Part shown: piece after piece, positions 1 through 64,000 of the stretch
Numbering within the stretch: the first letter of the stretch is position 1
How the letters are laid out: every line of letters starts with the position of its first letter
The notes under the pieces: generated by a model
The model's input: only the letters and a program-made list of their open reading frames with translations
Told to the model about the DNA's origin: nothing
The model's database searches: none
Origin: Nocardioides cavernae
GTDB lineage: Bacteria > Actinomycetota > Actinomycetes > Propionibacteriales > Nocardioidaceae
DNA length: 64,000 nt
NCBI RefSeq assembly: GCF_016907475.1
Contig: NZ_JAFBCA010000001.1
Location: 3,906,001 to 3,970,000, forward strand
Reading direction: 5' to 3'
Translations under genes and position numbers: made by a program

Positions 1-52
1 CCTTCGTCGAACATCCGAAAGCCGACCCCGTACGCGCGGAGGCGGACACCAT

Positions 53-219
53 GCAGGCAGTTCGTGGCCCCGAGGCGTCGGTCGAGCGTGGGATCGGCGG
101 ACGCGCGCCTGAACTGCCTTCACGGTGCATCCTCGGGAGCGAGGCACAACGTAGGCAGTTCGAAGGCCGGTCGGGTCAGGCAAGCGTGACTGCGGCGTGG
201 AGCCCGCCGAACTGCCTAC
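53..219. repeat. Two tandem copies of a 69-bp palindrome-ended element
   Basis: Copies lie at 53-121 and 151-219, in the same orientation and 98 bp apart start to start. By hand count 44 of 69 positions match, mostly at the ends. Copy 2 has perfect 12-bp terminal inverted repeats (GTAGGCAGTTCG at 151-162 and its complement at 208-219). Copy 1 has the same ends with two mismatches. The core GGCAGTTC/GAACTGCC occurs four times with spacings 55, 43 and 55. Bases 1-250 hold no gene I can support. The family is not recognised; it may be a REP-like or miniature element. Confidence 0.6.
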
Positions 220-250
220 GCTGGCCGGCTGCCGCGCGCACGCCGCCGGG

Positions 251-862
251 TCAGGCGAGCGGCCGGCCCGCCCACGAGCGGGCCACCCAGCCGTCGGCGT
301 CGGCCTCGAGCGCGACCACGCCGCAGTTGGGCAGCGGGAGGTCGCGGGTGTGGTCGGGCGCGAGGTTGCGGGCCAGCCGGGGAAGCACCATGGACATCAC
401 CCCACCGTGGCTGACCACCAGCACCGACTCGCCCCGGTGCGCGTCGGCGACCTCCTCGAGGACGGCCTCGTAGCGGGCCACCACCTCCAGCCCGCTCTCG
501 CCCCCGGGGATCCGGGCGGACAGGTCGCCGCCGAGCCACGCGGCGAACGTGGGCGCGAAGGGGTCGGGGTCACCCGTCGTACCGGCGGCGTCGCCGACGC
601 CGAACTCACGCAGGCCGGTGCGGACGGTGACGTCGACGCCGGTCCGGGCGGCGACGATCTCCCCGGTCTGGACGGCACGCGAGAGGTCGCTGGTCCACAC
701 CCGGGCGACCCGCTCACGGTGCACGTGGTCGGCCAGGTCGTGCGACTGCCGGCGGCCGAGCGGGCTCAACCAGCCGCCCGCGTCACTGAGGAGCTCGCTC
801 TCGTAGTCGGCCGCACCGTGACGCGCGACGAAGACCCGCGCGGAACATTGAAGGTCACCCAT
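251..862 (-). CDS. Histidine phosphatase family protein
   Basis: A 203-residue protein of the phosphoglycerate-mutase/acid-phosphatase superfamily. The catalytic RHG motif is at residues 14-16 and the second active-site histidine is in SHGG near residue 152. Such enzymes move phosphate through a phosphohistidine, but the substrate cannot be read from the sequence. I take the ATG at 862, which overlaps the stop of the upstream oxidase gene by 8 bp, so the two are probably co-transcribed and translationally coupled. Length is normal for single-domain members. Function beyond phosphatase or mutase is unknown. Confidence 0.85.
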   Translation of the reverse strand: MGDLQCSARVFVARHGAADYESELLSDAGGWLSPLGRRQSHDLADHVHRERVARVWTSDLSRAVQTGEIVAARTGVDVTVRTGLREFGVGDAAGTTGDPDPFAPTFAAWLGGDLSARIPGGESGLEVVARYEAVLEEVADAHRGESVLVVSHGGVMSMVLPRLARNLAPDHTRDLPLPNCGVVALEADADGWVARSWAGRPLA

Positions 863-1769
863 CGACCAAGCCAACCACGTCGTCGGCGCAGCCCCAGCTG
901 ACGGTGACCCCACACCCGCCGTGGCCGTAGCAGTGCACCACGTCGCCGACGCGCTCGAGCCGGACCGTCGGGCGCGCCGGGCGCAGCCCCACCTTGTGCC
1001 GGAGGACCCGGGCACCGGCGATCTCCGGGACCAGCGCGGTCGCGCGCTCCAGGATGGACGCGGCGGTGGCCGACTCCACGGTCCGGCTCCACTCCCCCGT
1101 CTCGTGGGTGCCTCCCACCACGACGTCGCGGCTGCGCGGGATGACGTAGGTCGGCGCGTCGCTGTCGAGCACCCACCGCTCGAGCCCGACCTGCTCGACG
1201 AGCATGACCTGGCCGCGCACCGGTCCGACGGTCGGGTCCGAGGCGAGGTGCTTGGCCCCGATGCCGCTGGCGTTGACCACGAGCGCACCGCTGTCGGTGG
1301 GCAGGCTGGAGAGGTTCATCCGGGTGACCGTCCCGCCCAGGTCCTCCACACGTGCGACGAGCCAGCGCAGGTAGACCGACATCTCGATGACCGGGCAGGT
1401 CATCGTCCAGCCCGCGGCGAAGCCGGGCGGCAACCGGGTCTCGCGGTCCGGGCCGGCGCCGGTGGGCAGCGCCTCGTACCACCAGGGCGGCGGCGACTCC
1501 TCGCGGAACACCTCCGTGCCCTCACTCAGCACCACGCCCGTGTCGTGGTCGGCCGCCAGCCCGGCGTAGACGTCGTACGCGCGGCGCGACCAGCGCAGCA
1601 CGTGCTCCTGCTCGTTGACGTACGGCGACCACAGCGCGGCTGCGACCACCGACGTCGTCTCGAGCGGGAGGTCGCGCGCGACGACGTCCACGCGGTGCCC
1701 GGCCTCGAGCAGCCGCACCGCACAGGTGAGTCCGACGACCCCGGCCCCGACGACGATCACACGCCCCAT
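855..1769 (-). CDS. FAD-dependent D-amino-acid oxidase
   Basis: A 304-residue flavoprotein of the D-amino-acid/D-aspartate oxidase (DAO) family. The FAD-binding GAGVVG loop is at residues 8-13. The C-terminal part has the GLRPARP segment and a glycine-rich YGHGGCGVT segment that closes the FAD site in this family. These enzymes oxidise D-amino acids to 2-oxo acids with release of ammonia and hydrogen peroxide. The next gene is a histidine phosphatase overlapping by 8 bp, and the link between the two is unclear. No signal peptide is seen, so the enzyme is cytoplasmic. Glycine oxidase is a less likely alternative. Confidence 0.85.
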   Translation of the reverse strand: MGRVIVVGAGVVGLTCAVRLLEAGHRVDVVARDLPLETTSVVAAALWSPYVNEQEHVLRWSRRAYDVYAGLAADHDTGVVLSEGTEVFREESPPPWWYEALPTGAGPDRETRLPPGFAAGWTMTCPVIEMSVYLRWLVARVEDLGGTVTRMNLSSLPTDSGALVVNASGIGAKHLASDPTVGPVRGQVMLVEQVGLERWVLDSDAPTYVIPRSRDVVVGGTHETGEWSRTVESATAASILERATALVPEIAGARVLRHKVGLRPARPTVRLERVGDVVHCYGHGGCGVTVSWGCADDVVGLVDG

Positions 1770-1781
1770 GGCGGCAGTCTG

Positions 1782-2312
1782 TCAGCCCCCGGCGCCGGCC
1801 TGACGCGGCGCGGTCGGGTCGTCCCCCTCGCCGCCGTGCTCACGGGCGACGTACTCCTCGATGTCCTCGATGTCGTCGCGGTTGCGCGTCGCGACCGCCA
1901 GCAGGTCGCTCATGGTCGCGACCTCCTCGACCTGCTCCTTGATGAACCACTGCATGAACTGCTCGGAGGCGAAGTCGCCCTCCTCGCGCGCGATGCGCAG
2001 CAGGCCGTTGATCTGGTCGGTGACCGTGCGCTCCTGGGCCAGCGCCAGCTCGACCGGTGCGACGAGGTCGGCGAAGGTGGAGGTCGGCGCGTCGACGGCC
2101 GGGATGACGACCTCGGCATCGGTGTCGACGAGGTACTGGACCATCATCATGGCGTGCCCGCGCTCCTCGAGCGCCTGCCCGTAGAAGAACGCCGCCATGC
2201 GGGGCATGGTCAGCGCGTCGTAGTAGATGGCGCAGGCGAGGTACTGGTTGTGGGCGGCGAGCTCGTTGCCGATCTGGGCGTTGAGCTGCGCGGCGAAGCG
2301 GGTCGCGGGCAC
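1782..2312 (-). CDS. Ferritin
   Basis: A 176-residue ferritin-like diiron protein. Helix A carries NELAAHNQY and helix B carries EERGHAM, supplying the carboxylate and histidine ligands of the ferroxidase centre. Haem-binding methionines of bacterioferritin cannot be judged, but the sequence looks like the bacterial non-haem ferritin group. It stores iron as a ferric core in a 24-mer. The GTG start at 2312 follows a GAGGAG Shine-Dalgarno. It lies 38 bp downstream of a small cysteine-rich protein on the same strand, and an IdeR-like iron box precedes that gene, so iron control of both is plausible. The tail after about residue 155 is acidic and disordered. Confidence 0.9.
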   Translation of the reverse strand: MPATRFAAQLNAQIGNELAAHNQYLACAIYYDALTMPRMAAFFYGQALEERGHAMMMVQYLVDTDAEVVIPAVDAPTSTFADLVAPVELALAQERTVTDQINGLLRIAREEGDFASEQFMQWFIKEQVEEVATMSDLLAVATRNRDDIEDIEEYVAREHGGEGDDPTAPRQAGAGG

Positions 2313-2350
2313 GTGGGCTCCTCTGTCTGGGGGGACGGGTCAGGCTCGGG

Positions 2351-2590
2351 TCAGGCTGCCTTGGCAAGCTTCTTCTTGGTGACCTTCTTGCCATCGAGTC
2401 GCACCAGCTTGCGCTTGTGGACGGTGTAGCCGACGGGCAGGGTGCCCTCCTTGAGCATGCGCAGGGGGCAGCGCTGGCAGCGCTTCTTCGACACGCAGCA
2501 CTCGGTCTTGGGGAGCTTGCGCATCGTCAGCTGGACCGAGGTCTCGACCTTGGCCCGTGCCTTCTTGTGCTTCTTGTCCTGCTTGCCCAC
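2351..2590 (-). CDS. Small basic cysteine-rich protein, unknown function
   Basis: A 79-residue, lysine-rich protein with four cysteines at 31, 32, 38 and 41 (CC then CxxC), a spacing that could bind a metal ion or an iron-sulfur cluster. I do not recognise a named family. No membrane segment or signal peptide is present; the strong positive charge suggests nucleic-acid contact. The GTG start at 2590 has no Shine-Dalgarno, but TACCCT lies 6 bases upstream, which fits a leaderless transcript. The IdeR-like palindrome just upstream and ferritin just downstream tie it to iron by context only. Confidence 0.75.
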   Translation of the reverse strand: MGKQDKKHKKARAKVETSVQLTMRKLPKTECCVSKKRCQRCPLRMLKEGTLPVGYTVHKRKLVRLDGKKVTKKKLAKAA

Positions 2591-2596
2591 GCCGGG

Positions 2597-2602
2597 AGGG
2601 TA
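2597..2602 (-). promoter_or_regulatory. -10 element for leaderless transcript of the small cysteine protein
   Basis: TACCCT on the minus strand, followed by 6 bases and the GTG start at 2590. No Shine-Dalgarno lies between. Confidence 0.5.
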
Positions 2603-2608
2603 GCAGAG

Positions 2609-2629
2609 GGTAAGGGCAGCCTTACCTAT
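2609..2629 (-). promoter_or_regulatory. IdeR/DtxR-like iron box
   Basis: An inverted repeat GGTAAGG-GCAG-CCTTACC at 2609-2626. Read on the minus strand, the 19-mer ATAGGTAAGGCTGCCCTTA (2629-2611) matches the IdeR/DmdR consensus TTAGGTTAGGCTAACCTAA at 14 of 19 positions. It overlaps the stop codon of meaA and sits directly upstream of the TACCCT hexamer of the small cysteine protein, so a bound repressor would block that promoter. Ferritin follows in the same direction. The match is by eye; binding is inferred. Confidence 0.5.
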
Positions 2630-4652
2630 CGTCGTCCAACCCGTGGGCCGCGCGGATCACGTCCACGAAGCCACCCATGATCCCGGTCAGGCCGAAGTCC
2701 TTGGGGGTGTAGACCGCCGCCACCCCGCGCTCGATCAGTGCCCGGGCGTCGGAGGCCGGGATGATGCCGCCCACGATGACCGGGAGGTCGCCGAGCCCCG
2801 CGGCCGCGAGCCCGTCGAGCACGTCGGGCACCAGCTCCATGTGGGAGCCGGAGAGGATCGAGAGCCCGACGAGGTGCACGTCCTCGGCCACGGCCGCCGC
2901 GACGATCTGGTCGGGCGTGAGCCGGATCCCCTGGTAGATCACCTCGAACCCCGCGTCGCGCGCACGCACGGCGACCTGCTCGGCGCCGTTGGAGTGACCG
3001 TCGAGCCCCGGCTTGCCGACCAGCACCCGCAGCCGGCCGCCCAGCTCATCGGCGGTCGCCCGCACCCGGTCACGGACGGCGGTCAGCTCGGCGCCGGCCT
3101 CGGCGACACCGACGGCGCCGCTGACGCCGGTGGGAGCCCGGAACTCGCCGAACACCTCGCGCAGCGTGCCGGCCCACTCCCCCGTCGTCGCACCCGCCCG
3201 GGCCGCGACGAGGGTCGGCTTCATCAGGTTGGCGTCGGTCTTGGCGGCCTCGGCGAGCGCCGCTAGCGCCGCGGCGACCTCGGTCTCGTCGCGCTGGGCC
3301 TTCCACGCCTCGAGGCTGGCCAGGGCGGCTCGCTCGGCCTCGGGGTCGGCGGCCTGGATGGCCGAGTCGAGGTCGGCGGTCAGCGGGGACGGCTCGGTGG
3401 TCTCGAACCTGTTGACGCCGACGATGACCTCGTCGCCGGACTCGATGCGAGCCCGGCGGGCGGCGTGCGCCGAGACGAGGTTCTGCTTCATGTAGCCGGA
3501 CTCCACGGCGGCGATCGCCCCGCCCATCGCCTGCACGCGGTCGATCTCGGCCTTGGCACCCTCGACCAGCTCGGCCACCTTGACCTCGATCACGTGGCTG
3601 CCGGCGAAGATGTCGTCGTACTCGAGCAGGTCGGACTCGAACGCGAGCACCTGCTGGAAGCGCAGCGACCACTGCTGGTCCCACGGCCTCGGCAGGCCGA
3701 GCGCCTCGTTCCAGGCGGGCAGCTGCACGGCCCGGGCGCGGGCGTCCTTGGACAGCGTCACCCCGAGCATCTCCAGCACGATGCGCTGGACGTTGTTCTC
3801 CGGCTGGGCTTCGGTGAGGCCGAGCGAGTTGACCTGCACGCCGTAGCGGAAGCGGCGCATCTTCGGGTCCTGCACGCCGTAGCGCTCTCGGGTGATCTCG
3901 TCCCACAGCTGCACGAAGGCCCGCATCTTGCAGGTCTCCTCGACGAACCGGACGCCCGCGTTGACGAAGAACGAGATCCGGCCGACGACCTTCTCGAAGT
4001 CGTCGTCGGAGACCTGGCCGGACCCCTTCACCTGGTCGAGCACGGCGATCGCGGTGCACATTGCGTACGCGAGCTCCTGCACGGGCGTCGCGCCGGCCTC
4101 CTGCAGGTGGTAGCTGCAGATGTTGATCGGGTTCCACGTGGGGATCTCGTGGACCGTGTAGGCGATCATGTCGGCGATCAGCCGCAGGGAGGCCTCGGGC
4201 CCGAAGACGTACGTCCCGCGGGAGAGGTACTCCTTGATGATGTCGTTCTGGGTCGTGCCGGCGAGCTGGTGGGCGACCTCGTGGGGCGAGAGGTCGGGGT
4301 TCTGCTCCTCCGCCACGACCTGGTACATCGCGAGCAGCCACATGGCCGTCGCGTTGATGGTCATCGAGGTGTTCATCCCGGTCAGCGGGATGTCGTGGAA
4401 GAGCTTGCGCATCTCGCCCAGGTGCGGGACCGGTACGCCGACCTTGCCGACCTCGCCGCGACTCAGCGGGCTGTCCGGGTCGTAGCCGGTCTGCGTCGGC
4501 AGGTCGAAGGCGACGCTGAGGCCGGTCTGGCCCTTGGCCAGGTTGGTGCGGTAGAGCGCGTTGGACGCCTCGGCCGTGGAGTGGCCGGCGTAGGTGCGCA
4601 TCACCCAGGGCCGGTCCTTGGCGGGGCGGTCCGGCACACCAGTCTCGGTCAT
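2622..4652 (-). CDS. meaA: B12-dependent acyl-CoA mutase MeaA (ethylmalonyl-CoA mutase type)
   Basis: A 676-residue single-chain mutase. An N-terminal substrate-binding barrel begins with WVMRTYAGHS and the conserved FDLPTQTGYD. A C-terminal cobalamin-binding domain has DGHSNG at 551-556, whose histidine ligates cobalt, followed by LSILSGSH and GGIIP. Members rearrange ethylmalonyl-CoA to methylsuccinyl-CoA in the ethylmalonyl-CoA pathway, and length and sequence fit MeaA/Ecm better than the two-subunit methylmalonyl-CoA mutase. TACCCT 7 bases before the ATG suggests a leaderless transcript. A PduO-type cobalamin adenosyltransferase gene lies 540 bp away and would make its cofactor. Isobutyryl-CoA mutase is less likely because no G-protein domain is present. 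Confidence 0.85.
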   Translation of the reverse strand: MTETGVPDRPAKDRPWVMRTYAGHSTAEASNALYRTNLAKGQTGLSVAFDLPTQTGYDPDSPLSRGEVGKVGVPVPHLGEMRKLFHDIPLTGMNTSMTINATAMWLLAMYQVVAEEQNPDLSPHEVAHQLAGTTQNDIIKEYLSRGTYVFGPEASLRLIADMIAYTVHEIPTWNPINICSYHLQEAGATPVQELAYAMCTAIAVLDQVKGSGQVSDDDFEKVVGRISFFVNAGVRFVEETCKMRAFVQLWDEITRERYGVQDPKMRRFRYGVQVNSLGLTEAQPENNVQRIVLEMLGVTLSKDARARAVQLPAWNEALGLPRPWDQQWSLRFQQVLAFESDLLEYDDIFAGSHVIEVKVAELVEGAKAEIDRVQAMGGAIAAVESGYMKQNLVSAHAARRARIESGDEVIVGVNRFETTEPSPLTADLDSAIQAADPEAERAALASLEAWKAQRDETEVAAALAALAEAAKTDANLMKPTLVAARAGATTGEWAGTLREVFGEFRAPTGVSGAVGVAEAGAELTAVRDRVRATADELGGRLRVLVGKPGLDGHSNGAEQVAVRARDAGFEVIYQGIRLTPDQIVAAAVAEDVHLVGLSILSGSHMELVPDVLDGLAAAGLGDLPVIVGGIIPASDARALIERGVAAVYTPKDFGLTGIMGGFVDVIRAAHGLDDDR

Positions 4653-4659
4653 GCTCGAC

Positions 4660-4665
4660 AGGGTA
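4660..4665 (-). promoter_or_regulatory. -10 element for leaderless meaA
   Basis: TACCCT on the minus strand, 7 bases before the ATG at 4652; no Shine-Dalgarno is seen. Confidence 0.5.
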
Positions 4666-4739
4666 GGACGCCGGTTACCCGCCAGTCACCGGGTCGGACG
4701 TGTGACGGATGCCTCAGCCGCGGCGACCTGCAGCGACGC

Positions 4740-5060
4740 TCAGGCGGTCGCGGCCACCCGCTCGACCTCGATGGCATGGGCGAGCCGGGTCAGGTGCGCC
4801 ATCCGGCGCACGGCCGGGCCGGGGTTGCGGACGGTCAGGTGGTGGCCGGCGAGCCACGCGTGGCGGGTGGCCACCGCGAGCAGGCGCAGGGCGGTCGCGT
4901 CGATCGTGGAGACGTCGGTCATGTCGATGACGACGTCGTCGTCGTGGACGTCGATGCACTCGTAGATGGCGTTGCGGACCTCCCACGTGCTGCGCACGTC
5001 GAAGTCCCCGTGCAGCACGATCACGTGCCCGTCCGCGACGATGTCCGAGACGATGTCCAT
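4740..5060 (-). CDS. STAS-domain anti-sigma-factor antagonist
   Basis: A 106-residue single STAS domain of the SpoIIAA/RsbV type. The phosphorylation loop normally reads D-S-S-G; here it reads IDATAL with threonine 56 at the phospho-site. Such proteins bind an RsbW-type kinase and free a sigma factor when unphosphorylated. The start at 5060 follows a GAGGAG Shine-Dalgarno. It stands alone here, between meaA and the cobalamin adenosyltransferase. A RsbW-like kinase and its SigF-like factor lie about 50 kb away and are candidate partners, but nothing proves the pairing. Confidence 0.8.
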   Translation of the reverse strand: MDIVSDIVADGHVIVLHGDFDVRSTWEVRNAIYECIDVHDDDVVIDMTDVSTIDATALRLLAVATRHAWLAGHHLTVRNPGPAVRRMAHLTRLAHAIEVERVAATA

Positions 5061-5180
5061 CCGGTGTGCTCCTCACCGACGTCCCCCGACGCCCGACCGT
5101 GACCGCTGTCACTGTTCCTGACGTAGTTGTACCCCGTTCGGTTGCGTCGATGCCTCACCTTTTCGGCGCGTCCCCGCGAC

Positions 5181-5186
5181 TAGGCT
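5181..5186 (+). promoter_or_regulatory. -10 element for leaderless cobalamin adenosyltransferase
   Basis: TAGGCT, then 6 bases, then the ATG at 5193; no Shine-Dalgarno lies between. Confidence 0.55.
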
Positions 5187-5192
5187 CGAGCC

Positions 5193-5765
5193 ATGGTCAA
5201 CCTGACGCGCATCTACACCCGCACCGGCGATGCCGGCCGCACCCGGCTCGGCGACATGAGCGAGACCTCGAAGACCGACCTGCGCCTCGAGGCGTACGCC
5301 TGCGTCGACGAGGGCAACGCCCACATCGGCGTCGCCCTCGCCCACGGCGGTCTCGAGGACGACGTCGTCACGGTCCTCACCCGCGTGCAGAACGACCTGT
5401 TCGACGTCGGTGCCGACTTCTGCACCCCGGTCGTCGCGGACCCGGCGTACCCGCCGCTGCGGATCGAGCAGGACTACGTCGACCGGCTCGAGGCCTGGTG
5501 CGACCACTACAACGAGGCGCTGCCGACGCTGCGGTCGTTCATCCTCAACGGCGGGACGACCGCGGCCGCCCACCTCCACGTCGCGCGCACCGTCGTACGC
5601 CGTGCCGAGCGGGCCGGGTGGGCAGCGTGGGCCGAGCACGAGGACACCATGAACGTCCTCGCGATCACCTACCTCAACCGCCTCTCGGACCTGCTCTTCA
5701 TCCTCGCCCGCCACGCCAACCGCGAGAACGGCGACGTCCTGTGGGTGCCGGGCGGCGAACGCTGA
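5193..5765 (+). CDS. Cob(I)alamin adenosyltransferase, PduO type
   Basis: A 190-residue ATP:cob(I)alamin adenosyltransferase. The N-terminal TRTGDAGRTRLGD segment is the ATP-binding signature of the PduO family, and the following helices carry the conserved DEGNAHIG and FILNGGTTAAAHLH-like stretches. It attaches the adenosyl group of ATP to cobalamin, giving the coenzyme needed by mutases such as the adjacent MeaA. It is cytoplasmic and normally trimeric. The ATG is 6 bases after TAGGCT, so the transcript is probably leaderless. The neighbouring mutase makes the role clear. Confidence 0.92.
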   Translation: MVNLTRIYTRTGDAGRTRLGDMSETSKTDLRLEAYACVDEGNAHIGVALAHGGLEDDVVTVLTRVQNDLFDVGADFCTPVVADPAYPPLRIEQDYVDRLEAWCDHYNEALPTLRSFILNGGTTAAAHLHVARTVVRRAERAGWAAWAEHEDTMNVLAITYLNRLSDLLFILARHANRENGDVLWVPGGER

Positions 5766-5847
5766 CCTTTCCGTGGCATCGCCTGCGCGCTCACCGCGTT
5801 GCGGCGACAATGATCCGGACCTTCCACCGACACGTTCGAGGAGAGAC

Positions 5848-6849
5848 GTGCCCACGCAGAGCACTGCCCTTGCGCCACCGCCCGCGCTCGCCACGATGAC
5901 CAGCTTCGAGGACGCCTCGCGGCTGGTCCTCGACTACCTGCAGGCCCAGGTGCCGATGGAGTTCTGGACCGTGTCGCGCGTGATCGACGGCCGGCAGGTC
6001 TACCTCGAGGTCACGCCCGACAACGACTTCGGGCTGGGCGCAGGCGACGGGCCCGCCTGGGAGGACTCCCTCTGTCACGAGATGTGGGTCAACGGGGCTC
6101 CGGGCGTCGCCCCGGACATCTCGCGGGTCCCGGCCTACGCATCCAACCGTGCGGCGCGCGCCCTGTCGGTCGCGAGCTACGTCGGCATCCCGGTCTACAA
6201 CCACGACGAGACGCTGTTCGGCACGATCTGCGGCATCGACCCCGAGGCGCGCCCCGACTCCTTCACCGAGCTCGGACCGCAGCTGGAGCTGCTCGGCCAC
6301 CTGCTCAGCGTCGTCCGCAACCTCGACGGCCGCGCCGTGTCCCTGGCGCGTCGCCTCGAGCTCACGCTCCAGGAGTCGGAGACCGATCCGCTGACAGGGC
6401 TGCGCAACCGGCGCTCGTGGCAGCGCGCCTGCCAGACCGAGCAGACGCGCCACCACCGCCTCGGCGACCACGCGAGCATCGTGATGATCGACCTCGACGG
6501 CCTCAAGCAGGTCAACGACCGGGACGGTCACGCCGCCGGCGACGCCATGCTCCGCCGGGCCGCCGGGGTCGTGCGCGGGTCCTCCCGCCAGACCGACCTG
6601 GTGGCGAGGCTCGGCGGTGACGAGTTCGGTGTCCTGTGCCCCCAGACGACGGCGTCGCAGGTGGCCGTCTACGCCGACCGGATCCGCTCCGAGCTGGCCG
6701 CGGCGGGGCTGTCGGCCGGCATCGGCGCCGCCACGCTGGAGCGCGCGGGGACCATCACCCAGACCGAGGCCGAGGCAGACGCCGCGATGTACGTCGACAA
6801 GCGCCGACGCCAGGCCGGTCGGGCCCAGGGCGTGTCCCTCACGCCCTAG
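5848..6849 (+). CDS. GAF-GGDEF diguanylate cyclase
   Basis: A 333-residue protein. A GAF-like sensor domain covers roughly residues 15-170 and a GGDEF domain roughly 185-325. The active-site loop reads GGDEF exactly and is preceded five residues earlier by RQTD, an intact RxxD inhibitory site, so it should make cyclic di-GMP and be product-inhibited. No membrane segment is seen. I chose the GTG at 5848 because GAGGAG stands 4 bases before it; an upstream in-frame start has no such site. Its stop overlaps the stop of the convergent MFS gene by 4 bp. The signal sensed is unknown. Confidence 0.88.
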   Translation: MPTQSTALAPPPALATMTSFEDASRLVLDYLQAQVPMEFWTVSRVIDGRQVYLEVTPDNDFGLGAGDGPAWEDSLCHEMWVNGAPGVAPDISRVPAYASNRAARALSVASYVGIPVYNHDETLFGTICGIDPEARPDSFTELGPQLELLGHLLSVVRNLDGRAVSLARRLELTLQESETDPLTGLRNRRSWQRACQTEQTRHHRLGDHASIVMIDLDGLKQVNDRDGHAAGDAMLRRAAGVVRGSSRQTDLVARLGGDEFGVLCPQTTASQVAVYADRIRSELAAAGLSAGIGAATLERAGTITQTEAEADAAMYVDKRRRQAGRAQGVSLTP

Positions 6850-8018
6850 CCGACCGGCTGGCCGGACCGGACCCCGCGCTGCTCGCGGGCCGCCGGCACG
6901 ACCAGCGCCGCGGGCATGAGGAGCACGGCGACGACCAGCAGCGCCTTGAGCGTGCCCACCTCGTCGCCGACAAAGCCGAGGAGCGGCGGGCCGGCGAGGA
7001 ACGCCGCGTAGCCGATGGTCGACACGACGCTGACCCTCGACGCGGCGCGGACCGGGTCGTCGGCGGCGGCGCTCATGCCGACCGGGAAGCCGAGCGAGGC
7101 GCCCACCCCCCAGAGCACGATGCCGACCACGACGAGCGCCGGCTGCTCGGCGAGGACGATCAGCAGGACGCCGGCGCCGGCGAGTGCCATCGTGCCCCAC
7201 AGCACGGCCACGCGGCCGAACCGGTCGATCAGGCCGGTCCCGGCGAAGCGGCCCGCGGTCATCGCCAGCACGAAGACGGCGAAGCCGGCCACGCCCACGG
7301 CGTGGGAGACGTCGTGACCGTCGACCAACGCGACGGCCAGCCAGTCGTTGGCCGTGCCCTCGGTCATCGCCAGCGCCAGCACCATGACGCCGATCAGGAG
7401 GGTCCGCGGCTCGAGCCAGGCGCGCGCGGCCGAGGTGGCGCTCTCCTCGTGCCGCTCCGGCACGGGCAGGAACGACGGGGACGTGCGCCACACCAGCACG
7501 ATGGCGATCAGGACGATCCCCACGAGGTGGACCAGGGCCGGCACGCCGAGCTCGATCAGCAGCACCCCGAGCAGGGCGCCGACCACCGTGCCCCCGCTGA
7601 AGCCGGCGTGGAAGCGCGGCATGATCGTGCGTCGCAGGCCGCGCTCGACCTCGGCGCCCTCGACGTTCATCGCCACGTCCCAGACGCCGATGCCGAGCCC
7701 GTAGACGAAGAGTCCCGCGACCGTCAGCGGCAGCGCGTCACCCAGGCCGATCGCAGCGGCCACCATCCCGAGGGTCGCCGCGCCGGCACCGATCCGGACG
7801 ATGCGCACGGTGCCCATGGCGTTGATGGCGGCGCCGGTCGTCGGCAGTGCCAGCACCGATCCCAGCGCGATGGCGAGCAGCACGAGGCCGAGCTGCCCGT
7901 TGGTGAGGTCGAAGCTGGCGCGCACCTCGGGGATGCGGGAGACCCAGCTGGCGAACACCAGCCCGTTGAGGAAGAACGTCAGCCCCACGGCGTTGCGTGC
8001 GGCGGTCAGGGTGGGCAC
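6846..8018 (-). CDS. MFS transporter
   Basis: A 390-residue, very hydrophobic protein with about 12 membrane segments and the major-facilitator fold (GLVFASWVSRIPEVR at the first helix and loop). The substrate is not apparent; sequence and divergent LacI regulator suggest a sugar-like compound. The GTG at 8018 follows a GAGGAG Shine-Dalgarno at good spacing. It is transcribed away from the LacI gene, with two palindromes between the two starts, so the regulator probably controls it. The product is an inner-membrane protein. Confidence 0.85.
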   Translation of the reverse strand: MPTLTAARNAVGLTFFLNGLVFASWVSRIPEVRASFDLTNGQLGLVLLAIALGSVLALPTTGAAINAMGTVRIVRIGAGAATLGMVAAAIGLGDALPLTVAGLFVYGLGIGVWDVAMNVEGAEVERGLRRTIMPRFHAGFSGGTVVGALLGVLLIELGVPALVHLVGIVLIAIVLVWRTSPSFLPVPERHEESATSAARAWLEPRTLLIGVMVLALAMTEGTANDWLAVALVDGHDVSHAVGVAGFAVFVLAMTAGRFAGTGLIDRFGRVAVLWGTMALAGAGVLLIVLAEQPALVVVGIVLWGVGASLGFPVGMSAAADDPVRAASRVSVVSTIGYAAFLAGPPLLGFVGDEVGTLKALLVVAVLLMPAALVVPAAREQRGVRSGQPVG

Positions 8019-8041
8019 GGTGCTGCTCCTCGGGTACACGG

Positions 8042-8069
8042 CGAAACGTTTCGATCGAATCGATTCGAT
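8042..8069. promoter_or_regulatory. Two adjacent palindromic operators between the MFS and LacI genes
   Basis: A perfect 12-bp palindrome CGAAACGTTTCG (8042-8053), which has the central CG and A/T arms typical of LacI-family operators, is directly followed by a perfect 16-bp palindrome ATCGAATCGATTCGAT (8054-8069). They fill most of the 66-bp divergent gap. The second abuts the TATCGT hexamer of the regulator gene, so autoregulation is likely. Confidence 0.65.
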
Positions 8070-8071
8070 GC

Positions 8072-8077
8072 TATCGT
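8072..8077 (+). promoter_or_regulatory. -10 element for leaderless lacI-family gene
   Basis: TATCGT, then 7 bases, then the GTG at 8085. Confidence 0.5.
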
Positions 8078-8084
8078 CCGAGAC

Positions 8085-9065
8085 GTGTCCGGTCCAACCC
8101 GAACCCCCACCATGGCCGACGTGGCTGCCGCCGCGGGCGTGTCGCTCTCCACCGCCTCGCTCGCCTTCTCGGGCAACAAGCCGGTCTCCGGGGAGACGCG
8201 CGACCGGGTGCTGGCCGCTGCCGGCGCCCTGGGCTACGCCGGCCCCAACCCGCTGGCCCGCAACCTGCGCCGCGGTCGCAGTGGCGTGGTGGGCGTCGCC
8301 GTGGGTCGGCTCAGCACCGCTTTCCGCGACCCGGCAGCGCTGCCGATGCTCGATGCCGTCTCGGAGGTCCTCGACGCTGCGGGGCTCGGTCTGCTGCTGA
8401 TGCCGGACGGCGACGAGCACGCAGGACTCCCCCTCGACGCGGTCATCTACGACATCTGCGGGTGCGAGACCTGGGGCCCGTACGACGACCTGGTGGCCCG
8501 CGGCGTGCCGCTGGTCGTCGTCGAGGGCCCGGCGTGGACGGGGGCGACCTACGTCGACGTCGAGCACCGTCGCGGTGCTGCCGAGGTCGCCCGGCACCTC
8601 CACGACCTGGGACACCGCCGGGTCGCGACCCTCACCCTCGACCCCTCGCACCCCCAGCGCGAGCGCGAGGCCGGGCTGCGGGACGTCTACCCGGACGCGG
8701 AGGTGATCGGGCCGTGCGCGAGCGACCTCGAGGCTGCGCAGCTCGCGGTCGGCGCGTGGTGGGACCGGGGCGGCCAGGCGACGGCCGTGGTCTGCCAGAG
8801 CGACGTCCAGGCCGCGGGGGTGGTGCTCGAGGCGCGACGGCGCGGCATGGCAGTCCCCCACGACGTCAGCGTCGCCGGGTTCGACGGGGTCGCGACGCCG
8901 TGGCTCGACGTCGAGCTGACGACCGTCGTGCAGCCGCTGGCCGAGAAGGGACGGGCGACCGCGCGGGCCGTGCTCTCGCGCATCGCCGGCGAGGTCACCG
9001 AGGACGTGCTGCTGCCGGTCCGGATGCGGGTGGGCGGCTCGACGGGGACGGCGCCGACGGTGTGA
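8085..9065 (+). CDS. LacI-family transcriptional regulator
   Basis: A 326-residue repressor. The N-terminal helix-turn-helix reads MADVAAAAGVSLSTAS, with the hinge helix near residues 50-60, followed by a periplasmic-binding-protein-like effector domain ending in a VAGFDG segment typical of the family. It should bind the palindromes immediately upstream and control the divergent transporter and itself. The GTG at 8085 is 7 bases after TATCGT and has no Shine-Dalgarno, fitting a leaderless transcript; the internal ATG before ADVAAAAG is an alternative start. The effector is unknown. Confidence 0.88.
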   Translation: MSGPTRTPTMADVAAAAGVSLSTASLAFSGNKPVSGETRDRVLAAAGALGYAGPNPLARNLRRGRSGVVGVAVGRLSTAFRDPAALPMLDAVSEVLDAAGLGLLLMPDGDEHAGLPLDAVIYDICGCETWGPYDDLVARGVPLVVVEGPAWTGATYVDVEHRRGAAEVARHLHDLGHRRVATLTLDPSHPQREREAGLRDVYPDAEVIGPCASDLEAAQLAVGAWWDRGGQATAVVCQSDVQAAGVVLEARRRGMAVPHDVSVAGFDGVATPWLDVELTTVVQPLAEKGRATARAVLSRIAGEVTEDVLLPVRMRVGGSTGTAPTV

Positions 9066-9509
9066 CTAGCGGCGGTTCCAGTCGGTGCCGGGCGGACCGG
9101 ACTCCAGCCAGGACTGGAAGCCGGTGAGGGAGGCCTCGCTCATCGCGATCTCCAGCGGCTCGTGGTCGTAGTGGCAGGCCGCCACGACGTGGCCGTCGTA
9201 GAGCGACATCTCCTCCGCGCCCGCCGGCGCACGGCGACCGGCGTAGTCCAGAAGGTCACGGGCCCACACCCGCTTCGGACGCGGCGACAGCGAGAAGATC
9301 CGGAACCATTCCAGCGACTGGCCGGAGTAGCGGCCGATGCCCAGCAGCCAGCCGCGCCCCGGGTGCTCGGTGCGCGCACGGTAGCTCAGCTCGAACGTGC
9401 CGCCGTGACGCGCGAGGAGGCGGCGCCGGACGATGAGTGCGATGCCGTAGAGCAGGGCGAGGAGCAGGCAGAGCCCGACGATGTCGAGCGCCCATTCCCA
9501 GACCGGCAT
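9066..9509 (-). CDS. DUF2550 membrane-anchored protein downstream of the ATP synthase operon
   Basis: A 147-residue protein with one N-terminal membrane helix (about residues 8-27) and a cytoplasmic remainder. It matches the actinobacterial family found directly after atpC. Function is unknown. I take the ATG at 9509 because GGAGG lies 6 bases before it; a GTG 6 bases upstream would abut the GGAGG. A 15-bp perfect hairpin separates it from atpC, so it may be read mainly from its own promoter or by read-through. Its stop abuts the stop of the convergent LacI gene. Confidence 0.75.
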   Translation of the reverse strand: MPVWEWALDIVGLCLLLALLYGIALIVRRRLLARHGGTFELSYRARTEHPGRGWLLGIGRYSGQSLEWFRIFSLSPRPKRVWARDLLDYAGRRAPAGAEEMSLYDGHVVAACHYDHEPLEIAMSEASLTGFQSWLESGPPGTDWNRR

Positions 9510-9527
9510 CCACACCCTCCGAACGCA

Positions 9528-9561
9528 GTGAGCGCACGAACCTGACGGTTCGTGCGCTCAC
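9528..9561 (-). terminator. 15-bp perfect hairpin after atpC
   Basis: GTGAGCGCACGAACC (9528-9542), a 4-base loop and its exact complement (9547-9561). There is no U-tract on the minus strand. It probably ends or attenuates the ATP synthase transcript, and lies in the leader of the DUF2550 gene. Confidence 0.7.
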
Positions 9562-9586
9562 CCTAGCGGTCGGGTTTCGAGCCTCG

Positions 9587-9990
9587 TCAGGAGGCCCGCT
9601 CCACGGCGCGGATGCGTGCTTCGGCGCGACGCAGCTTCTCCTGCGCCTCGTCGTCGTTCTCGCCGGCCTGCTTGCAGCGCTCGAGCTCCTCGCGCGCCTT
9701 CTCCAGGTCGATCTCGTGCGACATCTCGGCCCGCTCGGCCAGGATCGAGACGCGGTTGTCGGCCACCGACAGGAAGCCGGCGTCGACAGCCGCGATCCAG
9801 GTCTCGCCCTCGGCGGTCTGCACGTCCACGACGCCCTCGATGATCGAGGACAGCAGCGGCGCGTGGTTGGGCAGGATGCCCACGTCGCCCTCGGTGGTGC
9901 GGGCGATGACCATGGTGGCCTGTCCCGACCAGACGAGCCGGTCGGCGGCGACCAGCTCGACCTGGAGGACCTTGTCGGTGGACTCGGCCA

Positions 9991-9991
<1 letters not shown>
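9587..9991 (-). CDS. atpC: ATP synthase F1 subunit epsilon
   Basis: A 134-residue subunit. The N-terminal beta-sandwich contains GDVGILPNHAPLL, and a C-terminal pair of helices carries the EKAREELERC and RRAEARIRAVER segments. It sits in the central rotor stalk of F1 and regulates ATP hydrolysis. The ATG at 9991 overlaps the stop of atpD in an ATGA junction. It is the last gene of the operon before the hairpin at 9528-9561. Confidence 0.93.
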
Positions 9992-12377
<2,386 letters not shown>

Positions 12378-12381
12378 TGCG

Positions 12382-14025
12382 TCAGCCCCGCTTCTGCTTG
12401 ACGATCTGCTCCTGCTCGACGTCCTCGTCCTCGAGGGCGACGTGCTCTTCCTTACCGGCCTTGATGCTCTGGCCGTCGGAAGTCTCGAACTGGTCGAGGA
12501 AGGAGTCGTAGGCCGAGGCGAGCTGGTCCTCGGTGGAGTCCTCGAACTTCAGGCTCTCGCGGATGCCGGCGAGGATGCCCTCGTGGCTGCGACGCAGGTA
12601 GTCGAGGAACTCGTTCTCGAAGCGCAGCACGTCGTCGGTCGGGACCTTGTCGAGGCGACCCGACGTGCCCGTCCACAGCGAGACCGTCATCTCCTCGACC
12701 GGGTACGGCGAGTACTGCGGCTGCTTGAGCAGCGCCATCAGGCGCTGGCCGCGGTCGAGCTGCTGGCGCGAGGCCGCGTCGAGGTCGGAGGCGAACATCG
12801 CGAACGCCTCCATGGCGCGGAACTGCGCCAGGTCGACCTTCAGCGAGCCGGTGACGGACTTCATGGCCTTCGTCATGGCCGAGCCACCCACGCGCGAGAC
12901 CGAGACGCCCACGTCGATCGCCGGGCGCTGGTTGGCCGCGAACAGGTCGGACTGCAGGAAGATCTGGCCGTCGGTGATGGAGATGACGTTGGTCGGGATG
13001 AACGCCGAGACGTCGTTGGCCTTGGTCTCGATGATCGGCAGACCGGTCATCGAGCCCTTGCCCATCTCGTCGGACAGCTTCGCGCACCGCTCGAGGAGCC
13101 GGCTGTGCAGGTAGAAGACGTCGCCGGGGTAGGCCTCGCGGCCCGGCGGGCGACGCAGCAGCAGCGACACGGCGCGGTAGGCCTCGGCCTGCTTGGTCAG
13201 GTCGTCGAACACGATCAGGACGTGCTTGCCCTCGTACATCCAGTGCTGGCCGATGGCCGAGCCGGTGTAGGGGGCGAGGTACTTGAAGCCCGCGGAGTCG
13301 GACGCGGGCGAGGCCACGATGGTGGTGTACTCGAGCGCGCCGGCCTCCTCGAGGGCGCCACGCACGGCGGCGATGGTCGAGCCCTTCTGACCGATCGCGA
13401 CGTAGATGCAGCGCACCTGCTTGTCCGGGTCACCGGACTCCCAGTTGGCCTTCTGGTTGATGATCGTGTCGATGGCGATCGTGGTCTTGCCGGTCGAGCG
13501 GTCACCGATGATCAGCTGACGCTGACCGCGGCCGATGGGCGTCAGGGCGTCGATCGCCTTGATGCCGGTCGCGAGGGGCTCGTGCACCGACTTGCGCACC
13601 ATGACGCCCGGAGCCTGCAGCTCCAGCGCGCGACGGCTCTCGAGCGGGGTGATCTCGCCCAGACCGTCGATCGCGGTGCCGAGCGGGTCGACCACGCGGC
13701 CGAGGTAGCCGTCGCCGACGGGGACCGAGAGGATCTCGCCCGTGCGACGCACGACCTGGCCCTCCTCGATCTTGTCGAAGTCACCCAGGACCACGACACC
13801 GACCTCGCGGGTGTCGAGGTTCAGCGCGATGCCGAGCGTGCCGTCCTCGAACTCGAGCAGCTCGTTGGCCATCACGGAGGGCAGGCCGCTGACACGGGCG
13901 ATGCCGTCCGCGGCCTCGGCCACGGTGCCGACCTCTTCCTTGCTGGCCGACTCGGGCTTGTAGTCCGACACGAAGCGCTGAAGAGCGTCGCGGATCTCGT
14001 CCGGACGGATGGACAGCTCCGTCAT
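12382..14025 (-). CDS. atpA: ATP synthase F1 subunit alpha
   Basis: A 547-residue non-catalytic nucleotide-binding subunit. The P-loop reads GDRSTGKTT, and the alpha-specific [14 protein letters not shown] and the arginine-finger region [13 protein letters not shown] are present. The C-terminal acidic and basic tail (about the last 35 residues) is longer than in E. coli, as in other actinobacteria. The start at 14025 lies 56 bp after the atpH stop. It pairs with atpD to form F1. Confidence 0.97.
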
Positions 14026-14081
14026 TTCATCTCACCTGTTCTCTGGGTCTGCTCGAAAAGTTCTTGGATGTCGGTCACGGG

Positions 14082-14875
14082 TCAGCCGGCGAGCTTGCGC
14101 CCGGCCTCGTCGAGGCGGGTGGAGACGGTGCCGTCGATGACGTCGTCGCCGATCTCCACACGGATGCCACCGATGACGTCGGGGTCCACGATGACGTTGA
14201 GGTGCACCTCGCGACCATAGGTGCGTGCGAGGGCCGCGGCCAGCCGGTCACGCTCGGCCTGGGCGAGCGGCTGCGCGACGCGCACCGTCGCCACGCCCTG
14301 CCCACGGACCTCGGCGGCCACCTTCTGGTAGCTGGCGAGGGCCACCGTGACCGTCCGGTGGCTGCCCGAGAGCGACTGCTGCACGAGCGCGATGGTCGCG
14401 GGAAGGACCTTGTCGCCCAGCAGGCCGCTGATCAGGCTCGACTTGTCGTCGCGGCTGCGAGCGGGGTCGGAGAGCGCGTCGCGCAGCTCCGGGTTTGCCT
14501 GCACGAGCCGACCCACCGCGAAGATCTCGTCCTCGAGGCGGGCGACGTCGCTGCCGGTCGAGCGAACCGCTGCCACGACGCCCAGCTGCTCCAGGGCGTC
14601 GGGCAGGTCGCGCCCGGCGCTCCAGCGCTGGGAGACCGCCACGCTCACCACGTCGAGGGCCTCGGTCGAGACCTTCCCCGTGAGGACGCCGCGGAGCAGC
14701 TCCGCCTTGGCCTCGCCGGGGACCGACGCGTCCGTGGCGACGCGCCGCAGGCCCGGCTCGGAGCGGACCAGGTCCGAGACTCCGAACAGGTCCTGAGCCA
14801 CCTTGCCGAGGTCGCCGGAGCCCGGGAGGGCCTCGGCGGCTGCGGCGTAGGCGTCGGCAGACGCTCCTCGCATCA

Positions 14876-14876
<1 letters not shown>
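14082..14876 (-). CDS. atpH: ATP synthase subunit delta
   Basis: A 264-residue peripheral-stalk subunit, longer than the roughly 180 residues of E. coli but usual for actinobacteria. The C-terminal region with IVDPDVIGGIRVEIGDDVIDGT is the delta/OSCP signature. It joins the b subunits to the top of F1. The start forms an ATGA overlap with the atpF stop; a second ATG directly follows. Confidence 0.93.
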
Positions 14877-15454
<578 letters not shown>

Positions 15455-15476
15455 CTAGAGCTGGGTGCGGCGGACG

Positions 15477-15686
15477 TCAGAGAGGCAGGACGAACGCGAG
15501 CGCGACGGTGATGATGAAGAGCGCCTCGGCGAGAACGAAGCCAAGGATGGCGATCGACTGCAGACGGCTCTGGGCCTCGGGCTGGCGGGCGACACCGGAG
15601 ATGAACGCGGCGAAGATCAGGCCGATGCCTACGCCGGGACCGATGGCGGACAGGCCGAGACCGACCAGGTTGATGGAGCCTTCCAC
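15477..15686 (-). CDS. atpE: ATP synthase Fo subunit c
   Basis: A 69-residue proteolipid of two membrane helices joined by the polar loop ARQPEA. The ion-binding carboxylate is the glutamate in GFVLAEALF in helix 2. The sequence lacks the extra sodium-binding polar residues as far as I can judge, so proton coupling is assumed. It forms the rotor ring. It lies between atpB and atpF. Confidence 0.96.
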
Positions 15687-15754
15687 GGCTTTTCCTTTCG
15701 TCGGCGACGCGTCTCTCGCGCCGCTGTTTGGCGAAACTTGTGGGGTGGTGCGGA

Positions 15755-16543
15755 TCAGTGCTCGTCGGCGAGCGCTTCACCGATGTACATGGAGGTCAGG
15801 AGGGTGAAGACGTAGGCCTGGAGGAACATCACCAGCATCTCGAGGAAGCTGACGCCGATGCCGAGGCCGAAGGACAGCACGCCGACGGCGCCGTAGAGGA
15901 GGTTGCCGCTGGAGAGCAGCGCCCATCCACCCGTGGCGAACAGGATCAGCAGCAGGTGGCCGGCGAACATGTTGCCGAAGAGACGGAGCGTCAGCGTGAC
16001 GGGTCGGATGATGATGTTGGAGAAGAACTCCAGCGGCACCAGCAGCAGCAGGATCGGGCCCTTGACGCCGCTGGGCATCGTCGCGTGCTTGAGGTAGCCG
16101 AGCGGACCGTGCTTCCAGATCCCGGCGCCGACGTAGACCAGCCACGTGAGGAGCGCCAGCGGCACGATGAAGCCGATGCGCGAGAAGCTCGGGAACTGCA
16201 GGAACGGGACCAGGCCGTAGTAGTTGTTCACCAGGATGAAGGTGAACAGCGTGAACAGGTAGGGCACGAACTTCATGTAGTGCTCGGACCCGATGTTGTC
16301 GCGGGCCACGTTGTTGCGCACGAAGCCGTAGACCATCTCGCCGGCGAACTGGAGCCGGTTCGGCACCAGGGAGGCGCTGCGCGAGGCGAAGTAGAAGAAG
16401 CCGAAGATCAGCACCGCCGACAGGACGAGCAGCACCATCGGCTTGGTGACGTCACCGAAGATCGGCGGCAGCTCGAAGCTTCCGGGACCCGGGGGGTGGA
16501 AGCCCGAACCGCCCTCTGCCGCCACAGGCTGGGTGATGCTCAC
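15755..16543 (-). CDS. atpB: ATP synthase Fo subunit a
   Basis: A 262-residue membrane protein with five or six helices. The essential arginine is in [16 protein letters not shown], next to the ring of c subunits. It provides the two proton half-channels. I take the GTG at 16543, which forms a GTGA overlap with the stop of the preceding AtpZ-like gene and gives the usual length; longer in-frame extensions run into that gene. Confidence 0.94.
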
Positions 16544-16839
16544 TCCGACTCCTCGCTGCTCGTCTTGTCGCTCGTCTTGGTGCTGGCGTGCGTCTCCTCC
16601 GCGGCGGTCTGCCGCTTGAGCTGCACGATCATCATGTACGTGCCAAGTGCGCCGCCGAGCAGGACCCCCGCCGCCACCAGGAAGCGGGTGCCCAGCCACT
16701 GGTCCAGGAGCCAACCGACCGCTCCGTAGAACAGCACCCCGGCCACGAGGTAGCTGGGAGCACTGCTGCGTGACGGTTGGGAGGAAGTGGCACCGGACTC
16801 GGCCATTGCGCTGCGGACATTATCAGTCGCGGTGGTCAT
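16540..16839 (-). CDS. AtpZ/AtpI-like small membrane protein
   Basis: A 99-residue protein with two membrane helices (about residues 30-50 and 54-74) and a charged C-terminal tail. The pattern GWLLDQWLGT followed by a glycine-rich second helix fits the AtpZ/AtpI group encoded ahead of atpB, thought to help assembly of the c ring or magnesium supply. It overlaps the genes on both sides by 4 bp. An ATG at 16806 is a possible later start. Confidence 0.75.
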   Translation of the reverse strand: MTTATDNVRSAMAESGATSSQPSRSSAPSYLVAGVLFYGAVGWLLDQWLGTRFLVAAGVLLGGALGTYMMIVQLKRQTAAEETHASTKTSDKTSSEESE

Positions 16840-17294
16840 GACTCACCCCCGGGCGGGAGGTCGAAGTAGGGCGCCCGCTCCCGCGCGGTGAGGACGAGGT
16901 GCGCAGCCGTCCACACGAGCGTGGAGAGGACCATCGCAGCGGCAAGCCAGCCGCGCGCCTGGTCGCTCGAGAAGACGTCGCCCCGGGTGATGGCGAGGAA
17001 GACCAGCAGCACGATCGCGAGCTGGGTCGCGTAGGTGACCATCGCGACGAGGAGGGACGCCGTCGGCATCGCGCTCGCGACGACGTGGAGGGACAGCGTG
17101 CCGAAGGACACCACCAGGAGCACCAGGCCGGCGCCGACGGCGGCGGCAGCGGCCGCCTCTCCCCCGTGCACCACGGCGGCGACAACCACCAGGACAACCC
17201 CCGCGAGCGCCGTCAGGGCGGCTGCTCGAGCGACGACCCGGACGCCCGGCACGAGGCTGCTGCGGCGGGTGCTCGCGCGGCTCTCGGTCGTCAT
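16836..17294 (-). CDS. AtpI-like four-helix membrane protein, first gene of the atp operon
   Basis: About 152 residues from the ATG at 17294, with four membrane helices. It occupies the place of the conserved membrane protein ahead of atpB in mycobacteria and is probably an AtpI-type assembly factor; similarity is weak. A GTG at 17351 would extend it by 19 codons, but that start lies inside the CRP-like site, so I prefer the internal ATG. Together with the next gene it gives two AtpI-like proteins in one operon. Confidence 0.65.
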   Translation of the reverse strand: MTTESRASTRRSSLVPGVRVVARAAALTALAGVVLVVVAAVVHGGEAAAAAAVGAGLVLLVVSFGTLSLHVVASAMPTASLLVAMVTYATQLAIVLLVFLAITRGDVFSSDQARGWLAAAMVLSTLVWTAAHLVLTARERAPYFDLPPGGES

Positions 17295-17336
17295 GTCGGC
17301 GGCCTGTCTGGTCTCTACGGTCGGTGCTTCCCTGCT

Positions 17337-17352
17337 CGTGAAAACTATCACA
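17337..17352. promoter_or_regulatory. CRP/GlxR-like site upstream of the ATP synthase operon
   Basis: CGTGAAAACTATCACA, matching TGTGA-N6-TCACA at 9 of 10 fixed positions. It lies between wecA and the first atp gene. A weak TAGAGA hexamer at 17317-17312 (minus) would place the site centre near -40, the class II activator position. The site is seen in the sequence; regulation by a CRP-family protein is inferred. Confidence 0.5.
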
Positions 17353-17372
17353 AAGTCACTGGGGCGCTGAAA

Positions 17373-18578
17373 TCAGGGGCCGGGGACGGCGTCGTCCGTG
17401 CGCTCCTCGGCATGCCCCTCGACACGCCCCTCGACACTGGCGTTCTCGGGCAGCCCGGTGTCGCCGAGGCCGGTCTTGCGCGGGCGGTGCAGCTTCGGCA
17501 GCACGAAGGTCAGGGCCACCGTCAGGACGATCATCGAGCCGAGGCTCCACCAGACCAGCGGGTCGTCGAACAGGCTCACCAGCACCGCGCCGGTGGCGAT
17601 CGTGAAGGCCCACATCCACATGATCAGCACCGCGCGCCGCTGCGAGTGGCCGATCTCGAGGAGGCGGTGGTGCAGGTGCTGCTTGTCGGCGCTCATCGGC
17701 GAGCGACCGGCACGCGTGCGTCGTACGACGGCCAGGACCAGGTCCACGATCGGCACCATCAGCAGCGAGATCGGCAGCAGCACCGGCAGCACGGTCACGA
17801 ACAGGCTGTTGCCGGTCGTCTCCGGCATGCCGACGAACTGCCCGGTCAGGGTCAGCGCGCTCGCCGACAGCACGAGCCCGATCAGCATCGACCCCGAGTC
17901 GCCCATGAAGAGTCGGGCGGGATGGAAGTTGTGCGGCAGGAAGCCCGCGCACGCCCCCGCGAGGGCGGCGCTCAGCAGGGCGCCGGTCGTGGCCAGGGTG
18001 AGGTTGGCCTGCGCGGAGGCGAAGTAGCAGTAGAGGAAGAACGCCGCGGCACCGATGCCCACCACGCCGGCGGCCAGCCCGTCGAGGCCGTCGACGAAGT
18101 TGACGGCGTTCATGGTGCCGATGACCACGAGGAGGGTGAGCACGGCGCCCTGCACGTCGTCGAGGGAGAACTGCGTGCCGTCGGCGCCCGGGAAGTAGTA
18201 GAACCGCACGCCCTGCGTGACCAGCAGGCCGGCGGCGAGCACCTGGCCGCCGAGCTTGGTCAGCGCGTCGAGCTCGAAGATGTCGTCGATGACCCCGACG
18301 GCGCAGACGAGGGCTCCTGCCAGGAGCACCGCCCCGGCGTCGGGGAAGACGAACTCCTCGCTGGTGGACAGGAACGGCAGGTGGCGGGCGACGAGGTAGG
18401 CCGCGTAGAGCCCCCCGAGCATGGCCAGCCCGCCCAGGTAGGGGATCGGCTCGGCGTGGACGTCGCGGTCGCGGACCGCGGCGACGGCCCCCGTGCGCAG
18501 CGCGATCTCCCGCGCGACGACCGTGAGCAGGTAGGTCACCGACAGGGCGACCAGGAAGACGAGGAGGTACTCCCGCAT
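17373..18578 (-). CDS. wecA: Undecaprenyl-phosphate GlcNAc-1-phosphate transferase family (WecA/MraY superfamily)
   Basis: A 401-residue polytopic membrane enzyme with about 11 helices. The catalytic aspartates are in VGVIDDIFELD and NFVDGLDGLA, and the cytoplasmic loop has DKQHLHHRLLE, the HxHH motif that separates WecA/Rfe-type enzymes from MraY. It moves a sugar-1-phosphate from a UDP-sugar to the lipid carrier, starting arabinogalactan-like or teichoic-type polymers. It lies 5 bp after tsaC and just before the atp operon, the same place as rfe in mycobacteria. The C-terminal 30 residues are charged and variable. Confidence 0.88.
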   Translation of the reverse strand: MREYLLVFLVALSVTYLLTVVAREIALRTGAVAAVRDRDVHAEPIPYLGGLAMLGGLYAAYLVARHLPFLSTSEEFVFPDAGAVLLAGALVCAVGVIDDIFELDALTKLGGQVLAAGLLVTQGVRFYYFPGADGTQFSLDDVQGAVLTLLVVIGTMNAVNFVDGLDGLAAGVVGIGAAAFFLYCYFASAQANLTLATTGALLSAALAGACAGFLPHNFHPARLFMGDSGSMLIGLVLSASALTLTGQFVGMPETTGNSLFVTVLPVLLPISLLMVPIVDLVLAVVRRTRAGRSPMSADKQHLHHRLLEIGHSQRRAVLIMWMWAFTIATGAVLVSLFDDPLVWWSLGSMIVLTVALTFVLPKLHRPRKTGLGDTGLPENASVEGRVEGHAEERTDDAVPGP

Positions 18579-18583
18579 CCGGC

Positions 18584-19249
18584 CTAGCCCTGGTCTTCGA
18601 GCACGACCCCGTGCTCCTCGATCGCCGCGTTGAGCCGCTCCAGCGACAACGCGCCGAGACGCAGCACCCGGCCCTCGGGCACGGTGACGTCGATGATCGT
18701 GGAGGCCTCGCCGCCCGGGGACGCGCCGGCGTCCACGATCACCGCGACGACGTCGCCGAGCATCTCCTCGGCCTGGTCGGCGTCGGTGGCGGCGGGGCGG
18801 CCGGTGAGGTTGGCCGAGCTCACGGCCAGCGGACCGGTGCGCTCGAGGACGGCGAGGGCGACCTCGTCGTCGGGCATCCGCACCGCGACCGTGCCGCGGG
18901 TCTCCCCGAGGTCCCACACGAGTGAGCCCTGCTGCCGGCAGACGAGCGTGAGCGGGCCGGGCCAGAACTCCTCGACCAGCGTGCGCGCCCACGGCGGCAC
19001 GGTCTCGGCGAGCGCGTCGAGGGTGGTCGCGGCGGACACGAGCACCGGCGGCGGCATCTCGCGGCCCCGACCCTTGGCCTGCAGGAGGCGTCGTACGGCC
19101 TCGTGGGAGAACGCGTCGGCGGCGATGCCGTAGACGGTGTCGGTGGGGATGACCACCAGGTCTCCGCGTCGTACGGCACCGGCGGCGGCGGTCACCGCCG
19201 CCTCCCGCTCCTCCTCGGTCGAGGTCGCAAGCCTGTCCACGCCGCTCAT
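18584..19249 (-). CDS. tsaC: L-threonylcarbamoyladenylate synthase
   Basis: A 221-residue Sua5/YciO/YrdC-fold protein. Key segments are VIPTDTVYGIAADA, the KGRGRE substrate loop and the SSANLTGRPA segment. It makes threonylcarbamoyl-AMP from threonine, bicarbonate and ATP for the t6A37 modification of ANN-decoding tRNAs. It lacks the C-terminal Sua5 domain. The ATG at 19249 overlaps the prmC stop. Its place between prmC and wecA is conserved in actinobacteria. Confidence 0.9.
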   Translation of the reverse strand: MSGVDRLATSTEEEREAAVTAAAGAVRRGDLVVIPTDTVYGIAADAFSHEAVRRLLQAKGRGREMPPPVLVSAATTLDALAETVPPWARTLVEEFWPGPLTLVCRQQGSLVWDLGETRGTVAVRMPDDEVALAVLERTGPLAVSSANLTGRPAATDADQAEEMLGDVVAVIVDAGASPGGEASTIIDVTVPEGRVLRLGALSLERLNAAIEEHGVVLEDQG

Positions 19250-20091
19250 CGTGCCAGTCGCGCGGTCACGTAGCGCGGTCGACCCGCGAGGTCGAGGTGG
19301 TCGCGCACGTCGAGCCAGCGCCCGGTCGCCGCGAAGACGGCCGGCGCCGAGGCACCCTGGACGTCGGCGTGCTCGGCCCCCACCACTCCCCCGGGCCGGA
19401 GGAGGGCGGCCGCCCGGCGCTCGAGGAGCCGCATGGCGTCGAGCCCGTCCTGCCCCGAGAAGAGCGCGAGGTGGGGGTCGTGGTCGCGTGCCTCGACGGC
19501 GACGGACTCCCAGGCCTCCAGCGGGACGTAGGGCGGGTTGCACACCACGACGTCGACGGTGCCGGCGAGGTCGTCGAACGCCTCGAAGGCGTCGCCGAGC
19601 CGCAGGTCGACGCCGGGGAACGAGGCAAGGTTGGTCTCGGCGTAGCGGAACGCGTCGGGGCTCATCTCGACGGCGTGCACGTCGGCGTGCGGAAGCTCGT
19701 CCTTGACGGCGGCGGCGATCGCGCCCGACCCGGTGCACAGGTCGACCACCACCGGCGCCCCCTCGAGGGACTGCGCCTGCTCGATCGCCCAGCCGGCGAG
19801 CAGCTCGGTCTCGGGGCGCGGCACGAAGACCCCGGGCCCGACCGCCAGCTCGACGTGGCGGAACGCCGCGGTGCCGGTGAGGTGCTGAAGCGGCTCGCGG
19901 GCCGCGCGGCGCGTCAGCAGGGCGTCGTACCGCTCCTGCTCCCCCGCCCCGAGGTCGTCGACCAGCGGCAGCCGGCCGAGCGGCACGTCGAGCACGTGGG
20001 CGAGGAGGAGGTCGGCGTCACGCTCGGGCGACGCAACGCCGGCGTCACGGAGCCGGGCGGCCGCCTCGCGACGAGCCTGGCTGGGCCGCAC
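19246..20091 (-). CDS. prmC: Peptide chain release factor N5-glutamine methyltransferase
   Basis: A 281-residue methyltransferase of the HemK/PrmC family. An N-terminal helical domain binds release factor and a Rossmann domain carries DLCTGSGAIA (SAM binding) and the catalytic NPPY in VVVCNPPYVP. It methylates the glutamine of the GGQ motif in release factors. The GTG at 20091 begins 1 base after the stop of prfA, its substrate gene. Length is normal. Confidence 0.92.
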   Translation of the reverse strand: MRPSQARREAAARLRDAGVASPERDADLLLAHVLDVPLGRLPLVDDLGAGEQERYDALLTRRAAREPLQHLTGTAAFRHVELAVGPGVFVPRPETELLAGWAIEQAQSLEGAPVVVDLCTGSGAIAAAVKDELPHADVHAVEMSPDAFRYAETNLASFPGVDLRLGDAFEAFDDLAGTVDVVVCNPPYVPLEAWESVAVEARDHDPHLALFSGQDGLDAMRLLERRAAALLRPGGVVGAEHADVQGASAPAVFAATGRWLDVRDHLDLAGRPRYVTARLAR

Positions 20092-20092
20092 C

Positions 20093-21166
20093 TCAGCCCT
20101 CCAGGGCCGCGAGCCGGGCGGCCATGTCGGTCTCCACGCACGAGTCGAGGACCGGCTTGAGGTCGCCGTCGAGCACCTGGTCGAGGTTGTAGGACTTGTA
20201 GCCGGTGCGGTGGTCGGAGATCCGGTTCTCGGGGAAGTTGTAGGTCCGGATCCGCTCGGAGCGGTCGACCGTGCGGACCTGCGACTTGCGGGCCTCGCTG
20301 GCCTCGGCGTCGGCGGCGTCCTGCGCGACCTGGAGCAGCCGGGCACGCAGGATGCGCATCGCCTGCTCCTTGTTCTGCAGCTGGCTCTTCTCGTTCTGGC
20401 AGCTCGCGACGATGCCGGTGGGCACGTGGGTGATCCGGACGGCGGAGTCGGTGGTGTTGACGCTCTGCCCGCCGGGGCCGCTGGAGCGGAAGACGTCGAT
20501 GCGCAGGTCGTTGTCGTTGATCTCGACGTCGACCTGCTCGGCCTCGGGCATCACCAGCACCCCCGCGGCGGAGGTGTGGACACGTCCCTGCGACTCGGTG
20601 ACGGGCACCCGCTGGACGCGGTGCACGCCGCCCTCGAACTTCAGCAGGGCGTACGGCGCCTGGCCGGGCTCGACGGTCCCCCGGGCCTTGACGGCCGCGG
20701 TGACGGACTTGTAGCCGCCGAGGTCGGACTCGGTGGCGTCGAGCACCTCGACGCTCCAGCCGCGGGTCTCGGCGTAGCGGGAGTACATCCGCAGGAGGTC
20801 GCCGGCGAAGAGCGCGGACTCCTCACCACCCTCCCCCGACTTGATCTCGAGCAGCGCGTCCTTGCCGTCGGAGGGGTCGCGGGGCACCAGCAGCCGGCGC
20901 AGCCGCTCCCCCGCGGCGTCGCGCCTCTTGGCGAGGTCGTCGGCCTCCTGCGCGAAGGCGGGGTCGTCGGAGGCCAGCTCGCGTGCCGCCTCGATGTCAT
21001 CGCCCAGGCGGAGCCACTCCTGCCAGGTCGTCACCACGGCCGTCAGCTCTGCGTAGCGCTGGTTGAGCTGCTTGGCGAGGCGCTGGTCGGCGTGGGTCTC
21101 GGGGAGCGAGAGACGTCGCTCGAGGTCGGCGTGCTCCTCGCGCATGCCCTCGACGGCTTCGAACAA
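20093..21166 (-). CDS. prfA: Peptide chain release factor 1
   Basis: A 357-residue class I release factor. [15 protein letters not shown] contains the GGQ that triggers peptide release; the codon-recognition part has the PAT-like anticodon region expected for UAA/UAG. The start appears to be TTG at 21166, supported by CGAGGAGCACCG just before it; a later ATG at MREEHADLE is possible but would cut the conserved first helix. prmC follows directly, so factor and methylase are co-expressed. Confidence 0.94.
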
Positions 21167-21199
21167 CGGTGCTCCTCGAGTCGGTGGGGATACGTGCGG

Positions 21200-21226
21200 A
21201 CGACCTGCAGACGACCTGCAGACGAC
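21200..21226. repeat. Short tandem repeat, 11-bp unit
   Basis: ACGACCTGCAG at 21200-21210 and 21211-21221, then ACGAC. It lies between prfA and the rpmE terminator, just upstream of the prfA Shine-Dalgarno. Confidence 0.7.
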
Positions 21227-21227
21227 A

Positions 21228-21266
21228 AGGCGCCGGCCACCCGCGGTGAGCGGGCGACCGGCGCCT
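21228..21266 (-). terminator. Hairpin terminator after rpmE
   Basis: A 17-bp stem with a 5-base loop. The two non-Watson-Crick positions are G-U pairs only when read on the minus strand, so it is a terminator for rpmE rather than for plus-strand transcription. Only a weak U-rich stretch follows. Confidence 0.75.
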
Positions 21267-21274
21267 GACGTGGA

Positions 21275-21499
21275 CTACTTGGTCTCGGCCGGGGCCTTCT
21301 TGGCGTAGCGGGCCTCGAACCGGGCGACGCGGCCGCCGGTGTCGAGGATCTTCTGCTTGCCGGTGTAGAACGGGTGGCACTGCGAGCAGACGTCAGCGTG
21401 GATCGAGCCGGAGGTCGCGGTGCTGCGGGTCGTGAACGACGCGCCGCAGGTGCAGGTCACCTGGGTCTCGACGTACTCGGGGTGGGTGTCCTTCTTCAT
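21275..21499 (-). CDS. rpmE: 50S ribosomal protein L31, zinc-binding type
   Basis: A 74-residue ribosomal protein. Cysteines 16, 18, 38 and 41 (CxC and CxxC) form the zinc-binding site of the C+ form, which zinc-starved cells replace by a cysteine-free paralogue encoded elsewhere. A strong Shine-Dalgarno GAGAGGA precedes the ATG. It lies between rho and prfA as in mycobacteria and is followed by its own hairpin terminator. Confidence 0.96.
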
Positions 21500-21597
21500 G
21501 GTGTCCTCTCGAATTGCTCCGGGTCGCCCGCGTGGATGCGTAGTGACGTGAACCGGAGCCGGCGCACAAGTGTGCCACCGGTATGAACAACGGCGCC

Positions 21598-21628
21598 AAT
21601 CCGTGGATTCCCGCTCGGGAAACGCGGA
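21598..21628 (-). terminator. Hairpin directly after rho
   Basis: TTCCCG at 21608-21613 and CGGGAA at 21616-21621, extended by an imperfect outer stem (CCG and CGG parts). It starts one base after the rho stop. A second weaker hairpin lies at 21558-21582. The 129-bp gap to rpmE holds no gene. Confidence 0.5.
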
Positions 21629-23500
21629 TCAGCGGGCGCCGACGACCTTGGTCACGGCCTGCGGGGAGTCGGCTGCGGCGAGCTGCTTGCGCAGGTCGCC
21701 GACGACCGCGCCCTCGGCCGGGGCGAGCAGCTTCTCCTCGTGCCGGGTGCCCGAGGCCGCGATGTCGACCGCGGGGACGATGCCCTTCGCAGCGCGCTCG
21801 GCGCTGAGCACCAGCTCGAGGTTGGCGGCGCCTGCGAGCTCCTCCAGGAAGAACTCGTCAGTGGCCGAGCCGGTGCCGACGGCCACGGTCGCCAGGATGG
21901 TCAGCGAGCCGCCGTCCTCGACCGCGCGGGCAGCGCCGAAGAACTCCTTAGCCGGGTGGACGGCGGATGCGTCGACGAGGCCGGCCAGGACGCGGCCGTT
22001 GGCCGGCGCGGCGAGGTTGTAGGCCCGCCCGAGGCGCGTGAGCGAGTCCAGCAGGACGACCACGTCGTGGCCGAGCTCGACGAGCCGCTTGGCGCGCTCG
22101 ATGGCCAGCTCGGCGACCAGGGTGTGGTCGGCTGGCTGCCGGTCGAAGGTCGAGGCGACGACCTCGCCCTTGACGGCCCGCTGGTAGTCGGTGACCTCCT
22201 CCGGGCGGGTGTCGACCAGCACCACCATGACGTGGCACTCCGGGTTGTTGGCCGTCACCGACTGGGCGATCGACTGGAAGAGCGTGGTGGCGCCGGTGCG
22301 CGGCGGAGCGAGGACCAGTCCTCGCTGGCCCTTGCCCACCGGGGCGGCGACGTCGACGACCCGACCGATCAGGTCGGCGTCCGAGGCCAGGCGCAGCCGC
22401 TGGTGCGGGTGGACCGGGACCGCGTCGGCGAAGTCCGGGCGCTCCTTGGCGCCCTCGGCCTCGGTGCCGTTGACGCTGTCGATGCGGACCATCGGGTTGA
22501 ACTTCTCCCGACGCTCGCCCTCGCGCGGCTGGCGCACCTGACCGACCACGGCGTCACCGCGGCGGAGGTGGTACTTGCGGACCATCGACAGCGACAGGTA
22601 GACGTCCTCCGGGCCGGGGAGGTAGCCCGACGTGCGCACGAACGCGCAGTTGTCGAGCACGTCGAGGATGCCGGCGGCCGGCACCAGGACGTCGTCCTCC
22701 AGGATCGTGGTGTCGGGCTCGTTGCGGCTGCCGCTCTGGCGGGGCAACGTCCGGTCGCGTCCGCGGCGGCGGCGGTTGCGACGGCTGCCGCCCTCGCCGT
22801 CCTCGTCGTCGTCGGACTGGTGCTGGGCCTGCTGGTCCTGGCGGTTCTGGTCCTGGCGGGCCTGGTCCTGCCGGCTCTGGTCCTGCCGGTTCTGGTCACG
22901 GTCCTGCTTGCCCTGCGGGTTCTGCTGCTGGTTCTGCTTGCCCTGCTTCTGGCCCTGGTCCTGCTTCTGGCCCTGGTCCTGCTTCTGGCCCTGGTCCTGC
23001 TTCTGGCCCTGCTGCTTGTCCGACTTCTTCTGGTCCTGCTTCTCGGACCGCTCGGGCTTCTGCTCGGGCTTCTGCTCGGCGCGCTGTTCGGGCCGGTCCT
23101 CGGGCTGCTGCTCCGACCGCTCGGCCTGCTGCTCTGCCTGGCGCTGCTTGCGGGTGCGAGTGCGCACCGTCGTCTGCGGCGCCGGCTCGGCGGCCGCGGC
23201 GGTCTCCGCGGACTGCGCCTGCTGCTGGGCCGGCTTCTCCTGCTGCTCGGCCGGCTGCTCCTGCTTCTTGACCGGCTGCTCGGACCGGGTCGGCTGCGCC
23301 GACTGGGCCGGGGCGCCACCGGACTGACTCGCGCGGATGGCGTCCACGAGCTGCGCCTTCTTCATCGAGCCCGCTCCGGCGATGCCGAGGCCCGCGGCCA
23401 TCGACTTCAGGTCAGCCAGGAGCATGGAACTGAGCCCACCCGACTTCTTGGCAGGCTTGGTGGCAGCGTTCTCCGCAGGAGCAGAGGGGGTCTCGGTCAC
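21629..23500 (-). CDS. rho: Transcription termination factor Rho, with altered ATPase residues
   Basis: A 623-residue Rho in the canonical locus. After a SAP-like N-terminal helix region comes a long Q/K/R/D-rich insert (about residues 60-260), then the RNA-binding domain (RTSGYLPGPEDVY) and the ATPase core. From the P-loop to the arginine finger it aligns with E. coli Rho at a constant offset of 220. K181 is R401, the Walker A lysine K184 is A404 (PPRTGATT), the catalytic E211 is T431 (DTRPEEV), K326 is A546 and R353 is G573. R212, D265, R269 and R366 are kept. ATP hydrolysis is therefore doubtful. The GTG start at 23500 follows AAGGA. A second, active rho elsewhere is possible. Confidence 0.88.
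   Translation of the reverse strand: MTETPSAPAENAATKPAKKSGGLSSMLLADLKSMAAGLGIAGAGSMKKAQLVDAIRASQSGGAPAQSAQPTRSEQPVKKQEQPAEQQEKPAQQQAQSAETAAAAEPAPQTTVRTRTRKQRQAEQQAERSEQQPEDRPEQRAEQKPEQKPERSEKQDQKKSDKQQGQKQDQGQKQDQGQKQDQGQKQGKQNQQQNPQGKQDRDQNRQDQSRQDQARQDQNRQDQQAQHQSDDDEDGEGGSRRNRRRRGRDRTLPRQSGSRNEPDTTILEDDVLVPAAGILDVLDNCAFVRTSGYLPGPEDVYLSLSMVRKYHLRRGDAVVGQVRQPREGERREKFNPMVRIDSVNGTEAEGAKERPDFADAVPVHPHQRLRLASDADLIGRVVDVAAPVGKGQRGLVLAPPRTGATTLFQSIAQSVTANNPECHVMVVLVDTRPEEVTDYQRAVKGEVVASTFDRQPADHTLVAELAIERAKRLVELGHDVVVLLDSLTRLGRAYNLAAPANGRVLAGLVDASAVHPAKEFFGAARAVEDGGSLTILATVAVGTGSATDEFFLEELAGAANLELVLSAERAAKGIVPAVDIAASGTRHEEKLLAPAEGAVVGDLRKQLAAADSPQAVTKVVGAR
22943..23010. repeat. 18-bp tandem repeat inside rho
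   Basis: CTGCTTCTGGCCCTGGTC at 22943-22960, 22961-22978 and 22979-22996, plus 14 bases of a fourth copy. It encodes repeats of DQGQKQ in the disordered insert of Rho, in frame, so copy-number change would alter only linker length. Confidence 0.85.
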
Positions 23501-23704
23501 GTGGGTCCTTCGCACGTTGCGTCGCCTCCCGGACCGGTCGAACGGCCGGCGAGGCGGATGGTGGGTCCCGTCCACGCGGACCTCGAGACATCGCGAGGAC
23601 GGGGACGGGCAGGTACGCCGATCGGCGCGCGGTCAGGTTAGCAGGCGCTCGGCTGACCGAGAGCCGGACGGTGCGGAAGAGCGGCCTCGACCGCCCGGCA
23701 CCTG

Positions 23705-23832
23705 AGGTGGCGGCACATCGCAGGTGTCCGACCACCCCAGACGCAATCCGCCGCCACCCCCCACGAGCTGCCCGAAAAGGTGGCGGCACCTCGCACCCGG
23801 CACCCCACACCAGACGCGATCTGCCGCCACCT
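23705..23832. repeat. Two copies of a 54-55-bp palindrome-ended element
   Basis: Copies at 23705-23758 and 23778-23832 in the same orientation. Both begin AGGTGGCGGCA, share CAGACGC(A/G)ATC inside and end GCCGCCACC. Copy 2 has perfect 11-bp terminal inverted repeats. They fill part of the 344-bp gap between rho (start 23500) and thrB (stop 23845); the rest of that gap shows no gene. The sequence differs from the doublet at 53-219 but the architecture is the same. One copy could act as a hairpin after thrB. Confidence 0.65.
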
Positions 23833-23844
23833 GTGCCAGAGCGT

Positions 23845-24741
23845 TCAGGTGAGCCGTGCGCCGTCGACGTCGATCGACAGCTGGTGCGGGGTCCACCCGC
23901 TCGGGCACCGTGACAGCAGGTCGGAGGTGTCGGAGGAGCCGAAGGCCAGCACGGTCGGGCCGGCGCCGGAGACGACGGCGGGCACGCCCTCGGCGCGCAG
24001 GCGTCGTACGAGCGCCAGCGTCTCGGGCATCGCGGGTTCGCGCTGGTCCTGGTGGAGCCAGTCGCGGGTCGCGGCGAGCAGGTGCTCGGGCTGCCCGTTG
24101 AGGGCGGCGACCAGCAGGGCGGCGCGGCCGGAGTTGGCGGCGGCGTCGGCGTGGGGCACGACGTCGGGCAGCAGGCCGCGGGCGACCTTCGTCTCGACCC
24201 CGGTGGGCGGGACGAACACCACGGCGGTGACCCGGGGGTCGACCCCGGCCCGGACGGCGTACCAGTGCCCGTCCTCGCGGCCGGAGATCACGAACCCGCC
24301 GTAGAACGCCGGGGCGACGTTGTCGGGGTGGCCCTCGAGGTCGGCGGCGAGGTCGAAGAGCGCCTCGTCGGAGGCGAGCAGCTGGCCGCCCGCGACCAGC
24401 GCCCGCGCCAGGACGACGCCCGCGACGATCGCGGCGGACGACGACCCGAGGCCGCGGGCGTGCGGGACGACGTTGCGGCACGCCAGGCGCAGGCCGGGCG
24501 GCTGCTCCCCCATCAGCTCGAAGGCCGCGCGCATGGAGCGGACCACCAGGTGCGACTCGTCGCGCGGCACGCCCTCGGCACCCGCCCCTTCGACCTCGAC
24601 CACCAGGCCCTCGGGCAGCACCTCCGCCTCGAGCTCGTCGCGCAGCGACAGCGCCAGGCCGAGGCTGTCGAAGCCCGGGCCGAGGTTGGCCGAGGTGGCC
24701 GGGACCGAGACCCGCACCGGCCCGTCGACGAACTGCGCCAT
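23845..24741 (-). CDS. thrB: Homoserine kinase
   Basis: A 298-residue GHMP-family kinase. N-terminal PATSANLGPGFDSLGLAL and the ATP loop PHARGLGSSSAA are diagnostic, with GAGPTVLAF near the C-terminus. It phosphorylates homoserine for threonine synthesis. The ATG at 24741 overlaps the thrC stop (ATGA). It ends the argS-lysA-hom-thrC-thrB run. Confidence 0.95.
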   Translation of the reverse strand: MAQFVDGPVRVSVPATSANLGPGFDSLGLALSLRDELEAEVLPEGLVVEVEGAGAEGVPRDESHLVVRSMRAAFELMGEQPPGLRLACRNVVPHARGLGSSSAAIVAGVVLARALVAGGQLLASDEALFDLAADLEGHPDNVAPAFYGGFVISGREDGHWYAVRAGVDPRVTAVVFVPPTGVETKVARGLLPDVVPHADAAANSGRAALLVAALNGQPEHLLAATRDWLHQDQREPAMPETLALVRRLRAEGVPAVVSGAGPTVLAFGSSDTSDLLSRCPSGWTPHQLSIDVDGARLT

Positions 24742-25835
24742 CAGGAGAGGCCGGCTGCGGCGGCTGCCGCGTCGACGTCGGCGTCGACGACCGTGTCGAC
24801 CAGGTCGCCGCAGGACTCCAGCGCGGTCGCTGTGTCCTTGAGGCCGTGGCCGGTGACGGTGATCGCCACCGTGGCGCCGGAGAACACCTGCCCGGACTCC
24901 AGAGCGGCGAGCAGGCCGGCGACGCCCGCGGCCGAGGCGGGCTCGACGAAGACGCCGTCGTTGCGGGCGAGCTCGATCTGCGCGGCGAGGATCTGGGCAT
25001 CGGAGAGGGCCGCGAAGCCGCCCTCGGACTCCTTGGCCGCCTGCTCGGCGAGGTGCCACGACGCCGGGTTGCCGACCCGGATCGCGGTCGCCTTGGTCTC
25101 CGGGTCGGGGAACGGCTCACCGGTCACCAGCGGCGCCGCACCCTCGGCCTGGAAGCCGAGCATCCTCGGGCGCTTCGTGGCCCGGCCGAGGTCGGCGTAC
25201 TGCTGGTAGCCGAGCCAGTAGGCGGAGATGTTGCCGGCGTTGCCGACGGGCAGCAGGTGGACGTCGGGGGCGTCGCCGAGGAAGTCGACGATCTCGAACG
25301 ACGCGGTCTTCTGCCCCTGCAGGCGGACCGGGTTGACCGAGTTCACGAGCTCGACCGAATAGCTCTTCGAGAGGCCGATGGCCATCGACAGGCAGTCGTC
25401 GAAGTTGCCCCGGACCATGATCACCTGGGCGCCGTGCACGACCGCCTGGGCGAGCTTGCCGGCGGCGATCTTGCCCTCGGGGATGAGCACCAGCGGCTTG
25501 AGACCCGCCTTCGCGGCGTACGCCGCCATCGAGGCCGACGTGTTGCCCGTCGAGGCGCACACGACGGCCTCGGCGCCGAGGTGCCGGGCGTGGGAGATCG
25601 CGGCCGTCATGCCGCGGTCCTTGAACGAGCCGGTCGGGTTGTCGCCCTCGACCTTGAGCCACACCTCTCCCCCGGTGAGCCCGGAGAGCCACTCGGAGTG
25701 GACGAGGGGCGTCCCGCCCTCGCGGAGCGTCACGGCGGGGATCCCCTCGGGGAGGTCGAGGAGGTCGCGGTACTCCTCGATCACGCCGCGCCACTGGTGG
25801 GTGCCGGTCCCGGCGCCCATGCCGCCGCCGGTCAC
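24741..25835 (-). CDS. thrC: Threonine synthase
   Basis: A 364-residue PLP enzyme of fold type II. The PLP lysine is in [11 protein letters not shown], followed by the ASTGNTSAS phosphate-binding segment and [11 protein letters not shown]. It converts O-phosphohomoserine to threonine. The GTG at 25835 overlaps the hom stop (GTGA); a GTG or ATG a few codons in is possible. Length matches the short actinobacterial form. Confidence 0.95.
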
Positions 25836-27148
25836 TCCTCGCCTCCCTCGACGCGCATCACTGACGTGACCTCACGGACGATGTCCATGCTGCGGAGCTG
25901 GTCGACCGTCGCGCTGAGCGCGGCGTCGGGGGCGGCGTGCGAGACGACCACGAGCTGGGCGTCGGCGCCGCGACCCTCCTGGCGCACGGTCTGGATCGAC
26001 ACGTCGTGGTCGGCGAAGGCGTTGGCCACCGCCGCGAGCACGCCGGCGCGGTCGTCGACGTCGATCGCCACGTGGTAGCGGGTCCGGGTCTCCCCCATCG
26101 GCAGGACCGCGCGGTCGGCGTAGGCCGACTCACCGGCGCCCCGCGTCTCGGCGAGGCGGTTGCGCGCGACCGTGACGAGGTCGCCCAGCACGGCGCTCGC
26201 CGTGGGTGCGCCGCCGGCGCCTGGTCCGTAGAACATGAGCTGCCCGGCGGCCTCCGACTCGACGAAGACCGCGTTGTAGGCCTCGCGGACGCTCGCCAGC
26301 GGGTGCGAGCGCGGGATCATCGCCGGGTGGACCCGCGCGGCGACCTGCTCCTGGCCGTCGGGGCCCGGGCGGAGCTCGCAGATGGCGAGCAGCTTGACCA
26401 CGGAGTCCATGTCGCGGGCGCTGGCGACGTCGGCGGCGGTGACCTCGGAGATGCCCTCGCGGTAGACGTCGGCGGCGGTCACGCGCGAGTGGAAGGCGAG
26501 GCTGGCGAGGATCGCCGCCTTGGCTGCGGCGTCGAAGCCCTCGACGTCGGCCGTCGGGTCGGCCTCGGCGTAGCCGAGCTGCTGGGCCTCCTCGAGCGCC
26601 TCGGAGAAGCCGGCGCCGGAGGTGTCCATCTTGTCGAGGATGAAGTTGGTGGTGCCATTGACGATGCCCAGCACGCGGGTGACGCGGTCGCCGGCAAGCG
26701 ACTCGCGCAGCGGTCGCAGGATCGGGATCGCTCCCGCGACGGCGGCCTCGTAGTAGAGGTCGCGCTCGGCCTTGGCGGCCGCCTCGAAGAGGGTCGGGCC
26801 GTCCTCGGCGAGCAGGGCCTTGTTGGCCGTCACCACGCTCGCGCCGTTGTCGAGCGCGGAGAGGATGAGCGACCGGGCGGGCTCGATGCCGCCGATCACC
26901 TCGACGACGAGGTCGACGTCGTCGCGGGCGACCAGGCCCTGCGCGTCGGTCGTCAGCAGGCCGTCGGGCACGTCGACGTCGCGGGCGGCGTCAAGGCGTC
27001 GTACGGCGACTCCCACCAGCTCGACGGGCGCACCCACGCGCGCGGCCAGGTCGTCGTGCTGCTCGCTGAGCAGCCGCACCACCTGGGACCCGACCGCACC
27101 GCAGCCGAGCACCGCCACCTTCAAGGTGCGCTTGTCACCGAAACTCAT
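25832..27148 (-). CDS. hom: Homoserine dehydrogenase
   Basis: A 438-residue enzyme. An NAD(P)-binding domain ([12 protein letters not shown]), catalytic region with [13 protein letters not shown], and a C-terminal ACT domain (about 355-430, starting [16 protein letters not shown]) that usually gives threonine feedback inhibition. It reduces aspartate semialdehyde to homoserine. The start overlaps the lysA stop (ATGA) and its own stop overlaps thrC, so the four genes are one translationally coupled unit. Confidence 0.95.
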
Positions 27149-28551
27149 CAGAGAACACCCACATCGGTCGCCAACAGGTCCGCCACAGTCTCTCGTCGCA
27201 GCACGGTGAAAGTCTTCCCGTCCCGAACTCCGATCACCGGAGGACGCAGCGCGTGGTTGTAGTTGGACGCCATGGATCTGCAGTAGGCGCCCGTCCCGGG
27301 CACGGCGACGAGGTCACCGGGACGCACGTCGGCGGGCAGGAACTCGTCCTTGACCACGATGTCGCCGGCCTCGCAGTGCTTGCCCACGACGCGCGACAGC
27401 GTGGGCGGGCCGCCGGAGGGGCGGGAGGCGATCGTGGCGGAGTAGTCGGCGTCGTAGAGGGCGGTGCGGATGTTGTCGCTCATCCCGCCGTCGACGGAGA
27501 CGTAGGTGCGCACAAGCCCGCCGTCGAGGGCGACCTCCTTGACCGTGCCGACCTCGTAGACGGTGCACATCGACGGGCCGGCGATCGCGCGCCCGGGCTC
27601 GATCGACAAGCGTGGGAGCGCGATGTCGAGGGCCCGGCACTCGTGTTCGACGATCTTCGTGATCTCGGTGGCCAGCTGCGCGGGGTCGGACGGGTCGTCC
27701 TGGGTCGTGTAGGCGATGCCGAAGCCGCCGCCGAGGTCCATCTCGGGCATCTCGACGCCGACCTCCTCGATCACCCGGGCGTGCAGCGCGAGCACGCGAC
27801 GGGCCGCCACCTCGAAGCCCGAGGTGTCGAAGATCTGGCTGCCGATGTGGGAGTGCAGGCCGAGCAGCCGCAGGCCCTGGGCCTCGTGCACGCGTCGTAC
27901 GGCCTCGAGCGCGTCGCCGCTGGCGATCGAGAAGCCGAACTTCTGGTCTTCGTGGGCCGTGGCGATGTACTCGTGCGTGTGGGCCTCGACGCCGGCGGTG
28001 ACCCGCACCATCACCCCCACCGTCCGGCCGAGCTCGGTCGCGACGTCGGCGAGCCGCCCGATCTCGTGGAAGGAGTCCACGATGACCCGGCCCACGCCCA
28101 GCTCGACGGCGCGCTCGAGCTCGCCGAGGGTCTTGTTGTTGCCGTGGAAGCCGACCCGCCCCATCGGGAACCCGGCCCGCTCCGCGACGGCCAGCTCGCC
28201 GCCGGAGCAGACGTCGAGCGAGAGTCCCTCCTCCGCGAGCCACCGGGCGACGGTGGTGCAGAGGAACGCCTTGCCCGCGTAGTAGACGTCGTAGTCGGCG
28301 AAGGCGTCGCGGAAGGCGCCGGCGCGGCTGCGGAAGTCGGCCTCGTCGAGGACGTACGCCGGTGAGCCGTGCTCGCGCACCAGCTCGGGCAGCGGCACGC
28401 CGCCGACGCTCAGGACGCCGTCGGACTTCGTCGCCGTCCGCGACCAGAGGAGCGGGACGAGCGCGTCGGGGTCGCTCGGCTCACGCAGCCAGTGCGGCCC
28501 GCGCAGCGCGCCGTCCGCGTGGGCCCAACCAGACGGGTGTGCGGTGGGCAC
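27148..28551 (-). CDS. lysA: Diaminopimelate decarboxylase
   Basis: A 467-residue PLP-dependent alanine-racemase-fold decarboxylase. The PLP lysine is in VYYAGKAF; HSHIGSQ-like GLHSHIGSQIF, GGGFGIAY and the C-terminal ESGDxxAxDE-like CEAGDIVV segment are in place. It makes L-lysine from meso-diaminopimelate. The GTG start at 28551 is 6 bp after the argS stop. Length is normal for actinobacteria. Confidence 0.95.
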   Translation of the reverse strand: MPTAHPSGWAHADGALRGPHWLREPSDPDALVPLLWSRTATKSDGVLSVGGVPLPELVREHGSPAYVLDEADFRSRAGAFRDAFADYDVYYAGKAFLCTTVARWLAEEGLSLDVCSGGELAVAERAGFPMGRVGFHGNNKTLGELERAVELGVGRVIVDSFHEIGRLADVATELGRTVGVMVRVTAGVEAHTHEYIATAHEDQKFGFSIASGDALEAVRRVHEAQGLRLLGLHSHIGSQIFDTSGFEVAARRVLALHARVIEEVGVEMPEMDLGGGFGIAYTTQDDPSDPAQLATEITKIVEHECRALDIALPRLSIEPGRAIAGPSMCTVYEVGTVKEVALDGGLVRTYVSVDGGMSDNIRTALYDADYSATIASRPSGGPPTLSRVVGKHCEAGDIVVKDEFLPADVRPGDLVAVPGTGAYCRSMASNYNHALRPPVIGVRDGKTFTVLRRETVADLLATDVGVL

Positions 28552-28557
28552 GCCCGA

Positions 28558-30213
28558 TCACATCCTCTCGGGGGCCGAGACGCCGAGCAGGTCGAGGCCG
28601 TTGGCGAGCACCACCCGGGTCGCGTCGACCAGCATCAGGCGCGCCCGGTGCAGGTCGGTGGTGTCCTCGTCGCCCCGCGGCAGCACGCGGCAGCTGTCGT
28701 AGAACCGGTGGTAGGTGCCGGCCAGCTCCTCGAGGTAGCGCGCCACCCGGTGCGGCTCGCGCAGCTCGGCGGCTGCCTTGACCACGCGCGGGAACTCGGC
28801 GAGCGCACGCAGCAGCTCGCCCTCCTTCTCGTGCGCGAGCAGCTCGGGGTGCGACACTGCCGTCACACCGAGGTCGGCCGCGTTGCGCATCAGGCTGGAC
28901 ACGCGGGCGTGGGCGTACTGGACCGTGAAGACCGGGTTGTCGTTGGTGGCGCGCGACCACAGGTCGAGGTCGATGTCGATCGGGCTGTTGCTGTGGTAGC
29001 GCGCCAGTGCGTAGCGACTGGCGTCGACGCCGATCGCGTCGACGAGGTCGTCGATGGTGACGACCGTGCCGGCGCGCTTCGACATCCGCATCGGCTCGCC
29101 GTCGCGGAGCAGGTTGACCATCTGGCCGATGAGGATCTCGAGGTTCTTGCCCGGCTCGTCACCGAAGGCGCTGCACATGGCGTTCATCCGGCCGACGTAG
29201 CCGTGGTGGTCGGCGCCGAGCATGATGAAGCAGCGGTCGAAGCCGCGCTCGCGCTTGTCGAGGTAGTAGCCGAGGTCGCCGGAGATGTAGGCCGGGGTGC
29301 CGTTGGACCGGATGATCACGCGGTCCTTGTCGTCGCCGTACTGCTCCGTGCGAAGCCACAACGCGCCGGCGGACTCGTAGGTGTTGCCCATCTCGGTGAG
29401 CCGCTCGATGGCTCGCTCGACCGCACCGGAGTCGTGCAGCGACTTCTCGTGGAAGTAGACGTCGAAGTCGACGCCGAAGTCGTGCAGCGACTTCTTGATC
29501 TCCTCGAACATCATGTCCACGCCGACCTCGCGGAAGACCTCCTGGGCCGTGGCGTCGTCGAGGTCCTTGACGTCGGGGCGCCTGTCGACGACGGCCGCGG
29601 CGATGTCGTGGATGTACTGACCGCCGTAGCCGTCCTCGGGAGCGGGCTCGCCCTTCGCGCTGGCCAGGAGCGAGGAGCTGAAGCGGTCGATCTGGGCGCC
29701 GTGGTCGTTGAAGTAGTACTCACGGGTGACGTCCGCGCCGGTCTTCTCGAAGATCCGGCCCAGCGCATCGCCGACCGCCGCCCACCGCACGCCACCGAGG
29801 TGCAGCGGCCCGGTCGGGTTGGCGGAGACGAACTCGAGGTCGATCTTCTCCCCCGCGAAGGCGTCGGAGGAGCCGTACGCCGTCCCTGCCGCGACGACGT
29901 CGGCGGCGACCTGGCCCTGCGCCCCGGCCTCGACCGTCACGTTGAGGAAGCCCGGACCGGCGACCTCGACCTCGGCGACGCCGTCGGCGGCGCGGAGCCG
30001 CTCGGCGACGAGGTCGGCGAAGGCGCGGGGGTTGGTCCCGGCCTTCTTGGCCAGCTGGAGCGCCACGTTGGTGGCGTAGTCGCCGTGGCCCTGCTGCCGG
30101 GGTCGCTCCACCGTGACCTGGGCCGGCACGCCGTCGGGCAGCGTGATCGCGCCGTCGGCCACGAGGGCCTCCAGCACGTCGACGATGGTCTCGGAGAGCT
30201 GATCGGGATTCAC
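28558..30213 (-). CDS. argS: Arginyl-tRNA synthetase
   Basis: A 551-residue class I synthetase. The HIGH motif reads HLGG in [14 protein letters not shown], the KMSKS equivalent is [10 protein letters not shown], and the C-terminal DALR anticodon-binding domain ends in SAPERM. It charges tRNA-Arg. The GTG start at 30213 lies 6 bases after TAGGCT, so the operon transcript is probably leaderless. It heads the run argS-lysA-hom-thrC-thrB. A tRNA-Arg(CCG) gene is 0.7 kb away on the other strand. Confidence 0.96.
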
Positions 30214-30219
30214 CGGGCA

Positions 30220-30225
30220 AGCCTA
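30220..30225 (-). promoter_or_regulatory. -10 element for leaderless argS operon
   Basis: TAGGCT on the minus strand, 6 bases before the GTG at 30213. It is divergent from the TATGGT hexamer of the thioesterase gene, about 70 bp away. Confidence 0.55.
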
Positions 30226-30293
30226 TCGGCGGGTCACTGTGCGGGCCGAACCGGTTTCACGCCGTGGCCCGCCGACGCCCGATGGTCCTGCCA

Positions 30294-30299
30294 TATGGT
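30294..30299 (+). promoter_or_regulatory. -10 element for leaderless thioesterase gene
   Basis: TATGGT, then 7 bases, then the GTG at 30307. An in-frame ATG lies inside the hexamer itself (30295), which makes it an unlikely start. Confidence 0.5.
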
Positions 30300-30306
30300 T
30301 CGGGGC

Positions 30307-30804
30307 GTGACGACGCACCCCACCTACGACCAGCTGATCGACCTCCCGGCCTACGTCGAGCAGCCCGTGCCGATGCCGTTCGAGGACATCAACGGCCACC
30401 TCAACGTCCGCCACTACATCGGTATCGCCAGCGAGGGGCTCGACGAGTCGCTCGTCGAGGTGGGCATCCCGCAGATGTGGCCACTGAGCCACGGGCACGC
30501 GTGCTTCACCGCCGAGCACCACGTCACCTACCTCAACGAGCTGCGCACCGGCGACACGATGTCGGCGCGGGTGCGCCTGCTCGGGCGGTCCGAGCGGGCC
30601 GCCCACGTGCTCGTCTACGTGCTCGACGAGACGCACCGGCAGGTGGCGTGCGTGGTCGAGGAGATCTTCCTGCACATCGACCTCGAGACCCGGCGGACCG
30701 CGCCCTGGCCCGCGGACGTCGCCGCCAAGCTGGACGCCCGCGTCGCCGAGCACGACAGCCTGCCCTTCCCGGCCGACACGTCCGGGTCGCTCGCCCTGCG
30801 CTGA
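30307..30804 (+). CDS. Acyl-CoA thioesterase, hotdog fold
   Basis: A 165-residue 4HBT-type hotdog protein. The stretch MPFEDINGHLNVRHYI contains the D-x-x-x-H-x-N catalytic pattern of YbgC/4-hydroxybenzoyl-CoA thioesterases, and HHVTYLNEL continues the central helix. It probably hydrolyses an acyl-CoA; the substrate is unknown. GTG at 30307 is preferred because a TANNNT hexamer stands 7 bases before it. The gene is divergent from argS. Confidence 0.8.
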   Translation: MTTHPTYDQLIDLPAYVEQPVPMPFEDINGHLNVRHYIGIASEGLDESLVEVGIPQMWPLSHGHACFTAEHHVTYLNELRTGDTMSARVRLLGRSERAAHVLVYVLDETHRQVACVVEEIFLHIDLETRRTAPWPADVAAKLDARVAEHDSLPFPADTSGSLALR

Positions 30805-30810
30805 GGCGGT

Positions 30811-30840
30811 TTCACCACGGCGCCGGGCGACCGGTAGTCT
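30811..30840 (+). promoter_or_regulatory. Promoter of tRNA-Arg
   Basis: TTCACC (30811-30816) and TAGTCT (30835-30840) with an 18-base spacer; the transcript would start about 33 bases before the tRNA. Confidence 0.4.
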
Positions 30841-30879
30841 TCACCGCGCACCAGCCCCGGAGCGATCCGGGCGGTGCGG

Positions 30880-30952
30880 GCCTCCGTAGCTCAGGGGATA
30901 GAGCACTGGTTTCCGGTACCAGGTGCCGCAGGTTCGAATCCTGCCGGAGGCG
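30880..30952 (+). tRNA. tRNA-Arg (anticodon CCG)
   Basis: A 73-base cloverleaf: acceptor stem GCCTCCG with CGGAGGC, D stem GCTC/GAGC, anticodon stem CTGGT/ACCAG with loop TTCCGGT (anticodon CCG at 30913-30915, reading CGG), T arm GCAGG-TTCGAAT-CCTGC, discriminator G. CCA is not encoded. CGG is a frequent arginine codon in this GC-rich genome. Confidence 0.97.
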
Positions 30953-30977
30953 CCCTGTGATGTCGCACGACATCCGC

Positions 30978-31012
30978 GACGACGGACCTGCGAATTCGTG
31001 GGTCCGTTCGTC
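30978..31012 (+). terminator. Terminator hairpin after tRNA-Arg
   Basis: GACGACGGACC (30978-30988) pairs with GGTCCGTTCGTC (31001-31012) with one bulge; the loop continues the stem through CGAATTCG. A short ATTT follows. Confidence 0.65.
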
Positions 31013-31100
31013 ATTTCCGGGCGGGGTCCCCCGGAGCGCCCTCGGGCCCGGGTCCCTGTTCCCGGGACCAAAGACCCCTGTCACGGCGACGGCGGAGCCG

Positions 31101-31106
31101 TAGCGT
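31101..31106 (+). promoter_or_regulatory. -10 element of the MreB-like gene
   Basis: TAGCGT, with a weak TGTCAC 16 bases upstream; the leader would be about 28 bases and contains AGGGGG before the ATG. Confidence 0.35.
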
Positions 31107-31140
31107 GGACCAGGTCCTGGGATCCCACACAGGGGGCGCA

Positions 31141-32160
31141 ATGAGCGGTGGCTTCGGTATCGACGTCGGGACCGCGAACACGGTGGTGTGCCACCGGACC
31201 CGCGGGGTGGTGCTGGACGAGCCGTCGGTGATGGTGGTCCGCACCTCCGAGGCGAGGACGCGGCGGGTGCGACCACTGCTGGTCGGACGGGAGGCACGCG
31301 ACCTGATGGGCCGCTGCCCCGTCGGGCTCACTGCCGTACGTCCGCTCCACGACGGGGTGATCGTCGACCTCGAGGCGGCGCGGGCTTTCATGGCCGCGCT
31401 GCTGGACAAGGCGGCCCTGCCGGCGTGGCAGCGGATCGGCGCCCGCGCCGTCATCGGGGTGCCGGCCGGCGCGACCGCCCTCGAACGGCGCGCGCTGCTG
31501 GAGGTGGCCGACGAGGCCGGGATGCGGAAGGCGGCACTGATCCCGGAGCCGATCGCGGGGGCCGTCGGCTGCGGCCTCGACCCCCTGGAGCCCCGGGCAC
31601 ACATGGTCCTCGACATCGGCGGGGGCACCTCGGAGATCACCGCGTTCTGCTACGGCGGCGTCCTGTCCCACCGGTCGTCGCGGATCGCGGGCGACGAGAT
31701 GACGCTCACGCTGTACCGCTACCTGCGGGCCGAGCACCAGCTGCTCGTGGGCGAGCTCACGGCGGAGGCCCTGAAGTGCGCCGTGGACGCTGAGGAGGGC
31801 CTCTCCACGGTGGTGCAGGGCATCGACCTGGCCACCGGCCGGCCACGCCTGAAGACCCTGGAGTCCGCCGAGGTCCTCGAGGCGCTGCAACCCACGGCCG
31901 ACGCCATCATCGCCGCGCTCGCGGGAGTGCTGGACGACCTGCCGCCGCAGGCGGCCGACGACGTCCTCACCGAGGGGGTCGTGGTCTTCGGCGGCTCCAG
32001 CCTGCTGCGCGGCTTCGACAAGCTGGTCGAGTCCGCGCTGGGCTTCCCCGTCCGGATGGCTGACCGGCCGCTCACCTGCGTGGCGGAGGGCGCGGCCCAC
32101 TGCCTGGGCGACCCCGACGTGGTCCGTGCCTACGAGGACACGTTCATCGAGGCGGGCTGA
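31141..32160 (+). CDS. MreB-like actin-family protein
   Basis: A 339-residue MreB/Mbl relative. Phosphate-1 loop DVGTANT (8-14), phosphate-2 loop LDIGGGTSEI and the adenosine motif VVFGGSSLLRG are intact, so it should bind ATP and may polymerise. MreB-typical GELTAEALK and ADRPLTCVAEGAA are also present. It is more divergent than a standard MreB, with a basic loop near residues 38-55. The ATG at 31141 follows AGGGGG. No mreC or mreD is nearby; instead it converges with a SEDS-PBP fusion gene 16 bp away, pointing to a role in wall growth. It could be a paralogue rather than the main MreB. Confidence 0.82.
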   Translation: MSGGFGIDVGTANTVVCHRTRGVVLDEPSVMVVRTSEARTRRVRPLLVGREARDLMGRCPVGLTAVRPLHDGVIVDLEAARAFMAALLDKAALPAWQRIGARAVIGVPAGATALERRALLEVADEAGMRKAALIPEPIAGAVGCGLDPLEPRAHMVLDIGGGTSEITAFCYGGVLSHRSSRIAGDEMTLTLYRYLRAEHQLLVGELTAEALKCAVDAEEGLSTVVQGIDLATGRPRLKTLESAEVLEALQPTADAIIAALAGVLDDLPPQAADDVLTEGVVVFGGSSLLRGFDKLVESALGFPVRMADRPLTCVAEGAAHCLGDPDVVRAYEDTFIEAG

Positions 32161-32176
32161 CCACGAACCCGACCGG

Positions 32177-35098
32177 TCAGCGACGCCGTCGGGCGGGAGG
32201 CCCGGTCCGCAGGATCTCCTCCTCGTGCGCGAAGAAGTACTCCAGCACAGGCAGCACGACGGCTCCAGACGTGCTGACCCCGTGACCGCCGCCGCGCACG
32301 AACGAGGTCGCCACCACGCGCGGGCGGTCGAGCGGGGCGGCTGCGGTGAACCACGAGTCCGGCGCGCCGTTGGGCGCGGACGGGTCCTGGGCCGAGCCGG
32401 TCTTGGCGCCGGCCCGGACCGGCAGGGCCGTCAGGATGCTGGCGGTGCCGGACGTCGCGGCCAGCGCCATGCCCTCGCGGACCGGTCCCAGCCTGTCGGC
32501 GTACGGCAGCCGCCGCGGCCGCGGCCACCGGAGCGCGGACCGGCCCGGCCCCTCGCCGTACGCCAGGCCGAGGTGGGGCGTGACCACGGCCCCGGTGGCG
32601 ATGCCCGCGGTCCACAGGGCGTCCTGCAGTGGCGTCACCGTGATGTAGCCCTGCCCTATGCCGAGGATCACGGTGGAGCCGGGGTACCACGTCCCGCCGT
32701 CGCGGGAGATCGAGTCCGGAGTGCCCAGGTAGCCGGCGCTCTCCCCGGGCAGGTCGACGCCGGTCGGCCGGCCGACGCCCAGGCTCCGCGCCGTGCTGAT
32801 CATCGGCCCGGGGCCCATCGCCCACGCGAGCTGGTAGAAGTACACGTTGTTGGACCACGAGATCGCGTTCGGCAGGTCCTGCGCCGGCAGGGACATCCAG
32901 TTGCCGAAGCTGTGGTCGCCCAGCGTCCAGGAGCCGCCGCCCGGCAGGACCCGGTCCGGCGGCACCGTGCCGTCCCGCATGCTGGCGGCCGCGACCACGA
33001 GCTTGAACGTCGACCCCGGCGGTGCCGCCACCTGGGTCACGTGGTCGAGCATCGGGCTCCCTGCCCTGCGCGACACGCTGGCCAGCGCCCGGTTGTCGAC
33101 GGGTGGGCCGAAGACCCGGTTGTCGTACGACGGTCGGCTGGCCGTGGCGAGGACCTGCCCGTTCCGAGGATCGAGGAGCACCGCTCCCCCGAGGTCCCCG
33201 AGCGGCTGGCCGGGCCTGCTGCGCAGCACGGCGTCGAGCGACCGGGTGAGCTCGCGCTGCAGGCCGAGGTCGAGCGTGAGGCGCAGCGTGTTCCCCCGGC
33301 GGGGCGGGGTGTAGGGCCCCATCGCCATGGGCGTGCCGGCCGGCGTCACGTACACGCACTGGCGGCCGTCGGTGCCGCGCAGGATCGGGTCGTAGACCTG
33401 CTCGAGCCCGGCGCGGCCGGCGATCGCGCCCAGGGCCAGGTCGGGCCAGCGCTCCATCTCGACGGGGGTGGCGACACCCGTCCAGCCCAGCACCGGGCCG
33501 AGCACGTCACCGGCGGGGTAGCGCCGACGGGTGTCCGGGACCACGAAGACACCGGGCAGCGCGGCCTCCCTGACCCGTCGACCAGCCGCTGGTGGCAGGG
33601 AGGCCACGGTGACGTCGCGGCTCGCCCGGTCCCGGCGGAGCAGCCGCCGCAGGCCGCTCTCCGGGCGGGCCGTGAGGGCGGCGAGGCTGCTGACGTCGGT
33701 GGGTCGCACCAAGGCGGGCACGACCGCCACCCGGTGCCGCCGGACGTCGAGGGCGAGAGGCGTCCCGTGCCGGTCGGTGATCTCCCCGCGCGCCGCGGGG
33801 ACCCGCGTGCAGCGCAGCATCTGGTCGAGCGCGGCCTCGCGCAGCTGGGAGCCCTGCGCGCTCTGCAGCTGCCAGACGAAGCCGACCATGCCGACGAGGA
33901 GGGCGGTCACCGTGACCGCGGTCGTGCGCAGGAGCCGGGGCCGGGCGGCGTCCGGCCGCCCGTTCCACAGGCGGTGGGTCTCCCCGTCGGCGCCGAGGGC
34001 CAGCACGAGCCCGAGCGCAGCGATGTGCACGGCGGCTGCCGTCCCGCCCTGGCTGACGAGCGGGAACGGCACGCCGGCGGTGGGCGCCAGGCCGAGGTTG
34101 CAGGCCACCGAGATCGCGACCTCGACGCTGACCAGTGCGGCGAAGCCGGCCGCGGCCAGGGCCGCGGGCCGAGTGCGGGCGCGGCGGCTCGCGGCGACGG
34201 CCCGCCAGACGAGGACCGCCGCGGCGAGGACCGCCAGCGCGCCGGCGACGATCCCGAACTGCTCGACGACGCTGGCGAAGGCGAGGTCGGTGTGCCGGTC
34301 GGGGAGGTAGAGCCCCACCAGGTCGTGCAGCGGATGGTCCGCGCCCCCGGTCAACCCGCCCCAGGCCAGGGCGATGTGCATCTGCTGGATCGCCCAACCG
34401 GGCCCGTCGACGCCCGTCGATCCGCTCAGGAAGGCGTTGAGCCGGTCCTGCTGGTAGGGGTGGAGCAGGTGCACGACGAACGGGAGCGTGAGAACCGTCG
34501 CGACGAGCACCGACACGAGCACCGTGAGGGGGATCCGGCCGAGCATGAGCATCGTGAAGACCACCGCGCACAGGACCAGGGCGGTGGAGAGGTCCGGCTG
34601 GAGCAGGATGAGGGCGACGGGCAGGGCGGCGACGGGCACGGCGGTGGCCAACCGGCGCGGCCACGACCGGTCGCTGCCGAGCACCTGGGCCAGCACCAGG
34701 AGCAGGCCGAGCTTGGCGAGCTCGGACGGCTGCATCGAGAGGGGGCCGATGGCGATCCACCGCTGGGCTCCCCGGACCGTCAGGCCGCCCACGTCGACCG
34801 CCACCAGGAGCAGCACGCTCAGGAGGTAGCAGCCCCAGCCGAGCCACCGCAGCCCCTCCGTGCGCCACCGCCGCAGGACAAGGAACAGCACCACGCCCCC
34901 GACGACGACGACGAGCTGGTGCCGGACGGCCGACAGGTCGCCGAGCGCGACGAGGTTGGCCAGTCCGAGTCCGACCAGGACGGCGACCGCACCGACGGCG
35001 AGGGGGTCGACGAGAGCGGCGTCTGGAAGCTGTACCGGCCGGCCGGGCCCCGGGCGGGACCGGCGCCCACCCAGCAACCCCCGCTCGACGCTCAGCAT
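32177..35098 (-). CDS. RodA-type SEDS polymerase fused to a class B penicillin-binding protein
   Basis: A 973-residue fusion. Residues about 30-370 are a ten-helix SEDS glycosyltransferase with PSELAKLG and the catalytic aspartate D271 in HTDLAFA. A cytoplasmic linker of about 20 residues leads to a new membrane helix (about 391-409). The PBP part then has RGEITDRHG (438-446), the dimerisation/pedestal domain and a transpeptidase with S696-TFK, S749-N-N751 and K899-T-G; all three catalytic motifs are intact. It should both polymerise and crosslink peptidoglycan as one RodA-PBP2-like unit. The ATG is 6 bp after the upstream membrane-protein gene. The open frame is continuous with no sign of a missed stop. 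Confidence 0.9.
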   Translation of the reverse strand: MLSVERGLLGGRRSRPGPGRPVQLPDAALVDPLAVGAVAVLVGLGLANLVALGDLSAVRHQLVVVVGGVVLFLVLRRWRTEGLRWLGWGCYLLSVLLLVAVDVGGLTVRGAQRWIAIGPLSMQPSELAKLGLLLVLAQVLGSDRSWPRRLATAVPVAALPVALILLQPDLSTALVLCAVVFTMLMLGRIPLTVLVSVLVATVLTLPFVVHLLHPYQQDRLNAFLSGSTGVDGPGWAIQQMHIALAWGGLTGGADHPLHDLVGLYLPDRHTDLAFASVVEQFGIVAGALAVLAAAVLVWRAVAASRRARTRPAALAAAGFAALVSVEVAISVACNLGLAPTAGVPFPLVSQGGTAAAVHIAALGLVLALGADGETHRLWNGRPDAARPRLLRTTAVTVTALLVGMVGFVWQLQSAQGSQLREAALDQMLRCTRVPAARGEITDRHGTPLALDVRRHRVAVVPALVRPTDVSSLAALTARPESGLRRLLRRDRASRDVTVASLPPAAGRRVREAALPGVFVVPDTRRRYPAGDVLGPVLGWTGVATPVEMERWPDLALGAIAGRAGLEQVYDPILRGTDGRQCVYVTPAGTPMAMGPYTPPRRGNTLRLTLDLGLQRELTRSLDAVLRSRPGQPLGDLGGAVLLDPRNGQVLATASRPSYDNRVFGPPVDNRALASVSRRAGSPMLDHVTQVAAPPGSTFKLVVAAASMRDGTVPPDRVLPGGGSWTLGDHSFGNWMSLPAQDLPNAISWSNNVYFYQLAWAMGPGPMISTARSLGVGRPTGVDLPGESAGYLGTPDSISRDGGTWYPGSTVILGIGQGYITVTPLQDALWTAGIATGAVVTPHLGLAYGEGPGRSALRWPRPRRLPYADRLGPVREGMALAATSGTASILTALPVRAGAKTGSAQDPSAPNGAPDSWFTAAAPLDRPRVVATSFVRGGGHGVSTSGAVVLPVLEYFFAHEEEILRTGPPARRRR

Positions 35099-35104
35099 GG
35101 CCGG

Positions 35105-36337
35105 TCAGCAGCGCAGCGTCGACCCGGTGACCGGCACCGGCGCCGACTGGGCGCGTGCGGGTGCGGTCGTCGTGGCGACGAGCGCCACCGCGGGTCGCCG
35201 CGGGATCGGCACCGACGAGCTGGCGTAGACCGTGGTCCAGCCGGGTTGCGCAGTCACGCTGACCGGAGGTGACCAGCTCACGCTGCCCTCGCACGACGTC
35301 GCCGTGCCCACCCGCCAGGTCAGGGTCTGCGCGGACTGGGCCGGGCGGAAGCGAGCGGTCACCGTGACGGCACAGAGCGCACCCGGACTGCACGCACCGG
35401 CCCGTCGCAGCTCGACACCGGTGAGTGCACCGGCACGCCGCGGCGCGAGCGTCTCGATGCGCGGACGAGGCCCGGACGATGCTCGGTCCGAGGGCTTCGG
35501 CGAGGTGCCGGCGGACGCCTTCCCTGTCGGTGCGGCGGTCGCGGGGTCACGTCCGTCCGCACCGGCGCTCGCATCGTCGGTGCGACGGGTCAGCACGTAG
35601 CCGCTGCCCGCCACTGCCACCACCAGGAGCAGGGCGGCGAGCGCCACCCGGCGGCCCGGTGCGCGACGACGGCCCGCGGCCGGGCCGCGTGACCGTGGCC
35701 GGCCCGGTGAGAACCGCGTCGGCGTGGACGGCTGAGGACCCGGCGGGTCCGGAGCGGGCCGCGCCACACCCGTCGCCGCCGGGGTGCTTCCCGCCATGTG
35801 GGCGTACGCGCCGACGAGGTCAGCCAGCTGCGAGCCCAGGCGCTCGGACGCCTCCCCACCGAGGGTCTCGACCAGCGCCCTCCGGAGCCTGCCGGCCCGC
35901 GCGCCCGGTTCGGGAACGGCCTCGGCGGCCGCCTCCTCCAGCTGGCGCAGCAGCACGAGCTGCCCAGGAGTGGGGTGGGCCGGCAGTCGACGAGCGTTGT
36001 GGACGAGCGCTCCGAGCAGGTCGGCGACGGCGGTACCTCCCCGTGGCCCGGCGCGCGTCGCCGCGACACCCCCGGAGGCAGTGAGGCTCACCACCCAGCG
36101 GTCGGCCTGGGGCAGTGCACCGTCGGCCTGGGGCGGCACGTCGGTGGACTCCACCAGACGACCGGCCACGAAGACGGCCTCGGCAGGGCTGAGCGTGACC
36201 ACGGCCAGCAACCGGTCGAGCGGGACCAGCCCGGCCTCGACGGCCGAGCCCGGTAACGCGGCGGCGCCCTCCTCCTCGACCTCCGACGCAGGTGGTCCGG
36301 GCTCCGTGCCGCGGGATGCAGAGACTTCCTGGACCAT
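35105..36337 (-). CDS. Orphan single-pass membrane protein upstream of the SEDS-PBP fusion
   Basis: A 410-residue protein of no family I recognise. The N-terminal ~215 residues are cytoplasmic and alpha-helical in appearance, then a proline/arginine-rich stretch, one membrane helix (about 243-262, VALAALLLVVAVAG) and an external part of about 145 residues with a Ser/Thr/Pro-rich stem and a beta-rich C-terminal domain containing several cysteines, the last being the final residue. The ATG at 36337 follows GGGGGA. It is in one operon with the SEDS-PBP fusion (6-bp gap), so it may regulate or anchor that enzyme. It might bind peptidoglycan outside and MreB inside; this is inference. Confidence 0.75.
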   Translation of the reverse strand: MVQEVSASRGTEPGPPASEVEEEGAAALPGSAVEAGLVPLDRLLAVVTLSPAEAVFVAGRLVESTDVPPQADGALPQADRWVVSLTASGGVAATRAGPRGGTAVADLLGALVHNARRLPAHPTPGQLVLLRQLEEAAAEAVPEPGARAGRLRRALVETLGGEASERLGSQLADLVGAYAHMAGSTPAATGVARPAPDPPGPQPSTPTRFSPGRPRSRGPAAGRRRAPGRRVALAALLLVVAVAGSGYVLTRRTDDASAGADGRDPATAAPTGKASAGTSPKPSDRASSGPRPRIETLAPRRAGALTGVELRRAGACSPGALCAVTVTARFRPAQSAQTLTWRVGTATSCEGSVSWSPPVSVTAQPGWTTVYASSSVPIPRRPAVALVATTTAPARAQSAPVPVTGSTLRC

Positions 36338-36632
36338 CGGATCCCCCGTTCCTGCACACCGGGCGTGCGGTGCGTCGTGCAACCGCGCGCTGCGTGACGC
36401 TTCTCAGTATCGAGAGGCGTCCCGGGTCCTTCACAGGGTCCTTGGACCCATCCCGGGCGGGTCCGGCCCGGGCCTTGTCCCGGGATCCGCGCGCCGCGTG
36501 GGCGTCGTACGACGATTGCCGGGTGTCGGCGTGACCAATCCCCCGGGACGTCGTTGAGCGGACGAGGGAGCTACCGGCCGGTCACTGGGACACCGGTCGA
36601 TGCATCGGCTCCCCGTTTCCTTGGGAGGACTC
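36338..36632. other. Divergent intergenic region with three perfect palindromes
   Basis: These 295 bases separate the orphan membrane-protein gene (minus) from a secreted-protein gene (plus). They hold GTCGTACGAC (36504-36513), ACCGGCCGGT (36573-36582) and CGATGCATCG (36598-36607), and a direct repeat GGGTCCTT followed by its inverted arm near 36424-36449. No gene and no clear promoter hexamers are seen; the palindromes may be operators. Confidence 0.4.
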
Positions 36633-38084
36633 ATGGAGCACCACGTGGGACACGGCAGGCGACGTCGCTGGGCAGCGACCATCGGCGTGGGTCTGAGCAT
36701 CGGTCTCGTGGCTGCGGGGGTGACCGCGCCGGTCGCCGTGGCGGAGGGCACCTCCGAGGTGGCGGCGAGGGCGGCGAGCACGGACCAGCTCACCGGCTTC
36801 GGCTACCGCGGCGACGTCTACGGCGTGAAGCTGGTGACCGACAGCGTCGAGGCGCTCAACCTCAAGGACGCCCACGCGCAGCAGCTGTGCACCCGCTCGG
36901 CCGGCAAGGTCGTCGAGCAGCAGAGCATCGTGTCGGTCCCGGACAACCCGCTGATCCGTGTCTCGGCCAGCACGAGCCGCACCGAGACGTACGCCGACGG
37001 CGAGACGCACGGCGTCCGCGGCACCAACACGATCGGCGACATCAGTGTCGGCGGCACCGTCGGTCCGCTGACCACGCCCCGCCTGGTCATCAAGGGCCTG
37101 CAGACGACCGCGCACGCCTTCCACACCCCGCGGGGCTACGGCCACGACGAGGGCTTCACCTTCGCCAGCATCACCCTCGACCTTCTCGACGACACCGTGG
37201 TGCAGCAGCTGCCGCCGGAGCTCCAGCAGCTGCTCGCCCCGCTCGACCAGGTCAGCGACACCGTCTTCACCGGGACCCAGCAGGTCGCCCAGCAGGTCTT
37301 CCAGGTCCTGAGCGACGTCACCAAGCCCATCGTCATCCCCGGCCTCGGCACGATCGCGCTCGGCTACGAGAACGGCCGCGCCAACAGCCGCAACGCCCAG
37401 TCGCAGGCCTCGGCACTGCGGATCGAGGTCACCGCCGGCGACCGCCGCCAGCTCGTCGAGCTCGGCACCGCCCGCGTCCGGATGGGCGGCCCGGCGCCCG
37501 TCGGCGTCTTCCGCTCCGGCGGCACGGCGATGGACTACCAGGCGCTCGAGGGTGCGCTGAAGTTCGGCAACGTCGAGCACAAGGCGCTCCCCTGCCAGGG
37601 CACCCGCGGACGGACGCAGACCTACCAGGTCCCCCACGCCACCCAGCTCGTCCCGGTGCCGGTGCTGCTCGAGGGCGTGACGTACCAGGTCAACGGCGAC
37701 CAGTTCCGCGCCAGGACCGGCAAGAAGCGCGGCAAGGTCGCCAAGGGCTGGTCCCGCACCGCGATCGAGTCGGTCTCCATCCCCACCGCCCAGCTGGTCA
37801 TCACCGACGTCAGCTCGCGCGCGGCGATGCGCCAGAAGGCCGGCAAGCGGGTGGGCTCGAAGGTCTCGACCGGCGTCGGGTCCATCACCGTCGCCGGACA
37901 GCCGGTGCCGGTCCCCGCACCCGGCGAGGTCGTCGAGCTGCCGGGCGGCGTCGGTGAGATCCAGCGCCAGCTCGTCGACACCGGCTACCGCGGGTCGCAG
38001 GTGATCGGCCTGCGGATCAAGCTCTACTCCGACGCCGTCGTCATCGACCTGGCCCGCACCGCGGGACGGATCTACGGCTCCTGA
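36633..38084 (+). CDS. Large secreted protein, possibly choice-of-anchor P family
   Basis: A 483-residue exported protein. An Arg-rich start (GRRRRW) is followed by a hydrophobic core (about 14-35) and an Ala-x-Ala cleavage region. The mature part is rich in beta-forming residues with segments such as FGYRGDVYGVKL and GVGSITVAGQPVPVP, reminiscent of the actinobacterial choice-of-anchor P proteins; I am not certain of the family. No LPXTG or C-terminal membrane helix is present. The ATG at 36633 follows GGGAGGA. It is divergent from the SEDS-PBP operon and convergent with an LCP gene, within a region devoted to the envelope. Confidence 0.7.
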   Translation: MEHHVGHGRRRRWAATIGVGLSIGLVAAGVTAPVAVAEGTSEVAARAASTDQLTGFGYRGDVYGVKLVTDSVEALNLKDAHAQQLCTRSAGKVVEQQSIVSVPDNPLIRVSASTSRTETYADGETHGVRGTNTIGDISVGGTVGPLTTPRLVIKGLQTTAHAFHTPRGYGHDEGFTFASITLDLLDDTVVQQLPPELQQLLAPLDQVSDTVFTGTQQVAQQVFQVLSDVTKPIVIPGLGTIALGYENGRANSRNAQSQASALRIEVTAGDRRQLVELGTARVRMGGPAPVGVFRSGGTAMDYQALEGALKFGNVEHKALPCQGTRGRTQTYQVPHATQLVPVPVLLEGVTYQVNGDQFRARTGKKRGKVAKGWSRTAIESVSIPTAQLVITDVSSRAAMRQKAGKRVGSKVSTGVGSITVAGQPVPVPAPGEVVELPGGVGEIQRQLVDTGYRGSQVIGLRIKLYSDAVVIDLARTAGRIYGS

Positions 38085-38087
38085 CCC

Positions 38088-38996
38088 TCAGCAGCCGCGC
38101 AGGGCGGCATCCGGTCGGGCCTCGCGCCCCAGGCGCCGCGCCTGCGCCACGTCGGGGAAGACCACGCTGGCGGCACCGACGAAGCCGATCCGACCGCGCA
38201 CCACGCACGTCGTGATCTTGCGCGGGTCCACCTGGGCGACGGCCTGGGCGATCTCGAAGAGCTCGGCGGGCGAGGCGTTGGTGTCGGTGTGGGCCATCAC
38301 CGTCATCACGCCACGCTCGATGAACCCGGGCCGGGCGGCCTGCGAGCGGATCCGGGCGTGGATGCCGCGAAGCGTCCGCTGCTGGTTGGCCGAGCGGTCG
38401 AAGTCCCCTCCGACCAGGCCCTTGCGGATCCGGGAGAAGGCCATGGCGTTGTAGCCGTCGAGGTGGATGCGGCCCTGCTTGAACCCCTCCTTCTTCAGGT
38501 AGGGATCCTGGAAGCGGCGCGGGTTGGTGACGGTGATGCCCCCGATGTCGTCGACCATGTCCTCGAAGAACGGGAACCGGGTGACCAGGACGTAGTCGGG
38601 CTCGATGCCGACCAGGTTGCGCATCGCGCCGGCCATCCCCCGCGGACCGGCGAAGTAGAGCGCGGAGTTGATCTTCTCCCGGCCGTGGCCGGGGATCGCG
38701 ACCCACGAGTCCCGCGGCACCCCGATGGCGGTGGCGGACCCCGTGCGGGTGTTGATGCCGACCATCTGCAGGGCGTCGCCCCTCGACCGCGTCATCGCCT
38801 GACCCGGCCGGGCGTCGGAGCCGACCGCCAGGATCCAGATGACGTCCTCGCCGCCGACGGCGACGCCCTCGGCGTGGCGGATCCTCACCAGGCTGACGTC
38901 GGTCGGCTGCACCGCCGACGTGGGTACGACGAACGCGGTGACGGCCAGCACCGCCACGAGGGCGACCGTGCGCACGAGCTTCATGGTCCGCCCCAT
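38088..38996 (-). CDS. LytR-CpsA-Psr (LCP) family cell-wall polymer ligase
   Basis: A 302-residue protein with an N-terminal membrane anchor or signal (about residues 5-28) and an external LCP domain. Conserved pieces are VGSDARPG, the VPRDSWVAIP arginine motif, REKINSAL and RSANQQRTL. LCP enzymes transfer lipid-linked polymers (teichoic acid, arabinogalactan) to peptidoglycan, or sometimes act as phosphatases. The ATG at 38996 overlaps the stop of the upstream lipoprotein gene (ATGA), so the two are coupled; an ATG four codons on is possible. Confidence 0.85.
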   Translation of the reverse strand: MGRTMKLVRTVALVAVLAVTAFVVPTSAVQPTDVSLVRIRHAEGVAVGGEDVIWILAVGSDARPGQAMTRSRGDALQMVGINTRTGSATAIGVPRDSWVAIPGHGREKINSALYFAGPRGMAGAMRNLVGIEPDYVLVTRFPFFEDMVDDIGGITVTNPRRFQDPYLKKEGFKQGRIHLDGYNAMAFSRIRKGLVGGDFDRSANQQRTLRGIHARIRSQAARPGFIERGVMTVMAHTDTNASPAELFEIAQAVAQVDPRKITTCVVRGRIGFVGAASVVFPDVAQARRLGREARPDAALRGC

Positions 38997-39610
38997 CACC
39001 GGGCTCCCTTCGCGACGTCGTACCCGAAGACGCGCCAGGCGCCCCGCTTGCGGGTGAGGAAGAGCCGCCCCCGCACGGTGGTGGTGCCGGTCTTCTGACC
39101 GGTGGTGTCGAACTTGAGGACGAACTGCGCGGTCACGGCCCTCGCCTGCCGGTCGGTGGCAAGGATGTCGAGGGTGACCTTGCGCTGCCGAGCGGTCACC
39201 GAGTCGAGGCGCGGGCCGGCGGTCTGGTTGGTCAGCAGGGCCTTGTCGGCCCGGGCGCGCTGCTCGGCGGCTGCGGTGAAGCCGGGGAACGCGGCGGGGA
39301 AGCTGCTGCGGGGGTAGGTGCCGCCCAGGTAGGCCGCCTCCCACCACCGGTCGACGACAGCGCCGACCTGCCGGCGAACGGCCTTGCGCCGGGCGACCGG
39401 GAGCCGGCCGTGGACCCGGTGGATCCCGACCTTCGTGGGCGCGGGGTTCGAGGCCAGCGTCGCCTGCGCGTCGGACCGGCTGAGCCGGTCCGGAGCGGCC
39501 GACGGCTCGGCGGAGGACTGGCAGGCGGAGGTGAGCGGGACGAGCAGCACGAGCGCGAGTCCCACGAGGCGGCGGGCCCGGTGGGCGCGGCCTGGTGAGG
39601 GGCGGGGCAT
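38996..39610 (-). CDS. Putative lipoprotein coupled to the LCP gene
   Basis: A 204-residue protein with an Arg-rich start, a hydrophobic stretch and a lipobox-like LTSAC (cysteine near residue 30), so it is probably a membrane-anchored lipoprotein; the lipobox is not ideal. The mature domain is a small alpha+beta fold with a conserved-looking FDTTGQKTGT and WRVFGYDV end, resembling NTF2-like or DUF4878 proteins. Function is unknown. The ATG at 39610 follows GGAG. It is translationally coupled to the LCP gene and divergent from kgd. Confidence 0.65.
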   Translation of the reverse strand: MPRPSPGRAHRARRLVGLALVLLVPLTSACQSSAEPSAAPDRLSRSDAQATLASNPAPTKVGIHRVHGRLPVARRKAVRRQVGAVVDRWWEAAYLGGTYPRSSFPAAFPGFTAAAEQRARADKALLTNQTAGPRLDSVTARQRKVTLDILATDRQARAVTAQFVLKFDTTGQKTGTTTVRGRLFLTRKRGAWRVFGYDVAKGAR

Positions 39611-39803
39611 GGGGAGCTCCAGGCAGGTTTCGAGCGGACAACGAGGGTGAAACCCGAGAATGGCTACTGAATGACTACGGGTGTGGTCGACACCATGCCT
39701 CACCAGACGAACCCGGCCCTGCATTTGCGTGCGTGTGCGACTAGCCTTGTCGTCGACTTGGTCCATACCTCGCGCGATCACATCTGGAAGAGGCGAAACA
39801 AGC

Positions 39804-42800
39804 GTGGCGCAGTCCCCGAACGGGCAGTCCGGCAACCAGTCCTCGGTTGCACCGTCATCTGACCTGGGAGCCAACGAGTGGCTCGTGGAGGAGATGAAGG
39901 AGCAGTACGACAAGGATCCCGGGAGCGTGGGTCCGGAGTGGGCGTCCTACTTCGGCAACGGCAGCGCCGCCCCCGCCCAGGCGGCCCCGTCCGCCCCCTC
40001 CGCGCAGAGCAGCCAGAACCGGACCGCGACCCAGACCACCACCCAGACCAAGGCGCCGGCGACGTCCCAGGCTCCTGCCAAGGCCCCCGCGAAGGCCCCC
40101 GCCAAGGCTGAGAAGGCCCCCGAGAAGGCCACCGAGAAGGCCCCGGCCAAGGCCGCCTCGTCCACGCCCACCTCGACCCCGCGCCCGAAGGCCGCGGCCG
40201 ACGAGCCGGCGAAGGGCACCAGCGCCCCGGTCGCCAAGGACCCCAAGCCCGCCGCGCCCTCCCCCGCCGACGACGAGCCGACGTACACCGTGCTCCGCGG
40301 CGCCCCGGCGCGCACCGTCGCCAACATGGATGCGTCGCTGTCGGTCCCGACCGCCACGTCGGTGCGCTCGGTCCCGGTCAAGCTGCTGTGGGACAACCGC
40401 ACGGTCATCAACAACCACCTCGCCCGCGCTCGCGGCGGCAAGGTGTCGTTCACCCACATCATCGGCTACGCCCTCGTGAAGGCGCTGCGCTCGATGCCGG
40501 AGATGAACGTCGGCTTCGAGGTCCGTGACGGCAAGCCCAACCTGATCACGCCGGCCCACATCAACCTCGGCCTCGCGATCGACATGCAGAAGCCCGACGG
40601 CACCCGCCAGCTCCTCGTTCCCAACATCAAGGGCGCCGAGGCGATGGACTTCGCGGCCTTCTGGACGGCCTACGAGGAGATGGTGCGCAAGGCCCGCGAC
40701 GGCAAGCTGACCGTCGCCGACTTCCAGGGCACCACGATGTCCCTGACCAACCCCGGCGGCATCGGCACCGTCCACTCGGTGCCGCGGCTGATGGCCGGGC
40801 AGGGCGCGATCATCGGCGTCGGCGCGATGGAGTACCCGCCGGAGTGGCAGGGCGCCTCCGACGAGGCGATCAACCGCAACGCCATCAGCAAGGCGATGAC
40901 GCTGACCTCGACCTACGACCACCGCGTGATCCAGGGCGCGCAGTCGGGTGAGTTCCTCAAGCGCGTGCACGGCCTGCTGCTCGGCGAGAACGACTTCTTC
41001 GACGAGATCTTCCGCTCGCTGCGGATCCCCTACGAGCCGATCCGCTGGGCCCGCGACGTGGTCGCCACCCATGACGACGACATCGTCAAGCAGGCCCGGA
41101 TCCTCGAGCTGATCCACGCCTACCGGGTCCGCGGCCACCTCATGGCCGACACCGACCCGCTGGAGTACCGCCAGCGCAGCCACCCCGACCTCGAGGTGGA
41201 GTCGCACGGCCTCACCCTGTGGGACCTCGACCGCGAGTTCGCGACCGGGTCCTTCGGCGGCGAGGGCCGGCGCTTCATGAAGCTGCGCAACATCCTCGGC
41301 ATCCTGCGCGACTCCTACTGCCGCACCACCGGCATCGAGTACATGCACATCATGGATCCCGACCAGCGCAAGTGGATCCAGGAGCGCGTCGAGCAGCCGC
41401 ACGTGAAGCCGCCCCGCGAGGAGCAGCTCCGCATCCTGCTCAAGCTCAACCAGGCCGAGGCGTTCGAGACCTTCCTGCAGACCAAGTTCGTCGGGCAGAA
41501 GCGCTTCAGCCTCGAGGGCGGCGAGACCACCATCCCGCTCGTCGACGAGATCTGCGAGGCCGCCGCCGAGCAGGGTCTCGACGAGGTCACCATCGGCATG
41601 GCCCACCGCGGCCGGCTCAACATGCTGGCCAACATCGTGGGCAAGAAGTACAGCCAGATCTTCCGTGAGTTCGAGGGCAACATCGACCCGCGCACGGTCC
41701 AGGGCTCCGGCGACGTGAAGTACCACCTCGGCGCCGAGGGCGAGTTCCTCGCCGGCTCGGGCGACAAGATCAAGGTCTCCGTGGCCGCGAACCCCTCGCA
41801 CCTCGAGGCGGTCAACCCGGTCCTCGAGGGCATCGCCCGCGCCAAGCAGGACCTCCTCGACCAGGGCGAGAAGTTCCCGGTCCTCCCGCTGCTGGTCCAC
41901 GGCGACGCGGCGTTCGCCGGCCAGGGCGTCGTGGCCGAGACGCTCAACCTGTCGCAGCTGCGCGGCTACCGCACCGGCGGCACCGTGCACGTGGTGATCA
42001 ACAACCAGGTCGGTTTCACCACCGCGCCGGGCTCCTCGCGCTCCTCCCTCTACGCCACCGACGTGGCGCGGATGGTCCAGGCGCCGATCTTCCACGTCAA
42101 CGGCGACGACCCGGAGGCGTGCATCCGCGTCGCCCGGCTTGCCTTCGACTACCGCCAGGCGTTCAACAAGGACGTCGTCATCGACCTCGTCTGCTACCGC
42201 CGTCGCGGCCACAACGAGGGCGACGACCCGTCCTACACCCAGCCGTTGATGTACGACCTCATCGAGCAGAAGCGTTCGGTGCGCAAGCTCTACACCGAAT
42301 CGCTCATCGGTCGTGGCGACATCACGATCGAGGAGGCCGAGCAGGTCCTCAAGGACTACCAGCAGCAGCTCGAGCGGGTCTTCACCGAGGTCCGCGAGGC
42401 GAGCTCCGAGGCGCCCACCGAGTGGACGACCGTCCCGGACTACCCGGACAAGCCGGCCGGTGACTTCTCCACGGCCGTCACGCCCGAGGTGCTCAAGCGG
42501 ATCGCCGACAGCTACGTCACGCCGCCGGAGAACTTCACCGTGCACCCCAAGGTGATGCCCCAGCTGCAGCGCCGCTCGGCCGCGATCACCGACGGTCCCA
42601 TCGACTGGGGCACCGGCGAGATCCTCGCCTTCGGCTCCCTGCTGATGGACGGTCGCCCGGTGCGGCTGGCCGGTCAGGACTCGCGCCGCGGCACGTTCGT
42701 CTCGCGGTTCGCCACGATCATCGACCGGGTCAACGCCGACGAGTGGACGCCGCTGACCAACCTCACCGAGGACCAGGCGAAGTTCCACGTCTACGACTCG

Positions 42801-43649
42801 CTGCTGTCGGAGTACGCCGCCCTCGGCTTCGAGTACGGCTACTCCGTGGCGCGGCCCGAGGCGCTGGTCCTGTGGGAGGCGCAGTTCGGCGACTTCGTCA
42901 ACGGCGCGCAGACCGTCATCGACGAGTTCATCTCCGCCGGTGAGACCAAGTGGCGCCAGCAGTCGGGCGTGGTCCTGCTGCTCCCCCACGGCTACGAAGG
43001 CCAGGGTCCCGACCACTCGTCGGCGCGCATCGAGCGCTTCCTGACGATGTCGGCCGAGGACGCGATGGTCGTCGCCCAGCCCTCGACGCCGGCGTCGTAC
43101 TTCCACCTGCTCCGCCGGCACTCGCTCGGCGAGGAGCACCGCCCCCTCATCGTCTTCACCCCGAAGTCGATGCTCAAGCGCAAGGAGGCGGCCTCGCAGC
43201 CCGCCGACTTCATCGGCGACACCACCTTCCGCGCGTTCATCGGCGACGACAACGCCGACCGCGACAAGGTCGAGACGCTGATCCTGTGCTCGGGCCGGGT
43301 GACGTGGGACCTCATGGTCGATCGCTCCAAGCGCGACAACGGCGACGCGTTCGCCATCGGTCGCGTGGAGCGGCTCTACCCGAACCCCGTCGAGGAGATC
43401 AAGGCCGAGGTGGCGAAGTACCCCAACCTCAAGGCCATCCGGTGGGTGCAGGACGAGCCGCGCAACATGGGCCCGTGGCCGCACTACCAGCTCAACGTGT
43501 GGCCGCAGCTCGACATGACCGTCGAGCCCGTCACCCGCCCGTCGTCCGCGTCGCCGTCGGTCGGCACGGTGAAGCGCCACGTCGAGGAGCAGAAGACGCT
43601 GCTCGACGCGGCCTTCGAGTCGCCGCACGCGGCCGGCCACGACTACTGA
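39804..43649 (+). CDS. kgd: Multifunctional 2-oxoglutarate dehydrogenase E1/E2 (2-oxoglutarate decarboxylase)
   Basis: A 1281-residue actinobacterial fusion. The N-terminal helix ([16 protein letters not shown]) and an Ala/Lys/Pro linker (about 55-155) come first, then an E2-like acyltransferase domain without lipoyl domain, with the catalytic DHRVIQG (372-378), then the thiamine-diphosphate E1 domain with [11 protein letters not shown] and the C-terminal transketolase-like part. It decarboxylates 2-oxoglutarate and passes succinyl on in the TCA cycle. The GTG at 39804 follows AAGAGG. The short DUF6104 gene follows 21 bp on. In relatives GarA, controlled by PknG/PknB, inhibits it. Confidence 0.96.
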
Positions 43650-43670
43650 GCCTGAGCCTGGAGAGCAGCG

Positions 43671-43847
43671 GTGTACTTCACCGATCGCGGGATCGAGGAG
43701 CTCGAGAGGCGCCGGGGTGACGAGGAGGTCACCCTGGCGTGGCTCGCCGAGCAGCTGCAGGCGTTCGTCGACGCGCACCCCGACTTCGAGGTGCCGGTCG
43801 AGCGGCTGGCCACCTGGCTGGCCCGGCTCGACGACCCCGAGGACTAG
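43671..43847 (+). CDS. DUF6104 small protein
   Basis: A 58-residue acidic protein beginning MYFTDRGIEELE and ending with WLARLDDPED. I read it by eye; it matches the small family found right after kgd in many actinobacteria. Function is unknown. GTG start at 43671, 21 bp after the kgd stop and preceded by GGAGAGCAGC, so it is probably co-transcribed with kgd. Confidence 0.8.
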   Translation: MYFTDRGIEELERRRGDEEVTLAWLAEQLQAFVDAHPDFEVPVERLATWLARLDDPED

Positions 43848-43860
43848 CAGCCGCGTGTCC

Positions 43861-43866
43861 TAGGCT
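43861..43866 (+). promoter_or_regulatory. -10 element for leaderless tetR-family gene
   Basis: TAGGCT, then 6 bases, then the ATG at 43873. Confidence 0.55.
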
Positions 43867-43872
43867 CGCGTC

Positions 43873-44541
43873 ATGACCTCCGAGCCCGAGCTGCTGTCCG
43901 GCGAGCAGCCGTCCGGCGAGGGCGCGGGAGAGACCCGGGCCGAGCGCAAGGAACGCACCCGCCGAGCCATCCTCGACGCGGGCCTCACCCTCGCGGCCGA
44001 CTCCAACCTGTCCGCCGTCTCGCTCCGGCAGGTGGCCAAGCAGGTCGGGGTGGTCCCCACGGCGTTCTACCGTCACTTCGACTCGCTGGAGCTGCTCGGA
44101 CTCGCCCTCGTGGACGAGAGCTTCCGCTCGCTCCGGTCGATGCTGACGGACGTGTGGCGCCACGCCCCGGAGTACCGCGACTTCATCGACGGGTCGCTGC
44201 CGATCGTCGCCGAGCACGTGCGGGACAACCGGGCGCACTACGCCTTCATCGCCCGGGAGCGGGTCGCCGGCCCGCCGCGGGTGCGGGAGGCGATCGGCCA
44301 CGAGATCGAGCAGACCACCCGGGAGCTCGCCTCCGACATCGCCCGCAGCGGTGCCGCCGAGCACTACTCCAGCGACGACATCGGGCTGCTGGCCGACCTG
44401 ATCGTGTCCTTCGTGGTCACGATGGCCGAGCGGCTGGTCGACGACCCCGACTCCGAGGAGCGCACCCTCGCCCAGGCCCGCACCCAGCTGCGGATGCTGC
44501 TCGTGGGCGCGCTCAACTGGCGCTCGCGCGAAGGCACCTGA
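43873..44541 (+). CDS. TetR-family regulator (FabR-like)
   Basis: A 222-residue repressor. The helix-turn-helix (about residues 30-75) contains SLRQVAKQVGVVPTAFYRHFDS, whose recognition helix resembles fatty-acid regulators such as FabR; the ligand domain follows. It probably controls lipid or redox genes; the next gene, a flavin-dependent reductase-like protein, begins 2 bp after its stop. Leaderless start at 43873 after TAGGCT. The ligand is unknown. Confidence 0.85.
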   Translation: MTSEPELLSGEQPSGEGAGETRAERKERTRRAILDAGLTLAADSNLSAVSLRQVAKQVGVVPTAFYRHFDSLELLGLALVDESFRSLRSMLTDVWRHAPEYRDFIDGSLPIVAEHVRDNRAHYAFIARERVAGPPRVREAIGHEIEQTTRELASDIARSGAAEHYSSDDIGLLADLIVSFVVTMAERLVDDPDSEERTLAQARTQLRMLLVGALNWRSREGT

Positions 44542-44542
44542 G

Positions 44543-45067
44543 GTGGGGCACGACCTGGCCGCCGAGCTCGGCTACTCGCACGCCACGGGCAACCCGCTGC
44601 ACCGGGCGGTGCGCTGGGGCGCCAGCACCCGTGCCGGCGGCTGGGTGTTCTCCCACGTCCTCCGCCACCTCGACGACGCCGTCGGTCGGGTCACCCGGGG
44701 ACGACGCAGCGCGCCGGGGCTGCTCGCCGGTCTGGAGGTCCTCGACGTGACGACGACCGGGCGCAGGTCGGGACAGCGCCGGACCAGCCACCTCATCGCG
44801 GCGCCGTACGACGGCACGCTGGCGCTGCTCGGCACCAACTTCGGCCAGGCCGCGACACCGGCGTGGGCGCTCAACCTCGAGGCCGACCCGCGAGCGACGC
44901 TCACCTACCGCGGCGTCTCGCGCGAGGTGCTCGCCCGGCCCGCGACGCCCGCCGAGACCGAGGAGGTCTTCGCGCTGGCCGCAGGCTTCTACCCGGGCTA
45001 CGCCCGCTACCGGCAGCGCGTCGGCGAGCGCCGACGGATCCGGGTCTTCGTCCTGCAGCCGGCCTGA
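44543..45067 (+). CDS. Deazaflavin (F420)-dependent nitroreductase-like protein
   Basis: A 174-residue split-barrel protein related to Ddn of mycobacteria. The core TTGRRSGQRRTSHLIAAPYDG and the later FGQAATPAWALNLEADP are the family hallmarks that bind F420 or a flavin. It may reduce quinones or nitro compounds. The GTG at 44543 begins 2 bp after the TetR gene, so the two form an operon. F420 use is inferred from family only. Confidence 0.75.
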   Translation: MGHDLAAELGYSHATGNPLHRAVRWGASTRAGGWVFSHVLRHLDDAVGRVTRGRRSAPGLLAGLEVLDVTTTGRRSGQRRTSHLIAAPYDGTLALLGTNFGQAATPAWALNLEADPRATLTYRGVSREVLARPATPAETEEVFALAAGFYPGYARYRQRVGERRRIRVFVLQPA

Positions 45068-45100
45068 CCCGGGTCGGACCAGGCGCGAACCGGGCGCGGG

Positions 45101-45802
45101 TCAGGTGCCGGACCGCGGCACGACGGGGCGGACCGTCACGTCGGGGATGGTGGCGTCGGCCGGCAGGTCGACGACGTGCAGGATCGTGTCGACGACCGTC
45201 TCGGGGCTGATCCAGCGCGAGGCGTCGTAGGTGCGCCCTTCCTGCTCGTGCACCTTCTCCTGCATCGGGGTGGCGGTGCGGCTCGGGTAGACGGTGCTGA
45301 CGCGCACCCCGTGCTCGACCTCCTCGGCCCGCAGCGCGTCGGCGAACGCACGCAGGCCGAACTTCGAGGCGGCGTACGCCGACCACTCGGCGCTGGCGGC
45401 CAGCCCGGCGGAGGAGTTGACGAAGACGAACGTGCCGCGGGCGGCGCGCACGTGCGGCAGCAGTTCGCGGGTCAGGACCGCCGGCGCCGTGAGGTTGACC
45501 GTCACCTGCTCCTCCCACTCGGCGAGCCGCAGCCGCTCGACCGGCGCCAGGTCGACCACGCCGGCGACGTGGAGGACGGAGTCGACGGGCCCGTCGACCT
45601 GCCGCCCCACCCCGTTGAGGGTGCCCGGGTCGGCCAGGTCGGCGACCAGGAGCTGGGCGTCCGGGAAGGTCCGGGCGAGCTCCGCCGCGCGGGCGTCGCT
45701 GCGGGCGAGCAGGACGAGGCGGTCACCCCGCTCGACCAGGCGGCGGGCCAGCGCGAGCCCGATGCCCGAGCCGGCACCGGTGAGGACGTGCGTGCGGGTC
45801 AT
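45101..45802 (-). CDS. Short-chain dehydrogenase/reductase
   Basis: A 233-residue SDR. The cofactor loop GAGSGIG is near the N-terminus, the catalytic serine is in VNSSAG and YxxxK reads YAASK. The substrate is unknown; an NADP-dependent carbonyl reduction is expected. The ATG at 45802 overlaps the stop of the zinc-type dehydrogenase gene (ATGA), so the two oxidoreductases are co-expressed. Confidence 0.88.
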   Translation of the reverse strand: MTRTHVLTGAGSGIGLALARRLVERGDRLVLLARSDARAAELARTFPDAQLLVADLADPGTLNGVGRQVDGPVDSVLHVAGVVDLAPVERLRLAEWEEQVTVNLTAPAVLTRELLPHVRAARGTFVFVNSSAGLAASAEWSAYAASKFGLRAFADALRAEEVEHGVRVSTVYPSRTATPMQEKVHEQEGRTYDASRWISPETVVDTILHVVDLPADATIPDVTVRPVVPRSGT

Positions 45803-46767
45803 CGGGTGAAGACGATCTTGCCGAAGACGTCGCCCTCCGCCATCGCGGCGAAGCCGTCGCGGGCCTCCTCCATCGGGATCGCCCGGTCGACGAGCGGCCG
45901 GGCGCCCGTGGCGTGCAGGAACTTCACCAGCAGGTCGAGCTCGCCGCGGGTGCCCATCGTCGAGCCGATGATCGAGAGCTGCTTGAAGAACACGTGCGTG
46001 AGGCCGGCGTCACCGACGTCGGGGCCGGACGTGGTGCCGCTGATGACGATCCTGCCGCCCGGGCGAAGCGAGCGGATCGAATGGGTCCAGGTCGCCTTGC
46101 CGACCGTCTCCATGACCGCGTCGACCCTCACGGGCAGGCGCGCGCCGGACTCGAACACCTCGTGCGCGCCGAGCTCGCGGGCCCGCGCACGCTTGGCCTC
46201 GTCGCGGCTGGTGGCGAGGACCGTCAGGCCCGCCGCGCGCCCCAGGGTGATGAGCGCGGTGGCGACGCCACCGCCGGCGCCCTGGACGAGCACCGTCTCG
46301 CCGGGCTTGCAGCCGCCCTGGACGAAGAGCATCCGGTAGGCCGTCAGCCACGCGGTGGGCAGGCAGGCCGCCTCCTCGAAGGAGAGCGAGTCGGGCTTGG
46401 GGACGAGGTTGCGGCGCGGCACGACGACCTGGTCGGCGAAGGTGCCCTGGTGGCGCTCGGACAGCAAGGACCGACCCGGGTCGTCGGCCTCGTCACCCGT
46501 CCACCGCGGGTCACCGATGACGCCGTGGACGACGACCTCGTTGCCGTCCTCGTCGACACCCGCGGCGTCGCAGCCGAGGATCATCGGCAGCGACTCCTCG
46601 CGCAGGCCCACACCCCGCAGCGACCACAGGTCGTGGTGGTTGAGGCTGGCGGCCTTCACCGTCACCGTCGCCCACCCGTCGGGGGCCTCGGGAGCCGGTC
46701 GCTCGCCGACCACCAGGCCGTTCAGCGGGTCGTCGGAGGAGAAGGACTCGGCGTAGACGGCGAACAT
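45799..46767 (-). CDS. Medium-chain alcohol dehydrogenase/quinone reductase family
   Basis: A 322-residue MDR-superfamily oxidoreductase. An N-terminal GroES-like part (KAASLNHHDLW, LGCDAAGV) is followed by a Rossmann domain with VQGAGGGVATALI. The typical structural-zinc cysteine lobe is absent, so it is of the zinc-independent quinone-reductase or acryloyl-type branch. The ATG at 46767 is 7 bases after TAGGCT (leaderless). The following SDR gene overlaps it. The substrate is unknown. Confidence 0.85.
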   Translation of the reverse strand: MFAVYAESFSSDDPLNGLVVGERPAPEAPDGWATVTVKAASLNHHDLWSLRGVGLREESLPMILGCDAAGVDEDGNEVVVHGVIGDPRWTGDEADDPGRSLLSERHQGTFADQVVVPRRNLVPKPDSLSFEEAACLPTAWLTAYRMLFVQGGCKPGETVLVQGAGGGVATALITLGRAAGLTVLATSRDEAKRARARELGAHEVFESGARLPVRVDAVMETVGKATWTHSIRSLRPGGRIVISGTTSGPDVGDAGLTHVFFKQLSIIGSTMGTRGELDLLVKFLHATGARPLVDRAIPMEEARDGFAAMAEGDVFGKIVFTR

Positions 46768-46774
46768 GATCACG

Positions 46775-46780
46775 AGCCTA
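46775..46780 (-). promoter_or_regulatory. -10 element for leaderless MDR gene
   Basis: TAGGCT on the minus strand, 7 bases before the ATG at 46767. Confidence 0.5.
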
Positions 46781-46936
46781 GCGGGGCGCGACGCAGTCGC
46801 TCCCCGCGTGGGGAGGAGGTCGAGTAGCGCCCGCGGCCGAGCTTGCGAGGCCGCGACGGCGCGTACCGAGACCACCTAGCGAGTGGCGCCCGTTATCCGG
46901 TTGCAGGTCCTCGCACCGACCGGTTGGGTTGAGGCG

Positions 46937-48178
46937 GTGAGCATCGACGTACGTCCCTCGGAGGACTCCGCGAAGTACCTGGCCACCGACCAGCTCGTCT
47001 GGTTCGGCGAGGTCACCGACGCCGACCGCGACCACCTGCGGCTCGGCCTGCCGGAGGACCAGCGGTTCGTGGTCGACCTGCCCGACGGGCCGGAGGACCA
47101 CCACGCCGGCATCTACGGCGTACGCCCGATGGAGATGTCGCTGCCCGGCGGGGCGCTCGTCCCGATCGCCGGCCTGACGTGGGTCGGCGTGCACCCCGAC
47201 TCACGCCGCCGCGGCGTGCTGGCCGCGATGATGACCGACCACCTCACCCGCACCCGCGACGCCGGTACGGCGATCTCCGCGCTGCACGCGAGCGAGGCCG
47301 CCATCTACGGGCGCTACGGCTACGGCAACGCGGTGCTGACCCACCAGGTCGACCTCGGCCGCGGGACGACGTTCACCGCCCCGCACCTCGAGGACGAGGT
47401 CGCCGGCATCACCACCCACCTCCTGACCATGTCCGACTCAGGCGTCGCCGAGCGGATGCGCGCGTGCCAGCTCGCCCACGCGGGCGACTTCCCCGGCACG
47501 ATCGTCGGCTCGCCCGACTTCTTCTCGCTCCTGTCGCTCGAGCCGCCGGAGCAGCTGCGCGACAAGGAGCGCCGCCGGATCATCTTCGCGCGCCATGACG
47601 GCGAGGACATCGGGTTCACCGGCCTGCGGCGCGAGCACAAGTGGGAGAACGCCCGTCCGTCCGGCACCGTGGTCGTGGGCACCTTCACCGGCGGACCCGC
47701 GGCACGGCTCGCCCTGGCCCGCCGGGTCGTCGACCTCGACCTGATGGGCACGACCAAGCTGGAGAACATCGGCGTCGACGACCCGATCCTCGGCTGGGTC
47801 GGCGGCCCCCGCGGAACCGGCGACATCAAGACCTGGGACAGCACGTGGATCCGGCTCGTCGACGTCGGGGCGGCCTGGCCGCTCCGGACCTACGAGTCCG
47901 ACTGCGACGTGGTCGTCGAGGTGCACGACCGCCACGCACCCTGGAACGCCGGGCGCTGGCGCCTCACCACCACCTCGGGCGCGGGGGCGGCATCGCGCAC
48001 CGACTCCCCCGCCGACGTCACCCTCGACGTGGCCGTCCTGGGCGCCGGCTACCTCGGCCACGGCATCGGCGGGCTGCTCCGCGCGGGTCTCGTGCAGGAG
48101 CACCGCCCCGGCGCGTACGCCGACCTGGCGCGGGCGATGCGCACCACGGTCGCTCCGGAGCCGTCGATCGGGTTCTGA
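46937..48178 (+). CDS. Eis-like GNAT acetyltransferase
   Basis: A 413-residue protein with the tandem-GNAT plus sterol-carrier-like C-terminal layout of the Eis family. The acetyl-CoA loop reads VHPDSRRRGVLAAMM in the first domain. Eis proteins acetylate amines on small molecules and peptides. I take the GTG at 46937, which gives the usual IDVRP start; support for the site is weak, with only GAGG close by. The C-terminal carboxylate typical of Eis catalysis cannot be verified by eye. Confidence 0.8.
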   Translation: MSIDVRPSEDSAKYLATDQLVWFGEVTDADRDHLRLGLPEDQRFVVDLPDGPEDHHAGIYGVRPMEMSLPGGALVPIAGLTWVGVHPDSRRRGVLAAMMTDHLTRTRDAGTAISALHASEAAIYGRYGYGNAVLTHQVDLGRGTTFTAPHLEDEVAGITTHLLTMSDSGVAERMRACQLAHAGDFPGTIVGSPDFFSLLSLEPPEQLRDKERRRIIFARHDGEDIGFTGLRREHKWENARPSGTVVVGTFTGGPAARLALARRVVDLDLMGTTKLENIGVDDPILGWVGGPRGTGDIKTWDSTWIRLVDVGAAWPLRTYESDCDVVVEVHDRHAPWNAGRWRLTTTSGAGAASRTDSPADVTLDVAVLGAGYLGHGIGGLLRAGLVQEHRPGAYADLARAMRTTVAPEPSIGF

Positions 48179-48254
48179 CCTCCGCCGGGCCGTCCCCGGT
48201 GGCCGGTGAACCCACCCGTTGACGGCAGGTCCGCCGCTGGTCAGGCTGACCCGC

Positions 48255-49466
48255 ATGACCTGGACCAACTGGGTGGGCAACCAGTCCTTCGCGCCCGCGT
48301 CGACCGCCGCTCCCCGCGACGAGGAGGAGGTCGCCGCGCTCGTACGCCGGGCCGCCGAGCGCGGCCAGCGTGTCCGCGTCGCGGGCGCCGGGCACTCGTT
48401 CACCCCGGTGGTCCGGACCGATGGCCTGCTGCTCGACCTCTCGGCACTGCGAGGCGTCGTCGGCACCGACGTCGCGGCGAAGCGCGCGACCGCGCTCCCC
48501 GGCACGCTGATCCGTGACTTCTACGAACCTCTGTGGGAGGTCGGGCTGGCGCTGCGCAACCAGGGCGACATCGACACCCAGCAGATCGCCGGCGCCGTGG
48601 CGACCGGGACGCACGGCTCCGGCACGCGCTACACGAGCCTGTCCGGCGTCGTGCGCGGCGTACGCCTCGTGACGGCGACCGGTGACGTGCGCGAGATCGG
48701 CGAGGCGGACCTCGACCTGCTTCACGCGGCCCAGGTCTCCGTGGGGATGCTCGGGGTCGTGACGCAGCTCGAGCTCGAGGTCACCGACGCCTACCGGTTG
48801 CGTGAGCACGTCAGCCTCCGGACCTGGGACGACGTGATGGAGCACTGGGACCAGCTGGTCGACGAGCACCGCCACTTCGGGATGTTCTGGCTGCCGACCG
48901 AGGAGTCGGGCGCCCTCTACAACCTCGACGGCCACGGCGAGCGCCTGGCCGACCAGTGCTACGTCAAGGTCTACGACGAGGTCGGCCCGGACGTGCCGGA
49001 CGACGACACCGTGGGCCGCCGCGTCGACCGGTGCTACCGGATCTTCCCGATGGTCTACGACCCCAACTTCCACGAGCTGGAGTACTTCGTCGCCCTCGAC
49101 CGCGCTGCCGAGGCGCTCCACGCGATGCGCGAGCTGATGCAGCGCAGCCTCCCCGACTCCGTCTACCCGCTCGAGGTGCGCACGGTCGGGCCGGACGAGG
49201 CCTTCCTCTCCCCGCAGTTCCGGACACCCACGGTCGTCATCTCCGTCTCCGGCACGCCGGGCACCGACTACTGGGCCTACCTGCGCTCGGTCGACGCACT
49301 GCTCGCCGGGTTCGACGCCCGCGTCCACTGGGGCAAGCTGCACTTCATGACTCCCGAGCGGCTCCGCGAGCTCTACCCGCGGGCCGACGACTTCGTCGCG
49401 CTCCGCCGCGAGCTGGACCCGCAGGGCATGTTCCTCAACGACCACCTGCGGCCGCTGTTCGAGTAG
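48255..49466 (+). CDS. D-arabinono-1,4-lactone/L-gulonolactone oxidase family flavoprotein
   Basis: A 403-residue VAO-type FAD oxidase. RVAGAGHSFTP holds the histidine that carries covalent FAD in this family, VATGTHGSG is the second FAD segment, and the C-terminal VHWGKLHF is the ALO signature with catalytic residues. It oxidises sugar lactones such as D-arabinonolactone or L-gulonolactone. A weak CAGGCT stands 7 bases before the ATG. It is alone on the plus strand. Confidence 0.87.
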   Translation: MTWTNWVGNQSFAPASTAAPRDEEEVAALVRRAAERGQRVRVAGAGHSFTPVVRTDGLLLDLSALRGVVGTDVAAKRATALPGTLIRDFYEPLWEVGLALRNQGDIDTQQIAGAVATGTHGSGTRYTSLSGVVRGVRLVTATGDVREIGEADLDLLHAAQVSVGMLGVVTQLELEVTDAYRLREHVSLRTWDDVMEHWDQLVDEHRHFGMFWLPTEESGALYNLDGHGERLADQCYVKVYDEVGPDVPDDDTVGRRVDRCYRIFPMVYDPNFHELEYFVALDRAAEALHAMRELMQRSLPDSVYPLEVRTVGPDEAFLSPQFRTPTVVISVSGTPGTDYWAYLRSVDALLAGFDARVHWGKLHFMTPERLRELYPRADDFVALRRELDPQGMFLNDHLRPLFE

Positions 49467-49587
49467 CAGGCGCGTCGGACGACCAGATCTCCGTCCAGCA
49501 CGACCTGCCACGCCTGCCGTTCGGCGTACGACTCGTGGTTGTGGTCGTTCGACACGCCGCGGCACGGCGACCGCCGGGCCGCTCTGG

Positions 49588-50505
49588 TCAGAGACGTACG
49601 TGGAGGGTGGCCGCCCAGGACGCCGCGTCGGGATCGTCGACGTCGGAGACGGCGTACAACGTCGCCCCCGTCTCGTCGGCGTCGAGCACCATCAGGCCTT
49701 CGACCTTGAGCACCCGACCGTCGTGGTCAGGCAGGGGCACGACGTCGACGACCTCGCCGTCGCGGATCCGCGCGAGCGCCGTCGCCGTCACCTCCCCGTC
49801 GTCGCGCGGGTTGGGGCTGTCCTCCGCCGCGGCGCAGGCGAGCAGGTCACCGTCCGCGAGCGCGACGACGTCGGTGATCGCCAGGCCGACGCCGTCGACG
49901 GAGCCGAGGTCGTAGCTTCGCGCCGACTCGACCGGCAGGTCCGCTCCGTGCTGTCCGGCAGCGGCGGCCAGAGCTGCATCGAGGTCGAGGTCGACGCTCC
50001 CGCTGAGCAGGCCGGCCGAGGGCAGGCCTCGGTGGAACCACCGCAGGCTGCGGCCGACGATGCAGGCGCCCTCGAGGTTGAGGTCGTCCGGGTCGACGTC
50101 GAGCGCCCTCGCCACGTCGGCGTACAGCCCGTCCATGTCTGTGCTCATGACCTCGGGCACGCCGTCCCTCATCCTGAGCAGGCACCACCGCATCCTCCTC
50201 GGCGAGGAGCCCGAGCCCATCAGGAGCACCGCCTCCTCGCCGTCGACCTCGACGCGGCAGGCCGTCTCGAGGTCGGGCTTGAGGTGCTTCGTGCCGGACT
50301 CCTCCTCGAACACCTCGTGTCCCTCGACAGGCGGGAGCAGGCGTACGCGCATCGACTCGGCGCCTGGGCGGAACCACGCCGCGTGTGTCGCGTCGTCCGA
50401 CACCACGAGGCGGCCCTCGCCGAGACGGACGACCGCGGAGGCCGCTCTGACCGGTGACCCGTCGTCGAACCGGAGCCGCTCCGTCACCGACACCTCGACC
50501 TCCAT
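49588..50505 (-). CDS. Conserved hypothetical, probably beta-propeller-like
   Basis: A 305-residue soluble protein of alternating short beta strands (for example ASAVVRLGEGRLVVSDD and SVDGVGLAITDVVALADGD), suggesting a beta-propeller. It resembles the DUF6929 group, but I am not certain. No signal peptide or membrane segment is seen. Function is unknown. The ATG at 50505 has CAGCAT 6 bases upstream rather than a Shine-Dalgarno. The 121-bp gap to the oxidase gene holds nothing I can support. Confidence 0.65.
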   Translation of the reverse strand: MEVEVSVTERLRFDDGSPVRAASAVVRLGEGRLVVSDDATHAAWFRPGAESMRVRLLPPVEGHEVFEEESGTKHLKPDLETACRVEVDGEEAVLLMGSGSSPRRMRWCLLRMRDGVPEVMSTDMDGLYADVARALDVDPDDLNLEGACIVGRSLRWFHRGLPSAGLLSGSVDLDLDAALAAAAGQHGADLPVESARSYDLGSVDGVGLAITDVVALADGDLLACAAAEDSPNPRDDGEVTATALARIRDGEVVDVVPLPDHDGRVLKVEGLMVLDADETGATLYAVSDVDDPDAASWAATLHVRL

Positions 50506-50562
50506 GTCCCGATGCTGCCAGACATGCCGTGTGTCAGCTGGTCTGGCGCGGGCACGCGGTGG

Positions 50563-51274
50563 TCAGCCGGGTCGAGCGATGATCCGGACGCCTTCGGCGG
50601 TTCTCTCGCTCGTCGTCCTTGCCGGGCTCACCACGACGTACTCCTGGTCGACCCTCGTCGCAGAACCGCAGACGGCGTAGCCGGCGAAGATCAGGCCGGA
50701 CGTCCCGTCGTTGTTGACCTGCACGCCCCACCCGTTGTCTGGGATCGTGTCGCTGTCGGCACCGCCCCCGAGCATGTTGTCGTCGAAGGGGAACGAGCCG
50801 TGCATGCTCAAGACCGTCTCCGACCCCGTCGCTGCCAGCCCGCCCCCAGTCGGGGACAGGCCGTCGGGGCAGAAGAGGTAGAGCGTCGTCACCCCGGGAT
50901 CAGCGCCCAAGGGTCCGGTCCGGACGTAGACGAGGTCGAGGTCGCCACTTGCACCTGCTGGACCCGCGGGCCCCTGGAGTCCGGCAGGGCCTTGCGGCCC
51001 GGTCGGTCCCTGAGGCCCCGGGGACCCCTGGGGGCCCCTGGGGGCCTCTGGGAAGCTGTCCGGAGTCGAAGTCACGAGCCTTGAGGCTGCCGTCAACAAC
51101 CTTGCGGGAGTCGACAGCGCTCGTGGCGATGTCGGCCCGCCTCACTTCCCCGTCCTTGATGTCCTTGCTCGTGATGAGTTGTGCCGCGTACGCCGTGCCG
51201 CCGCCCAGGGCGATGGCCAGGGCCACCGTCGAGGTGATGGCCGAGTAGTGGCTCGAGCTGAGCAGTCGTCCCAT
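50563..51274 (-). pseudogene. Collagen-like surface protein gene broken by a frameshift
   Basis: The ATG at 51274, with a strong GGAGGGAGCTC site, starts a hydrophobic export segment (about 30 residues), an ITSKDIKDGEVRRADI stem and a Gly-X-Y region. That frame runs off into non-repeat sequence at the collagen part, while the next frame carries on the Gly-X-Y repeats and a globular C-terminal domain to the stop at 50563. The break falls at a perfect tandem duplication of 10 bp (51024-51043). Losing one copy, or one base of the G run, restores one continuous frame of about 237 residues. It may be a phase-variable gene, a real pseudogene or a sequencing error. Confidence 0.7.
51024..51043. repeat. 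Perfect 10-bp tandem duplication at the frameshift
   Basis: CCCCTGGGGG twice in a row. Ten is one more than a multiple of three, so a gain or loss of one unit switches the reading frame of the collagen-like gene. Confidence 0.9.
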
Positions 51275-51436
51275 GAGCTCCCTCCATTCTCTCGCACGGC
51301 CCGTGGCCGCGTCGGCGCCGACCCGAATGGCCGGCGCCCGTCCGGTCACCTTCCGCCGGATCGAGCGTCAGGAACAGGGGCGCCCGTCCCGAACGGGTCG
51401 GGAATCGGAGGAAGTCCTCGAAGGACCGAGCGGCAC

Positions 51437-51459
51437 GGGCGGGCGGACGGGCGGGCGGG
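51437..51459 (+). other. Possible G-quadruplex
   Basis: Five GGG runs with spacers of 1, 5, 1 and 1 bases on the plus strand, directly after the malic enzyme stop (the gene is on the minus strand). Such runs are expected often at this GC content. The 191-bp gap to the collagen-like gene holds no gene. Confidence 0.35.
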
Positions 51460-51465
51460 CGCCTA

Positions 51466-52638
51466 TCAGCGCCGGGCGACCCCGTCGCGCCGGGCAGCGT
51501 CGGCGACGGCCTCCCGCACCGCCCCCGGGACCCGCGGGTCGAAGGGCGAGGGGATGACCAGGTCCTCGCGCAGGTCGTCACCGACGAGCTCGGCGAGGGC
51601 GGTGGCCGCAGCGACCTTCATCCCCTCCGTGATCGCGGTGGCGTGCACGTCGAAGGCCCCGCGGAAGATGCCGGGGAACGCGAGGACGTTGTTGATCTGG
51701 TTGGGGAAGTCCGAGCGGCCGGTGGCGACGACCCGGGCGTACTTGTGCGCCAGGTCCGGGTGCACCTCGGGCGTCGGGTTGGCCAGGCCGAAGATGATCG
51801 CGTCGTCGGCCATCGAGGCCACGATCTCCTCGGGCACCTGACCGCCGGAGACGCCGATGTAGACGTCGGCGCCGGCCATCACGTCGGCCAGCGTGCCGCG
51901 GCGGCCGAAGTGGTCGGCGGTGTCGCGGGCCAGCGCCGCCTTGACCTCGGTCAGGTCCGACCGCGAGGAGCTTAGTACGCCCTGCCGGTCGAGGACCGCG
52001 ATGTCCTTGACGCCCGCCTCGAGCAGGATGCGCGCCACGGCGACGCCTGCGGCACCGGCGCCCTGCACCACCACGCGGACGGTCGCGGCGTCACGACCGG
52101 TGAGCCGGAGCGCATTGGTCAGGGCGGCGAGCGCGACGACGGCGGTGCCGTGCTGGTCGTCGTGGAAGACGGGGATGTCGAGACGCTCCTTGAGCCGCGC
52201 CTCGATCTCGAAGCAGCGTGGCGCGGAGATGTCCTCGAGGTTGATCCCGCCGAAGCTCGGCGCGAGCCGGACGACGGTCTCGATGATCTCCTCGACGTCG
52301 GTGGTGTCGAGGCAGATCGGTACGGCGTCGACGCCCCCGAACTGCTTGAACAGCACCGCCTTGCCCTCCATCACCGGCATCGCGGCGGCCGGGCCGATGT
52401 CACCGAGGCCGAGGACGGCGGTGCCGTCGGTGACGACGGCGACCGTGTTGGGCACCCACGTGTAGTGCTGGGTCAGCGACGGGTCGGCCGCGATGGCCTC
52501 GCACACCCGCGCGACACCGGGGGTGTAGGCGAGGGACAGCTCGTCGGGGCCGGCCAGCGCGACCGTCGAGAGGATCTCCATCTTGCCGCCGACGTGCAGG
52601 TCGAACACCGGGTCGCCGGCGTGCGGGTGCGAAACCAT
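51466..52638 (-). CDS. NAD(P)-dependent malic enzyme
   Basis: A 390-residue short-form malic enzyme. The catalytic tyrosine is in LAYTPGVA, metal ligands in [10 protein letters not shown] and the cofactor loop GAGAAGVA. It decarboxylates malate to pyruvate. It lacks the phosphotransacetylase domain of long bacterial forms. The ATG at 52638 gives the standard start, MVSHPH. The cofactor preference is not decided by the sequence. Confidence 0.93.
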
Positions 52639-52658
52639 GCCGGCGATACTCGCACAGC

Positions 52659-53039
52659 TCAGCGGTCCCGGAGCCTGCGTCCCACGCGTGGGGAAGGCCA
52701 CACCCGCAGCCGGACGACGGCCAGCACGTCGACCTCGGGGACCGGTCCGCGGTGTCGCGAGTCGACCCCCTCGTCGGGGTTGTCGCTCAGCAACCACCAG
52801 CCGGCTGCGCCGGAGCGCGTACGACGTTCCTCGACCGCGCGCTTGACGGCCACCGTGCCGTCGACGAAGCGGGCGACGACGAGGTCGCCCGGCCGGGGCG
52901 GGGCGCCGTACCGGACGAGCAGCAGGTCGCCCTCGCGCAGCGTCGGAACCATCGACCGACCCCGGACCAGAGCCGTCCCGAACGGCGGTCCGGAGCGCCC
53001 ACCCCGGGGGGCGGGACCCCGCTGCAGACGCCGCTTCAC
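52659..53039 (-). CDS. sodX: Nickel superoxide dismutase maturation protease
   Basis: A 126-residue S26-type signal peptidase-like protein. The catalytic serine is S29 in RGRSMVPTL and the lysine is K66 in AVKRAVE. It lacks a clear membrane anchor, unlike export signal peptidases. SodX-type enzymes cut the short leader of SodN so that His1 can bind nickel. It stands divergent to sodN, with starts 50 bp apart, which decides its identity. The start (GTG at 53039) is tentative. Confidence 0.85.
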   Translation of the reverse strand: MKRRLQRGPAPRGGRSGPPFGTALVRGRSMVPTLREGDLLLVRYGAPPRPGDLVVARFVDGTVAVKRAVEERRTRSGAAGWWLLSDNPDEGVDSRHRGPVPEVDVLAVVRLRVWPSPRVGRRLRDR

Positions 53040-53045
53040 GCGGAG

Positions 53046-53051
53046 TAGTGT
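53046..53051 (+). promoter_or_regulatory. -10 element of sodN
   Basis: TAGTGT about 39 bases before the sodN ATG; the leader contains GAGAGGA as Shine-Dalgarno. It lies in the 50-bp divergent gap to sodX. Confidence 0.45.
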
Positions 53052-53089
53052 CGCAGCAGACGCACATCTTCCCGATCGAGAGGAACCCG

Positions 53090-53491
53090 ATGCTCCGCCA
53101 GCTGCTCGCCCCCACCGTCGAGGTCTCCGCCCACTGCGACCTGCCGTGCGGCGTCTACGACCCCGCCCAGGCCCGCATCGAGGCCGAGTCGATCAAGGCG
53201 ATCATCGCCAAGGTCGCGGACAACGACGACCCCGACTTCCGCACGCGCGCCATCCTCATCAAGGAGCAGCGCTCGGAGCTCGTCAAGCACCACCTGTGGG
53301 TGCTGTGGACCGACTACTTCAAGCCCCCGCACTTCGAGAAGTACCCCCAGCTGCACACGCTGGTCAACGAGGCCACCAAGCTGGCCGGTGCCTCCGGCAC
53401 GAAGGGTGAGCTCGACGCCGGCAAGGCCGACGAGCTGCTCGCCAAGATCGACGAGATCGCGGAGATCTTCTGGGAGACGAAGAAGGCCTGA
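53090..53491 (+). CDS. sodN: Nickel superoxide dismutase
   Basis: A 133-residue precursor. A 14-residue leader ends before HCDLPCG, the nickel hook (mature His1, Cys2 and Cys6), leaving a 119-residue four-helix protein. It converts superoxide to oxygen and peroxide as a hexamer. The ATG at 53090 follows GAGAGGA and gives the leader length known for SodN; an upstream in-frame ATG would be too long. Its leader protease is encoded divergently. A hairpin overlaps its stop codon. Confidence 0.96.
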   Translation: MLRQLLAPTVEVSAHCDLPCGVYDPAQARIEAESIKAIIAKVADNDDPDFRTRAILIKEQRSELVKHHLWVLWTDYFKPPHFEKYPQLHTLVNEATKLAGASGTKGELDAGKADELLAKIDEIAEIFWETKKA

Positions 53492-53508
53492 ACGAAGTGA
53501 AGGCCTTC
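53482..53508 (+). terminator. Hairpin overlapping the sodN stop
   Basis: GAAGGCCT (53482-53489) and AGGCCTTC (53501-53508), an exact inverted repeat with an 11-base loop. A second inverted repeat, AGAAGAAGGCC (53548-53558) with GGCCTTCTTCT (53589-53599), follows; its left arm resembles the sodN 3' end, as if that end had been partly copied. Confidence 0.55.
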
Positions 53509-53717
53509 GAGTCATGAAGCGCGACCGAGCCTGCGAGATCGCGACCGAGAAGAAGGCCTAGCGGGCACCGCGCAGCAGGGATCGCTCGGGCCTTCTTCTG
53601 AGCGGCTTGCCGCTTCGCACGCCAACCACGCGCCGCACCGACCCACCGGTCGGTGCGGCGTTCGTGCGTTCCGGTCCCTCGCGCTGGCTAGGCTCCGGGC
53701 CAGCGGACGGAGGGCCG

Positions 53718-54365
53718 ATGATCGAGCAGGTCGCGCTGCGTGACGGCACGGACGCCTTCGTCGTGCCCCTGGAGCGCACCGACCGGGCAGCGCTCATGGC
53801 GGAGTTCGAGACGCTCTCCCCCGAGTCCCAGCGCCGGCGGTTCCTCGCGCCGGTCAGGCACCTCAGCGACGCGATGCTGGACCACCTCGTCGACGACGTC
53901 GACGGCGTCGACCACATCGCCCTCGTGCTGTGCGCCGAGACGAGCCCCGACGTCTACGACCCCGTCGCGCTGGCTCGGATGGTGCGCTACGCCGACGTCA
54001 CCGATGCCGCCGACCTCGCCGTCACCGTCAAGGACGAGTGGCAGGGCCGCGGGGTGGCCACCGTGCTGCTCGAGGTGCTGATGCGCCGGCGACCGGCGGG
54101 CGTGGACCGCATCGTCACCGAGGTGCTGCAGGACAATCCCGCGTCGCTGGGGATGCTCCGCCGCCTGGGCGCGGTGTCGCTGGAGGACGAGGGCAACGGG
54201 GTGTACGGCGTCGTGGTCGAGCTCGAGCCGGTCGTGACGCCGGTCGTGACGCCGTCGCCGGTGCCCGCAGGACGGGGCGAGGGCAGACCGGCTCCCCTGC
54301 TGCACGACCCGCGCCACCGCCACGACCTGCACACCCGCGACCAGCTGTGTCCGTGGTTCAGCTGA
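53718..54365 (+). CDS. GNAT acetyltransferase
   Basis: A 215-residue GNAT protein. The acetyl-CoA loop is VKDEWQGRGVATVLLEVL (about 100-117), followed by TEVLQDNPASLGMLRRLG. The C-terminal ~40 residues form a Pro/Val/Thr-rich tail with a repeat of VVTP. The substrate is unknown. GGAGGG precedes the ATG at 53718. The RsbW-like gene starts 55 bp after its stop. The 226-bp gap upstream holds the sodN hairpins and TAGGCT at 53689. Confidence 0.8.
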   Translation: MIEQVALRDGTDAFVVPLERTDRAALMAEFETLSPESQRRRFLAPVRHLSDAMLDHLVDDVDGVDHIALVLCAETSPDVYDPVALARMVRYADVTDAADLAVTVKDEWQGRGVATVLLEVLMRRRPAGVDRIVTEVLQDNPASLGMLRRLGAVSLEDEGNGVYGVVVELEPVVTPVVTPSPVPAGRGEGRPAPLLHDPRHRHDLHTRDQLCPWFS

Positions 54366-54420
54366 TCGAGACCGTTACTGTGTGCGGAGCATCGGGCTCG
54401 AGGACGGGACATTGACGCAG

Positions 54421-54837
54421 ATGGCAGACAACACGGGGGCATCTCGCGCCGACGTCGAGCTCCGGCTCCCCGCTGAAGGGGCCTACGCGACGATCGTCCG
54501 CACCACGGCCGCCGGGCTCGCGGCCCGGCTCGACTTCACGATCGACGACATCGAGGACCTGCGCATCGCCATCGGCGAGGCGAGCGCGCTCGTGATCCCC
54601 GAGGCCGACCCGGGCGTCGACCTCGTGGCGAGCTTCTGGTTCGGCCGCGGCTCGATGACCGTCGAGCTGCAGGCCGAGGCGATCGACGACCCCCCGCTCG
54701 ACACCGAGAGCTTCGCCTGGCAGGTGCTCGACACGATGGCGCAGGACGCGTCGGCCGGATCCGAGGACGGGCGCTTCCGCGTCCGGTTCACGGTGACGTC
54801 GGCGGTCGCTGCGGGAATGACAGGTGCCGAGCTCTGA
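54421..54837 (+). CDS. rsbW: RsbW-like anti-sigma factor (serine kinase)
   Basis: A 138-residue HATPase-type protein. The N-box part reads DLRIAIGEASALVI; the usual asparagine is missing, as is also the case (from memory) in the mycobacterial RsbW/UsfX. It probably binds and inhibits the sigma factor encoded 1 bp downstream and phosphorylates a STAS-type antagonist. An in-frame TTG at 54412 is an alternative start; I take the ATG at 54421. The partner antagonist may be the STAS protein near 5 kb. Confidence 0.75.
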   Translation: MADNTGASRADVELRLPAEGAYATIVRTTAAGLAARLDFTIDDIEDLRIAIGEASALVIPEADPGVDLVASFWFGRGSMTVELQAEAIDDPPLDTESFAWQVLDTMAQDASAGSEDGRFRVRFTVTSAVAAGMTGAEL

Positions 54838-54838
54838 C

Positions 54839-55684
54839 ATGAGCACAGCCACGGGGGACACGGGGGACACGGCAGCCGAGGCTGCCCACGACCGCGGGAT
54901 CGACGACGACGTCGTGCCCAGCGGTCTCGAGCACGTACGCGCGCGCAGTGCCGAGCTGTTCAGCGTGCTGCGCGACGACGAGGCGAGCAGCGCCGTGCGG
55001 TCGACGGCGCGTGACGACCTGGTGCACCTCCACCTGTCGTTGGTGGAGCACTGCGCCCGACGCTTCCGCAACCGCGGCGAGCCGTTCGAGGACCTCGTGC
55101 AGGTCGGCACGATCGGGTTGATCAAGGCGGTCGACCGCTTCGAGACCGATCGCGGCGTGGAGTTCTCCACCTACGCGACGCCGACGGTGATCGGCGAGAT
55201 CAAGCGCCACTTCCGCGACAAGGGCTGGGCGATCCGGGTGCCGCGCCGCCTGCAGGAGCTGCGGATGCAGATCGGGAGCGCCACCGGCGAGCTCACCCAG
55301 AAGCTCGGCCGCTCCCCCACGCCTCGCGAGCTGGCCGAGGTCATCGGCTGCACGGTGGAGGAGATCATGGAGGGCATCGAGTCCTCCCACGCCTACGCGA
55401 CGCTCTCGCTCGACGCCACCGACGACAACGACGACGGCCCGCCGGCCATGCTCGCCACGCTCGGCGTCGAGGACGCCAACATCGAGCACGTCGAGGTCCG
55501 CGAGTCGATCAAGCCGCTCCTCGAGGGGCTCGGCGACCGCGAGAAGCGGATCCTGCTGCTGCGCTTCTTCAAGAACATGACGCAGTCGCAGATCGCCGAG
55601 GAGATCGGCGTCTCGCAGATGCACGTCTCGCGCCTGCTCACGCGCACGCTCGCCCAGCTGCGTACGTCGCTCGAGGTCGACTAG
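54839..55684 (+). CDS. sigF: SigF/SigB-type sigma factor
   Basis: A 281-residue sigma factor. Regions 2 (EDLVQVGTIGLIKAVDRF), 3 (LTQKLGRSPTPRELAEVIG) and 4 (SQIAEEIGVSQMHVSRLL) are complete, so it is of the general-stress/sporulation SigB-SigF group, not ECF. It starts 1 base after the rsbW stop (TGAcATG). Its stop overlaps the stop of the convergent membrane-protein gene by 4 bp. It should respond to stress via the RsbW switch. Confidence 0.93.
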   Translation: MSTATGDTGDTAAEAAHDRGIDDDVVPSGLEHVRARSAELFSVLRDDEASSAVRSTARDDLVHLHLSLVEHCARRFRNRGEPFEDLVQVGTIGLIKAVDRFETDRGVEFSTYATPTVIGEIKRHFRDKGWAIRVPRRLQELRMQIGSATGELTQKLGRSPTPRELAEVIGCTVEEIMEGIESSHAYATLSLDATDDNDDGPPAMLATLGVEDANIEHVEVRESIKPLLEGLGDREKRILLLRFFKNMTQSQIAEEIGVSQMHVSRLLTRTLAQLRTSLEVD

Positions 55685-56103
55685 GTCCGGGGCTGGGCCG
55701 CGTCCTCCTCCAGCACCTGCGTGGTCGCCGGGTGGAGCAGACCGGCGATGACCACCACGCCCGCGACCGCCAGCCCGATCGCCATCAGCGTGGTCGGGGC
55801 GTCGCGGAAGTTCCAGGCGAGTCCCAGCTGGATCAGCTGGGCCATCACGACCGGCCCGCGGGCCCAGCGACGGGTCTTCCACAGCGACCAGGCGCACCAC
55901 GCCAGCCCGGCCGCGGCGGCGAGGAAGAACGCCGTCGTCGTGACGCCCATGGTGAGCCGGATCGAGCGGAGGTTGGCCAGCTCGAGGACGGCGAGAACGA
56001 CGAGCACCAACGCCTCGAGCGCCACGAGAGCGGCGGCCACCTGCAGCGGGGGTGGGGCGACAGGGGCGGGACCAGGGGGATCAGCCTTCGGCGTAACGGG
56101 CAC
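55681..56103 (-). CDS. Small four-helix membrane protein, unknown function
   Basis: A 140-residue protein with a proline-rich cytoplasmic start and about four membrane helices covering residues 25-130. No family is recognised. The GTG at 56103 lies 6 bases after TACTGT, so the transcript is probably leaderless. It converges on sigF with a 4-bp overlap (CTAG) and is divergent from whiB1. Confidence 0.7.
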   Translation of the reverse strand: MPVTPKADPPGPAPVAPPPLQVAAALVALEALVLVVLAVLELANLRSIRLTMGVTTTAFFLAAAAGLAWCAWSLWKTRRWARGPVVMAQLIQLGLAWNFRDAPTTLMAIGLAVAGVVVIAGLLHPATTQVLEEDAAQPRT

Positions 56104-56109
56104 TGCACA

Positions 56110-56115
56110 ACAGTA
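56110..56115 (-). promoter_or_regulatory. -10 element for leaderless membrane-protein gene
   Basis: TACTGT on the minus strand, 6 bases before the GTG at 56103. Confidence 0.5.
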
Positions 56116-56259
56116 GTTGTGACGGACACGACCAGCGTTGGGGGTTGTGTGAACGTTCAAAGGTTGCAAGTCTGGTCGCTGCGCTTTCTGGCGCCCGGGC
56201 CCAGCTGAACGTCCGTAAACAGCAACCCGACGTGATGTGAAAGAGGGAATCCCCCACCC

Positions 56260-56511
56260 ATGGATTGGCGCAGCCGCTCCGCATGCCTCGACGAGGACCC
56301 TGAGCTGTTCTTCCCGATCGGCAACACCGGTCCCGCGATCCTCCAGATCGAGGAGGCCAAGCAGGTCTGCCGTCGTTGTGAGGTACGGGAGCAGTGTCTT
56401 GCCTGGGCCCTCGAGGCCGGCCAGGACCACGGAGTCTGGGGCGGCCTCAGCGAGGACGAGCGTCGCGCGCTGAAGCGCCGCAACGCCCGCGCGCGCATCC
56501 GCACCGCCTGA
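56260..56511 (+). CDS. whiB1: WhiB1-type iron-sulfur transcription factor
   Basis: An 83-residue WhiB protein. Cysteines 9, 37, 40 and 46 bind a [4Fe-4S] cluster, GVWGG (58-62) is the family turn, and a basic C-terminal tail follows. The start MDWRSR and the LFFPIGNTGPA stretch fit WhiB1/WblE, which senses nitric oxide and binds the primary sigma factor. In mycobacteria whiB1 also faces pdtaS, which supports the name. The 156-bp upstream gap shows only a TGTGA half-site, not a full CRP site. Confidence 0.92.
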   Translation: MDWRSRSACLDEDPELFFPIGNTGPAILQIEEAKQVCRRCEVREQCLAWALEAGQDHGVWGGLSEDERRALKRRNARARIRTA

Positions 56512-56513
56512 CG

Positions 56514-57992
56514 TCAGTCGACCGGCAGGTCTGCCTGCACCCGTGTGCCACGGCTCCCGGGGCCGATCTCGAGCACGCCGCCCAGCTCGGACTCCACCAG
56601 CGTGCGCACGATCGACAGGCCCAGCTGGGTCGACGAGTCGAGGTCGAAGTCGTCGGGCAGGCCCCGACCGTCGTCCTCGACCACGACGTGCAGCCGACCC
56701 ACGATGCGGCGCGCGGTGACCACCACGCGGCCCGAGTGCTCCACCGTCGCGACCTCCTGGTCGGAGTAGCCGTGCTCGACGGCGTTCTGCAGCAGCTCGG
56801 TCAGCACCATCGCGAGCGGGGTGGCCGCCTCCGAGGGCAGCTTGCCGAAGGAACCCTCCCGCACGACGCGCACCGGCATCTCCACCCCGCTGACGTCGAC
56901 GACCATCGAGCCGAGCCGGTCGGCGATCTCGTCGAAGTCCACGGTCTCCTCCACCGCGTGGCTCAGCGTCTCGTGCACGATCGCGATCGAGCCCACGCGG
57001 CGCACGGCCTCCTCGAGGGCCGCCTTGGCGTCCTCGGCGCCCGTACGACGCGCCTGCAGGCGCAGCAGCGCGGCGACCGTCTGCAGGTTGTTCTTCACCC
57101 GGTGGTGGATCTCGCGGATAGTGACGTCCTTGGTGACCAGCTCGCGGTCGCGGCTGCGCAGCTCGGTGACGTCACGCACCAGCAGCAACGCCCCGCTGCG
57201 CTCCCCCTGCGGACGCAGCGGGATGCTGCGCACGATGAGTGTGACCTCGTCGGTGCCGACCTCGGTCGCGCGCCCGTCGCGGCCGCCCAGCACGGCGCTC
57301 AGCGTCTCCTCGTCCGGCCGCCTGCGGGCCGGCACCAGCTCGCGCGTCAGGTCGGTGAGGACCAGGCCGGCGAGGTCGCCCTGCAGGCCGAGCCGGCGGT
57401 AGGCCGACAGCCCGTTGGGACTGGCGTAGACGACGCGGCCGGCCGGGTCGAGACGGACGAACCCGTCGCCCACCCGCGGTGAGTCGGCGTGGTCGCTGCG
57501 CTGGTCGCTGAGCGGGAAGTGCCCCGCGGCGATCATCTGCGTCAGGTCGGCCGCCGTCTGGAGATAGCTGAGCTCGAGCCGGCTGGGCGTGCGTACGCCG
57601 AGCAGGTTGGTGTTGCGACCGATCGTCGCGATCACCCGGCCGGCCCGGCGCACGGGGATGACCTCCACCCTCACCGGCACGTCGTCGCGCCACTCCGGGT
57701 CGCCCTCGCGCACCAGGCGCCCGGTCGTGAAGGCCTCGTCGAGCATCCGGCGGCGACCGGTCGGGATGAAGGTCCCCAGGACGTCGTCCACCAGCGCCGT
57801 CGGGCCGGTCGTGGGGCGCATCTGGCCGCCCGCCCAGTAGCCCTTGCCCTCGCGGTCCGCGAGCCACAGCACGAGGTCCGCGAAGGAGAGGTCGGCGAGG
57901 ATCTGCCAGTCCGCCATGAGCAGCTGGAGCCACGCGACGTCGTCCTCGACGAGGTCGGTGTGGGCTCGCACGAGCTCGTGGAGGGAGGGCAC
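56514..57992 (-). CDS. pdtaS: Sensor histidine kinase PdtaS
   Basis: A 492-residue cytoplasmic kinase. A GAF-like domain (about 1-150) and a PAS domain (about 170-285) precede a HisKA_2 domain with REIHHRVKNNLQ (H296/H297) and an HATPase with the N-box asparagine N403 and DDGRGLP. In mycobacteria PdtaS phosphorylates PdtaR, an ANTAR RNA-binding regulator. No response regulator is adjacent here. It converges on whiB1, with the two stops 2 bp apart inside the palindrome CTGACGTCAG. Confidence 0.9.
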   Translation of the reverse strand: MPSLHELVRAHTDLVEDDVAWLQLLMADWQILADLSFADLVLWLADREGKGYWAGGQMRPTTGPTALVDDVLGTFIPTGRRRMLDEAFTTGRLVREGDPEWRDDVPVRVEVIPVRRAGRVIATIGRNTNLLGVRTPSRLELSYLQTAADLTQMIAAGHFPLSDQRSDHADSPRVGDGFVRLDPAGRVVYASPNGLSAYRRLGLQGDLAGLVLTDLTRELVPARRRPDEETLSAVLGGRDGRATEVGTDEVTLIVRSIPLRPQGERSGALLLVRDVTELRSRDRELVTKDVTIREIHHRVKNNLQTVAALLRLQARRTGAEDAKAALEEAVRRVGSIAIVHETLSHAVEETVDFDEIADRLGSMVVDVSGVEMPVRVVREGSFGKLPSEAATPLAMVLTELLQNAVEHGYSDQEVATVEHSGRVVVTARRIVGRLHVVVEDDGRGLPDDFDLDSSTQLGLSIVRTLVESELGGVLEIGPGSRGTRVQADLPVD

Positions 57993-58084
57993 CCCGCCAG
58001 CCTAGGGCCAGCCCGAGGCCGGGCTGGGGCAGCGTCCGAGGCCGGGATGGGGCAACGTCCGAGGGGGCTGGCAGGATGGGGCGC

Positions 58085-58939
58085 ATGTCGATCGGCTACT
58101 GGGACCAGGTGCAGAAGGCCGGGTTCGAGGTCCCCTCGGACCGCCCGCTCGACGAGCTGACGGCCGAGCTCACCGCGATGCTCGGATCCACCCGGCCCGA
58201 GGTCCGCGACGGCACCGCCTTCCCCGCCCTCGCCACGTGGATCGCCAACGGCGTCTACGACGACCTGCTCGCCGGGCTCGGCGACGGCATGGTCGCCGGG
58301 CTCTCGGTCGGGCTCGGCGAGGACGGGACCGACAGCGTCTTCCGACGCAGCTTCAGCGCCCTGATCCTGGGCGCGTGCATCGAGCGTGACAACGAGCGGC
58401 ACCTGCTGCCGGGCGCGAAGATCCTCGAGTGGGGCGACCGGGCGATGACCTGGTTCCTCGCCGAGCGCGACACCCGCGGCTACGTCCTGGAGAAGGGGTG
58501 GGCGCACACGGTCGCCCACGGCGCCGACACGTTGGGCGCGCTCGCCGAGTCCCCCCACCTCGCGGGGCCGGAGCACACGGTGCTCCTCGACATCGTGGCC
58601 GAGCGCCTGCTCGACCAGCCGGCCGACGCTCCCCTGGCCTCCGGTGAGCCGGACCGCCTCGCCGCCGCGGTGATGCAGGTCCTGCGGCGCAACACGCTCG
58701 GCGTCGACACCCTCGAGCCGTGGGTGCACCGCCTCGGGGCCGCGGCCAACCCCTACCGAGGGGTGGTCGACCACGACCCCTACGCCCTGACGGCCGCGCC
58801 GCAGGCGTTCCTCCGCGCGCTCTTCCTGCACCTCTCGCTGGGTCACGAGCCGCCCGCTGTGCGGCCCGACCTGCTCCTCGTCGTGATCGACGCGCTGCGG
58901 ATGACCAACGCTCCCTACCTGCGAGTAGACACCCGCTAA
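58085..58939 (+). CDS. DUF2785 family protein
   Basis: A 284-residue soluble, mostly helical protein with segments EKGWAHTVAHGAD and VHRLGAAANPYRG that match the DUF2785 family. Function is unknown. The ATG at 58085 has CAGGAT 7 bases before it; an ATG three codons upstream is possible. It lies divergent from pdtaS and 10 bp before the ilvG-like gene. Confidence 0.75.
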   Translation: MSIGYWDQVQKAGFEVPSDRPLDELTAELTAMLGSTRPEVRDGTAFPALATWIANGVYDDLLAGLGDGMVAGLSVGLGEDGTDSVFRRSFSALILGACIERDNERHLLPGAKILEWGDRAMTWFLAERDTRGYVLEKGWAHTVAHGADTLGALAESPHLAGPEHTVLLDIVAERLLDQPADAPLASGEPDRLAAAVMQVLRRNTLGVDTLEPWVHRLGAAANPYRGVVDHDPYALTAAPQAFLRALFLHLSLGHEPPAVRPDLLLVVIDALRMTNAPYLRVDTR

Positions 58940-58942
58940 CCT
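58937..58942 (+). promoter_or_regulatory. -10 element for leaderless ilvG-like gene
   Basis: TAACCT, then 7 bases, then the ATG at 58950. It overlaps the stop region of the preceding gene. Confidence 0.45.
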
Positions 58943-58949
58943 GCGGGGC

Positions 58950-60620
58950 ATGAGCGATATTTCCGGTCACAGCGGCGAGCTGGCCGTGCACGTCGCCCGC
59001 GCGCACGGCGTGGAGACGATGTTCACCCTCTCCGGCGCCCACGTCTTCCCGATGTACGACGGCGCAGTGCGGATCAACCAGGATGGCCAGGAGCCGCAGA
59101 TGCGGCTGCTCGACGTGCGCCACGAGCAGACCGCCGCCTTCGCCGCCGAGGCGACCGGCAAGCTCACCCGCGTCCCCGGGCTCGCCGTCCTCACCGCCGG
59201 TCCCGGCGTCACCAACGGCATCAGCGCGATCGCGCAGGCCCAGTTCGCCGGCTCCCCGATGGTCGTGGTCGGCGGCCGCGCCCCGCAGAACCGATGGGGC
59301 ACCGGCTCGCTGCAGGAGCTCGACCAGCCGCCGATCATCGCTCCGGTCGCGAAGGCGGCGAGCACCATCATGACCGCGGGTGACGTCGCGGCCGGCGTCG
59401 ACGAGGCCTTCACCCTGGCCCGCTCGAGCCACCGCGGCCCGGTGTTCGTCGACGTGCCGATGGACGAGTTCTTCAACTCGGCGTCCGGCACCGTCGGGTC
59501 GGGCGAGGGCACCCGCATCGAGCCCGACGGCGACGCCATCGCCACCATCGCCGGCCTGCTCGCGCGGGCGCAGCGTCCCGTCCTCATCCTCGGCACCGAC
59601 GTGTGGGCCGACCACGCGGAGGCGGCCGCGCTGCGCTTCGTCGAGGACCTCGGCATCCCGACGCTCACCAACGGCATGGGCCGCGGCGTCATCCCCGGCG
59701 GGCACCGCTCGCTGGTCACCAAGGCCCGCGGTGCGGCGCTGTCCGGGGCGGACCTGGTGGTCGTCGTGGGCACCCCCCTCGACTTCCGCCTCGGCTACGG
59801 CGCCTTCGGCGGCCCGGACAAGAACCCGACGGGCGAGTTCGCCCGCGTCGTCCACATCGCCGACTCCCCCGGCCAGGTCTCCGGTCACGCCGAGCTCGCC
59901 GCGTCCGTCGCGGGCGACCTGACCACGGTCCTCGACGGTCTGCAGAGGGCGATCGAGGGCGGCGACAAGCCCGACTGGCACGCGTGGGCCGACACGCTGC
60001 GCGACCAGGTGAAGGCCGCCGCGGAGAGGGATGCGCAGCTCCTCACCGCCGAGGCCGACCCGATCCACCCCGCCCGCATCTACGGCGAGCTGGTCCCCCG
60101 CCTCGAGGACGACTCGGTCGTGATCGGCGACGGCGGCGACTTCGTCTCCTTCGCCGGGAAGTACGTCGAGCCGAAGCGGCCCGGCGGCTGGCTCGACCCC
60201 GGCCCCTACGGCTGCCTCGGCGCCGGTCTCGGCGCGGCGATCGCGGCCCGCGTCGCGCGGCCGAGCGCCCAGGTCACGCTCCTCCTCGGCGACGGCGCCG
60301 CCGGCTTCTCGCTGATGGACGTCGACACGCTGGTGCGCCACGACCTGCCGGTCGTCATGGTGATGGGCAACAACTCCGCCTGGGGCCTGGAGAAGGGCCC
60401 GATGCAGATGCTCTACGGCTACGACGTCGTCGCCGACCTCGCCCAGCGCACGCCGTACGACGACGTGGTCAAGGCACTCGGCGGCGCGGGCGAGACCGTG
60501 ACCGACCCGAAGCAGATCGGGCCCGCCCTCGACCGGGCGTACGCCTCGGGCGTGCCCTACCTCGTCAACGTGATCACCGACGTCGAGGCGGCCTACCCGC
60601 GCAACACCTTCGGCATCTGA
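58950..60620 (+). CDS. ilvG: IlvG-like thiamine-diphosphate enzyme (acetolactate synthase family)
   Basis: A 556-residue three-domain ThDP enzyme. The catalytic glutamate is in RHEQTAAFAAEA, and the cofactor-binding GDGAAGFSLMD to GNNSAWGLEK region is complete. It looks most like mycobacterial IlvG; acetolactate synthase activity is not certain, and a 2-hydroxyacyl-CoA lyase or related decarboxylase is possible. No small regulatory ilvN subunit is nearby. TAACCT 7 bases before the ATG suggests a leaderless start. A GNAT gene begins 10 bp after. Confidence 0.85.
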   Translation: MSDISGHSGELAVHVARAHGVETMFTLSGAHVFPMYDGAVRINQDGQEPQMRLLDVRHEQTAAFAAEATGKLTRVPGLAVLTAGPGVTNGISAIAQAQFAGSPMVVVGGRAPQNRWGTGSLQELDQPPIIAPVAKAASTIMTAGDVAAGVDEAFTLARSSHRGPVFVDVPMDEFFNSASGTVGSGEGTRIEPDGDAIATIAGLLARAQRPVLILGTDVWADHAEAAALRFVEDLGIPTLTNGMGRGVIPGGHRSLVTKARGAALSGADLVVVVGTPLDFRLGYGAFGGPDKNPTGEFARVVHIADSPGQVSGHAELAASVAGDLTTVLDGLQRAIEGGDKPDWHAWADTLRDQVKAAAERDAQLLTAEADPIHPARIYGELVPRLEDDSVVIGDGGDFVSFAGKYVEPKRPGGWLDPGPYGCLGAGLGAAIAARVARPSAQVTLLLGDGAAGFSLMDVDTLVRHDLPVVMVMGNNSAWGLEKGPMQMLYGYDVVADLAQRTPYDDVVKALGGAGETVTDPKQIGPALDRAYASGVPYLVNVITDVEAAYPRNTFGI

Positions 60621-60630
60621 GGTCCCCGTC

Positions 60631-61110
60631 GTGGAGATCCGCCGGATCCGGCCCGGGGAGCACGCCGCCGCCGGCGACGTGTGCGTGGCGGCGTACGACC
60701 CGCTCCTGACCGGCGCCGAGGACGACTACCGCGAGCGGCTGCACGACGTCGCGACCCGTGACGCGCAGGCCGAGGTGTGGGTGGCCGCGATCGAGGACCG
60801 GGTCGTCGGCGTCGTCACCTACTGCCCGCCCGGCTCCCCGTGGCGCGAGATCGGGCGCGACGACGAGGGCGAGTTCCGGATGCTCGCGGTCGATCCGGCT
60901 GCCCAAGGATCGGGTGCGGGCACCGCCCTCGCCCGGCTGTGCGAGGAACGGGCCCGCGAGCACGGGGCATCCGGCATGGCGTTGTCGTCGCTCGCGACGA
61001 TGGCCGCCGCGCACAAGGTCTACGGGCGCCTCGGCTACACCCGTGACCCCGGCCGCGACTGGTCGCCGGTGCCCGGGGTCGACCTGCTGGCGTTCAGCAA
61101 GACCTTCTGA
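60631..61110 (+). CDS. GNAT acetyltransferase
   Basis: A 159-residue single GNAT domain. The acetyl-CoA loop is EFRMLAVDPAAQGSGAGTALAR (about 83-103) and YGRLGYTRDP marks the end of the fold. The substrate is unknown. GTG start at 60631, 10 bp after the IlvG-like gene, so it is probably co-transcribed. Confidence 0.82.
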   Translation: MEIRRIRPGEHAAAGDVCVAAYDPLLTGAEDDYRERLHDVATRDAQAEVWVAAIEDRVVGVVTYCPPGSPWREIGRDDEGEFRMLAVDPAAQGSGAGTALARLCEERAREHGASGMALSSLATMAAAHKVYGRLGYTRDPGRDWSPVPGVDLLAFSKTF

Positions 61111-61114
61111 GGCG

Positions 61115-62518
61115 TCAGCAGCGGCGGACCGTCGACGGGTCGGTGGGGTCGTCGAAGCAGACCGTGCCGGTCGGGATGCCGGTCATCCGTCCGCCACGGA
61201 GCAGCTGCCACCCCCAGGTCCGCCACGTCCCGTCGTCGTCGGCGACGGCCGTGACCAGGCCTCCGCGGCTCGTCAGCCACGTGCGCGACGAATCGTCGTC
61301 GGCGAGCTCGACCTCGCCCACCGGCTCGAGGACTTGCAGTCGGTCGCCGTCCTGCGCGAGCACCCGGACGTACGACGGGTCCGACGCGGAGGTCACGAGG
61401 AACGACGCGCCGTCGGACATGACGGAGATCGGCTGCACCGTGGAGACCCGCGGGTCGTCGACCTCCAGCTCGTGCCGGATCGCGGGACCGTCGTCACTCT
61501 CCACCACTAGGACCGGCGGCGCCCCGTCCTCGATCCGTGCGGTGTAGCGGTAGCCCTGCTCGAACCGCGCGCCCTCTCCCGGCCCGAACGTCTGCCGCGC
61601 CACGTCGCCGTCCGTCGGGAGGTCGTCGATCGCGCCCTCCTCGCAGGGCGTGCGGCCCCCCTCGGCGCTGTCACGCACGCAGCCCTCCTCGACCGCAACG
61701 AGCACGCCGGCGTCGGTGAGCTGCCAGCTCCAGGTGTCGAGCACGATGGACCTCGGACGCGCGAGGGTCATGTTGCCGGCCGCATAGCTGTTGACCGACC
61801 TGCTCGACCAGAGCCTGCCGCCCTCCAACCAGTAGTCCTGGATCCGCACCATCTCGTAGTGCGCGGTCCGGGTGCCCGGCACCGGGACCTCACCCCGCAG
61901 GAGCAGCTCGGGGTCTGCCGCGACCGCCTGGACGAGGAGGCCGTCCCGCAGGTCGAAGACGAGCGGATAGCCACCGTTGACGAAGTCGTCGTGGTAGAGC
62001 ACCAGCTCCTGGTCGCCGTCGCCGTCGGCGTCGATCGGGTCGAGCACGTTGGTGGCGATCGTCGTCCCGAGCTCCGCGATGCCGTAGGCCACCTCGCCCG
62101 TGCTGCTGAGCGTCGTCTCCAGCCGGTAGCGGCCGTCGAAGTCCTTGGTCGGCTCGCCCCGGAAGACGACCGTCTCGTAGCTGCCGTCGCCGTCGAGATC
62201 GAGCCGCGGCTGTCGATCGGAGTCGTTGCGCTCCCAGTTCCGACCGACGTCGGACGGCACCTCGACCTTCGGTGCGTCGGGCTTCGGCGCGACGTCGTCG
62301 GAGCGCGGGTTGCGGGACAGCCCCTGCAGGACCACGCCGAGCACCAGCAGCACCACCGCCGCGGTGGCGAGCAGCACCCACGGTGACTGCCAGCGCGGTC
62401 GCAGCTGCACGACGGGGCTCAGCGGGGCGAGGTGTTCGGGCCGCACCTGCTCGGCGCGCGCGGCGAGCGCGGCGCGCAGCCGGTCCTCCATCTCCGACAT
62501 CGTGTCCGGCGTGCTCAT
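61115..62518 (-). CDS. Membrane protein with anti-sigma-like N-terminus and calcium-type DxDGDG repeats
   Basis: A 467-residue protein. A short cytoplasmic segment (EMEDRLRAALAARAEQ) precedes one membrane helix (about 45-67); the external part has DLDGDG (107-112) and DADGDG (163-168), patterns that bind calcium in FG-GAP/dockerin-like folds, then a beta-rich domain with cysteine pairs. The ATG at 62518 overlaps the stop of the ECF sigma gene (ATGA). It may sequester that sigma factor at the membrane and sense an outside signal. No zinc-type anti-sigma motif (HxxxCxxC) is present, so the role is inferred from position. Confidence 0.7.
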   Translation of the reverse strand: MSTPDTMSEMEDRLRAALAARAEQVRPEHLAPLSPVVQLRPRWQSPWVLLATAAVVLLVLGVVLQGLSRNPRSDDVAPKPDAPKVEVPSDVGRNWERNDSDRQPRLDLDGDGSYETVVFRGEPTKDFDGRYRLETTLSSTGEVAYGIAELGTTIATNVLDPIDADGDGDQELVLYHDDFVNGGYPLVFDLRDGLLVQAVAADPELLLRGEVPVPGTRTAHYEMVRIQDYWLEGGRLWSSRSVNSYAAGNMTLARPRSIVLDTWSWQLTDAGVLVAVEEGCVRDSAEGGRTPCEEGAIDDLPTDGDVARQTFGPGEGARFEQGYRYTARIEDGAPPVLVVESDDGPAIRHELEVDDPRVSTVQPISVMSDGASFLVTSASDPSYVRVLAQDGDRLQVLEPVGEVELADDDSSRTWLTSRGGLVTAVADDDGTWRTWGWQLLRGGRMTGIPTGTVCFDDPTDPSTVRRC

Positions 62519-63060
62519 CGCTCCCCCTTCCCCGAGCTCGTCGTGGACTTCATGGCCTTCTCCAACGCGACGAGCGCGCGGCTGGCGGTCGACTTGACCG
62601 TGCCCTGGCTGATCGCGAGCGTCTGCGCGATCTCGGCCTCGGACAGGTTCGACCAGTAGCGCAGCACCAGGACCTCCCGCTGCCGGGGGGCGAGCTGCTG
62701 CAACGCCTCGATGACCTCCCGGTGCTCCTCCGCCAGCACCGCGCTGTCCTCGGGCGAGGGTGGTGACAGGTCGTGAGGGGGCGAGTACGCGCGGGCCGTA
62801 CGCCGCCTGCGCAGCGCCGAGCGAGCCGTGTTGACCACCGACACCCGGAGGTAGGCCAGCGCCTTCGACGGATCCTTCACCGCGTCCGGGCGGCGGGCGA
62901 GCGCAGCGAACGCGTCCTGGACGACGTCCTCGGCCGAGGCGAAGTCGTCGACCAGCAGCACGGCCATCCTCACCAGCGAGAGCCGGTGGGCGGCGTAGAG
63001 CTCGGTGATGTCCACCGACGGCTCCATCCCGATCCCCACCCCTGCTGCCCTCGCGCTCAT
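62515..63060 (-). CDS. ECF sigma factor, SigE-like family
   Basis: A 181-residue ECF sigma factor. Region 2 contains VDDFASAEDVVQDAFAALARR and region 4 LPPRQ-like LAPRQREVLVLRYW followed by SEAEIAQTLAISQGTVKS. It fits the actinobacterial SigE-like group usually paired with a membrane anti-sigma. The start at 63060 is chosen, but an ATG at 63027 is possible. The next gene overlaps its stop and is probably its partner. Confidence 0.88.
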   Translation of the reverse strand: MSARAAGVGIGMEPSVDITELYAAHRLSLVRMAVLLVDDFASAEDVVQDAFAALARRPDAVKDPSKALAYLRVSVVNTARSALRRRRTARAYSPPHDLSPPSPEDSAVLAEEHREVIEALQQLAPRQREVLVLRYWSNLSEAEIAQTLAISQGTVKSTASRALVALEKAMKSTTSSGKGER

Positions 63061-63127
63061 GTCTGGTAGACGTGTGTCAGTCCCTCAGGTTGCCCCACCG
63101 ACCCCATGATTCCCGGAAGGCCTGCCC

Positions 63128-63502
63128 ATGCCGCAGCTCGAGCCCGCCACGCTGACGTACGTGGTCACCGACGACGACACCGCCGCGGCTGTCGGCAGCG
63201 GGTCGCTGCCCGTCCTCGGTACGCCGCGACTGCTGGCGTGGCTGGAGGCCGCGACCTGCGCGTGCGTCGCGCCTGTGCTCCCGGACGGGTCGACCAGCGT
63301 CGGCACGCGGGTGCAGGTCGAGCACCTCGCGGCGAGCCCGGTCGGCGCCGAGGTCGAGGTCAGCGCGTCCAGCGCCTACGAGGACGGCCGCCTCCACCGG
63401 TTCACCGTGAGCGCCCGCGACGCAGCCAGCGGGAAGGTCCTCGCCGCCGGGGAGATCACCCGGGTCGTCGTCGACGCGGAGCGGTTCATGTCGCGGCTCT
63501 GA
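63128..63502 (+). CDS. Hotdog-fold thioesterase (FlK-like)
   Basis: A 124-residue hotdog protein. The segment GSLPVLGTPRLLAWLEAAT and VGTRVQVEHLAASPVG are the signatures of the fluoroacetyl-CoA-thioesterase-like group, including the catalytic threonine and glutamate region and the histidine in EHLAA. The natural substrate is probably a general acyl-CoA; nothing nearby suggests fluorinated compounds. GGAAGG stands 5-10 bases before the ATG. Confidence 0.75.
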   Translation: MPQLEPATLTYVVTDDDTAAAVGSGSLPVLGTPRLLAWLEAATCACVAPVLPDGSTSVGTRVQVEHLAASPVGAEVEVSASSAYEDGRLHRFTVSARDAASGKVLAAGEITRVVVDAERFMSRL

Positions 63503-63518
63503 CCGGCCGCACCAGCAC

Positions 63519-64000
63519 TCAGAGCTCGCGGAGCACCCGGGCCGGGGACCCGACGGCGACGACCCCGGCGGGCAGGTCGCGGGTGACGACCGACCCCGCA
63601 CCCACGACGGTGTCGGCACCGATGGTGACGCCGGGGCAGACGATGACGCCGCCACCGAGCCACACGTTGTCGCCGATCGTGATGGGCTCGGCGGCCTCCC
63701 ACTTGTCACGCCTGGGCTGGGGCTCGAGCGGGTGGGTGGCGGTCAGCAGCTGGACGTTCGGGCCGATCTGGACGTCGTCGCCGATCGTGATCGCGGCGAC
63801 GTCGAGGAAGGTCACGCCCCAGTTGACGAAGGTGCGGGCGCCGATCGTGGTCTGGTAGCCGTAGTCGCACTGGAGCGGCGGCCGGACCTCGCTGTGCTCA
63901 CCGAGGCCGCCCAGCAGCTCCTCGAGCAGCACGCGCCGACCGTTCGCGTCGTTGGGGTCCATGGTGTTGATCCGGTGCGCGAGCCCCTGGGCGCGTTGCG
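63519..64000 (-). CDS. Maltose/galactoside O-acetyltransferase family, 5' end beyond the window
   Basis: The C-terminal ~160 residues of a left-handed beta-helix acetyltransferase (Maa/LacA group). TIGARTFVNWG, TATHPLEP and the hexapeptide repeats ITIGDNVWLGGG and VTIGADTVVGAG are present. The frame stays open past an internal methionine at 63962 and past the window end (QGLAHRINTMDPND), so the N-terminal mac domain lies beyond base 64000. It acetylates a sugar or similar hydroxyl group using acetyl-CoA. Confidence 0.88.
   Translation of the reverse strand, partial: QRAQGLAHRINTMDPNDANGRRVLLEELLGGLGEHSEVRPPLQCDYGYQTTIGARTFVNWGVTFLDVAAITIGDDVQIGPNVQLLTATHPLEPQPRRDKWEAAEPITIGDNVWLGGGVIVCPGVTIGADTVVGAGSVVTRDLPAGVVAVGSPARVLREL

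Follow-up and report, generated by a model that had tools for sequence, protein, structure and literature searches.

Catalytically silent members are known within the motor fold of Rho: the alpha subunit of the F1-ATPase is non-catalytic, keeps its P-loop and has a catalytic partner beside it. A 2021 paper by Said reportedly carries translocation-independent RNAP inactivation in its title. In the available text of PMC8964686 a stand-by Rho that pre-binds RNAP is described in E. coli, and in that of PMC8828861 Rho is called essential in other Actinobacteria. Engineered enzymes are described in the available sections of PMC4499133: mutation of the catalytic glutamate alone abolishes ATP hydrolysis in Rho of both E. 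coli and M. tuberculosis; the E386A variant of the latter, which corresponds to E211A, shows no ATPase, unwinding or termination activity in vitro, while its oligomeric state is unaltered and it still binds RNA (Kd 5.3 vs. 3.5 nM); and the ATPase of E. coli K326A is down by about 75%. A natural ATPase-dead sole Rho was not reported in the available text of the literature searched, which included PMC4167861, PMC11829017, PMC13323073 and PMC9908020, the D'Heygere 2013 distribution survey lying outside this scope.

The Rho analyzed here is encoded in the window, i.e., the whole 64,000-nt stretch of Nocardioides cavernae DNA under study, in the gene order lysA, hom, thrC, rho, prfA, prmC and a tsaC-like gene, the usual actinobacterial rho locus. 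The features of the locus are as follows:

20093..21166, (-) strand, prfA (release factor 1), neighbour and yardstick of constraint
21629..23500, (-) strand, rho, 623 aa from the GTG at 23500, the sole Rho found in the genome
21743..21745, (-) strand, arginine finger R366, kept in 35/35 members of the clade described below
21776..21784, (-) strand, R353G and F355V
21863..21877, (-) strand, R-loop of the secondary RNA site, K326A
22196..22213, (-) strand, DTRPEE, catalytic Glu211 replaced by Thr, R212 kept
22283..22306, (-) strand, degenerate Walker A PPRTGATT, residues 399-406, K181R and K184A
22454..22675, (-) strand, RNA-binding cold-shock domain (CSD), primary RNA site, residues 276-349 (PF07497)
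22676..23320, (-) strand, Gln-rich N-terminal insertion, residues 61-275, with an Arg-rich stretch at its end (from translation and composition)
23321..23434, (-) strand, Rho_N domain, residues 23-60 (Pfam PF07498)
24741..25835, (-) strand, thrC (threonine synthase), neighbour
25832..27148, (-) strand, hom (homoserine dehydrogenase), neighbour

The rho frame is open to the first in-frame GTG (21629-23575 (-), 648 aa), and the Rho_N, cold-shock RNA-binding and RecA-like motor (residues 380-583, PF00006) domains are all present in canonical order. The closest PDB match of the protein is M. tuberculosis Rho 7oqh (E 1.5e-146), and it is a true orthologue by descent, at the usual locus. It resembles the canonical Rho of E. 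coli and M. tuberculosis (PDB 1pv4 and 7oqh) in domain order, RNA-binding domain and most of the motor sequence, but it lacks the Walker A lysine, the catalytic Glu, the R-loop Lys, R347, R353 and F355. The equivalog cut-off of TIGR00767 (NCBIfam) was not reached (472.8 vs. 509.45 bits), and the PRK09376 model was passed (422.8 vs. 315). The short paralogue Rho2 (NCBIfam NF041509) belongs to the same Rho family, but the window Rho scored below its cut-off (442.2 vs. 628 bits), is full-length and is single copy. An AlphaFold model of the core was of low confidence (mean pLDDT 64, pTM 0.44), and the 50 Foldseek matches listed for this model were all Rho, at a TM of only about 0.4. The N-terminal insertion was taken as disordered, judging from its composition; near-tandem Gln/Asp/Lys units (KQDQGQ) were observed within it. 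Of the 80 sequences screened (79 named loci and the window), 75 have the neighbouring gene prfA and 75 have thrC. In actinobacteria rpmE usually adjoins rho; two database proteins, P0013 and P0100 (491 and 476 aa), carry a ribosomal protein L31 domain (PF01197) together with Rho domains, which is a possible fusion or annotation run-on.

Alignment with E. coli and M. tuberculosis Rho supported a constant offset of 220 to E. coli numbering. As the initial annotation had read, the P-loop is PPRTGATT and the catalytic-Glu motif, which starts at residue 430, is DTRPEEV, and the alignments agree with its K181R, K184A, E211T, K326A and R353G and with the retention of R212, D265, R269 and R366; T185 is retained as well. 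All the changes that it had stated were correct, but the damage was understated, because K336A, R347A, F355V, D322G and G288L had been missed. R353 and F355 are residues of the nucleotide pocket. As judged from these alignments, both the ATP pocket (K184, E211, R347, R353, F355) and the inner RNA site (K326, K336 and the Q-loop G288) are altered in the sole Rho found in a 35-genome clade, and by the residues tested the window Rho falls outside the definition of a Rho-type RNA-dependent ATPase. The loss of K326 is a weak criterion here, because this position is T in M. tuberculosis Rho and other than K (R, T or A) in 14 of the 30 actinomycetes aligned from other families.

The clade was recognized on a tree of the rho core from which the catalytic columns were omitted, where the window falls inside the genus in a group of 35 genomes (SH-aLRT 100) with relatives that include Nocardioides zhouii, N. 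alpinus, N. pini, N. hwasunensis and N. flavus; genomes G163, G144 and G002 were left out of this tree, and the Rho of G002 is intact. K184 is absent in 35/35 members (A in 26, T in 7 and V in 2), position 211 is T in 21 and A in 14, position 326 is A in 34 and Q in one, and position 336 is A in 27, S in 4, T in 2, and E and R in one each. R181 is fixed in 35/35, the Walker B D265, R212 and R366 are present in 35/35 and the arginine valve R269 in 33/35. As K184 and E211 are missing in all 35 Nocardioides genomes of the clade, a sequencing error, which had been named as a finding that would overturn the observation, and chance are ruled out. Conservation of the substituted A404 and T431 across the genus had been put forward as a sign of a real altered function: the loss is indeed fixed in the clade, but it is not genus-wide and the substituting residue drifts, and since the residues at 184 and 211 drift a precisely re-tuned chemistry is disfavoured. 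In 47 of 236 positions whose conservation among 75 ancestral-like genomes is 97% or more, the clade has a different majority residue, and many of these positions lie in the Walker A, the Q and R loops and 336-356. The primary-site residues L58, F64, R66, D78, Y80, R102 and E108, and positions 105, 110 and 115, are kept as in the relatives, and the F62 position is Tyr in the relatives and Cys in 91% of the clade. The engineered E. coli E211A and M. tuberculosis E386A variants (PMC4499133, available sections) have lost the same residue, and Ala at 211 is natural in the 14 clade members mentioned above; the clade differs in that the loss is natural, is joined to that of K184, occurs in the sole copy found and is kept by selection.

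Across the genus, 210 of 211 sequences could be scored at both sites, the one outside the residue counts (G163) stopping before K184. Both K184 and E211 are kept in 141 of the 210, both are missing in 43, K184 only in 25 and E211 only in one (in total, K184 is absent in 68 and E211 in 44), and the replacements at 184 are A (27), R (25), T (12), V (2), I (1) and G (1). On the rho core tree, a quick-method tree with some long branches and with outgroups that have K184, the state at 184 needs at least 10 changes, 3 of them forced by starred branches, and that at 211 needs 5, a count that is blind to gain versus loss. An independent tree built from prfA, hom, thrC and lysA of 65 named loci requires 6 changes at K184, 4 of them forced, and unites 25 clade loci (support 100); the 26th clade locus (L026) has no flanking genes and is outside this tree. 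K184 has changed several times, sister genera included. Among the nearest database proteins (the best 120 of 7999 scored, from several independent sources and enriched by construction) 105 of 120 are without K184. In a second Nocardioides lineage (G140, G092, G129, G005, G209 and G021) K184R, E211A and R269S occur together, a different route to probable ATPase death. In another genome (G137) the rho gene has an in-frame TGA inside the Rho match with K184 intact, which is either a sequencing error or a truncated Rho.

In a family search of 294 genomes, 126 were from other genera, and 115 of these 126 were matched, most of them scoring like an intact Rho. K184 is absent (R in 7, N in 3) in 10 of 20 aligned sequences from other Nocardioidaceae genera, a fraction that is not a rate since the 21 fetched were chosen for a low or lowish score, with the one found in two pieces (G330) not aligned. 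In five of these ten (L315-L319) the arginine finger R366 is also lost (N, H or L). Outside the family, a class search found Rho in 347 of 351 genomes of at least 95% completeness (weakest E 3.4e-173), and 30/30 aligned other-family actinomycetes, the ten weakest included, keep K184, T185, E211, R212 and D265, as well as K336, R347, R353, F355 and R366; K181 is E in one of the 30 and R269 is K in two. Because 30/30 of these keep both residues, the erosion of K184 and E211 is, in this sample, a Nocardioidaceae trait; the other 317 class genomes were judged by score alone, which could hide single-residue losses.

The genome of the window is a single contig of 4.85 Mb, 99.98% complete, with a single rho. 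A search with the PF00006 family gave three matches, one of them rho; the other two, which score 261 and 247 bits in open frames of 549 and 487 aa and are separated by about 2 kb, were taken for the F1 alpha and beta subunits by score and position only. When the nine best candidates per genome were scored with a threshold of E 1e-40 or better, 211 of the 215 genomes of the genus had a single Rho match, four had no match and none had two. Hence, no second Rho was found in the window genome or in any of the 215 genus genomes, and the proposal that the protein regulates a second Rho fails on this ground. Apparent pairs of rho pieces in G165 and G173 are parts of one split gene. A complete loss of rho in G119, G157, G048 and G089 was considered and rejected: G048 and G089 contain rho pieces, that of G048 at a contig end with prfA present, while G119 and G089 are without a true prfA (only a 41-42% relative) and G157 is without any prfA match. 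The missing full-length genes in these four genomes are read as assembly gaps, less certainly in G119, which is 99% complete.

The sequence of the gene is not that of a decaying one. No stops were found in the rho core of 26 named clade loci, and the median pairwise dN/dS of rho in the clade is 0.113 (325 pairs), compared with 0.131 for prfA, 0.083 for hom, 0.192 for thrC and 0.169 for lysA (pairs, which are not independent, were limited to a dS of 0.05-0.9, or 0.02-1.5 for single domains). The initial view that the gene is not simply decaying thus holds in this clade. The ratio dN(rho)/dN(prfA) is 0.96 in the clade (299 pairs) vs. 0.72 in 12 ancestral-like species, that of rho to hom is 1.33 vs. 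0.66 and that of rho to thrC is 0.58 vs. 0.54. Measured against its neighbours, Rho changes at a somewhat higher rate in the clade, yet by dN/dS its constraint is close to that of a release factor. In the rest of the genus rho seems looser, with a dN/dS of 0.41 vs. 0.32 for prfA in a further seven odd loci and of 0.31 vs. 0.28 in 37 GKT/DERPEE loci, all from distant pairs with dS near saturation and the latter from a mixed set.

The distribution of this constraint within the protein is the strongest result of the analysis. The median dN/dS of the CSD is 0.015 in the clade vs. 0.109 in ancestral-like relatives, and that of the motor is 0.107 vs. 0.132. Among 32 clade genomes, variable columns amount to 3/67 in the CSD vs. 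64/212 in the motor (Fisher p 2.9e-6), and the pattern is reversed in the 32 most similar ancestral-like genomes, with 22/67 and 29/212 (p 9e-4), at a mean identity of 0.943 in the latter and 0.926 in the clade. With all 35 clade genomes the values are 8/67 and 85/212, and with all 75 ancestral-like genomes 36/67 and 81/212. Constraint has shifted from the motor to the RNA-binding domain in the clade. On these sequences, the CSD, the arginine finger and most of the fold are kept under purifying selection.

With regard to the transcription context, the KOW domain of NusG is unchanged, since a comparison of 15 clade with 15 ancestral-like NusGs gave one fixed difference, located just before KOW. 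A gain of T-tailed terminators in the clade was not found in 60 stretches of 20 kb with crude GC-frame gene calls: T-tailed hairpins at 3' ends amount to 2% or less per group, with at most 2/31 in any single Nocardioides genome, and hairpin strength does not differ between clade and intact genomes (p 0.49 convergent, 0.53 co-directional). Neither count supports compensation by intrinsic terminators, in a test that is too crude to be decisive. The coding-strand purine fraction is 0.485-0.489 in the clade (6 genomes), 0.4885-0.500 in intact genomes (5) and 0.487-0.495 in other losers (5), a weak and phylogenetically confounded drop, with overlapping ranges, in a measure that is likewise crude.

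The loss of the ATP-burning residues together with the tightening of the RNA-gripping domain suggests that the sole Rho found works without its motor. Our main reading, to which we give a probability of roughly 0.6, is that the clade Rho is an orthologue that is no longer an ATP-driven RNA translocase and is kept as an RNA-binding, probably RNAP-associated factor. On the precedent of the E386A mutant (PMC4499133, available sections), RNA binding is probably kept and normal ATP hydrolysis very probably lost, in line with what had been proposed from the sequence, and ATP hydrolysis, unwinding and ATP-driven release of RNA polymerase would not be expected. The protein would bind RNA without translocating along transcripts, selection would retain it as an RNA-gripping ring or open ring, it would be recruited to transcription complexes as before via the unchanged NusG, and a Rho that does not move might pause, trap or shield transcripts. 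A roadblock, which had also been proposed from the sequence, is a conceivable role. Since NusG, its recruiter, is unchanged, we infer that the clade Rho still meets RNA polymerase. A more specific proposal, which we advance tentatively and at clearly less than even odds, is a lineage-wide motor-free control in which the sole Rho would capture nascent RNA and stall or inactivate RNAP without ATP-driven translocation, with the CSD frozen and the motor released. A motor-free Rho that traps or slows RNAP is the leading model because of the unchanged NusG and of the precedents of stand-by Rho and translocation-independent inactivation, where Rho acts on, or waits at, RNAP before translocation (PMC8964686, available text); those cases, however, concern the ATPase-proficient E. 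coli Rho, whereas the clade Rho is without the motor residues. Like the F1-ATPase alpha subunit, it would be a catalytically silent RecA-like ring subunit kept by selection, but no partner was found for it. Against a motor-less terminator, E386A is without efficient transcript release in vitro, so that it offers no positive precedent (PMC4499133, available sections). The motor half is still selected (dN/dS 0.107), clade rho is faster than ancestral-like rho relative to prfA, hom and thrC, and the genome-wide trace that would be expected is absent from the terminators and weak and confounded in the purine fraction; these points also speak against the motor-less reading.

A protein that had kept RNA binding and abandoned termination, acting as an RNA chaperone, a store or a condensate former that uses the Gln-rich insert, would agree with the CSD being the most constrained part and with the 190 residues preceding it being richer in Gln in the clade (25%) than in intact relatives (18%), but the insert is present in intact relatives too, the motor fold and R366 are kept, and the NusG KOW domain, which is known to recruit Rho, shows no change, although Rho is not the only partner of NusG; we regard such a role as unlikely. 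The fixed R181, which leaves slight room for a residual ATPase, and the conserved D265, R212 and R366, in a motor whose dN/dS is low, might indicate an unusual enzyme in which these residues still handle nucleotide with a slow or shifted chemistry. This seems quite improbable, given that the residues drift at 184 (A/T/V) and 211 (T/A), that F355, R347 and R353 are lost too, and that E211A or its equivalent alone kills hydrolysis in E. coli and M. tuberculosis (PMC4499133, available sections).

Slow terminal decay, with a Rho that the family can do without and a gene drifting to loss, could account for the recurrent stepwise erosion in the genus and sister genera and for rho exceeding prfA in dN/dS in the seven odd loci and the 37 GKT/DERPEE relatives. 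For the clade of the window it is scarcely credible: dN/dS is 0.11 and not near 1, no stops or frameshifted copies were seen, the CSD is nearly frozen, and gene loss is not convincing, since two of the four rho-less genomes hold pieces and the others are poorly assembled there. Finally, bicyclomycin or similar inhibitors from soil neighbours may have driven the change of the ATP pocket, which would be a driver rather than a function; the site where the inhibitor acts is within the ATPase pocket, and bicyclomycin is a product of some Streptomyces (PMC4499133 and PMC8828861, available text). We hold this to be a very improbable driver, because the loss of K184 and E211 costs the enzyme itself, the frozen CSD is left unexplained, and the insensitive M. 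tuberculosis Rho retains the inhibitor-binding side chains (PMC8828861, available text).

The annotation of these proteins as 'transcription termination factor Rho' masks the loss of their catalytic residues. It is disputed whether Rho has to travel along RNA to stop RNAP or can do so by binding and allostery. A culturable clade of these soil bacteria, in which the only Rho found carries textbook inactivating changes and is strongly selected, amounts to a natural experiment on this question. A factor that is called essential elsewhere in Actinobacteria can repeatedly shed its catalytic residues within one family.
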